Below, piece after piece: positions 1 to 33,742 of a stretch of DNA of 33,742 nucleotides. The position numbers and the translations under genes were made by a program. The DNA comes from Deltaproteobacteria bacterium (GTDB lineage Bacteria > Desulfobacterota > Syntrophia > Syntrophales > Smithellaceae). Position 1 is the first letter of the stretch, and each line of letters opens with the position of its first letter. Location of the stretch: assembly GCA_022703375.1 (NCBI GenBank), contig JAKLDS010000024.1:1-33742 (forward strand), given 5' to 3'. The notes under the pieces were generated by a model, which was not told the DNA's origin, ran no database searches, and worked only from the letters and a program-made list of their open reading frames with translations.

Positions 1-597
1 AAACCAACCAGCCATAAAGTTTTCGGCGAAGACATCGCCATTCTGGCCGGCGATGCGCTGCTGACGGAAGCATTCGTCCTTTTATCGCAAAATGAAAAAT
101 TGCGCCTGCCCGCCGAGAGGCGTCTGGCTGTCATTGCGGAAATAGCTCAGGCCGCGGGAATCGCCGGGATGGTGGGCGGCCAGGTTCTCGATGTGCTCGG
201 TGACAAAACTGCGGCCGACGAAACTACTGTTTATGAAACGCACCGGCGCAAGACGGCCGCTCTGATTATGGCTTCCGTAAAAAGCGGCGGCCTGATATCC
301 AACGCAAGCGAAGAGAGAATCCAGGCGCTGGCGGAATACGGCCTCCATGCCGGCATGGCTTTTCAGATTGCCGATGACATACTCAATGTGGAGGGCAGCC
401 GCGATTTGCTGGGCAAGGAAACGGGCAGTGACGCCCAACGGGGCAAAACCACCTATCCGGCGCTTTTGGGAATGGAGAAGGCCAAAGAAAAACTGGCGGA
501 TCATATTGCGGCGGCGCGGGCGAGTTTGCAGGGCTTTGACGAAAGAGCGCTGCCGCTGCGGGTAATTGCCCAATATATCATGGACAGACAATCATGA
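1..597 (+). CDS. ispA: Farnesyl/geranyl diphosphate synthase, 5'-truncated by window edge
   Basis: The open frame enters at base 1 and ends at TGA 595-597, leaving about 198 residues of a protein that is normally near 295. It belongs to the short-chain trans-prenyl diphosphate synthases, which condense IPP with DMAPP/GPP in the cytoplasm to make FPP. The first Asp-rich motif (DDxxD) lies upstream of the window. Visible family signatures are the KPTSHKVFGE stretch at the start, GDALL, the GG..D/E helix, and the second Asp-rich motif FQIADDILN followed by GKTTYP. An internal TTG at 100 is not the start, because conserved sequence continues upstream of it. It is followed almost directly by dxs, the usual ispA-dxs order, so it supplies the prenyl chain step of the same pathway. 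Identification is secure; only the N-terminus is missing. Confidence 0.95.
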   Translation, partial: KPTSHKVFGEDIAILAGDALLTEAFVLLSQNEKLRLPAERRLAVIAEIAQAAGIAGMVGGQVLDVLGDKTAADETTVYETHRRKTAALIMASVKSGGLISNASEERIQALAEYGLHAGMAFQIADDILNVEGSRDLLGKETGSDAQRGKTTYPALLGMEKAKEKLADHIAAARASLQGFDERALPLRVIAQYIMDRQS

Positions 598-635
598 AGG
601 AAACAAGCATGCTTGAAAAGGTACAAGAAAAATGA
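594..635 (+). CDS. 13-codon minicistron bridging ispA and dxs (possible coupling ORF)
   Basis: An ATG overlaps the ispA stop as ATGA at 594-597. It opens a 13-codon frame (MKETSMLEKVQEK) whose TGA at 633-635 overlaps the dxs ATG at 632 as a second ATGA. Both ends therefore show the stop/start overlap typical of translational coupling. No strong Shine-Dalgarno precedes it, and the dxs start itself has only a weak AAGG upstream, so ribosomes arriving from ispA could be handed over through this frame. It could also be chance, or a remnant of a longer gene. The encoded peptide has no recognisable family. Confidence 0.3.
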   Translation: MKETSMLEKVQEK

Positions 636-2530
636 AACCTGTTGAAACAGTAAATTACAGCGTACTGCCGAATGTCAGTTATCCTCATGATATTCGCAAG
701 CTTAATCTGGCGGAGCTCAACACACTGGCGCGCGAAATCCGCGAATTGATTATTAAGACTGTTGCCGCATCCGGCGGGCATCTGGCCTCTTCGCTGGGCA
801 CTGTCGAATTGACCGTGGCGCTGCATCATGTTTTCAACACGCCGCAGGATAAAATTGTCTGGGATGTCGGCCATCAGGCCTATGCTCACAAAATCCTGAC
901 CGGCCGCAAAGATAAAATGTATTCGCTGCGTCAAAAGGATGGTATCAGCGGTTTTCCCAAACGCGAAGAAAGCGAATATGACTCTTTCAACGTCGGTCAC
1001 AGCGGCACTTCCATCTCCGCCGCTTCGGGCTTTGCCGAAGCCAGCTTTCTCAAGAAAGAGAACAATAAAATAATTGCCGTTATCGGTGACGGCTCCATGA
1101 CCACGGGCATGGCTTTCGAAGGCTTGAACTGGGCGGGCGACCGCAAAAAAGATTTGATTATCGTGTTAAACGATAACGAAATGTCCATTTCGCCCAATGT
1201 CGGAGCGCTTTCTTCCTATTTGAACAGATTGATGACCGGACATACGGTAACCAAACTGAAAGCGGATCTGAAAAATTTTCTCAAAGGAATTCCCGGCATC
1301 GGCGATCAGATGATTCGTTTTTCGCAGCAGATTGAAGAATCGCTGAAAACATTCGTCGTGCCCGGTGCGCTCTTCGAAGAACTGGGCTTTACCTACGTCG
1401 GACCGCTCGACGGACACCGGCTCGACTATCTCGTTAATAATTTTAAAAATATCAAGAGCTTGCAGCAGCCGGTGCTGGTGCATGTTTTGACGAAAAAAGG
1501 CAAGGGCTATAATTTTGCCGAAGAAAAGCCCCTCAACTATCACGGCGTGTCGCCGTTTGACGTGGCAACAGGCCGGCCACTTGCTACTTCGGCGGCAATT
1601 CCTTCTTACACCGATATTTTCGGCACGACATTGCAAAAACTCGCGAGAGAAAATTCCCGCATCGTCGCCGTAACCGCGGCGATGTGCGAAGGCACCGGCC
1701 TGGAACAATTCAGCCGGGAATTCCCTCTGAGATTTTATGACGTGGGAATTGCCGAGCAGCATGCGGTAACTTTCTCCGCCGCGCTCGCCTGCGAAGGCTT
1801 TATTCCGGTTGTCGCCATTTATTCAACATTTTTACAGCGCGCTTATGATCAGGTTTTGCATGACGTCTGCCTGCAGAAACTGCCTGTCATCTTTGCTTTG
1901 GATCGCGGCGGTCTGGTCGGCGAAGACGGCGCGACCCATCAGGGAGTTTTCGACTATTCCTATTTGCGCTCCATTCCCCATATTATTGTGATGGCGCCCA
2001 AGGATGAAAACGAACTGCGGCATATGCTGAAAACAGCCGTCCGCTGCGGTTCTCCGGTTTCACTGCGTTATCCGCGCGGCAGGGGAATAGGCGTGGAGCC
2101 GGATGAAAAAATTGAAACACTGGCCATCGGCAAAGCGGAAATCGTGGCAGAAGGATCGGAGCTGGCGATTATCGCCGTCGGTTCGACTGTTTATCCGGCG
2201 CTGCGCGCGGCTCAAAAGATTGCCGCGGAGGGCCGTAGCATTCGCGTTATCAACGCCCGTTTCATCAAACCGCTGGATGAAGAACTTTTCAGCGAAACGG
2301 CAGGGCAATTTAAAAAAATTATCACTGTCGAAGAAAATGTATTGCAGGGCGGCTTCGGCAGCGCCGTGCTGGAGCTCTTCGCCGATAAAGGCATTAACGG
2401 CGTTCAGTTAAAGAGGCTGGGCATTCCGGATAAATTCATCGAACACGCAACGCAGGCGCAACTGCGGGAAAAATACGGTCTGGACGAAGATGGCATTTAC
2501 CGGACAGTCAAAGAAATGCTCGCTTCGTGA
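632..2530 (+). CDS. dxs: 1-deoxy-D-xylulose-5-phosphate synthase
   Basis: 632 residues, the normal length for Dxs. The thiamine-diphosphate enzyme condenses pyruvate with glyceraldehyde 3-phosphate to make DXP, the entry step of the MEP isoprenoid pathway, in the cytoplasm. Visible features in order are an N-terminal transketolase-like domain with GGHLASSLG and VWDVGHQAY, the ThDP/Mg motif GDGSMTTG at residues about 152-159, a central pyrimidine-binding domain with GIAEQHAV carrying the catalytic Glu, DRGGLVGEDGATHQG, and a C-terminal transketolase domain with INARFIKPLD. The ATG at 632 is chosen because it overlaps the upstream minicistron and the preceding frame is closed. It sits between ispA and tlyA on the same strand with very short gaps, so co-transcription is likely. 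Confidence 0.98.
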   Translation: MKPVETVNYSVLPNVSYPHDIRKLNLAELNTLAREIRELIIKTVAASGGHLASSLGTVELTVALHHVFNTPQDKIVWDVGHQAYAHKILTGRKDKMYSLRQKDGISGFPKREESEYDSFNVGHSGTSISAASGFAEASFLKKENNKIIAVIGDGSMTTGMAFEGLNWAGDRKKDLIIVLNDNEMSISPNVGALSSYLNRLMTGHTVTKLKADLKNFLKGIPGIGDQMIRFSQQIEESLKTFVVPGALFEELGFTYVGPLDGHRLDYLVNNFKNIKSLQQPVLVHVLTKKGKGYNFAEEKPLNYHGVSPFDVATGRPLATSAAIPSYTDIFGTTLQKLARENSRIVAVTAAMCEGTGLEQFSREFPLRFYDVGIAEQHAVTFSAALACEGFIPVVAIYSTFLQRAYDQVLHDVCLQKLPVIFALDRGGLVGEDGATHQGVFDYSYLRSIPHIIVMAPKDENELRHMLKTAVRCGSPVSLRYPRGRGIGVEPDEKIETLAIGKAEIVAEGSELAIIAVGSTVYPALRAAQKIAAEGRSIRVINARFIKPLDEELFSETAGQFKKIITVEENVLQGGFGSAVLELFADKGINGVQLKRLGIPDKFIEHATQAQLREKYGLDEDGIYRTVKEMLAS

Positions 2531-2546
2531 CTTTACGGCAAAGGCA

Positions 2547-3287
2547 ATGAACAAAAAAATCCGGCTGGATAATTTACTTGTGGAGCGCAACCTCGCCGCC
2601 AATGTGGAAAAAGCGCGCGCCCTGATTTTGGCGAGAAAGGTTAAAATAAACGATGCCTTCGCGGATAAAGCCGGCCTTCTGGTTGCGGCGGACGCGCCGC
2701 TGCAGATAATGGGCGGCGTTAATCCCTATGTCAGCCGCGGCGGTTTGAAGCTCAGGGGCGCACTGGATTATTTCCAGCTGGATGTCACCGGCCGGATCGC
2801 GCTGGATGTCGGCGCTTCCACCGGCGGTTTTACGGATTGCCTGCTGCAGGCGGGCGCCCAGCGCGTCATCGCCCTGGATGTCGCTTACGGCCAGCTCGCC
2901 TGGAAGCTGAGAGAAGACAAACGCGTCACGGTCATCGAAAGAACGAATATCCGTTACTACGACGGTGCCGGTTTCCCGGAAAAGCCTGACCTGACGGCAA
3001 TTGACGCATCCTTTATTTCGCTGAAAGTTGTCATCCCTCCTGTTTTGCAATTGCTGACGGAAAAAGCGCTGCTGCTGGCGCTGATTAAGCCACAGTTTGA
3101 AGCGCGCCGGGAGGAAATAGGCCCGGGCGGCATAGTGCGGGATGATGCGGTACACGGACGCATTGTTGAAGAAATGGCGGCATTCTGCCGCTCGTTGAAT
3201 TTGCAGGTCGAGGGAACCTGCCCGTCGCCGCTGCTGGGCCCCAAAGGCAATGCGGAATTTTTTATTTTAGCCGGGAAGGTTGATTAA
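2547..3287 (+). CDS. tlyA: TlyA-family rRNA (cytidine-2'-O) methyltransferase (hemolysin A family)
   Basis: 246 residues from the ATG at 2547. A longer in-frame extension to 2490 would run inside dxs and adds no family sequence, so 2547 is preferred; the AAAGG just upstream can serve as ribosome site. Residues about 4-60 form an S4 RNA-binding domain (IRLDNLLVERNLA..., KV.IND). Residues about 80-245 form an FtsJ-like Rossmann methyltransferase with the SAM motif LDVGASTGGFTDCLLQAGA and the KPQFEA stretch. Known TlyA proteins 2'-O-methylate cytidines in 16S and/or 23S rRNA; the old haemolysin label is historical. It abuts ispH with no gap (stop 3285-3287, next ATG 3288). A tlyA gene between dxs and downstream isoprenoid genes is a common arrangement. 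Confidence 0.92.
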   Translation: MNKKIRLDNLLVERNLAANVEKARALILARKVKINDAFADKAGLLVAADAPLQIMGGVNPYVSRGGLKLRGALDYFQLDVTGRIALDVGASTGGFTDCLLQAGAQRVIALDVAYGQLAWKLREDKRVTVIERTNIRYYDGAGFPEKPDLTAIDASFISLKVVIPPVLQLLTEKALLLALIKPQFEARREEIGPGGIVRDDAVHGRIVEEMAAFCRSLNLQVEGTCPSPLLGPKGNAEFFILAGKVD

Positions 3288-5015
3288 ATGGAAATAAAAC
3301 TGGCCAGGGCCGCCGGATTCTGCATGGGCGTGAAACGAGCCGTAGATATCGTGCTGGAAATAGCGCAGCGCGAAGAAGGCCGCCGCATTTACACCTATGG
3401 CCCGTTGATTCATAATCCGCAGACCATTGAGTTATTGAAAAGACGCGGCATCATCCCCGTGAAAAGCATCGCGGAAATCGAAGATAAACAAAACGCCATC
3501 TTGATTATCCGTGCGCACGGCATTGCTCCTCAGGAAAGAAAAGCAATCAAGGAAAGCGGCATTGAAATTGTTGATGCCACCTGCCCCAAGGTCGGTTATG
3601 TCCAGGCCATTATCAAAAAACACGCCGCGCTTGATTATGCAGTGCTGATTGTCGGCGATAAGGAGCATCCGGAAGTGGACGGCCTGCTTGGCTACGCGGG
3701 GAATCGCGGCTACGTCGTGGCGACGGCAGCCGAGCTGGAAAAATTGCCGCACTTCGATAAAGTCTGCGTTGTCGCCCAGACGACGCAAAATCTGAAAGAT
3801 TATCAGGAAATTGTCGGCAGAATAAAAGAGCTCTGTCCCGACACGGTTATTTTCAACACGATTTGTTCCTCTACGGAACAGCGGCAGAAGGAAATCCTGG
3901 CAATGGCCGGCAAGATGGATGCGATATTCATTGTGGGCGGAAAAAATTCGGCCAATACCAAACGTCTGGCTGATCTTGCCCGGAAGCAAAACACTCCGGC
4001 ATTTCACATCGAAACCGCCGAGGAACTCGCCGCTATTAATTTTAACGGTTTAAACCGCATCGGTGTTTCCGCGGGAGCATCCACGCCCAACTGGATTATT
4101 GACAGCGTCATGGATGGAATTGCCACCTGCCAGCGGCGCCAGAAAAAAATAACCGGCCGCCTGTTTGATCTGTGGGTGCTTTCCGTCAAAAGCGATATCT
4201 ATTCAGCGGTGGGCGCCGGTTGCCTTTGCCTGATGGCCATGATTCTGCAGAACATTCCCGTAAGTTTTTCTCATATCGCCATTGCCTCATTTTTTGTTTA
4301 CACCATGCATATTTTAAACAGGCTGATTAGCCGCCGCCCGGTGGGCTTTACCGGTTCTTTCCGGGAAGAAACCTATGCCAAACATGAGAAAGCATATCTT
4401 CATGCCGCCGCTGTCTGCATAATATCAGCCCTGCTGCTGGCGCTTTATGTCGGCTTCATAAATTTTTTCTTTCTCCTGGTGATTTCTTTTACCGGCGCAA
4501 TTTATAATATGAAAATAATGCCGGCCAGCTGGCGGGTGCAAAGCCTCAAAGACCTGCCCGGTTCGAAAAACATTTTCATGGCCGTTGCCTGGGGCACGGT
4601 AGCGGCTGTTCTGCCGGCGGTAAAAGCCGATTTTTCTTTTAATATTAATCTTTTTGTCGCTTTTATTTTTACTTTCGGCATTGTCTTTATCCGTTCGGCC
4701 ATGTCCGATATTCTGGAAATTCAAAGCGACAAACTGCTCGGCCGGGAGACAATTCCGGTATTAATCGGCAAAAACAACACCCTCATCGTCCTGATGGTTA
4801 TATCATTCATATTATTGTTTATTTTATTTTTTTCTCACTTTGTCGGCAGTGTACCCGCGCTGGGCGTTTACCTCTCGGTGTGCATATTATATCTATGGAT
4901 TTGTTTCCAGCTTTATGATAGAAAATCCGGACTTTCCGGGGCGGTGATGGAAGGCATCCTGGAAACCAGCTATATTATTGCTGGTTTTTGTGTTTTGCTC
5001 TGGTTGGTTATGTAA
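3288..5015 (+). CDS. ispH: Fusion: HMBPP reductase (IspH) + UbiA-family membrane prenyltransferase
   Basis: 575 residues in one uninterrupted frame. Residues 1-283 are a complete IspH, which reduces HMBPP to IPP/DMAPP at the end of the MEP pathway. The three cluster cysteines are visible: C12 in GFCMGVKRAV, C99 in DATCPKVG and C193 in NTICSSTEQRQ. The active-site loop KEHPEV (E129) and the C-terminal SAGASTPNW are also present. Residues about 295-575 are a polytopic UbiA-type domain with about eight hydrophobic segments. The second Asp-rich region is recognisable at 472-492 (SDILEIQSDKLLGRETIP), and YNMKIMP...LKDLPGSKN matches the inter-helix loop. The first Asp motif (NDxxDxxxD) is degenerate: N344 is followed by RLISRR with no Asp. 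Acceptor and activity of the second half are unknown. The join may channel new prenyl diphosphate to a membrane enzyme; that is inference. Confidence 0.93.
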   Translation: MEIKLARAAGFCMGVKRAVDIVLEIAQREEGRRIYTYGPLIHNPQTIELLKRRGIIPVKSIAEIEDKQNAILIIRAHGIAPQERKAIKESGIEIVDATCPKVGYVQAIIKKHAALDYAVLIVGDKEHPEVDGLLGYAGNRGYVVATAAELEKLPHFDKVCVVAQTTQNLKDYQEIVGRIKELCPDTVIFNTICSSTEQRQKEILAMAGKMDAIFIVGGKNSANTKRLADLARKQNTPAFHIETAEELAAINFNGLNRIGVSAGASTPNWIIDSVMDGIATCQRRQKKITGRLFDLWVLSVKSDIYSAVGAGCLCLMAMILQNIPVSFSHIAIASFFVYTMHILNRLISRRPVGFTGSFREETYAKHEKAYLHAAAVCIISALLLALYVGFINFFFLLVISFTGAIYNMKIMPASWRVQSLKDLPGSKNIFMAVAWGTVAAVLPAVKADFSFNINLFVAFIFTFGIVFIRSAMSDILEIQSDKLLGRETIPVLIGKNNTLIVLMVISFILLFILFFSHFVGSVPALGVYLSVCILYLWICFQLYDRKSGLSGAVMEGILETSYIIAGFCVLLWLVM

Positions 5016-5023
5016 AAAGGTTA

Positions 5024-5042
5024 TCCTTAATTTAAGTAAGGA
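5024..5042 (+). promoter_or_regulatory. Possible ribosome-site hairpin before the lipoprotein gene
   Basis: TCCTTA at 5024-5029 can pair with TAAGGA at 5037-5042 across a 7-base loop. The right arm overlaps the AGGAGG Shine-Dalgarno (5039-5044) of the gene starting at 5054. A six-pair A/U-rich stem is weak, so this is only a candidate for modulating translation initiation. Confidence 0.25.
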
Positions 5043-5053
5043 GGATTGATTTT

Positions 5054-5644
5054 ATGATGGCTAAATTAACAGCAAAATGCATATTGATTATAATTATTGC
5101 GTTTTTGGTCGGCTGCGGCGGGCTGCGTTTTTCTCAGGTGTCGCCCGAAGCAAAGGATTTCCATCCCAAGCGAATAGCCGTTTTTCCCGCCGATGTCGGC
5201 AGCTACGAAGAAGCACGCGGGATTGTGGAAAAAGTGGTGGCCGGAGTTATTGCGGAAAAGAAATGGTTTGCGGACATAATGGACGTGGAAAGCCTAAACC
5301 GTCAGCTTGCCGCCAATGAAGAGTTGCGCAAAGCGATGGAAACTTATCTGTCCAAATTAAAAACAGTTAATTTTTCCGATGACGTACTGAGCAAAAAAAT
5401 CGGCCAGTTGGCTAAGGTGGACGCTTTTCTTCTGATTGGCGTTGACTACTGGAATTATGCAGTGGAAAACGACAGAAAAGTCGGCAAGGCCGGCCTCAGT
5501 TTCAAATTCATCGAAGCGGCTTCGGGCAAGATAATGTGGAAAGCCGGTCATCAAAGAGCGGATAGTTACCGGCTGATTAAACCCGATCTGCCGGATGTGG
5601 CCAAAGATGTTGTCAAGGAAATGATTGAAGAAATGCCTCATTAA
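5054..5644 (+). CDS. Putative outer-membrane/periplasmic lipoprotein, function unknown
   Basis: 196 residues. The start at 5054 has AGGAGG nine bases upstream; an adjacent ATG at 5057 is less well spaced. The N-terminus (MAKLTAKC then a hydrophobic run) ends in a lipobox-like LVGC, so the mature protein is probably lipid-anchored at the first Cys and faces the periplasm. The rest is soluble, with KRIAVFPAD, an alpha/beta pattern, and KVDAFLLIGVDYW near residue 120-130, which resembles lipoproteins of the GNA1162/DUF799 or CsgG-like type that carry an NTP-hydrolase-like fold. I cannot assign a family firmly. It sits 38 bases after the ispH fusion and 32 before the NifU-like gene, so it may share their transcript, but no functional link is evident. 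Confidence 0.75.
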   Translation: MMAKLTAKCILIIIIAFLVGCGGLRFSQVSPEAKDFHPKRIAVFPADVGSYEEARGIVEKVVAGVIAEKKWFADIMDVESLNRQLAANEELRKAMETYLSKLKTVNFSDDVLSKKIGQLAKVDAFLLIGVDYWNYAVENDRKVGKAGLSFKFIEAASGKIMWKAGHQRADSYRLIKPDLPDVAKDVVKEMIEEMPH

Positions 5645-5676
5645 TCGGGCATTGACCGGAAAAGAAGGAGAAACAA

Positions 5677-5898
5677 ATGAAAGAAAAAGTACAGAAAGCA
5701 ATTGATTTAATCCGTCCCGGTCTGCAGGCGGACGGAGGCGATGTGGAACTGATTGACGTCAGCGCCGACGGCATAGTCAAGGTCAGGCTGACAGGCGCCT
5801 GTCATGGTTGTCCCATGTCGCAGATGACTTTAAAAATGGGCATCGAAAAAATAATTAAAAAAGAGGTGCCGGAAATAAAAGAAGTCATTGCGGCATGA
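5677..5898 (+). CDS. NifU-like Fe-S cluster scaffold (C-terminal NifU domain only)
   Basis: 73 residues starting after a strong AGAAGGAG ribosome site. The whole protein is one NifU C-terminal domain: IRPGLQADGGDVELIDV, then GACHGCPMSQMTLK with the CxxC (C42, C45) that binds a transient [4Fe-4S] cluster, ending in an Ile/Val-rich tail (VPEIKEVI). Such stand-alone Nfu proteins act as carriers delivering clusters to apoproteins in the cytosol. It is 39 bases upstream of a 2[4Fe-4S] ferredoxin gene and three genes after the Fe-S enzyme IspH, so a supply role for local Fe-S proteins is plausible but not shown. Confidence 0.93.
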   Translation: MKEKVQKAIDLIRPGLQADGGDVELIDVSADGIVKVRLTGACHGCPMSQMTLKMGIEKIIKKEVPEIKEVIAA

Positions 5899-5919
5899 AT
5901 CAATAATATAAAATTTTAA

Positions 5920-6117
<198 letters not shown>

Positions 6118-6140
6118 AATTCTTATTACCGGAATAAACA

Positions 6141-6176
6141 GCGGATAAATCCGCCGGCCCGGATGGATTTATCCGC
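6141..6176 (+). terminator. Hairpin terminator closing the isp/ferredoxin unit
   Basis: A perfect 12-bp inverted repeat (GCGGATAAATCC 6141-6152, GGATTTATCCGC 6165-6176) with a 12-base GC-rich loop, followed by AGCTTTTATC. The T tract is short and interrupted, so termination may be partial or aided by Rho. It sits just after the ferredoxin stop and before the gap leading to tmk. Confidence 0.7.
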
Positions 6177-6301
6177 AGCTTTTATCAACTGTTTACTAAC
6201 CGTCCATTCAACAACACCGATATTATCGTCGAATAATCCGGAGGAGATAACGCTTCCGGAAAAATGTCATGGCCAGCAACCGGACGCCGGAGGTTTCGTA
6301 A

Positions 6302-6949
6302 ATGAACCAATTAATCACATTCGAGGGTATTGAGGGCTGCGGCAAAACAACCCAGTTGAAAATTGCGTCAGCACATTTAAGCTCCTCCCATGTACCGCAC
6401 ATTGTAACACAAGAGCCGACCGGAACCGCCATCGGCAAAAAAATCGGCGCGATTCTTTTTAATCGCGACAGTTTTCACCTGAGCGCCGTTGCGGAACTGC
6501 TGCTTTTCGGCGCGGCACGGGCGCAGCATGTGCAGGAAATCATTCTGCCGGCGCTGCAACAGAACAAAGTCGTTCTTTGCGATCGTTTTTCCGACGCCAC
6601 CTATGCATACCAGGGCGCCGCCCGCGGCCTCGATTTTAATTTCATCAAAACAATCAACGATTACGCGGCACAGCAGTTAAAGCCCGGCCTGACTTTGCTG
6701 TTCGATTTGCCGGTGGAAATTTCCCTGCGACGCGCCCTCGAAAGGAACAATTTGCTGCAGAATTCTGCTGATTCCGACAGATTTGAAAGAGAGGCTCTTG
6801 ATTTTCACAACAGGGTGCGCTCCGGGTACTTGCAGCTTGCGCAAAGCGAGCCGGAACGTTTTGTCGTTATTGACGCCGCCCGCAGCATTGAAGCAATCAG
6901 GGAAGATACAATTTCCCGCATTATGAAATTCATCGGCTGTCAGAAATAA
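6302..6949 (+). CDS. tmk: Thymidylate kinase (dTMP kinase)
   Basis: 215 residues, the normal length. It phosphorylates dTMP to dTDP in the cytoplasm for DNA synthesis. The P-loop GIEGCGKTTQ is at residues 9-18, the DR motif with substrate loop is DRFSDATYAYQGAARG, and the LID-region Arg-rich stretch is ISLRRALER. The start at 6302 follows GGAGG spaced seven bases away. A 180-base gap containing the upstream terminator precedes it, so this is probably the first gene of a tmk-holB-ricT-metG unit, an order common in bacteria. Confidence 0.96.
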   Translation: MNQLITFEGIEGCGKTTQLKIASAHLSSSHVPHIVTQEPTGTAIGKKIGAILFNRDSFHLSAVAELLLFGAARAQHVQEIILPALQQNKVVLCDRFSDATYAYQGAARGLDFNFIKTINDYAAQQLKPGLTLLFDLPVEISLRRALERNNLLQNSADSDRFEREALDFHNRVRSGYLQLAQSEPERFVVIDAARSIEAIREDTISRIMKFIGCQK

Positions 6950-7000
6950 TTATTGCAACGGCATTATCGGACATTATTTTTTTCATTACGGACAGAGGCT

Positions 7001-7981
7001 ATGTCTTACAGCGATATTTACGGCCACGAAAAGCAGATTGAGATTTTAAAAAGAGCGCAAATCCAGGAGCGCGTGGGGCACGCTTATCTCTTCAACGGCG
7101 CGCCGGGAATCGGCAAAAGAACGCTGGCGCTGGAATTTGCGCGCGCCCTGAACTGTACCGCATTTGACGAGCAAAATGATGCCTGCGGCCGGTGCCTTTC
7201 CTGCCGGAAAATCGAGCATCATAATCATCCCGATATCGCCCAGATTGCGGCGGACGGCCAGTTTATCCGCATCAACGCCGTCCGGGAAATCCAGGAGCAA
7301 ATGCGCTTCCGGCCGCTGGAAGCAACCCGCAGGGTTTTTATTATTGATGATGCCGACAGGATGAATGAACAGGCGGCCAATGCTCTTTTAAAAACGCTGG
7401 AAGAGCCTACCGTTCATAATCTGCTGATTTTAATCACGGCAAGGCCCCACACCTTGCCCCGGACGATTCTTTCGCGCTGCCGGCAAATGCGCTTCCAGCC
7501 GCTGACCACGGCGGATGTAGTCCGGTATCTCAGAGATAAACTGAACATGGAAGAAAAGCAGGCCGTGCTGCTCGCGGGAATATCAGGCGGTTCCCCGGGA
7601 CTCGCGCTGGAACAAAACAAGGATGAAACCATCGCCGGCCGGCAGGAAATATTGAACATGCTTGGCGCGACCCGCAGCAAAAATCCCCTGAGCCTGCTTT
7701 CGTTTGCTTCTTTTTTCGGCCGGGATAAAAAGGAAATCAAGCTTTCGCTTTCCATCATTAAAACGGTTTTTCGCGATGCGATGGTTTTTAAGGAAACGGG
7801 GCGACAGGCAATGCTGATTAATCAGGACAACATGCCTCTGATCGAATCGCTGTCCTCGCGTTTATCGGGCGAACAGCTTATCCGCAATATCGCTCTTACC
7901 GAAAACGCCGCGGAGACAATTGATTTGAATGTGAACAAATCGTTGACATTAGAGGTAATGGCATTTAAACTGAGTCTGTAA
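7001..7981 (+). CDS. holB: DNA polymerase III delta' subunit
   Basis: 326 residues from the ATG at 7001 (MSYSDIYGHEKQ). The frame is open back to 6953, but those extra residues lack family sequence and the ATG at 7001 has AGAGG upstream. It is the clamp-loader subunit of the replicative polymerase: Walker A-like GAPGIGKRT, a zinc module CGRCLSCRKIEHHNHPD, the DDADRMNEQAANALLKTLEEP block, and the SRC motif in LSRCRQ. Retention of GK suggests that ATP binding may be possible, although delta' often acts only as a stator. It sits 51 bases after tmk. Confidence 0.93.
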   Translation: MSYSDIYGHEKQIEILKRAQIQERVGHAYLFNGAPGIGKRTLALEFARALNCTAFDEQNDACGRCLSCRKIEHHNHPDIAQIAADGQFIRINAVREIQEQMRFRPLEATRRVFIIDDADRMNEQAANALLKTLEEPTVHNLLILITARPHTLPRTILSRCRQMRFQPLTTADVVRYLRDKLNMEEKQAVLLAGISGGSPGLALEQNKDETIAGRQEILNMLGATRSKNPLSLLSFASFFGRDKKEIKLSLSIIKTVFRDAMVFKETGRQAMLINQDNMPLIESLSSRLSGEQLIRNIALTENAAETIDLNVNKSLTLEVMAFKLSL

Positions 7982-8023
7982 ATAATCAGCAATCAGCATA
8001 ATCGTAAAAACAGAGGTGAATTT

Positions 8024-8785
8024 TTGTTAACGAATATAATCGGCGTTAAGTTTAAGAAAGAAGGAAGAATATATAATTTCAGCGCTTCCGATCTTATCCT
8101 CCATCAGGACGATGCAGTCATTGTTAATACCGATAACGGCCCGGCAATGGGCGTTATTGTTACCGACGTCAAAAGGTGTGCCGAGGCGGAGCTGCCCCAG
8201 AATCTGAAAAAAATCATCCGCAAGGTAACGCCTGATGATTTAAGGGTTAAGGCGGAAAACGATTTGCTGGAAGAAGAGGCGAAAAAGTTCTGCGCCGGAA
8301 AGATAAAAGAAAGAGGCCTGGCCATGAAACTGATTAGTGTGGACTGCCTTTTTGACAAAAGCAAAATCATCTTTTATTTTACCGCCGATGCCCGCGTGGA
8401 TTTTCGCGAGCTGGTGAAAGATCTGGTGCAAAAATTCAAGGCGCGCATTGAACTCAAGCAAATCGGCGCGCGGCATGAAGCCCGAATAGTCAAGGGCACC
8501 GCTGTTTGCGGCCGGATTGTCTGCTGCGCGGGGATTTTGCAGAATCTGGAACGCGTGACGGTCAAGATGGCCAAAGAACAGAATATGTCGCTCAATCCTG
8601 AAAAGATATCCGGGCTTTGCGGACGGCTGATGTGCTGCATGGCTTTTGAAGCCGACGGATACTGCGCCGCGAAAAAAGCCGCCAGGACGAAAACTGCCGG
8701 CAAGGCGAATAATGAAATCCCGGAAGCGGAAGATAAAAGCGCGCTGGATCTGGAAAAAATGGACAGCGATTTTGATTTTCAATAA
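8024..8785 (+). CDS. ricT: PSP1 domain protein (RicT/YaaT-like)
   Basis: 253 residues from a TTG start at 8024, with GAGGTG correctly spaced upstream; no ATG is available near the conserved N-terminus (NIIGVKFKKEGRIYNF). The PSP1 C-terminal domain occupies about residues 60-150. The Cys-rich segment RIVCCAGILQNLERVTVKMA...SGLCGRLMCCMAFE is the hallmark of RicT/YaaT. In Bacillus, RicT with RicA and RicF forms an Fe-S complex that promotes RNase Y processing and sporulation phosphorelay. Here its job is unknown, but its place between holB and metG is the conserved one. The last roughly 35 residues are charged and low complexity. Confidence 0.88.
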   Translation: MLTNIIGVKFKKEGRIYNFSASDLILHQDDAVIVNTDNGPAMGVIVTDVKRCAEAELPQNLKKIIRKVTPDDLRVKAENDLLEEEAKKFCAGKIKERGLAMKLISVDCLFDKSKIIFYFTADARVDFRELVKDLVQKFKARIELKQIGARHEARIVKGTAVCGRIVCCAGILQNLERVTVKMAKEQNMSLNPEKISGLCGRLMCCMAFEADGYCAAKKAARTKTAGKANNEIPEAEDKSALDLEKMDSDFDFQ

Positions 8786-8808
8786 CCTGAGCAAAGGACA
8801 ATGATAAA

Positions 8809-10698
8809 ATGACCAGACCTTTTTACATTACGACTCCCATATATTACGTCAACGCCTCCCCTCATATCGGGCATGCCTATACTACAATAGTCGCCGACGT
8901 GCTGGCACGGTATCACCGCATGGCGGGCGCCGAAACTTTCTTTGTCACGGGCACCGATGAACATGGCGATAAAATCGCCGAAGCCGCGCAGAAAGCCGGT
9001 ATTACTCCGCTGCAATACGCCGATGAAATAAGCGCGCAGTTTAAAAGCCTCTGGCCGCGGCTGGCTATAACCAATGATTATTTTATCCGCACGACGGAAG
9101 CCCGGCACGTAAAAACCGTCCGGCATATTCTGCAGAAGGTCTATGAGGCCGGCGATATTTATTTCGGCGAATACGAAGGTTATTACTGTGTCGGCTGCGA
9201 ACGTTTTTACATGGAAAAAGAACTGGTGGAAGGCCGGTGTCCCGATCATCAGACCAAACCCGAATACCGCAAGGAAAGCAATTATTTTTTCCGCATGAGC
9301 AAATATCAGGATTGGCTCATCAATCATATTCAAAATAATCCCGAATTTATCCGTCCCGAAAGATATAAAAACGAAGTGCTGGCTTTTTTGCGCGAACCGC
9401 TGGAGGATTTGTGCATCTCGCGCCCGAAAACCCGCCTCGAATGGGGCATCGAGCTGCCTTTTGACGACAAGTATGTGACTTATGTCTGGTTTGACGCCCT
9501 CATTAATTACGTCACAGCCATTGATTATCCCGACGGAGAGAAATTCCGGAAATTCTGGCCGGTGGCGGAGCATCTTATCGCCAAGGATATTTTAAAACCG
9601 CACGGCATTTACTGGCCGACGATGCTGAAAGCGGCGGGAATCGAACCCTATCAGCATTTGAATGTCCACGGCTACTGGAATTCCGATTCGAGTAAAATGT
9701 CCAAGAGCCTGGGCAACGTGGTGCGCCCGCTGGACTTGAAGGACAAATACGGCCTGGACGCCTTCCGCTATTTTCTTCTGCGGGATATGGTCTTCGGACT
9801 CGATTCCAATTTTTCCGAAGAGGCTTTTGTACAAAGGCTCAATTCCGATCTGGCCAATGACCTGGGAAACCTGGTCAGCCGTTCCATCACCATGGCCATC
9901 AAATACTGCGAAGGCCGGGTGCCTGCAATTAAAGAGGGTGAGCAGGATAATGTTTTGCAGCAGGCCGCGCAAAGGGCGGTTGCCGAAGTGGAGAGCGCTT
10001 TTGCCGAAATGTCGCTGCATAAAGCGTTAATCGCCATCTGGGAATTTATCAACATCACCAACAAATACATTGTGGAGAAAGAGCCCTGGACACTGGGCAA
10101 GGATGAGGCCAACAAAGAAAAACTGACGGCGATTATGTATAATCTGCTCGCGGCGCTGCGCACCACAGCTATTTTAATTTCGCCTTTTATGCCCGATACT
10201 GCGCAGAAGATACTGAGCCAGTCGGGCGCCGACCAGAGCCGACAATATAATCTGTCGGACGCCCTGAACTGGAGCGCCCTGCAGAAGGGCAACCCCCTCA
10301 CCCGCGGCGAATCGCTCTTCCCCCGCGTGGAAAAAGAACCGGCGCCGGCGGCGGCAAAAACCTTAACTGATTTGAAGCCAGAAATTGATTATGAAGAATT
10401 TGCCAAAGTTGATTTGCGGGTCGCCACTATTCTGGAAGCGGCAATGGTGCCCAAATCCAATAAACTGGTGCAGCTAAAAGTGGATATCGGCGAAGACAGG
10501 ACTATCGTCGCCGGCATAGGCAAGGATTATAAGCCGGCAGAGCTTATCGGCAAAAAAATTGTCGTTGTCGCCAATCTGAAACCGGCCAAACTCATGGGTG
10601 TGGAATCACGCGGTATGCTGCTGGCAACCGACGCCGCGGCGGGACTCAGCGTGCTTGGCTTTGACCGCGACGCCAAAACAGGAGCAAAAATCCGCTAG
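8809..10698 (+). CDS. metG: Methionyl-tRNA synthetase with C-terminal tRNA-binding domain
   Basis: 629 residues. It charges tRNA-Met in the cytoplasm. The class I signatures are HIGH (19-22) and KMSKS (about 296-300), with the CP1 zinc knuckle CVGCERFYMEKELVEGRCPDH, in which the fourth ligand position is His rather than Cys. An alpha-helical anticodon-binding domain follows to about residue 490. A linker of about 30 residues rich in Pro/Ala leads to an EMAP/Trbp111-like OB domain from about 525 (EIDYEEFAKVDLRVATIL) that improves tRNA binding and dimerises the enzyme. It is 23 bases after ricT, converges with the cytochrome gene on the other strand, and the two stop codons are only six bases apart. 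Confidence 0.97.
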   Translation: MTRPFYITTPIYYVNASPHIGHAYTTIVADVLARYHRMAGAETFFVTGTDEHGDKIAEAAQKAGITPLQYADEISAQFKSLWPRLAITNDYFIRTTEARHVKTVRHILQKVYEAGDIYFGEYEGYYCVGCERFYMEKELVEGRCPDHQTKPEYRKESNYFFRMSKYQDWLINHIQNNPEFIRPERYKNEVLAFLREPLEDLCISRPKTRLEWGIELPFDDKYVTYVWFDALINYVTAIDYPDGEKFRKFWPVAEHLIAKDILKPHGIYWPTMLKAAGIEPYQHLNVHGYWNSDSSKMSKSLGNVVRPLDLKDKYGLDAFRYFLLRDMVFGLDSNFSEEAFVQRLNSDLANDLGNLVSRSITMAIKYCEGRVPAIKEGEQDNVLQQAAQRAVAEVESAFAEMSLHKALIAIWEFINITNKYIVEKEPWTLGKDEANKEKLTAIMYNLLAALRTTAILISPFMPDTAQKILSQSGADQSRQYNLSDALNWSALQKGNPLTRGESLFPRVEKEPAPAAAKTLTDLKPEIDYEEFAKVDLRVATILEAAMVPKSNKLVQLKVDIGEDRTIVAGIGKDYKPAELIGKKIVVVANLKPAKLMGVESRGMLLATDAAAGLSVLGFDRDAKTGAKIR

Positions 10699-10704
10699 CC
10701 GCTG

Positions 10705-10962
10705 TTATTTATTCAAAGTATTGAGATATTGCAAAACGGCGTCTTTATCGGCAGCCTCGATTTTGGCGCCTTTTTTAATCATCCTGTCCAGCGTGACAGA
10801 CCATTCGGCGGGCGTTTTGCTCGCAGTAGTAACTTTTTTTATGCCGTGGCATTTGCTGCATTGAGCCTCCACCAGAGCTTTAGCCCTGGACTGGGCAAAC
10901 ACCGGCAATGATAATGCCAGCAGGAAAATACAGCTCAACAAAACCGCAAATAATCTTTTCAT
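10705..10962 (-). CDS. Small monohaem c-type cytochrome, periplasmic
   Basis: 85 residues from the ATG at 10962. A neighbouring ATG at 10965 lies only two bases from GGGAGG, whereas 10962 is spaced five. The frame is open further upstream inside the preceding gene, but those residues are not cytochrome-like. A clear Sec signal peptide (MKRLF then a hydrophobic core, VFAQS) directs it to the periplasm. One haem motif CSKCHG (C35, C38, H39) is present, and M61 in DRMIKKGAKI is the likely axial ligand. The short helix AADKDAVLQYLNTL is typical of class I cytochromes. It follows the DsbC-like gene by 16 bases, fitting a shared transcript in which the thiol oxidoreductase could service cytochrome cysteines; that link is inference. 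Confidence 0.88.
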   Translation of the reverse strand: MKRLFAVLLSCIFLLALSLPVFAQSRAKALVEAQCSKCHGIKKVTTASKTPAEWSVTLDRMIKKGAKIEAADKDAVLQYLNTLNK

Positions 10963-10978
10963 CATGGCCTCCCTATTT

Positions 10979-11665
10979 TTACAAAACCTTTTCAAAAACT
11001 TTAACGTCAAAGCCGACAATAACTTCCCCTTTAATATAGAAAACGGGCGTTGACCTGATACCCAGATTTCCCGTAATCTTGCGATGTTCCATAACAGTTT
11101 CATCCGCTTTTTTGTCATTGCATATTTTCAATTTCGCCGGGTCGTTAAATTTGCCCTGCATAACCTCGTCAAACATCGCGGCCGGATTATCAGCGCATAA
11201 GATATGCCTTATTTTATTCTCCGATTCCAGCGACAAAGGATAGAAGAAAATATATAATGTTACATCATCGCGTTTCGCGAGATAATTGTAGGAAAGTTTG
11301 CAATAGTGACAATTCGGATCAATAAATTCGACGATGACGGTTTTCCCGGAGCCCTTTTTGACTGCCTTCTCCAGAGGAAGATTGGCCATTTTGACAGCCA
11401 TTTTTTTAAAATAGCTTTCCCGAGTCAGGCTTTTGTTATCTTTGGTGACAATATTGCCGAGAATCAGAAGGTCTGCTTCCGGCGCGTAATAAAAAAGCTC
11501 GTTGCCCGTATAGACTTCATAAATTCCCTTGATGGGTGTTTCGCTGAAGCTTTCCACATTTTTCTTGGGGAAAGATTTCTTGAACATTTCTTCCGGCGAA
11601 GCGCCGAAAGCCGCAACAGATGAAAAGACCGCCAGCAATACCGGTATTGTTATTATTTTTTTCAT
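10979..11665 (-). CDS. DsbC-like periplasmic thiol:disulfide interchange protein
   Basis: 228 residues from the ATG at 11665 (MKKIITIPVLLAVF...FGAS), a Sec signal peptide. The frame is open upstream to 12055, but that stretch runs inside the MFS gene and is not coding. The N-terminal part (about 25-95) resembles the DsbC/DsbG dimerisation domain (GIYEVYTGNELFYYAPEADLLILGNI). The thioredoxin domain carries VEFIDPNCHYCKL with active-site C119-H-Y-C122, and the cis-Pro loop is GIRSTPVFY. Two more cysteines (ILCADNP and KICNDKK) could form a structural disulfide. DsbC proteins isomerise disulfides in the periplasm. The partner gene is the haem c protein 16 bases downstream. Confidence 0.88.
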   Translation of the reverse strand: MKKIITIPVLLAVFSSVAAFGASPEEMFKKSFPKKNVESFSETPIKGIYEVYTGNELFYYAPEADLLILGNIVTKDNKSLTRESYFKKMAVKMANLPLEKAVKKGSGKTVIVEFIDPNCHYCKLSYNYLAKRDDVTLYIFFYPLSLESENKIRHILCADNPAAMFDEVMQGKFNDPAKLKICNDKKADETVMEHRKITGNLGIRSTPVFYIKGEVIVGFDVKVFEKVL

Positions 11666-11814
11666 AAAATTGCCATTCCGGAGAATGGGTTTACTATAGA
11701 AGCTATCTCCGATGATGTCAAGAACCGTCTTTTTGAGTGCCTTTTTGAGTAATTGACTTTGGGAAAGCAAATGGAAATCGCACCCACCCCCGCATATAAA
11801 ACGAGGATGCTTTT

Positions 11815-12987
11815 TTATTTCCGAATCCGACTCGGTTGATATAAAAAGTAAAACAGAAAAATAGACAGGAATGAAACTGACCCGAAAATCAAAAAAGCCG
11901 GTGTGTAGCTGCCGGTGGTGTCGAATATTTTTCCGGCCACCGGCGGTGCCATGAAGCCGGCGATCCCGTTGCTGAGTAAAAGAGTAGAATAAATTGTTCC
12001 CATCCTTTCCGGTCCATAAGTACGGGCAATTTCGGCCGCATATAATACCCAGCACGAAGCGTAATTAAAACCCAGAATGACAGTAAAAAGCTGGAAAGCC
12101 AGAGCATTCCGAACAGCGAACGGTGTGGCGAGACAGACGACGGCCGTACTAACCAGAGAAAAAAGAATTACTTTCTTCCCCTCCATCAATCCACCGGTCA
12201 TGCCCCAAATCAGCCTACTTAAAGCATTGGATAGCGCCAGGACAGCCACCGCCGCTCCGGCGACAGCAGCACTCATATTTAAAGAAAGTCCAAAAGGTTT
12301 AATATTGCCGATGACCATCAGGCCGATGCACAGGCCGGGGAATATTCCACAGAGCAGTCCCCAGAAATTACGGTCTTTGAACAGAGTTAATGTTTTAATA
12401 TGAGGTTGATCATCCGTCGCTACTGCTTGTGACAGAGGATTTTGTAAAAATGATGAACATATTACAACAATTATCAGGAAGCAAAAACCCATGTATTTGT
12501 AAATATTCAGGACATCAACTTGTTGCGCCAACAGGTATTCGCCAAGTCGGGAGATAATAATGGCGCTACCGGCGAATGCAGATACAACAATCCCGGTGAC
12601 CAGGCTTTTACGGTCAGGGAACCATTTTACAGCACAAACAAGCGGGCAAAGATAACACAATCCTCCGCCAATTCCACTTAGAACACCGATAAATATCTCA
12701 AGCGCCAGAAATGTTCCACTGGAATATCCCGCCAGAATATATCCTGCGCTGAAGATGATTCCCCCCAGCAATGCGGGAAGACGCGGCCCGATTCGGTCCT
12801 GCAGACGCCCGCCCATAAACATAAACAAGGTGAACATCAAACAGGTAGTGCCAAAAATTGTTTGCGTCTGAGCTATGGAAAAACCATATTTTAACTTTAA
12901 ACTGGGGACAAAAGTGCTCCACGCGTAGGTAGTACCCAAAACAAGCATAATCAGAAAAGATGCGACTAGAATTAAATATTTTTTCAT
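11815..12987 (-). CDS. MFS transporter, OFA (oxalate/formate antiporter-like) group
   Basis: 390 residues from the ATG at 12987 (MKKYLILVASFLIMLVLGTTYAWSTF), with GGGGTG upstream. Upstream in-frame ATGs give a polar extension that does not look like membrane protein. Twelve hydrophobic segments are expected. The MFS loop 2-3 motif is seen as GGRLQDRIGPRLPALLGG, and GGGLCYLCPLVCAVKWFPDRK is characteristic of the OFA family. Members exchange small carboxylates or take up monocarboxylates, but substrate cannot be read from the sequence. It is separated by about 150 bases from the dsbC-like gene, and its upstream neighbour on this strand is tRNA-Sec. Confidence 0.85.
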   Translation of the reverse strand: MKKYLILVASFLIMLVLGTTYAWSTFVPSLKLKYGFSIAQTQTIFGTTCLMFTLFMFMGGRLQDRIGPRLPALLGGIIFSAGYILAGYSSGTFLALEIFIGVLSGIGGGLCYLCPLVCAVKWFPDRKSLVTGIVVSAFAGSAIIISRLGEYLLAQQVDVLNIYKYMGFCFLIIVVICSSFLQNPLSQAVATDDQPHIKTLTLFKDRNFWGLLCGIFPGLCIGLMVIGNIKPFGLSLNMSAAVAGAAVAVLALSNALSRLIWGMTGGLMEGKKVILFSLVSTAVVCLATPFAVRNALAFQLFTVILGFNYASCWVLYAAEIARTYGPERMGTIYSTLLLSNGIAGFMAPPVAGKIFDTTGSYTPAFLIFGSVSFLSIFLFYFLYQPSRIRK

Positions 12988-13291
12988 AAAACACCCCGAA
13001 CAATATCTATGGCAATTCTCCATTTCTAACATTAACAGGAAATTGCCTCACGAGCGACGAACCATAGGGGATTTTATTTTTTATGTCAAGGATATCTCCC
13101 CACTAACCCCAAAATGGCTGTTCCGTTGTTTTGTGATAGTGGAAAGGATTGTCGAAAATTTACACAAACGAGTTGACAATACTGCAACAGGAGGAAAGAG
13201 AGGTAAATATCAGTCCTCTGGCATCGCTAATAATTTCGTAAGCAAGGATAAAGAATTTTCTTCGCTAAAAAATCGAATTTTGTTGATAAAT
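12988..13291. other. Intergenic stretch between MFS gene and tRNA-Sec
   Basis: About 300 bases with no convincing gene. A 103-codon + strand frame here runs straight into the tRNA and is rejected. The sequence at 13044-13062 (TGCCTCACGAGCGACGAAC) closely resembles a segment at 18774-18792. The region must contain the MFS promoter and the 3' processing region of the tRNA on the minus strand, but I see no strong hairpin or promoter. Confidence 0.5.
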
Positions 13292-13389
13292 TGGCGGAAG
13301 TGCATGGGAATCGAACCCACCCGGGAGGGTACTAGCCCCCCACACCGGATTTGAAGTCCGGGAGGCCCACCAGTGACCTTGGCACTTCC
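13292..13389 (-). tRNA. selC: tRNA-Sec, anticodon TCA
   Basis: Read on the minus strand, the acceptor stem is eight pairs (GGAAGTGC with GCACTTCC), with discriminator G and an encoded CCA. The anticodon arm is CCGGA-CTTCAAA-TCCGG with TCA as anticodon, reading UGA. A long variable arm (about 20 bases, GGGG/CCCT-rich) and a T loop GTTCGATT follow. The long acceptor stem, total length of about 98 with CCA, and UCA anticodon identify selenocysteine tRNA. It is aminoacylated with serine by SerRS and converted to Sec-tRNA by SelA, then delivered by SelB at UGA codons with a SECIS. No selA, selB or selD and no obvious selenoprotein lie in this window, so those must be elsewhere. Confidence 0.95.
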
Positions 13390-13425
13390 TTATGGAAAAA
13401 ACAAATTACCGGATATTAACAAATG

Positions 13426-13626
13426 TTAATTTTTAATATCCTCTTCTTTCATAAACATATTGCAGTAGCCGAGCGGATTCCAAATCTCCTGCCTGTCCAG
13501 CTCGCAAAAATACCGGCTGATATTGTTGTTTTTGCTCTGGCAGCAGTAACAACATTTTACATCCTTGATGACATAGTTATTATACTGTCTGAATAATTTC
13601 GGGTCTTTGGGCTTAGTCTCTTTCAT
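13426..13626 (-). CDS. Small Cys-rich protein, hypothetical
   Basis: 66 residues, ending 36 bases upstream of the tRNA-Sec 5' end on the same strand. It has six cysteines, arranged as CCYCC near residues 25-29, one in YFCEL and one in YGCYM-like context (PLGYCNMF). The sequence YFCELDRQEIWNPLGYCNMF looks like a folded zinc-binding mini-domain rather than random translation. The ribosome site is weak. I do not recognise a named family. It could be a metal-binding protein or a chance frame; the Cys clustering and the aromatic residues favour a real gene. Confidence 0.5.
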   Translation of the reverse strand: MKETKPKDPKLFRQYNNYVIKDVKCCYCCQSKNNNISRYFCELDRQEIWNPLGYCNMFMKEEDIKN

Positions 13627-13736
13627 AACAATTTCTGGATTAATTATTTCCTTTCTTAACGGCAGTCTGCTGCTCCGTAATTATTTGCGATTAATCTCGC
13701 ATATTTTATCCAATCAGTCAATTGCGGTTGTAAAAT

Positions 13737-14432
13737 TCAGCTCACATTTTCCAGGTAGCAGAGAATCTGCTGCATATGATTTTGCATTATTGCGAAATCA
13801 GCAAGGCGGGAAATAATTTCTTCCGCCGATTGGACATACTGCTCCTTAGTCAGCAAACTCTTACCCTCCTGCACCCAGCGGACGACATCTTCTTTTTTAA
13901 CATCCAGGTGAAATTGCAGTCCGATAACTTTATCCCGGTAAAGGAAAGCCTGATTGCGGCAGGCCTCGCTCTGGGCCAGCCTGATGGCGCCCGCGGGAAA
14001 GGTGAAAGTATCGGCGTGCCAGTGAAAAGCCATGAATTCGACAGGCAATTCCGCAAACACTTTGGATTCCATGCCTTCATCGGTGAGCTTTAACGGGAAC
14101 CAGCCGATTTCCCTGTGAATGTCGGGATAGACATCGGAACCGAGTACCGAAGCGATTAGCTGCGCTCCCAGACAGATTCCCAGAACTTTTTTACCCGCCT
14201 CAATTGCCTCGCGGATAAACTTCTTTTCGGCAGCCAGCCACGGGTAAATATTTTCTTCGTAAGCGCCCATCGGCCCGCCCATGACAATCAGCAAATCAAC
14301 ATCGGCAATCTGCGGCAGCTGATCATTTTGAAAAAATCCGGTGAAGGTAAGCGGATGCCGGCGGGCGGCAATCCAATCCGCAATATTGCCGAGGCCTTCA
14401 TAGGGGACATGCTGGAAACAGTGTATTCTCAT
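13737..14432 (-). CDS. Class I glutamine amidotransferase (GMP synthase-like domain), stand-alone
   Basis: 231 residues. The nucleophile elbow is GICLGAQL with C87, the oxyanion region is MGGPMGAYEE, and the catalytic His is H175 in GLQFHLDV. The third triad position is usually Glu in FHxE; here it is Asp (D177), a mild deviation. Stand-alone members of this family hydrolyse Gln or act on gamma-glutamyl compounds, but most are uncharacterised and no synthetase partner gene is adjacent. It lies 40 bases downstream of the HEPN gene on the same strand, which may be readthrough rather than functional linkage. Confidence 0.88.
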   Translation of the reverse strand: MRIHCFQHVPYEGLGNIADWIAARRHPLTFTGFFQNDQLPQIADVDLLIVMGGPMGAYEENIYPWLAAEKKFIREAIEAGKKVLGICLGAQLIASVLGSDVYPDIHREIGWFPLKLTDEGMESKVFAELPVEFMAFHWHADTFTFPAGAIRLAQSEACRNQAFLYRDKVIGLQFHLDVKKEDVVRWVQEGKSLLTKEQYVQSAEEIISRLADFAIMQNHMQQILCYLENVS

Positions 14433-14472
14433 AACTCATAATACCTTATTGATTTGTAAACGCATTGGCGCA

Positions 14473-14925
14473 TCATGGTTTTTCCAGAAGATTTGCATGA
14501 TTATTTTGCAGCCAGGCATTTACATCGTCACTCAACTGCTTTGCCAATAAATACATTTCAGCAGCTTCCTGATCGGACACCATACCCGCCCTTTCATAGC
14601 CCCCGATATTTCTTTTCGTCCGGAATTTGTCGAATTTATTAATAAGAAGCGGCGGCGCGTCTATTGTATATTTAAGTGATTGGATAATGCGAAAATGATG
14701 GGAATCCCGCGCTGCCCGATACCCTGACGCAGCCAGTGCAGCTGTCGCCGCCTGCAAAGCGGCGTTATAAGAAATATTCAAGCGCCAGTCAGCGCTAAGG
14801 CCCTGGGCCTGACAATCGCAAAGATCGCGGTTGACCAAAACCAGCAGATCGGTAATTTCCTGCGGGCTTGTTTCGTGCGGAGCCAACCAGCCGTTATGCA
14901 ACCAGTTTTGCAAGGTCATTTTCAT
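14473..14925 (-). CDS. HEPN-domain protein, likely toxin of an MNT/HEPN module
   Basis: 150 residues, mostly helical. The N-terminal half has a hydrophobic helix with YNAALQAATAALAASGYRA, followed by HHFRIIQSL, and the C-terminal helix carries RTKRNIGGYERAG. An RN...Y motif of this kind is typical of HEPN proteins related to the SAV_6107-like group. HEPN partners of minimal nucleotidyltransferases are usually RNases, and in studied cases the MNT partner adenylylates the toxin on a Tyr. The start overlaps the upstream MNT gene by 32 bases, a strong sign of coupling; ATGs at codons 1 and 3 are both possible. Toxicity here is inferred from family and context. Confidence 0.8.
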   Translation of the reverse strand: MKMTLQNWLHNGWLAPHETSPQEITDLLVLVNRDLCDCQAQGLSADWRLNISYNAALQAATAALAASGYRAARDSHHFRIIQSLKYTIDAPPLLINKFDKFRTKRNIGGYERAGMVSDQEAAEMYLLAKQLSDDVNAWLQNNHANLLEKP

Positions 14926-15505
14926 TGCCTATCAGGAATAATTTCTTTTCTTTATAAACCGTCTTAATAAAATGATGCCCCTTTGCCAATTTGTTTTTAA
15001 ACTCCATAACTGGATAAACGGAAGCGTTAATTTCTCTGTTCAGCATTTGCTGGACGGGAGTAATTTCCTTAATCACCTCATCAAACGTAACATCACCTAT
15101 GACCAGAACATCTACATCGCTTTTTTTGTTTTCCTCGCCGCGGGCTATGGAACCGAAGATAAAAGCGACGCGAATATTTTCTGCCAGCGGCGCCAAGGCA
15201 ATTTTCAGGACATCTCCCATACCGGATGTTTTTATGACAATGCTTTTTAATTCGGAAAAAACCGGACACTGCGAGTTAGCCTGATAATAATTCTGCCTGC
15301 CTGTGCTCACGCGCCTTATGATGCCTGCTTTGGTGAGAGCCTTAACTTCCCTTTGCACTGCTCCCATGCCGCCGCTGACTATGCGGGTTAATTGCCTTAG
15401 ATAAAAAGTTTCATCGGAGTGTCCGTAGAAAACAGCAAGAATATTATGACGAGTCTTGCCGAAAAGAATATTGGAAAGGCAATCATTTATCGGTTCTGAA
15501 TTCAT
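14894..15505 (-). CDS. Winged-helix + minimal nucleotidyltransferase (MNT) antitoxin
   Basis: 203 residues. Residues about 10-85 are a winged-helix DNA-binding domain (TFYLRQLTRIVSGGMGAVQREVKALTKAGIIRR). Residues about 105-200 form a pol-beta-type nucleotidyltransferase with the signature FGSIARGEENKKSDVDVLVIGD (GS...RG....SDxD). Fusion of a DNA-reading domain to the MNT suggests that this antitoxin both inactivates its HEPN partner and represses its own promoter. The ribosome site AGGA precedes the ATG at 15505. A nested palindrome lies 12-53 bases upstream and overlaps the putative promoter. The first gene of a two-gene operon. Confidence 0.88.
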   Translation of the reverse strand: MNSEPINDCLSNILFGKTRHNILAVFYGHSDETFYLRQLTRIVSGGMGAVQREVKALTKAGIIRRVSTGRQNYYQANSQCPVFSELKSIVIKTSGMGDVLKIALAPLAENIRVAFIFGSIARGEENKKSDVDVLVIGDVTFDEVIKEITPVQQMLNREINASVYPVMEFKNKLAKGHHFIKTVYKEKKLFLIGNENDLAKLVA

Positions 15506-15516
15506 GATTAATCCTC

Positions 15517-15564
15517 ATGCACCTATTTTGGGTACAATTGTACCCTTTTTGGGTGCATTTGCAA
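15517..15564 (-). promoter_or_regulatory. Promoter with nested palindromic operator for the MNT/HEPN pair
   Basis: A perfect 16-bp palindrome GGGTACAATTGTACCC lies at 15530-15545. It is enclosed symmetrically (six bases on each side) by ATGCACC at 15517-15523 and GGTGCAT at 15552-15558. On the minus strand a -10 like TACAAT (15537-15542) sits 16 bases from TTGCAA (15559-15564), so the palindrome covers the promoter core. That is a classic arrangement for autorepression by the winged-helix domain of the first gene. Confidence 0.7.
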
Positions 15565-16021
15565 GAATAATTTTAAAACAACATCAAGTTTGCTTATCTT
15601 TTTATGTCAAAGCGTCTGGAGGATTTCTTTATATTGGACAAATTATCCATAAATTAACCATTGGGCTTTTTGTCCTTATTACCACGAATTACCCCGCGAT
15701 GGAAGTTCATTTCTATTTGATATTTAGGTGTTTTTTACTATTTACATTATTTGGGAAATGCTTTAATCTTACGCAAATTTTCGGAAAAAGCCCATTGGGT
15801 ATATTAATTGTTGGAAGGTAAAAATTGATGCGTCATTGTCAGACGAAAGCTATTTGGCGACACATATAATAAGGATGGGGTAAAAAAACGCGAAAAATTT
15901 TTTGCCCAAATTTTTCAAACTTCTATTATTATTAATAAATCCCATCTATTCAAGTAATCCCGTCCGGGAACATTTCTAATCTTCCTAACAAGTCCCGTTT
16001 GTCGCTTATTACCTTACTCCT
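15565..16021. other. AT-rich non-coding stretch between TA module and cassette region
   Basis: About 450 bases of low-GC sequence. A 121-codon + strand frame (15456-15821) is hydrophobic but begins inside the MNT gene and has no ribosome site, so I do not call it. An inverted repeat is present: CCATTGGGCTTTTT at 15658-15671 and AAAAAGCCCATTGG at 15785-15798, 13 of 14 complementary. It could be a small non-autonomous element or chance. CCTAACAAG at 15984-15992 resembles the start of an attC site but has no matching 3' box. Confidence 0.45.
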
Positions 16022-16165
16022 TACAGTCATCTAATTCCTGCACCCGTTTTATCTGTATGCGCTGAAATCGCGGCACGCCGTGAGACTCACGCTACGCTGG
16101 ATAGCCTGTTCATATACGCAGGCGCACCCGGTGAACCACCTCCGGGTAGCAAACCTGCTAAGTCA

Positions 16166-16834
16166 TTGACTTGGTTACGCCTTGTAAATAAGGACGAAAA
16201 CATCAACCCTCTCGACGTGCTCGGGCGGCTAATCGAAAACTACATGGAAGCTCCACTCGATCCAAACAACACGTGGGACATAGAGAGTTTAAAAGATCGA
16301 GAACGAATTACAAATGTATTAGCACATAGCGAACTTCAGTATGTAAAAGGTGGAAAACTAGTTGGAGCACTTGGTGCGCCTTCTAAGACACTAGAAGACT
16401 TTATAAAGGATCGTGATTTCGTTTCCATCGACATGGAATTTAAACGAGCACTATCAAATGTTGAAGTAAATCCCCGTGAGGCTGTTTCTGCAGCGAGCAA
16501 TATTCTTGAATCAGTCTGCAAAGTATATATAGCAGAGGAAGATTTAGAATCACCAGCCAAGCAAGACTTGAAACACGTTTGGTCGGTTGTCCGCAAACAT
16601 CTTGGGTTTGATCCGAGCATAGTTGAAGACCAAGACCTTCAACAAATATTAACAGGTCTTATTTCAATAACAGAGGGTATCGGTGCATTACGAACTCACG
16701 CCAGTTCGGCACATGGGGCAGGTAAAAAGATTTACAAGCTCGAACCACGTCATGCGCGTTTGGCAATTCATTCCGCCCATACTGTTGTTTTGTTTGTACT
16801 TGAATCATGGCGTAAAAAGAAAAAAGATTTCTAA
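16166..16834 (+). CDS. Abortive-infection family protein (Abi_C-like), start unresolved
   Basis: 222 residues from a TTG at 16166, the first canonical start codon. The C-terminal half (about 90-220; ALSNVEVNPREAVSAASNILESVC..., then ITEGIGALRTHASSAHG) matches the Abi_C-type domain found in putative phage abortive-infection proteins. Most such proteins are of unproven mechanism. The reading frame stays open upstream to 15989 and encodes LDSLFIYAGAPGEPPPGSK, which I remember as typical N-terminal sequence of this family. The true protein therefore probably starts near 16034, where only a rare ATT exists, or its start has been lost. The stop TAA is embedded in the attC box TTCTAAC, as expected for an integron cassette. 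Expression may come from outside the cassette. Confidence 0.72.
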   Translation: MTWLRLVNKDENINPLDVLGRLIENYMEAPLDPNNTWDIESLKDRERITNVLAHSELQYVKGGKLVGALGAPSKTLEDFIKDRDFVSIDMEFKRALSNVEVNPREAVSAASNILESVCKVYIAEEDLESPAKQDLKHVWSVVRKHLGFDPSIVEDQDLQQILTGLISITEGIGALRTHASSAHGAGKKIYKLEPRHARLAIHSAHTVVLFVLESWRKKKKDF

Positions 16835-16885
16835 CAAAAGCAATACACCCGATCGCTTACGCTCCGGCTGATTTTTTCGTTCGCT
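16829..16885 (+). mobile_element. attC site A (after the abortive-infection gene)
   Basis: 57 bases. R'' TTCTAAC (16829-16835) contains the TAA stop of the upstream gene. The imperfect inner stem is CCGATCGC-TTAC-GCTCCGG, followed by the CTGATTTTTTC tail and R' GTTCGCT (16879-16885). The CTCCGGCTGA-TTTT-C tail is shared with site C and partly with site D. Confidence 0.8.
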
Positions 16886-16895
16886 ATAATAATAA

Positions 16896-16937
16896 TTGAC
16901 GTTATGACGTCATAGTGCTATAACAACATAACGTCAA
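16896..16937 (+). promoter_or_regulatory. Promoter and operator of the RHH/RelE cassette
   Basis: TTGACG (16896-16901) and TATAAC (16919-16924) are separated by 17 bases, with an extended -10 TG at 16916-16917, giving a near-consensus sigma70 promoter. An 11-bp inverted repeat TTGACGTTATG (16896-16906) / CATAACGTCAA (16927-16937) frames it, and a perfect 12-bp palindrome TATGACGTCATA lies at 16903-16914. These repeated TGACGT half-sites are the expected target of the ribbon-helix-helix antitoxin. The cassette thus carries its own regulated promoter. Confidence 0.75.
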
Positions 16938-16950
16938 GGGAGGTGATATT

Positions 16951-17184
16951 ATGGGAACAGCGGCAATAAGAGCGACTGTATATTTAGACCCCGAATTACA
17001 CAAAGCACTTAGATTGAAGGCTGTTGAAACAGCTCAGTCTTTATCAAAGTTAGTCAATGATGCTATCAAGGAGTCTCTTGCAGAAGACGCAGAAGACATT
17101 GCGGCATTTGAAGCTAGAGCAAAAGAGCCGCTAATCAGCTATGAAGCTATGATCAAGAGGCTTAAAAAAGATGGGCGAATATAA
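16951..17184 (+). CDS. Ribbon-helix-helix (CopG-type) antitoxin
   Basis: 77 residues behind a strong GGGAGGTG ribosome site. Residues 5-45 form the ribbon-helix-helix fold: the beta strand AIRATVYLD and two helices (PELHKALRLKAVETAQ, LSKLVNDAIKESL). The acidic C-terminal tail (AEDAEDIAAFEAR...) is the likely toxin-neutralising part. Such antitoxins bind as dimers to direct or inverted repeats in their own promoter; the repeats at 16896-16937 fit. The gene overlaps the toxin gene by 14 bases. Both lie in one integron cassette bounded by matching GTTCGCT/AGCGAAC boxes, where they would stabilise the array. Confidence 0.88.
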   Translation: MGTAAIRATVYLDPELHKALRLKAVETAQSLSKLVNDAIKESLAEDAEDIAAFEARAKEPLISYEAMIKRLKKDGRI

Positions 17185-17428
17185 AATCTTCTTTAAAGAA
17201 TCCGTTGAAAAAGACCTTCGCTCAATCCCCAAAAAAGATTTAAAGAAGATTCTCTTACGCATTGAAACACTTGCGAAAGATCCAAGGCCGCCGGGCCACG
17301 AGAAACTATCCGGCCAAGAGAAATATCGTATTCGCCAAGGCACTTACAGAATTATATATTCCATTCAAGATCGAGAACTTACTGTATGGGTGGTAAAAGT
17401 TAGTCATCGCAAAGATGTTTATCGCTGA
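17171..17428 (+). CDS. RelE/ParE-family toxin
   Basis: 85 residues starting inside the antitoxin gene (14-base overlap). Compact RelE/ParE fold: YKIFFKESVEKDLRSIPKKDLKKILLRIETLAKDP, the RPPGHEKLSG loop, YRIRQGTYRIIYSI strands and the terminal VVKVSHRKDVYR. RelE members cut mRNA in the ribosome while ParE members poison gyrase; the Lys/Arg pattern with KVSHRKDVY is commonly annotated RelE-type but does not settle the target. The stop TGA is at 17426-17428, immediately before the attC R'' box AGCGAAC at 17429. Confidence 0.9.
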   Translation: MGEYKIFFKESVEKDLRSIPKKDLKKILLRIETLAKDPRPPGHEKLSGQEKYRIRQGTYRIIYSIQDRELTVWVVKVSHRKDVYR

Positions 17429-17468
17429 AGCGAACAAATCGCTAGAGCCGAGCGCCGCTCCGTTACCC
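17429..17468 (+). mobile_element. attC site B, apparently with an internal deletion
   Basis: R'' AGCGAAC (17429-17435) and R' GTTACCC (17462-17468) enclose only 26 bases. The left half AAATCGCTAGAGCCGAGCGCCGCTCC aligns with site C, but the right-hand CGGCTGAGCTTTTC portion is missing, so the hairpin cannot form normally. It may no longer recombine efficiently. Confidence 0.7.
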
Positions 17469-17481
17469 ATGAAACAGTATA

Positions 17482-17525
17482 TTGCATTATGTTGTATTAT
17501 GATGTATTATGCAGCATCATGCATT
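17482..17525 (+). promoter_or_regulatory. Phased repeat operator/promoter of the ParD-like cassette
   Basis: Four 10-base units in tandem at 17486-17525: ATTATGTTGT, ATTATGATGT, ATTATGCAGC, ATCATGCATT. A 10-base period puts each unit on the same DNA face, ideal for cooperative binding by an antitoxin. TTGCAT (17482) and TATTAT (17505) at 17-base spacing could be the promoter, with a good -10 and a poor -35. Confidence 0.55.
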
Positions 17526-17539
17526 TTGGAGGAAAATAT

Positions 17540-17758
17540 ATGCCTACAGCGGTTAGAATTTCAGAAAAGCTAGTTGATGAGGCAAAGAGATTTAGTCGCA
17601 TCGATCACCGGTCACTTGCAGGTCAAATCGAGCACTGGGCACGTTTGGGCAAGTGTGCTGAAGAAAATCCAGACTTGCCGTATTCGCTTATTAAGGAAAT
17701 CTTGTTCGGACTAGATGAATTGGATCAGGGTGAAAAAACAGAATACAAGTTTGGATAG
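17540..17758 (+). CDS. ParD-like antitoxin
   Basis: 72 residues from the ATG at 17540 with GGAGG eight bases upstream. The frame extends to 17489, but that part covers the operator repeats. The sequence TAVRISEKLVDEAKRFSRIDHRSLAGQIEHWARLG is the ParD-like ribbon-helix-helix pattern, followed by an acidic tail ending EKTEYKFG. It sits six bases upstream of a RelE-like toxin gene, so the pair forms a second toxin-antitoxin cassette. Autoregulation through the phased repeats upstream is likely. Confidence 0.82.
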   Translation: MPTAVRISEKLVDEAKRFSRIDHRSLAGQIEHWARLGKCAEENPDLPYSLIKEILFGLDELDQGEKTEYKFG

Positions 17759-17764
17759 GTTAAT

Positions 17765-18046
17765 ATGAAAATCTATCAATCAAGATTATTTGAGAAAAAA
17801 GTAAAGAAGATGACTAAAGCCGAAAAAAAAGCTTTAGACCGTGAGGTAAGGAATATTGCCGAGAATCTGAATATCGACGAAGAGAAAAAAGGAGATTTAA
17901 AGGGCGTATTTGTCCATAAATTCAAACTTAAAACAAATTTATATTTGTTGGCGTATCGGAAAGCCGACAAAGATTGGGAACTTGTCATGATTGGCTCTCA
18001 TGAAAATTACTATCGAAATCTTAAAAGCTACTTAAAAAGTAAATAA
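17765..18046 (+). CDS. RelE/ParE superfamily toxin
   Basis: 93 residues, very basic (about 25 Lys). Pattern: YQSRLFEKKVKKMTKAEKKALDREVRNIAENLNIDEEKKGDLKGVFVHKFKLKTNLYLLAYRK..., ending with WELVMIGSHENYYRNLKSYLK. This is the RelE-like toxin fold, with the GDLKG.FVHKF loop and the conserved terminal SHENYYR helix. It follows a ParD-like antitoxin by six bases. Target (mRNA or gyrase) cannot be read. The stop at 18044-18046 is three bases before attC site C, as in a compact cassette. Confidence 0.85.
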   Translation: MKIYQSRLFEKKVKKMTKAEKKALDREVRNIAENLNIDEEKKGDLKGVFVHKFKLKTNLYLLAYRKADKDWELVMIGSHENYYRNLKSYLKSK

Positions 18047-18049
18047 ATC

Positions 18050-18111
18050 GGGTAACAAGGTCGCTCAAGCCGCTCGCCGCTACGCAGCTCCGGCTGAGCT
18101 TTTCATTAGGC
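18050..18111 (+). mobile_element. attC site C (best preserved)
   Basis: 62 bases with R'' GGGTAAC (18050-18056), inner arms TCGCTCAAGCCGCTCGCCGC and GCAGCTCCGGCTGAGC that can pair imperfectly, and R' ATTAGGC (18105-18111). R' has A in place of the canonical G at the crossover base. The overall pattern, AACAA-TCAAGCCG-CGCCGCT-CGGCTGAGC-TTAGGC, closely resembles attC sites of classical aadA-type cassettes. Confidence 0.85.
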
Positions 18112-18180
18112 TCAATACGGCGAATAGAATAAATTTTGATACTGTAGCAACCATCTTATTACAAGGGGAGCAATAATATT

Positions 18181-18600
18181 ATGACAACTGTTCTGAAGAT
18201 GTGTGAAAAGGTAATGATTCTGGCCCTTATGGTCATGATGGCAATTGTTCTGCTGCTTGCCACAATCGATCTTGGCTGGCTTATCATAAAAGATATCATA
18301 AACCCACCGTATTTTCTGCTCAGTGTTGAGCAGTTGCTTGAGATTTTCGGACTCTTTATGTTGGTCGTGATAGGAATTGAACTGCTTGAAACAATAATGA
18401 AAACCTACGTAACCCAAGATCAACCCCATTACGAGGTTGTTCTCTCGGTGGCAATCATTGCGATTTCACGCAAGGTTATCATTTTAGATATCAAAGAGGT
18501 GGACAGCCTGACCTTAGTCGGAATTGCCTCTATTGTTGTTGCGCTGACTGCTGGCTATTATCTGATGAAAAGAGCCCGCTCTCACAACGGGGCAGAGTGA
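18181..18600 (+). CDS. PsiE-family inner-membrane protein
   Basis: 139 residues with AAGGGGAG upstream. Four hydrophobic segments: 10-35, 45-65, 85-100 and 112-128. The family signature is clear: LLEIFGLFMLVVIGIELLETIMKTY, then HYEVVLSVAIIAISRKVIILD. PsiE was named for phosphate-starvation induction in E. coli, but its biochemical role is unknown. It is the only recognised gene in the cassette 18106-18866 and starts 70 bases after the attC C crossover point. No promoter is obvious, so it may depend on upstream transcription. Confidence 0.87.
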   Translation: MTTVLKMCEKVMILALMVMMAIVLLLATIDLGWLIIKDIINPPYFLLSVEQLLEIFGLFMLVVIGIELLETIMKTYVTQDQPHYEVVLSVAIIAISRKVIILDIKEVDSLTLVGIASIVVALTAGYYLMKRARSHNGAE

Positions 18601-18872
18601 ACACAACTATAATTAATAATATTAAGAGCATTTCTGAATGGCTCTAAAAGAATAGAAACGGCATAACATCTATATGGCCTCCGGTTGTCAAGAAAATAGT
18701 TCTCCTATAGATCGGAAAAAGAGCAATAAAAAGTATCCAGCAAATCCAGCCCACGGCCTACGGCCGAGGAGAATGCCTCACAAGCGACAACCGCTTATTG
18801 ACGAAGGGTAAAACGATCCCTGAAAATTATGCGAAATTTTTATTTTGGAGTTTTTCTACAGAGTCGTTGGGA
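18601..18872 (+). other. Tail of the PsiE cassette with a possible degenerate attC (18775-18872)
   Basis: This cassette starts with TTAGGC, so its R'' should read GCCTAAC. GCCTCAC at 18775-18781, followed by AA, differs by one base, and R' GTTGGGA is exact at 18866-18872. The 98-base site between them does not share the CTCCGGCTGA tail of the other sites. An alternative is that the true attC was lost and GCCTCAC belongs to a dispersed repeat also seen at 13045. No other gene is seen here; GGCCTACGGCC at about 18756-18766 is a short palindrome. Confidence 0.4.
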
Positions 18873-18886
18873 GGACATAGAACACA

Positions 18887-19678
18887 ATGAACAGGAGAAA
18901 ATTTCTCGTAATCTCGGCAACGTCACTTGGTGGTCTATTGATTTCAGGGGCAGCCTACAGAATTTTCCGGCCTTCTGACCCACTCGACCCCTTCCGCAAG
19001 AGCACGAAGAAGGTGCTGACCGCCCGTTTCGGAAAATCCCGTGCAGACGAAATGATGAATAACATAAAAGCGACGTATGCCGGTATTGCCCCGTCTGTTC
19101 CAGACATTGGCGGTAAACAGAGCATGTGTACCGAATGGCTTGATAGCGGCGTTTACTATCTGGCGGTTTACCGTGTACTAAAACAGGCCGGTTACTCCAT
19201 TGACCAGATTGGAGAGATCATTTACAGAACCTACGAAACTATGGCCGATTATCCAAAGTGGTTATTAAACCTGGTTGGCAGGCTGAAATACAGCGAGAGT
19301 TACATGTCACGCCTCAAAGCAGCGGCGGCGGAATCACAAAACCGCCGCTATCCCGCAAGTTGGGTGTTCACCTTCGTTGAGGGCAATGGTGGGGAATTTG
19401 ATTATGGCCTGGATTTTACTGAATGTGGAATATGTAAGTTTTATGCCGCGCATCAGGCAATGGAACTGGCGCCTTATATGTGTCTGAGCGACTTTGTCAT
19501 CAATGAAGCCTTCAACAAAGGTCTGGTTCGGTACCATACCATTGCAGAAGGCAGTGACCGGTGCGACTTCCGTTTCAAAGCTGGGAGTAAAACCTTCGTC
19601 TATCCTTTACGCAACGGATGGCCTCCCCAGTTTTTAAAAAATAAAAACATCATTTGGTCCGGTCGAGGCGCTAAATGA
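18887..19678 (+). CDS. ATC-hydrolase-family protein with Tat-like signal
   Basis: 263 residues. The N-terminus MNRRKFLVISATSLGGLLISGAA is a twin-arginine type signal (RRKFL then a hydrophobic core), implying export of a folded protein, perhaps as a membrane-anchored domain. The soluble part (about 35-260) matches the L-2-amino-thiazoline-4-carboxylic acid hydrolase family: SIDQIGEIIYRTYE, LDFTECGICKFY, MELAPYMCLSDFVI and the terminal EGSDRCDFRF. Conserved Cys residues lie in TECGIC, YMCLSD and DRCDF. The founding enzyme acts in L-cysteine formation from ATC, but most homologues have unknown substrates. The ribosome site GGGAGGA overlaps the cassette's first bases (GTTGGGA at 18866-18872), so the gene starts right at the cassette boundary. 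Confidence 0.8.
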   Translation: MNRRKFLVISATSLGGLLISGAAYRIFRPSDPLDPFRKSTKKVLTARFGKSRADEMMNNIKATYAGIAPSVPDIGGKQSMCTEWLDSGVYYLAVYRVLKQAGYSIDQIGEIIYRTYETMADYPKWLLNLVGRLKYSESYMSRLKAAAAESQNRRYPASWVFTFVEGNGGEFDYGLDFTECGICKFYAAHQAMELAPYMCLSDFVINEAFNKGLVRYHTIAEGSDRCDFRFKAGSKTFVYPLRNGWPPQFLKNKNIIWSGRGAK

Positions 19679-19696
19679 TGGTGTGACAAAAATATA

Positions 19697-19762
19697 TCCC
19701 AACAAGGACAATACAGCGGATCGGCAGGCTACGCCCGCCTCCCGCTGCTTTTTTCGTTGGGA
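19697..19762 (+). mobile_element. attC site D (after the ATC-hydrolase-like gene)
   Basis: 66 bases with R'' TCCCAAC (19697-19703) and R' GTTGGGA (19756-19762), exact complements. Inner arms GCGGATCGGCAGGC and GCCCGCCTCCCGC pair imperfectly around TAC. The right tail CGCTGCTTTTTTC matches that of sites A and C. Confidence 0.85.
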
Positions 19763-19879
19763 AGTATCTTTTCCCAAAGTGGGGAGGATGCTTGCAGACA
19801 AAATACCAAATATTTTATTTTGTTGATTGTTCAATTCCAAAGCTGGTTCATTTATGAGTGTTCTGACAAGGATTGGAAT

Positions 19880-19996
19880 ATGATATTGACTGACCAACCC
19901 AATATGAATGAAACGAAATGCAAAGTGGTCATACAATATGAAGATAAATCTGAAGAAGTAATATTGCAGGAAAGAAAACCGGGAAAAAAGAATTAA
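19880..19996 (+). CDS. Short hypothetical ORF in the cassette after attC D
   Basis: 38 codons from ATG 19880 (MILTDQPNMNETKCKVVIQYEDKSEEVILQERKPGKKN would be the product), with AAGGATTGGAAT upstream. The frame is open back to a TTG at 19757 inside attC D, so the protein might be as long as 79 residues, with a hydrophobic N-terminal part. The composition is protein-like but matches no family I recognise. The gene lies immediately after attC D, where the next cassette should begin. Confidence 0.35.
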   Translation: MILTDQPNMNETKCKVVIQYEDKSEEVILQERKPGKKN

Positions 19997-20085
19997 TGAC
20001 ATCTGAGAAATTGCCTGCGCGGGGAGCTGATTGGCTGGTTTGGTTAGGCGTGGGTGAAGACGAATTATCCCCGGTTGCGGCAATG

Positions 20086-20574
20086 TCAAAACCCCCGGTT
20101 CATCTGCCACAGGGCAAGATTGAGAATTGCCGCAAAACCGACCCACACCAGATAGGGAAGCATTAAAATCCCGGCCGTCTTTGTTTCCTTCCAGAATAAA
20201 ATGGTAACGGCGAAAATCGCCGCCCAGAGAACAATTATTTCCAGTAAGGAGAGATGCAGACTCTGCAAGCCGAAAAAGAGAAATGACCACAGCGCGTTAA
20301 GAAGCAATTGCCCGATAAAAAGCAAGAGCGCCGGGCGTGCGCCATTGAAGCCTTTTTCCCGCCAGACCAGCCAGGCGGCCAAGCCCATCAGCACATACAG
20401 CAACGTCCAGACCGGCGCAAAGATGAAATCAGGCGGAGTAAAGAATGGTTTGGCGAGCGCTTTATACCACTCACCCGGACGGAATTGCGATCCTATCAGG
20501 CCCGCGCAGAGCGATATTAAGATCCAGGCGATTAATCCGAAAATATTTTTTGCCGTAATACTCGAATCCTTCAT
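20086..20574 (-). CDS. tspO: TspO/MBR (peripheral benzodiazepine receptor-like) membrane protein
   Basis: 162 residues from the ATG at 20574 (MKDSSITAKNIFGL). An upstream ATG at 20619 adds a polar extension without family sequence. Five transmembrane segments are expected; visible signatures are FRPGEWYKALAKPFFTPPDFIFAPVWTLLYVLMGLAAWLVW and the Trp-rich loop LLLNALWSFLFF...LWAAIFAVTILFW. TspO proteins bind porphyrins and sterols and modulate tetrapyrrole or stress pathways. It points toward the cassette array and ends 37 bases from a GTTAGGC motif at 20043. No partner gene is evident. Confidence 0.93.
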   Translation of the reverse strand: MKDSSITAKNIFGLIAWILISLCAGLIGSQFRPGEWYKALAKPFFTPPDFIFAPVWTLLYVLMGLAAWLVWREKGFNGARPALLLFIGQLLLNALWSFLFFGLQSLHLSLLEIIVLWAAIFAVTILFWKETKTAGILMLPYLVWVGFAAILNLALWQMNRGF

Positions 20575-20926
20575 CGGGATTATTCCATGTTGTTTCAGTG
20601 TTAACCCAGCCCACGACACATAATTCTCTTGAGAAAAGCATTACGATGTTTTAAATAACTTTATATGGCAAGAATAGCAAGAATAAATGGGAGCAATTTT
20701 TAATGATTGTGCGGCAATCGGCTAAAACGATGGCAGAATTTAGGTCTGTTCCGGCTCACTTTATCTTTCGTTAACATTATGAAAATAAGTGGCCTGGGTT
20801 TTGACAAATGGTTCGCCTGACATTTTTTATGCGCTTTGCTTACAGCGGTATTGCAGTTTCTCCAATACCTGGCGCTGCATTCCGGCTGATCATTAAGATG
20901 TATGTTTTATTCCTTTGAGTTTGCTT
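20575..20926. other. Intergenic stretch between tspO and the CPBP gene
   Basis: About 350 bases between divergently transcribed genes, so promoters for both should lie here. No convincing -35/-10 pair stands out. GTTAACA at 20770-20776, preceded by TTCCGGCTCACTTTATCTTTC, resembles the right half of the attC sites but has no R'' partner. No gene is seen. Confidence 0.4.
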
Positions 20927-21754
20927 ATGGCTATTGAGAAATATCGTCATCCGGTTCGCTTCTATGGATTGGTCACGCTGACCACGTGGACTTTCTGGTT
21001 CGCGGCTGCGTACTTAAGCCGCATTACACCGGCAAATCAGCTTCTGGCGGAAATTGTCGGCATTCTTTCTCTTCTGGGCTTGCTCTGTCCGGCGTTAATT
21101 GCCTTTGGCCTGATCTGGCCGAACAGCGAGCTGCGCAACGATGTCCAACGCCGGATAATTGGCATCAGGTCAGTCCAATCCGGCTATCTCTTCCTTGCCT
21201 GTTTTCTCATGATATTCAGCATTCTTCTCGCTCAGGCAATTTCCCTTTTGTTCGGGCACAGCTTGAATCAGTTTCATCTGTCAGGCAAGGCTTCCTTCTC
21301 CTCCGGCATCATCTCCGGGTGGTTTGCGCTTATCTTCGCGCCCTTCATGGAAGAGCTGGGATGGCATTCCTATGGCACCGACTGTCTGCGCCGGAGTATG
21401 AATCTTCTCCAGGTGTGTCTGTTGTTCGGTTTTTACTGGGCGCTCTGGCATATGCCGCTCGGACTTGTCAAGGGTTCCTATCAGAGCAATCTGGCGGCAA
21501 CCGGGATTTTATACAGCCTGAATTATGTGTTTAGTTTTATCGCCTATGTGATTCTGGTAAACTGGCTTTACTACAAGGCACACCGCAGCATTCTTGTGGC
21601 AATTGTTTTTCATCTGACGGCGAATATTTCCGCTGAAATATTTGCCACACATCCGGACAGTAAAGTCATCCAGACCATCCTTCTGCTGATTCTCGCCGCC
21701 ATCCTGGTCATCAGGGACAGAGATTTCTTCTTCAAGCGGGGGTATGGCTTATGA
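20927..21754 (+). CDS. CPBP-family intramembrane metalloprotease
   Basis: 275 residues from the ATG at 20927; a TTG at 20915 adds four residues. There are about eight hydrophobic helices. The CPBP (CAAX protease / bacteriocin-processing) motifs are visible: FMEELGWHSYG with the catalytic EE, FYWALWHMP with a ligand His, and VFHLTANIS with a second His. The first motif normally reads EExxxR; here the residue after EELGW is His, a known variant group. Members are Rce1-like proteases or immunity factors. The stop overlaps the next gene by four bases (ATGA), so the two are translationally coupled. The ribosome site is weak. Confidence 0.87.
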   Translation: MAIEKYRHPVRFYGLVTLTTWTFWFAAAYLSRITPANQLLAEIVGILSLLGLLCPALIAFGLIWPNSELRNDVQRRIIGIRSVQSGYLFLACFLMIFSILLAQAISLLFGHSLNQFHLSGKASFSSGIISGWFALIFAPFMEELGWHSYGTDCLRRSMNLLQVCLLFGFYWALWHMPLGLVKGSYQSNLAATGILYSLNYVFSFIAYVILVNWLYYKAHRSILVAIVFHLTANISAEIFATHPDSKVIQTILLLILAAILVIRDRDFFFKRGYGL

Positions 21755-22524
21755 TTATTACCTGGTATGGAACAGCTTCCATAGGCATCTCCCATGGGAC
21801 GGAGGATTTGCTCTTTGACCCGTATGTCAAATATTGTGATGCTGATTTTACAAACAGTATTGCTGATTTTACAAACAGTAAAAACATTTTTGTCACTCAC
21901 GGCCATTTTGATCATAGCCAATATGTTCCGGCTATCATAAAAAAAACGCAGGCCAAAGTATATTGCACAGTATCTCCCGCAGCAACTATGCTGCGTAATC
22001 AAGTTCCGAAAGATTTGATTGTCAGCATCAAACCTGATGACACCGTAGAGATAAACGGCTTCCGGATACGGGTTTTACCCGGCAGGCATATAAAGTTTGA
22101 TTTTGCAATTATTGCAGCAACGCTGCTTAACATTCGTGTAATAAAATATTGGAGAAATTTTAAGGACATTATTCGTTTATCGCTGAAATATCCGGAAAAA
22201 GCGGAAACTGTTATTTATCTGATAGAAGGAAACGGCAAAAAAATCCTGATTATGGGAAGCCTTGGTTTAAAAGAAAAGCAGGATTATCCTGCGGATGTTG
22301 ATGCATTAATATTACCGTTTCAGGGAAATACCAGGATAACGGATATGGCTTTGGAAGTAATAAATGAAATCAGGCCGAAAAAAATTATCCTCGATCATTT
22401 TGATGATGCCTTTCCGCCAATCACCGGAAAAGTAAACTACAATATATTGCAAGATAAAATGCGTAACTTGCATCCGGATATCGGCCTTGTAATACCGGAA
22501 TATAAAAATGGCATTGCAATATAA
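21751..22524 (+). CDS. MBL-fold metal-dependent hydrolase
   Basis: 257 residues, start overlapping the CPBP stop (ATGA). N-terminal ITWYGTASIGI and HGHFDHS (metal-binding HxHxDH) define the metallo-beta-lactamase fold; PGRHIK and LDHFDDAFPP supply further His/Asp ligands. It resembles the UPF0173-type single-domain hydrolases with unknown substrates. A 21-base tandem duplication at 21841-21882 repeats the residues ADFTNS (ADFTNSI-ADFTNSK) just before the metal motif. The coupled protease-hydrolase pair suggests a shared process, which I cannot name. Confidence 0.85.
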   Translation: MIITWYGTASIGISHGTEDLLFDPYVKYCDADFTNSIADFTNSKNIFVTHGHFDHSQYVPAIIKKTQAKVYCTVSPAATMLRNQVPKDLIVSIKPDDTVEINGFRIRVLPGRHIKFDFAIIAATLLNIRVIKYWRNFKDIIRLSLKYPEKAETVIYLIEGNGKKILIMGSLGLKEKQDYPADVDALILPFQGNTRITDMALEVINEIRPKKIILDHFDDAFPPITGKVNYNILQDKMRNLHPDIGLVIPEYKNGIAI

Positions 22525-22640
22525 TCCTGCAAACGCCGCGCAGCGATTGCTGCCTGCGATGAGCATATTTAACGCATCTGCACACTTGCGGCCGCAACGT
22601 TTTGACAAATACTTCAGGATATAAAAGGAACAGCCCGCCC

Positions 22641-22994
22641 ATGAGGAAAAAAACAAAAAACCGGATTGAGAATGAAAAACGCGTTGTTGCTTTTATGATT
22701 GAGCATTATTGCCGCAAGCATCATCGGGAAAACCGGTTGTGTGATGAATGCCGGAGCCTCAGCCAATACAGTGAGGCAAAACTGGATAAATGCATTTTCG
22801 GGCAGGATAAGCCCGCGTGCAGCAGCTGCCGGGTGCACTGCTACCAACCGGAGATGAGGAATAAAATAAAGAAAGTAATGAAATATGTCGGTCCCAGAAT
22901 GATTTTCCTGAAACCGATTGAAATAATCCGGCATTTTTTTCACGGGAACAGAGAAAAGATTGCTGTTGCCAAAACCAAAAAGTTCGTCAAGTAA
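22641..22994 (+). CDS. YgbA-type (nitrous oxide-stimulated promoter family) protein
   Basis: 117 residues from the ATG at 22641 (MRKKTKNRIENEKRVV); the frame extends to 22602 without family content. Conserved features: FMIEHYCRKHH, LCDEC.SL..Y...KLDKCIFG, KPACSSCRVHCYQPEMR, and the terminal IIRHFF. Seven cysteines suggest a metal or Fe-S site. YgbA in E. coli is induced by nitric oxide through NsrR; its function is unresolved. It stands alone on the strand between the MBL gene and the crotonase. Confidence 0.88.
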   Translation: MRKKTKNRIENEKRVVAFMIEHYCRKHHRENRLCDECRSLSQYSEAKLDKCIFGQDKPACSSCRVHCYQPEMRNKIKKVMKYVGPRMIFLKPIEIIRHFFHGNREKIAVAKTKKFVK

Positions 22995-23106
22995 AATAAC
23001 GAGAAAATGTTTAACAAAAATATCCCGAGAATGATATATTAAACAAAATGTGTTTTTTCTTTGTTCGGAGTATCGGTGATACACTGGAATCAATCAGAGA
23101 ATAAAC

Positions 23107-23123
23107 CCGGAGCACCGCTCCGG
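23107..23123. other. Short GC-rich hairpin in the ygbA-crotonase gap
   Basis: CCGGAGC (23107-23113) and GCTCCGG (23117-23123) form a perfect 7-bp stem with a 3-base loop. No T run follows, so it is not a clear terminator. It lies 60 bases before the crotonase start and could be a leader structure. Confidence 0.4.
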
Positions 23124-23182
23124 TTGAAGCGGCTTATTGCAGCAACTGTAAAATTAATATAAAAATAGCGGGAGGATTTTTT

Positions 23183-23962
23183 ATGAGCCATGAAAATATC
23201 ATTGTTGAAGTTGGCGATGATTTTGTCGCTGCAATAACGCTTAATCGTCCGAAGAACCTCAACACATTCAATATTCCTCTTGCCAGGGAACTTAATCAGG
23301 CGCTTCAGGAGCTTGATGCAGAAAACAGGGCAAGAGTCATCATTCTGAAAGGAGCGGGAAAGGCGTTTTGCGCCGGCATAGATATCAGTGATTTCTCAGG
23401 TAAAAGTGCCATGGAGTATCGCAACTGGATTGAATGCATGGGTAGCCCCCTGGTTACAATCAGCCGGATAAGCAAACCTGTGATTGCTCAGATACACGGA
23501 GTTGCTGCGGCTAACGGCGCCGGCCTGGTGGCAGCTGCCGACCTCGCCACTGCCGGAGAAAATTCACGCCTCGGTCTGACGGCCATCAACGTGGGACTTA
23601 ACTGCGTCGGACCGGTAATTCCGGTTAGCCGGTCGGTGGGAAGAAAAAGAGCCCTCGAATTATTATTTTTCGGCGATTTAATAACAGCCGGAGAAGCCTT
23701 GAGCATGGGCCTTATCAATCGTGTTATGCCGGAAGCCGTTTTAGACAGGGAAACCCGCAACTGGGCTGCCCTTCTGGCGCAAAAGAGTCCGCAGGCACTG
23801 CAAATCGCCAAAAAGGCATTCTATGTGGCGGCAGACATGGATTATTATAAAGCGTTCGAATATATGAACGAAGCTTTTGCCCGTCTTTGCTCTACGGAAG
23901 ATGCGAAGGAAGGGATAAGCGCCTTCCTGGAAAAACGAACTCCCGTCTGGAAACAGAAATAA
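23183..23962 (+). CDS. Crotonase (enoyl-CoA hydratase/isomerase) superfamily protein without hydratase glutamates
   Basis: 259 residues with GGGAGG upstream. The crotonase fold is plain: ITLNRPKNLNTFN, AFCAGIDISDF (CoA/oxyanion loop), HGVAAANGAGLVAAADLATAGENSRLGLTAINVGLN, and the C-terminal helix with RTPVWK. Aligning by eye with rat hydratase, the two catalytic Glu positions fall on G114 (in NGAGLV) and A134 (in LTAINVG). A standard syn-hydration is therefore unlikely, and it may be an isomerase, a decarboxylase-type or a diverged member. Neighbours do not show the pathway. In a syntrophic anaerobe such proteins often belong to acyl-CoA degradation. Confidence 0.85.
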   Translation: MSHENIIVEVGDDFVAAITLNRPKNLNTFNIPLARELNQALQELDAENRARVIILKGAGKAFCAGIDISDFSGKSAMEYRNWIECMGSPLVTISRISKPVIAQIHGVAAANGAGLVAAADLATAGENSRLGLTAINVGLNCVGPVIPVSRSVGRKRALELLFFGDLITAGEALSMGLINRVMPEAVLDRETRNWAALLAQKSPQALQIAKKAFYVAADMDYYKAFEYMNEAFARLCSTEDAKEGISAFLEKRTPVWKQK

Positions 23963-24172
23963 ACAGCATCCGGCAGGCACGTTAATGCCTGGCTAAGCTG
24001 ATGCCCGGCATTACATTTTAAAAAGCATGATGCGAGGTTGGTCAAGGCGGAACTCCGGAAGGTCAAAAAACAGTCAGCAAAAATAAAATGGCAATAACCG
24101 ATCGGGAGATAGTACTCAATTCATACGCGGCAATATCAGCGGACACAATAATCAGGAAGAAGTAGCAGTGCG

Positions 24173-24205
24173 GCGGCGCAACATCGAGTTGTGCCGCTTT
24201 TTTCT
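24173..24205 (+). terminator. Rho-independent terminator
   Basis: GCGGCGCAAC (24173-24182) and GTTGTGCCGC (24188-24197) form a 10-bp stem with one G-U pair and a 5-base loop, followed by TTTTTT. It is strong for the + strand, downstream of the crotonase, and sits just past the rmuC stop on the other strand. Confidence 0.85.
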
Positions 24206-24217
24206 ACTGTCTTTTTC

Positions 24218-25570
24218 TCATTTTTCCGGCAAATCACTTTCGGGCAGGGACAGCGAAACCCGCTGTTCCGCGGCGGCGGCCGGTAATTCCTGAACGGAAC
24301 GCAGCTTACTCTGGATAGTGCGTGTTTTTTTCTGCGCTTCGTCAATGGAATCGGTCACCTGCTCCAGCTTTTTCCGGACAGCATCCAGCGCATCACCGAA
24401 TCTGCCGAAACCGGCCTTGACTTCGCCCAGCACTTTCCAGACTTCGCCCGTGCGCTTTTGAATGGCCAGGCTGCGAAAACCCATTTGCAGGCTGCTTAAG
24501 AAAGCGGCAAAGGTGGAAGGCCCGGAGACAACAACATGGAATTCGCGCTGCAGTGATTGCATAAGCGCTGTCCGGCGGATTACTTCCGCGTAAAGCCCTT
24601 CGGAGGGCAGGAACATAATGCCGAAATCGGTTGTTTTGGGCGGCGCGATATATTTTTTAAAGATGTCACGGGCTTCCTTCCTGATTTCAGTTTCCAGCAT
24701 TTTCCCCGCTTCTGCTGCCGCCGCCTCATCGGAGTCTTCCTGAGCGGCGAGCAGGCGCTGATAATCTTCCACCGGAAATTTAGCATCCACCGGAATCCAC
24801 AGCGGCTCATCTTCCGTCTCGCCCTGACCGGGCAGTTTGATGGCGTATTCCACAAAATCACTGCTCTCAGCCTTGATTTTTACATTGCGCGCGTATTGCT
24901 CGGGCGACAGCATTTCGTCGAGCAGCGCTCCCAGCTGCACTTCGCCCCAGGTGCCGCGCATTTTGACATTGGTCAGCACTTTCTTCAAATCGCCGACGCC
25001 GGCCGCCAGATTGCGCATATCGCCCAGGCCCTGATGCACCTGTTCGAGCCTTTCGGATACCTGCTTGAATGATTCGCCCAGTCTCTTTTCCAGCGTGTTT
25101 TGCAGTTTTTCATCCACCGTTTCGCGCATGCGGTCCAGTTGACTGGTGTTGTCCTGTTGAATCTGCTTGAGCTTTTCATCAATGAGCTGACGGACAGCTT
25201 CCATTTTTTTGTCATTTGTTTCCGTGACCTGCCGCAATTGCGCCGCAAATCTTTCCAGTTGCGTTCCCTGCAGTTGGGCGTTTTCCGCCAGCCGCGCCTG
25301 CAGGGAATCGGAAAAGGCCTTCATTGTATTTTGCTGGGATTCCCTACCCTGATGAGATTGCGCCTGCACTTCGGCGCGGAATTTGGCGATTTCATCGCGC
25401 ACGGAGCGGTCGGTGCGTTCCTGAGCGCCTGTCAGAATGCTCTGGAGCGCATCAAGTTTTGTGGCAAGCGGCGTTAAATCAACCTTTCCCTGTTTGGCCT
25501 GGCGGATTTGCAGAAAGATTACTCCGGCCAGACCAGCCACGAGAATGATGATGATTATTATTAATTCCAT
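24218..25570 (-). CDS. rmuC: DNA recombination protein RmuC
   Basis: 450 residues. A short N-terminal membrane anchor (MELIIIIIILVAGLAGVIFLQIR) is followed by a long coiled coil (about 35-190; Gln/Glu/Lys-rich, with VRDEIAKFRAEVQAQ) and the RmuC domain (about 195-400; RGTWGEVQLGALLDEMLSPEQYARN, VDAKFPVEDYQRL, GIMFLPSEGLYAEV). The protein is thought to bind DNA and limit inversions at short repeats, with a restriction-endonuclease-like core. It ends near the terminator at 24173 and starts 13 bases downstream of the ketosynthase stop on the same strand, so it may be co-transcribed. Confidence 0.93.
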   Translation of the reverse strand: MELIIIIIILVAGLAGVIFLQIRQAKQGKVDLTPLATKLDALQSILTGAQERTDRSVRDEIAKFRAEVQAQSHQGRESQQNTMKAFSDSLQARLAENAQLQGTQLERFAAQLRQVTETNDKKMEAVRQLIDEKLKQIQQDNTSQLDRMRETVDEKLQNTLEKRLGESFKQVSERLEQVHQGLGDMRNLAAGVGDLKKVLTNVKMRGTWGEVQLGALLDEMLSPEQYARNVKIKAESSDFVEYAIKLPGQGETEDEPLWIPVDAKFPVEDYQRLLAAQEDSDEAAAAEAGKMLETEIRKEARDIFKKYIAPPKTTDFGIMFLPSEGLYAEVIRRTALMQSLQREFHVVVSGPSTFAAFLSSLQMGFRSLAIQKRTGEVWKVLGEVKAGFGRFGDALDAVRKKLEQVTDSIDEAQKKTRTIQSKLRSVQELPAAAAEQRVSLSLPESDLPEK

Positions 25571-25583
25571 TTTGCCACCCCTC

Positions 25584-26726
25584 TTAAACTACGGTGAGAA
25601 GCATATACCCTATCGAAAATCTGCCGCTTTCCGGAATAAAACATAATATCTTCTGGCCGGGCTGCAATCGGCCTGCGTGAAATAATTCTTCCAGCATAAC
25701 GTAAATGGAGGCGGAGCCGGTATTGCCTTTATCAGCCAGATTGGAAAACCATTTTTCATAAGGAATCACAAAACCGATTCCCTCCATGGCGGCATAAAGC
25801 TTATCCCGAAAATAATCGGATGAATAATGGGGCACAAACCAGTCAATTTCCCCGGCCTTTAATTTTCTTTTTTCGATTGTGCGTTGCAGGGCCAGATCAA
25901 CCGATACCCTGACTATCTCCTCATTGAGAAGGCCGGTATCCTGCTTGATGGAAAAATAGTTTTTCTCCATCGCTTCGGTCAGAGAGGAGAGCTGACGCCA
26001 GCCGGTAATGCTGCCGTCTTCATTTTTAACCGCTCCCGCATACATACAGACATCATACTGGCCGGCATAGGAAACGTGGTCAATCCAGTCTATTTCCAAT
26101 GATGGATTATTTTTATTTCTCTCTCGCGACAAAAACATGGCGCCGGCCGCGTCGGAAAGCATCCAGCGCAGGAAATCAGATTCAAAAGCCAGAATCGGGC
26201 TTTTTTCAATCTGCTTGCTGTAATCGAGGTGCTCAAAAAAATTGGAACGGATAACAGAGGATGCCAGTTCCGATGCGGCAGCCACGGCGTTATTGCATAA
26301 ACCGGCTTCCACATTCAGAAAAGCATATTTCATCGCGCTGATGCCGGAAAGACAGATGCCCGAAGTGGAAACCACCTCGCAGGGCGGAATCTTCAGTTCA
26401 CCATGCACCATTAAACCATGTCCCGGAGCAATGACATCCGCAATGGTTGTGCCGCAGCAGAGGCATTCAATCTCGTTCACGGAAAAACCGGCATAGGGGG
26501 AAAGTTTCCTGATGGCCGCAGCAGCCAGTTGGGCGTTCGTGTGGGTCAGGCTACCGGTGGCCGGATCAATTGCATAATAACGGGTGTTGATTTTGTTGTT
26601 GTTTAAAATCCTCTTTTTTATCCGCGACGGAAGATTGTGGATTTTGCCGACAACCTCCTCCATCTTTTCGTTATCAACCGGTTCGTTGGGAAGAAAAGCG
26701 GAAATATCATTAATATAAACTGTCAT
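25584..26726 (-). CDS. StlD/DarB-type beta-ketoacyl synthase
   Basis: 380 residues. Thiolase fold with the catalytic triad C125 (STSGICLSGIS), H300 (FVPHYSS) and N335 (KGNTGSAS). The N-terminus YINDISAFLPNEPVDNEKMEEVVG...INTRYYAIDPATG is diagnostic of the StlD/DarB group, whose characterised members make cyclohexanedione/resorcinol lipids from two beta-keto acyl units. No aromatase (DarA-like) gene is next to it, so the product is unknown. It lies between rmuC and a radical SAM gene transcribed the same way, 162 bases after the latter. Confidence 0.87.
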   Translation of the reverse strand: MTVYINDISAFLPNEPVDNEKMEEVVGKIHNLPSRIKKRILNNNKINTRYYAIDPATGSLTHTNAQLAAAAIRKLSPYAGFSVNEIECLCCGTTIADVIAPGHGLMVHGELKIPPCEVVSTSGICLSGISAMKYAFLNVEAGLCNNAVAAASELASSVIRSNFFEHLDYSKQIEKSPILAFESDFLRWMLSDAAGAMFLSRERNKNNPSLEIDWIDHVSYAGQYDVCMYAGAVKNEDGSITGWRQLSSLTEAMEKNYFSIKQDTGLLNEEIVRVSVDLALQRTIEKRKLKAGEIDWFVPHYSSDYFRDKLYAAMEGIGFVIPYEKWFSNLADKGNTGSASIYVMLEELFHAGRLQPGQKILCFIPESGRFSIGYMLLTVV

Positions 26727-26888
26727 ACTCCTCCTGCCGGAAAATCAATTGCGAATATTCCGGCTTTTACTGCCAGAGTTTGCAGTTTATAGCAAGTAAA
26801 AATAAGCCCGGTAATATGTCCCGTTAATCAGGGACAGAGAAGGCGACCCCTGCCCATCTTGCTGATCAGCCAGGCTCTCTTGCGGGAT

Positions 26889-28178
26889 TCAGCGGCTGTG
26901 GAACTTGTTCATTATCGAGGCATAAGTTTCATAAAACTGCCGCTGCGGCAGGCGTGTCGGCAGAACGGCATTGGTGAAGGTGTAATAATCAAGATCATGA
27001 ATCAATAGATTATTTTTGGCCGATGCGTAAAGCGGCGTACCGGGAAGCGGAGTCAGAATGGAGAGCATGGGAACATGAATCTTATGCCGCGCGATAAATT
27101 TCTCCAGCCTCGCAAAATCATCTTCCGTGTAGTCGGGAGAAACAATAAAATCGCCGACAATCATTAACCCCAGTTTGTGCAGCATTTCCAGGGAACGGGT
27201 AACGACATCGCTTTTATATTGTTTGTCGTATGCCGAAAGACGGCTGTCCTCAACTTCTTCAAAACCGACGACAACGCCGGCCAGCCCCGCCCCCTGCCAT
27301 TCCTTCAGCAGATCATAATGATTGACTATTGTATCCGCCCGCACATCGGCAATGTATTTTTTGCGGATTCCCGCTGCCTTTATCCGGTCGCAAAGTTCCT
27401 GCGCGGCCCGGGGGTTGCCGAAAGTGTTGGCATCCACCATGCGGATAAAAGGGATATCGCCAAGCAGCTTGATATCCCGCAGAACCGATTCGCTGTTGTG
27501 AAGCAGATATTTTCCGCCGGTGGTGGGCGGAATTGCGCAAAAGGAACAATGATGAGTGCAGCCGTGGGCGGTAATGACAAAACCCATGCGCATGTTTAAT
27601 TTTTCCAGCACATAGTGGCTGCGGTATGTTTCGACCAGATCGTAACGTGGCGGATTATCTTCCATTAAATCGGCCCGGGAATAATTGCGGGAGGTAAATT
27701 GCAGATTGGAACCGGCCTTTCTTCGCGCCACGCCCGGAATATCGATATCCGTCTCATTTTTCTCCAGTTTACCCGCCAGTTGCCCGAAACTCTGCTTGCC
27801 GATGCCGACGATAATAAAATCAATCTCCGGTTGATTAAAATACTGCGGGTCGCAGGAAGCGTGGTTGCCGCCGACGACTATCCGGCAATCCATCTGCGAT
27901 TTGATTTCACGGGCAAAAGCCAGGACTTTATTGGCTTCACAGGTAACCGCGGTAAAACCGACAATATCCGGCTTAAAACCGGCCAGCACCGGCCACAGCA
28001 TACTTTCCTTCTCGCATTTCAAATCGAGGATACGGACATCATGATTGGCAAGACCTCCCGCCAGCACTTCCAGGCTGAAAGGTTCACCGCGGAAAATCTG
28101 TTTGATGGAAGTGATACCGAATTCTTCTTCCGGTATGGAACGTCCGCAATTGGGGGGATTAATCAGCAGAACTCTCAT
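26889..28178 (-). CDS. B12-binding-domain-type radical SAM protein
   Basis: 429 residues. The N-terminal Rossmann-like part (about 1-140; RVLLINPPN, GFTAVTCEANKVLAFAREIK, VVGGNHAS) has the cobalamin-binding fold seen in this class, but the canonical DxHxxG base-off His motif is not visible. The radical SAM core starts at 200 with C207-x3-C211-x2-C214 (GCTHHCSFC), the cluster site for SAM cleavage. Later FGNP, VVGFEEVEDSRLSAYDK and SILTPLPGTPLY fit the barrel. Substrate is unknown; relatives methylate or rearrange lipids and natural products. It is next to the StlD/DarB-type synthase, so a joint lipid or small-molecule role is possible. TGTCCC/GGGACA at 26817-26836 forms a hairpin 50 bases downstream of its stop. 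Confidence 0.85.
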   Translation of the reverse strand: MRVLLINPPNCGRSIPEEEFGITSIKQIFRGEPFSLEVLAGGLANHDVRILDLKCEKESMLWPVLAGFKPDIVGFTAVTCEANKVLAFAREIKSQMDCRIVVGGNHASCDPQYFNQPEIDFIIVGIGKQSFGQLAGKLEKNETDIDIPGVARRKAGSNLQFTSRNYSRADLMEDNPPRYDLVETYRSHYVLEKLNMRMGFVITAHGCTHHCSFCAIPPTTGGKYLLHNSESVLRDIKLLGDIPFIRMVDANTFGNPRAAQELCDRIKAAGIRKKYIADVRADTIVNHYDLLKEWQGAGLAGVVVGFEEVEDSRLSAYDKQYKSDVVTRSLEMLHKLGLMIVGDFIVSPDYTEDDFARLEKFIARHKIHVPMLSILTPLPGTPLYASAKNNLLIHDLDYYTFTNAVLPTRLPQRQFYETYASIMNKFHSR

Positions 28179-28307
28179 TTTTTTATGAACTCATATCAGC
28201 CATGAAACAGCCATCTTTTTTTTCAACGACTTCGTAAAACAACCGGAAGAGTACGCGAAATTCAGAAGCAAACCACAGTACCAATCAATGCGGCGCGCCC
28301 AAAATCG

Positions 28308-28952
28308 TCATTCGTATTGTTCGAGGAATTTATAGAGGGCTTCCTTCATCCAGACAAAAGATTCCTGGCTGGTGACTATAAAAAGATAGCCGCTGACATT
28401 TTTTTCATTGAATTCGAAAAGGGTCCGCAAAACAATCGCCAGATTGTCCGGATTAAATAAATTGTCCGGCACAACACCGCGATGACTTTTTTCAATCACA
28501 ACCCGCGGCGGCGAATAGGTTACGATATCTCCCAGCAGTTCGGCAATCTTGCCGACACACGCCCCGATGAGAATATTGCCCACTTCCCGGAAAGTCTCTT
28601 TTTCCAGCTCGAAAATCGGATCGGATTCAAAGGATTCAGCGCCGCCATCCAGCATGTTGATTAATTTTTTGCCGGAACCAGCGGGAAATATCAGGAAAGC
28701 AGCTCCCTTGAATTTACCCCAGAAATTCTGCTCAACAACGCTGACCTTATCAAAGTCCTTGACTTCGGTATTGATGAAACGGGGAAGGTCAACGGCGCGC
28801 AAAAGTTTGATATAAGGCACACTCAGAATGACATAAATATCAATAAAGTCGGCCAAATCTGCGGCGGCTCGGCCGAAGGCGATATTCATGATTTCCTGCA
28901 GAATGTCTGTTTCTTCCGCCGAGATTATTTCGTTTGTCTTAGATTCAGGCAT
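28308..28952 (-). CDS. CheC-like protein-aspartate phosphatase
   Basis: 214 residues. Two copies of the catalytic signature ExxN are present: E20-I-M-N23 (LQEIMNIAFGRAAADLAD) and E123-V-G-N126 (FREVGNILIGACVGKIAEL). Both are the CheC/CheX/FliY type that dephosphorylates a receiver. It starts three bases after the response regulator stop on the same strand, so its target is most likely that receiver. No chemotaxis cluster (cheA, cheW) is visible, so the module may tune another response. Confidence 0.87.
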   Translation of the reverse strand: MPESKTNEIISAEETDILQEIMNIAFGRAAADLADFIDIYVILSVPYIKLLRAVDLPRFINTEVKDFDKVSVVEQNFWGKFKGAAFLIFPAGSGKKLINMLDGGAESFESDPIFELEKETFREVGNILIGACVGKIAELLGDIVTYSPPRVVIEKSHRGVVPDNLFNPDNLAIVLRTLFEFNEKNVSGYLFIVTSQESFVWMKEALYKFLEQYE

Positions 28953-28955
28953 AAG

Positions 28956-29336
28956 TTAATTCCGCTCATCCAGTGTCTTTTGCGCTTCAATTATCGCAGC
29001 CGCAATTGTTTCTTTGGTCGGCGGTTTTTTTACAACAGTAAAAGCCCCGAGTTCATGGGCTTTGGCTATGGCTTTAACCTGAACATCCGCCGTAACTATA
29101 ATTACCAGAGCTTTATCGTTATACCTGATTATTTCCTGCAGCGCTTCAAAACCGTTCATCACCGGCATGGTTAAATCCATAAAAGTCAGATCCGGTTTAT
29201 GGAGTTTGTATTGTTCAACTCCTTTTTGCCCGTTATTGGCATCCAGCAACTCATATCCCGGCTCTTTAGGAACACAGCTCTTCATTATTTTTACTGATAC
29301 AGGAGAATCGTCAACAATCAATATCTTCTTAATCAT
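28956..29336 (-). CDS. Single-domain response regulator (CheY-like)
   Basis: 126 residues from the ATG at 29336 (MIKKILIVDDSP) with GCGAGG upstream; the 13-residue extension to 29375 is non-conserved. Receiver residues: acidic pair D9/D10, phospho-acceptor D54 (LTFMDLTMPVMNG), T82 in VTAD, and Lys in VVKKPP. No output domain is present, so it acts by protein contact. It is paired with a CheC-like phosphatase 3 bases downstream and a diguanylate cyclase gene about 105 bases upstream. No histidine kinase is in view. Confidence 0.92.
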   Translation of the reverse strand: MIKKILIVDDSPVSVKIMKSCVPKEPGYELLDANNGQKGVEQYKLHKPDLTFMDLTMPVMNGFEALQEIIRYNDKALVIIVTADVQVKAIAKAHELGAFTVVKKPPTKETIAAAIIEAQKTLDERN

Positions 29337-29441
29337 AAAACCTCGCGTCCGTTCGCCGGTAATTTCCGGTATCATTTCCTTTCCCTGCTGCTTTTATCAA
29401 TAGCGACAAATCCATTTGTCTGCAATAAGAAAAAACGCCGC

Positions 29442-30368
29442 TCAGGTCATGGTCACAACACGATTGCGGCCCGTCCTTTTCGCTTCATAAAGTCCCTGGT
29501 CCGCTTTTTTCAACAGGTTTTCCGCCGTCATCTTTTCTCCCTGCATACTGGCTACACCCAGACTAATCGTCACTTTAATACTGTTGCCCTGATATTTATA
29601 AACTTTCTGAGCCACATTTTTCCGGAACCTCTCCGCCAGAACGACCGCTGCCTCCAATGTTGTTTCCGGCAGCAGGCAGCAGAATTCTTCGCCGCCGTAC
29701 CGCGCCAGCACATCTTCTACGCGGATGGATTTCTCAATCGTCGTAGCAATAGATTTCAGAATGTAATCGCCGCATTGATGGCCGTAAGCGTCATTCACAT
29801 TTTTAAAAAAATCAATGTCAAACATAATCAGCCCCAGCGGATGGCCATATCTTTTATGCCTGTCCACTTCATCTCTGATATTCATTTCCAGGCTGCGGCG
29901 GTTATGAATGTTAGTCAGTGCGTCTTTCATATTCATCTCGAGCAATTTCTTTTCAAAGCTCACCGCTTCCGTGACATCGTGTACGGAAATAAAAATATAA
30001 TCAATTTGACCGTCTGCGCCCCGCAACGGTCCCATTGTACAGCTTTGCTGCATGAACTTGAATTCTGCATCCAGGGAGCTAATCGGCTTAAAAGGAAACA
30101 AATAATGATGAAGCTTTTGGGAGAAAAAGCAAAAATTACCGAATGTTGTAACTGATTTGCAGCTGGTCAGGAACCGGGGACGCTGTAAATTCGGAAAAGA
30201 ATCAAAAACACGGGAGCCGACTATTTTATCGGCATAAATACCGCTGTGCAGTTGCATCCAGCGGTTCCAGTGGCAAATGCGCAGCTCTTTATCCAGAATG
30301 ACAAGGCCGATATCCACCATATCGAAAACCTGGAAAAATATTTCCGGATTGGAACTAAAATTGAACAT
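29442..30368 (-). CDS. PAS-GGDEF diguanylate cyclase
   Basis: 308 residues. Residues about 10-130 form a PAS-like sensor (FDMVDIGLVILDKELRICHWNRWMQLHSGI, ending DYIFISVHDVTE). Residues 145-305 are a GGDEF domain with DALTNIHNRRSL, GLIMFDIDFFKNVNDAYGHQCGD and active-site GGEEF (225-229). The RxxD I-site (RVED 216-219) needed for c-di-GMP feedback is intact, so an active, product-inhibited cyclase is expected. No EAL or HD-GYP domain follows. It belongs to the same strand cluster as the receiver and phosphatase. Confidence 0.92.
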   Translation of the reverse strand: MFNFSSNPEIFFQVFDMVDIGLVILDKELRICHWNRWMQLHSGIYADKIVGSRVFDSFPNLQRPRFLTSCKSVTTFGNFCFFSQKLHHYLFPFKPISSLDAEFKFMQQSCTMGPLRGADGQIDYIFISVHDVTEAVSFEKKLLEMNMKDALTNIHNRRSLEMNIRDEVDRHKRYGHPLGLIMFDIDFFKNVNDAYGHQCGDYILKSIATTIEKSIRVEDVLARYGGEEFCCLLPETTLEAAVVLAERFRKNVAQKVYKYQGNSIKVTISLGVASMQGEKMTAENLLKKADQGLYEAKRTGRNRVVTMT

Positions 30369-30657
30369 ATTATCACCAAGTCTCCCGCCGCCTGAAAAGC
30401 GCCTGTCTATTTCTTAATAAATAAGAATTGTTGCGATACTACATGAATGATAAGCGTTTTTCAAGGCAAAAAGGCACATAATTTATCAGGTAATAAAAAA
30501 GTATCTTTCAAATATATAATACGCCTTGCCTGAGCAAAAAACGATGATTTTTTTATTTGACAGTGTGTTTTATATGTGCTTTACATTGCTCACAAATCAG
30601 ATATTTGTGGGATAGGCCAAAGAAGGCGTCAGAAATAAATCAAGGGGGATGGCGGCA
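30369..30657 (+). promoter_or_regulatory. Divergent intergenic region with possible promoter for the leader-liv operon
   Basis: About 290 bases between the cyclase gene and the leader ORF. TTGACA at 30557-30562 matches the -35 consensus exactly, but the hexamer 17 bases later (TTTACA, 30580-30585) is a poor -10. AAGGGGG at 30642-30648 is the ribosome site for the leader ORF. AT-rich otherwise. Confidence 0.45.
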
Positions 30658-30723
30658 ATGAAAAAATATTATTACAGCTACTACTATTATATCCCCGGAC
30701 CATATCGAGCCGCCCACTGCTGA
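30658..30723 (+). CDS. Tyr-rich leader peptide (putative attenuator)
   Basis: 21 codons, start ATG 30658 with GGGGG nine bases upstream; an in-frame ATG at 30649 touches that site and is less suitable. The product begins MKKYYYSYYYYIPGPY and has eight Tyr, seven in two adjacent blocks, then a short tail ending HC before TGA. It is followed 24 bases later by a terminator hairpin and then livJ. Clustered codons for one amino acid, a short ORF, a terminator and a transport operon are the architecture of ribosome-mediated attenuation (compare the pheL and trpL leaders). Stalling at Tyr codons when Tyr-tRNA is scarce would favour read-through. This is inference; I know of no published example for this gene. 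Confidence 0.7.
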   Translation: MKKYYYSYYYYIPGPYRAAHC

Positions 30724-30747
30724 AACAAGAGAAAAAAAGAGCGAACA

Positions 30748-30783
30748 AGCCACGGGCAGCAAGAAAAACCGTGGCTTTTTATT
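30748..30783 (+). terminator. Attenuator-type terminator between leader ORF and livJ
   Basis: AGCCACGG (30748-30755) pairs perfectly with CCGTGGCT (30769-30776) across a 13-base loop, followed by TTTTATTTT. A possible antiterminator is GAGCCGC (30707-30713, inside the leader ORF) pairing with GTGGCTT (30771-30777) with two G-U pairs. The leader-derived strand would be free only if a ribosome stalls upstream at the Tyr codons. Confidence 0.75.
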
Positions 30784-30820
30784 TTATTGTTTTTTAAAGG
30801 AATTAAAAAGGGAGGTATTT

Positions 30821-31963
30821 ATGTTAAAAAAATTAGGGGGAGTTATTTTTGTTTTAATGTTTGCTTTTTTAATGGCAGGCAGTGCTTTTTGTGCCGAGCC
30901 GATTAAAATCGGGGGGCTGTTTTCCGTCTCCGGACCGGCTGCTTTTCTGGGCGAACCGGAACGCAATACCGCCAAGATGATGGTTGATGAAATTAATAAA
31001 GCCGGTGGTATTAAGGGCAGTAAAATTGAACTAATCGTCTATGACACACAGGCTGATCCAACCAAAGCCGTCCAGCTGGCGAACAAACTGATTAAAGACG
31101 ACAAGGTGGCTGCGATAATCGGCCCCAGCACGACAGGTGATAGCATGGCAATTATTCCGATTGTCGAAAAAGCCGAAATACCGCTGATTTCCTGCGCTGC
31201 CGGCGCTAAAATAACCGATCCGGTGAAAAAGTGGGTTTTCAAAACGGCGCAAAACGACAATCTGGCCGTGCAGCGAATTTACGAATATATGAATAAACAA
31301 AAAATAGTGAAAATCGCGATCGTCACTGTTTCCGACGGCTTTGGGGCTTCGGGAAGAGAGCAGCTTAAGTTACAGGCCGACAAGTTCGGCATTAAAATTA
31401 TTTCCGATGAAACTTACGGACCTCAGGATAAGGACATGACCGCACAGTTGACTAAAATTCGCGGCAGTGAAGCTCAGGCGATTATCTGCTGGGGAACCAA
31501 TCCCGGCCCGGCTGTTGTCGCGCGTAATGTTAAGCAGTTGGGAATTACCCTCCCTCTGTTCATGAGTCATGGAGTCTCTTCCAAAAAATTCATTGAACTG
31601 GCCGGTGAAGGCGCGGAAGGAATAATTCTGCCCTCCGGACGCGTCATCGTAGCCGGCCAGCTGCCGAAAAACGATCCCCAGAAAAAGGCCTTGCTCAACT
31701 ATGTTAACAACTACCGCAAGCATTATAAAGTGGAAGGAGATCACTTCGGCGGCCATGCTTATGACGCGATTATGCTGATTAAAGGCGCCATTGAACGCGG
31801 CGGCGCTCTACCTGCGGCAATTCGCGATGAACTGGAAAAAACCAAAAGTTTTGCCGGCATCGGAGGAACGTTCTCTTTTTCCGCACAGGATCATGCCGGC
31901 CTGACCAGCGATGCCTTTGTACTGGTGCAGGTCAGGAATAAAGAATGGAAACTGGTTAAATAA
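30821..31963 (+). CDS. livJ: Branched-chain-type amino acid ABC transporter, substrate-binding protein
   Basis: 380 residues with AAGGGAGG upstream. Sec signal peptide (MLKKLGGVIFVLMFAFLMAGSAFCA), then the periplasmic binding fold of the LivJ family: IKIGGLFSVSGPAAFLGEPERN, GGIKGSKIELIVYDTQADPTKAV, AIIGPSTTGDS, VKKWVFKTAQNDN, and GGHAYDAIML. The family binds Leu/Ile/Val but also aromatic and other carboxylates or amides, so the substrate is not fixed. The Tyr-rich leader upstream hints that tyrosine or another aromatic may regulate or be the cargo. A strong hairpin separates it from livH, which would favour excess binding protein. Confidence 0.92.
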   Translation: MLKKLGGVIFVLMFAFLMAGSAFCAEPIKIGGLFSVSGPAAFLGEPERNTAKMMVDEINKAGGIKGSKIELIVYDTQADPTKAVQLANKLIKDDKVAAIIGPSTTGDSMAIIPIVEKAEIPLISCAAGAKITDPVKKWVFKTAQNDNLAVQRIYEYMNKQKIVKIAIVTVSDGFGASGREQLKLQADKFGIKIISDETYGPQDKDMTAQLTKIRGSEAQAIICWGTNPGPAVVARNVKQLGITLPLFMSHGVSSKKFIELAGEGAEGIILPSGRVIVAGQLPKNDPQKKALLNYVNNYRKHYKVEGDHFGGHAYDAIMLIKGAIERGGALPAAIRDELEKTKSFAGIGGTFSFSAQDHAGLTSDAFVLVQVRNKEWKLVK

Positions 31964-31986
31964 TTTCCTGACGCCAACAATCAGAA

Positions 31987-32020
31987 GCAAGCCCGGGTGT
32001 AAACTCAGGCCCGGGCTTGC
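31987..32020 (+). terminator. Intercistronic hairpin between livJ and livH
   Basis: An 11-bp perfect stem GCAAGCCCGGG (31987-31997) / CCCGGGCTTGC (32010-32020), loop 12 bases. There is no T run, so it is more likely an mRNA-stabilising or partial-attenuation hairpin, keeping livJ message above livHM, than a full terminator. Confidence 0.7.
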
Positions 32021-32040
32021 TGTAATCAGCAGACAAATAA

Positions 32041-32925
32041 ATGGACAATTCCCGGCAACTGATTCAATATATTTTATCCGGACTTGCCAATGGCGCTATT
32101 TATGCGCTCATTGGTTTCGGCTTCGCCATTATTCATAATTCCACAAGCATTATCAATTTCGCCCAGGGCGAGTTTGTCATGTTAGGCGGAATGCTGACAG
32201 TCTTTTTTCTGGTCTTTTTGCAGGCACCGCTTCTTGCGGCTATCTCTCTGGCTATCGTTATCACCACTTTGATCGGCATAATTTTCGAACGTCTCGCTTT
32301 CCGGCCGTTGAAAAACGCCAAACCCATCAGCCTGGTCATCATCACTATCGGCGCCAGCATTCTGATTCGCGGCCTCGCAATGCTAATCTGGGGAAAAGAC
32401 ACCCATGCACTGCCGGCGTTTTCCGGAGATGAACCTATCTACATTGCCGGAGCAACAATAATGCCCCAGCATCTCTGGATTTTCGCGATAACAATCGTAA
32501 TTATTATTCTTAACAAATCATTCTTCAGTTACAGCATCGTCGGCAAAGCCATGCGCGCCTGCGCTTATAACAGTCAGGCGGCCAGCCTCGTCGGCATAGA
32601 CGTTAAAACAATGGTACTGTTCTCCTTTGTCATCAGTTCGGCAATCGGCTCGCTGGCAGGCATCATTATCGCTCCCCTAACCATGACCGCCTACGATGTC
32701 GGTATCATGCTGGGGTTGAAAGGTTTCTGCGCCGTCATTATCGGCGGCATGAGCAGCGGCCTGGGAACCGTGCTGGGAGGCCTGTTGCTGGGACTGCTCG
32801 AGTCACTGGGCGCCGGATACATCTCGGCCAGTTACAAGGACGCCATCGCTTTTATTATTTTGCTGTTAATACTTTTTTTCCGGCCACAGGGGTTGTTTGC
32901 CGCGAAGGAAACGGAAAGAGTTTAG
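32041..32925 (+). CDS. livH: Branched-chain-type amino acid ABC transporter permease LivH
   Basis: 294 residues, about eight transmembrane helices. The conserved LivH/LivM loop is seen: SQAASLVGIDVKTMVLFSFVISSAIGSLAG, and the N-terminal signature IQYILSGLANGAIYALIGFGFAIIHNSTSIINFAQGEF. It forms the inner-membrane channel with LivM. The start at 32041 follows the intercistronic hairpin closely with only a weak ribosome site. The next gene starts 12 bases after its stop. The ATPase genes livG and livF should follow outside the window. Confidence 0.95.
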   Translation: MDNSRQLIQYILSGLANGAIYALIGFGFAIIHNSTSIINFAQGEFVMLGGMLTVFFLVFLQAPLLAAISLAIVITTLIGIIFERLAFRPLKNAKPISLVIITIGASILIRGLAMLIWGKDTHALPAFSGDEPIYIAGATIMPQHLWIFAITIVIIILNKSFFSYSIVGKAMRACAYNSQAASLVGIDVKTMVLFSFVISSAIGSLAGIIIAPLTMTAYDVGIMLGLKGFCAVIIGGMSSGLGTVLGGLLLGLLESLGAGYISASYKDAIAFIILLLILFFRPQGLFAAKETERV

Positions 32926-32936
32926 CCTAAAAAATC

Positions 32937-33742
32937 ATGACAAAAGAAAAACGGGAAATAATATTTTTTTTAATCTTCGCACTGGCGGTGCTCAGCGCGC
33001 CGTTTTTTTTCCGGGAAAGTTATTTATTAAATGTCATGGTTTTCATCGGCATCAATACCATGCTGGCAGTGGCCTTAAATCTGCTGATGGGCTATGCCGG
33101 CCAGATTTCTCTGGGGCACGCGGCATTTTTCGGAATGGGTGCCTATGCTTCCGCCATTCTGACGGCAAAATTCGGTTTTAATCCCTGGCCGGCAATCATT
33201 GTCGCCGCCGCAACGGCGGGATTACTCGCCTTTATCATCGGCTTTCCGATTTTAAAGTTGAAAGGGCATTATCTGGCAATGGCAACTCTGGGCTTCGGCA
33301 TTATCATGTACATTGTGTTCAACGAAACAGTGGACATAACCGGAGGCCCGTCCGGATTTTCGGGCATACCCAATATCAGCATCGGTTCTTTTATCTTCGA
33401 CAACGACTGGCGTAATTATTATCTAATCTGGATATTCACTCTTGCGGTGATGTTATTATCGTTAAATTTATCCGGCTCGCGCATCGGTCGCGCGCTGCGC
33501 GCCATCCATGATTCGGAAGTTGCCGCGCGCGTCATGGGAATCAACGTCCGGATTTTGAAAGTGCAGATATTCACGGTATCCGCCGTCATTTCCGCCTTAG
33601 CCGGCAGCCTCTATGCCCATACCATGACCTTTATTGCACCGGCTTCGTTCGGTTTCAATTTTTCCGTCGAGATGGTCACCATGGTTATCATCGGCGGTAT
33701 GGGCAGTATTTACGGCTCGTTTCTCGGCGCGGCCATCCTGAC
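32937..33742 (+). CDS. livM: Branched-chain-type amino acid ABC transporter permease LivM, 3'-truncated
   Basis: 268 complete codons from the ATG at 32937 to the window end, with no stop. A polytopic protein: MTKEKREIIFFLIFALAVLSAPF, NTMLAVALNLLMGYAGQISLGHAAFFGMGAY, GHYLAMATLGFGIIMYI, and the cytoplasmic loop SRIGRALRAIHDSEVAARVMGINV that contacts the ATPase. The frame is the third liv gene, 11 bases after livH. A full-length protein would be about 300-330 residues. Confidence 0.93.
   Translation, partial: MTKEKREIIFFLIFALAVLSAPFFFRESYLLNVMVFIGINTMLAVALNLLMGYAGQISLGHAAFFGMGAYASAILTAKFGFNPWPAIIVAAATAGLLAFIIGFPILKLKGHYLAMATLGFGIIMYIVFNETVDITGGPSGFSGIPNISIGSFIFDNDWRNYYLIWIFTLAVMLLSLNLSGSRIGRALRAIHDSEVAARVMGINVRILKVQIFTVSAVISALAGSLYAHTMTFIAPASFGFNFSVEMVTMVIIGGMGSIYGSFLGAAIL

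What the first reader, a model, noticed from the sequence alone, without database searches (positions are those of the whole stretch)
16829..19762. Gene-cassette array with attC-like sites and no integrase in view (CALIN-like)
Seen: four sites of 40-66 bases, each starting with an RYYYAAC-type box at or just after a stop codon and ending GTTRRRY-like. Three cassettes satisfy the crossover rule exactly (GTTCGCT with AGCGAAC; GTTACCC with GGGTAAC; GTTGGGA with TCCCAAC). Each is a 7-base exact complement between a cassette's first bases and its own R'' box, unlikely by chance three times. Known: integron cassettes have this geometry because recombination occurs between G and TT. Cargo (abortive infection, two toxin-antitoxin pairs, PsiE, a Tat-exported hydrolase) is typical of sedentary integrons. 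Inferred: the host carries or carried an integron integrase elsewhere.
Basis: partly seen in the sequence, partly recalled or inferred. Interest (0 to 1): 0.85.

Follow-up and report, generated by a model that had tools for sequence, protein, structure and literature searches.

The report
Integron that lost its integrase gene
This stretch is a real gene-capturing integron whose integrase gene has been cut out while its docking site and captured genes remain, and related bacteria carry up to 15 such docking sites per genome, most without an integrase and many holding captured genes.

Summary
The cassette array is real. The fourth, 17429-17468, is truncated and does not score. The three crossover pairs are exact. 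The genome (a Smithellaceae-like MAG) has one full integron integrase, on another contig (C96).

The array starts earlier than reported. An exact attI core, GTATATTAATTG^TT, lies at 15799-15812. Upstream of it the sequence matches relatives on both sides of intI: up to 22 bp past the intI stop (window 15595) and again from 4 bp before the intI start (window 15621). The intI gene itself is gone, with a junction of about 25 bp. In relative G005 the same NTase-HEPN pair sits next to an intact intI, attI and array. So this CALIN most likely arose by intI loss in place.

The same attI core occurs about 149 times in 51 Smithellaceae genomes (reversed control: 1), up to 15 per genome and mostly without intI. 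Of 83 sites examined, 45 have an attC downstream, and first cassettes obey the crossover rule. One orthologous locus shows intact, fragmentary and absent intI. Whether IntI works on these orphan sites in trans is inferred, not shown.

The parts
14473..14925 (-). HEPN-like protein (PADLOC PDC-M05B), neighbour of intI in relative G005
   Evidence: PADLOC 5.1e-59; 67% identical orthologue next to intI in L148
14894..15505 (-). nucleotidyltransferase (PDC-M05A), neighbour of intI in relative G005
   Evidence: Pfam NTP_transf_2, PADLOC 2e-72; 66% identical orthologue directly downstream of intI in G005
15596..15620 (.). junction where intI (about 1.3 kb, would be on - strand) is missing
   Evidence: homology to G005 L148 ends at 15595 (22 bp past the intI stop); homology to G010 L160 begins at 15621 (4 bp before the intI start); no intI remnant by tblastn
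15621..15812 (+). former intI promoter / attI region
   Evidence: 67% over 207 bp to the intI-attI interval of G010; homologous also in C110, C61, G016, G018
15799..15812 (+). attI core GTATATTAATTG^TT, crossover between 15810 and 15811
   Evidence: exact 14-mer; same core beside intI in relatives; about 149 exact in 51 Smithellaceae genomes versus 1 control
15811..16879 (+). cassette 1: Abi_C/AbiJ-like gene (ORF 16166-16834; open frame continues upstream without a usual start codon)
   Evidence: start GTTGGAA versus R'' TTCTAAC, 6/7; Pfam Abi_C 2.9e-21; translation
16829..16885 (+). attC of cassette 1
   Evidence: CM R1 62.4 bits
16880..17462 (+). cassette 2: RHH antitoxin 16951-17184 and ParE/YafQ-like toxin 17171-17428
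   Evidence: Pfam/NCBIfam; exact 7/7 crossover pair
17429..17468 (+). truncated attC of cassette 2 (lacks L' half)
   Evidence: boxes AGCGAAC/GTTACCC present; not scored by CM
17463..18105 (+). cassette 3: ParD-like 17489-17758 and ParE-like 17765-18046
   Evidence: Pfam PF11903, PF15781; exact 7/7 crossover pair
18050..18111 (+). attC of cassette 3 (R' has A for G: ATTAGGC)
   Evidence: CM R1 43.2 bits
18106..18866 (+). cassette 4: PsiE-family membrane protein 18181-18600; attC reduced to its R'' box 18661-18667
   Evidence: Pfam PsiE 4.2e-29; R'' GCATAAC 6/7 to the cassette start taken as GTTAGGC
18668..18738 (+). relic of the end of an IS110/IS1111-type element that targets attC
   Evidence: up to 97% identical 75-bp element directly after R'' AAC in other Syntrophales loci; full copies carry a DEDD/Transposase_20 transposase
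18867..19756 (+). cassette 5: ATC_hydrolase-family protein 18887-19678 with N-terminal twin-arginine motif
   Evidence: Pfam 1.3e-16; exact 7/7 crossover pair
19697..19762 (+). attC of cassette 5, last of the array
   Evidence: CM R1 51 bits; bottom strand fold z -4.96

Best explanation
The array was built by an integron that stood here complete: NTase-HEPN, intI (on -), attI at 15799-15812, then five cassettes read on +. IntI inserted cassettes by recombining attC with attI at G15810^T15811. Later the intI coding sequence was deleted, leaving a junction at about 15596-15620, while attI, its promoter region and the cassettes stayed. Two attC sites then decayed: one truncated (17429-17468), one hit by an IS1111-type element that targets attC and has itself been mostly lost. 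Shown by comparison: the attC sites, the attI, the homology on both sides of the missing intI, intact intI at the equivalent place in a relative, and graded intI loss at another orthologous locus. Inferred: that this attI was functional, that the lost integrase was of the 430-460 residue type, and that attI sites without intI can still receive cassettes from an IntI acting in trans.
For: attC by an independent model; in relatives all 39 model hits lie on the array side of intI on the expected strand. Exact attI core 15799-15812, with the same core beside intI of G005, G010, G021, G034, G016 and with 1 mismatch G009, G018. Homology flanking the missing intI. G005: attC array - attI - intI - NTase - HEPN, same order and strands. 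No intI trace in 15400-16200. 83 dispersed sites: conservation stops at G^TT; attC 76 downstream same strand, 5 upstream, 1 opposite; first cassette obeys the rule in 31/45 versus 7.5 expected, maximum 16 of 2000 shuffles. intI fragments directly upstream of 5 sites and full intI at 2, of 88; none in the control region. Helicase locus: intact intI in G005, G010, G047, G042, G023, G002; remnant in G040, G011, G006; attI without intI in G015, G022, G045, G050, G044, and with 1 mismatch G001; attI-helicase spacing 146-149 bp in several.
Against: No congener is held, so the intact and deleted states of this exact locus are compared across genera (about 67% DNA identity in the flanks). The synteny with G005 covers only NTase-HEPN; beyond them gene order differs and the helicase lies on another contig (C99). 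The genome is a draft MAG; reads could not be inspected. Most orphan sites (81 of 88) show no intI trace, which also fits spread of an attI module without intI. No activity has been measured.
Confidence: 0.8

Rival explanations
1. attI spreads as a short module (about 120-280 bp) without intI; the window received an attI module plus cassettes and never had its own intI.
For: Many sites per genome (up to 15) with no intI trace; within G010 two sites are 98.5% identical over only 135 bp next to the crossover, and left borders of the shared region vary.
Against: In the window the homology resumes on the far side of intI right up to NTase-HEPN, as in G005. intI remnants of several sizes at other sites and the graded series at the helicase locus show loss in place.
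Confidence: 0.15
2. The cassettes were inserted off target (attG-like) by the IntI encoded on C96, and the upstream attI resemblance is coincidental.
For: A full IntI exists in the genome; single attCs lie on several other contigs; off-target insertion is a published route (Loot et al. 2024, cited in PMC11023631).
Against: An exact 14-base attI core with 190 bp of homologous upstream sequence precedes the first cassette. The C96 integron's own attI is different (CCACTTATTAATCTG^TT).
Confidence: 0.04
3. Assembly or binning artefact: intI was lost in assembly or the array comes from another organism.
For: Draft MAG of 120 contigs.
Against: Array and attI are internal to a 33.7-kb contig with ordinary neighbours (methionyl-tRNA synthetase, tRNA-Sec, TspO, RmuC); the attI core recurs in 35 of 51 genomes, including one of 10 contigs.
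Confidence: 0.03

Closest known systems
[quoted passage not shown]
   Same: Three model-scored attC sites in one orientation, no intI nearby; IntegronFinder calls a CALIN from 2 attC (PMC9024848).
   Different: attI and the intI promoter region are still in place, which CALIN callers do not search for (attI outside class 1 is not detected, PMC9024848).
Degraded chromosomal integrons of Xanthomonas (PMC12444791)
   Same: intI lost while cassette arrays persist at conserved loci.
   Different: There one platform (ilvD locus) plus CALINs at a few loci; here up to 15 attI sites per genome with a shared core sequence.
attG (off-target) cassette insertions
   Same: Cassettes outside a complete integron.
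   Different: attG sites are not attC or attI and are broadly spread; here a conserved 14-base attI core and upstream region.
IS1111-attC group of IS110-family elements (Tetu & Holmes 2008, cited in PMC11187229)
   Same: DEDD transposase (in full copies elsewhere), insertion at one end of attC sites.
   Different: In the window only about 70 bp of one end remains.

Membership tests
CALIN | at least two attC sites clustered in one orientation | tested here: met
   three CM-scored sites on + within 3 kb
CALIN | no integron integrase gene nearby | tested here: met
   own-genome TIGR02249 search: only C96 over cut-off; no tblastn hit beside the array
complete integron | intI adjacent to attI | tested here: not met
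   attI at 15799-15812 without intI
integron attI site | site adjacent to intI in relatives, at which the first cassette begins | tested here: met
   same core next to intI in 7 loci; first cassette begins at G^TT, crossover rule 31/45
integron attI site | recombines with attC in the presence of IntI | not testable with these tools
   needs a recombination assay
integron gene cassette | R'' of a cassette complementary to its own first bases | tested here: met
   7/7 for three cassettes, 6/7 for cassettes 1 and 4 (the latter taking the cassette start as GTTAGGC)
IS1111-attC element | IS110-family transposase and insertion at attC | tested here: inconclusive
   full copies elsewhere have PF01548/PF02371 and abut R''; the window holds only an end relic

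The most novel reading that the evidence does not exclude
In Smithellaceae, and at lower copy number in other Syntrophales, integrons exist as a dispersed system: many attI sites per genome, most without intI, that acquired different cassettes in different species, served in trans by one integrase per cell or by integrases that come and go. attI would then be an independent, genome-wide cassette landing site rather than a companion of intI.
Probability: 0.5. Interest if true: 0.82.

Novelty: new variant of a known kind. Interest (0 to 1): 0.64.

Why it matters
How CALINs form is an open question with several proposed routes: off-target insertion, intI loss, rearrangement (Cury et al. as summarised in PMC8618304). 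A recognisable lineage-specific attI makes the routes distinguishable site by site, and here it points to intI loss with attI kept. The count of attI sites per genome runs against the usual picture of one attI beside one integrase, and the sites sit beside cassettes that differ between species, so these genomes may hold many cassette landing places that current tools do not report. It gives a direct experiment: can an orphan attI take up a cassette when IntI is supplied in trans?

Tried and rejected
A strict detector requiring R''/R' complementarity within one attC found only 19697-19762 as a plausible site; rejected because in an array R' belongs to the next cassette. Rfam gathering search found no attC family, only tRNA-Sec. 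A first MAFFT attC alignment (A1) shifted R'' by one base and was not used for the model. The region 18600-18866 was first thought to be a decayed attC; it proved to hold an IS110-family end; no match in plasmids. Search for an empty site with the right-hand flank gave no syntenic relative. One tblastn run used an invalid option and returned nothing; repeated correctly. The Cury 2016 paper is not held.
Full report
OBSERVATION. The window is contig C38 of a 2.57-Mb draft genome. Its integron integrase is up to 88% identical to those of Smithella and Smithellaceae MAGs, so the host is a Smithellaceae-like member of Syntrophales. A covariance model built from six attC sites of other genomes scores 16829-16885, 18050-18111 and 19697-19762 with 62.4, 43.2 and 51 bits; the next hit in the window has 14.2 bits. 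The three crossover pairs are exact. As a check on the model, all 39 hits in 32 integron loci lie upstream of intI on the opposite strand, as array geometry demands.

INTEGRASE. The genome has one integron integrase over the TIGR02249 cut-off, on C96 (431.6 bits), with an attC on its array side at C96:120-180. Its attI is TTTCCACTTATTAATCTG^TTGTGA, judged by the exact match of the first cassette start to R'' TCACAAC. It is 48-51% identical to the 430-460 residue integrases discussed below. The tyrosine recombinases on C44, C49, C110 and C4 are below the TIGR02249 cut-off. Other attC sites lie on C61, C4, C110, C88, C32, C66 and C33.

THE MISSING INTEGRASE. The NTase-HEPN pair left of the array (14473-15505, -) has orthologues in G005 directly downstream of an intact 434-residue IntI, whose attC array lies on the other side. 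Order and strands match the window except that intI is absent. DNA comparison shows homology to G005 from NTase up to window 15595, which is 22 bp past the G005 intI stop, and homology to the G010 integron from window 15621, which is 4 bp before the G010 intI start, through 15825. Within this stretch lies GTATATTAATTG^TT at 15799-15812. The same core stands beside intI in G005, G010, G021, G034 and G016, and with one mismatch in G009 and G018. In each, the sequence after G^TT differs. This is the attI. The first window cassette therefore runs from 15811, and its first bases GTTGGAA pair 6/7 with R'' TTCTAAC at 16829.

THE ARRAY. Cassettes: (1) Abi_C/AbiJ-like, whose open frame extends upstream of 16166 without a usual start codon; (2) RHH antitoxin with ParE/YafQ-like toxin; (3) ParD-like with ParE-like; (4) PsiE; (5) ATC_hydrolase family with a twin-arginine motif. 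Cassette 4 keeps only the R'' box (GCATAAC, 18661-18667), followed by 70 bp that are up to 97% identical to the end of an element found directly after R''-type boxes in other Syntrophales and Desulfobacterota loci. Full copies carry an IS110-family transposase (PF01548, PF02371). IS1111-family elements that target attC are known (PMC11187229, citing Tetu & Holmes 2008 and Post & Hall 2009).

DISPERSED attI SITES. The own genome has three exact cores: the window, C110:262 and C61:2038. A fourth with one mismatch is at C61:9382 (other one-mismatch hits lack the upstream homology). C110 and C61:2038 are followed by attC sites whose R'' pairs 7/7 and 6/7 with the bases after attI. In 51 Smithellaceae genomes the exact core occurs about 149 times (hand sum of the table) against one match of the reversed control, in 35 genomes, up to 15 per genome. 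In 104 further Syntrophales genomes there are about 49 against 3 controls (hand sum). I fetched 80 loci with 83 sites. Base conservation ends at G^TT apart from the RRR tendency that follows. Of attC hits within 4.6 kb, 76 are downstream on the same strand, 5 upstream, 1 opposite; 45 of 83 sites have an attC within 2.5 kb. In those, at least 3 of 4 variable bases of the crossover pair match in 31 of 45, against 7.5 expected and 16 at most in 2000 shuffles. So these are attI sites carrying inserted cassettes.

Only two of 88 sites have a full intI; five more have fragments of 20 to about 150 residues in the right place and orientation; the control region downstream has none. At one orthologous position, next to a PIF1-like helicase gene (family by resemblance, not tested), intI is intact in G005, G010, G047, G042, G023 and (a different clade) G002; a remnant in G040, G011 (residues 1-70 fused in frame to 352-428) and G006; and absent with attI kept in G015, G022, G045, G050 and G044, and G001 with one mismatch. 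The attI-helicase distance is 146-149 bp in several genomes of one genus, which points to a single shared deletion. This is intI loss in place.

Orthologous orphan sites differ in cassettes: G007/G012 (85.6% identity over 1.4 kb ending at G^TT) and G015/G022 (87% over 1.7 kb ending 2 bases past it) diverge from there on. Two further sets of loci with conserved flanks have arrays of different length. One cassette of about 650 bp is shared, at 90-93%, by three different attI loci in G005, G022 and G011. Several near-complete genomes with such sites show no IntI over the cut-off or at E 1e-60, for example G015 (10 contigs, 98% complete) and G022. Either intI was lost after the cassettes arrived, or IntI acts from elsewhere; this is not resolved.

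COMPARISON WITH THE LITERATURE. CALINs have been explained by off-target insertion, by loss of intI or by rearrangement (PMC8618304, summarising Cury et al.). IntegronFinder does not detect attI outside class 1 (PMC9024848). Xanthomonas shows CALINs at conserved loci after loss of intI (PMC12444791). I found no paper on integrons of Smithella or Syntrophales and none on multiple dispersed attI sites; the library is partial, so this is weak evidence of novelty.

VERDICT. The window is a CALIN in the formal sense and, more exactly, an integron with its integrase deleted and its attI kept. As a single locus it is a modest result; as one of very many attI sites without intI in this lineage it is of clear interest.

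Noticed in passing
window 14473-15505: NTase-HEPN pair matches the PADLOC candidate phage-defence system PDC-M05 (A and B) and lies beside an integron in G005 as well.
   Followed up: partly
window 18668-18738; L163, L164, L172, L107, L067: End of an IS110-family element sits directly after AAC of R''-type boxes in about 15 loci; its conserved non-coding end is a good place to look for a seekRNA/bridge RNA that targets attC.
   Followed up: partly
L155 (own contig C4, 4172 bp): Tyrosine recombinase next to an IS91-like transposase ORF (by resemblance) and two attC sites.
   Followed up: no
window 20768-20813; L153 6006-6050 (own C88:36005); L161 1598-1633 (G042): A 36-46 bp repeat (83-86%) that in C88 and G042 also lies downstream of attC sites.
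   Followed up: no
G015, G022, G007, G012, G044: 2-15 attI cores but no detectable IntI in the genome.
   Followed up: partly
L325 (G002:C9), L304 (G006:C59): At the helicase locus the integrase or its remnant is of the C96 type instead of the 430-460 residue type, so different IntI clades have used one position.
   Followed up: no
L272 5001 and 5067 (G012:C106); G044:C27:5777 and 6312: Pairs of attI cores only 66 and 535 bp apart (the first pair next to runs of N).
   Followed up: no
L148 7773 (G005:C53): A second attI-like core (1 mismatch) 5.5 kb from the intact integron on the same contig.
   Followed up: no
window 13296-13389: Selenocysteine tRNA gene on the - strand (Rfam 74.8 bits).
   Followed up: no
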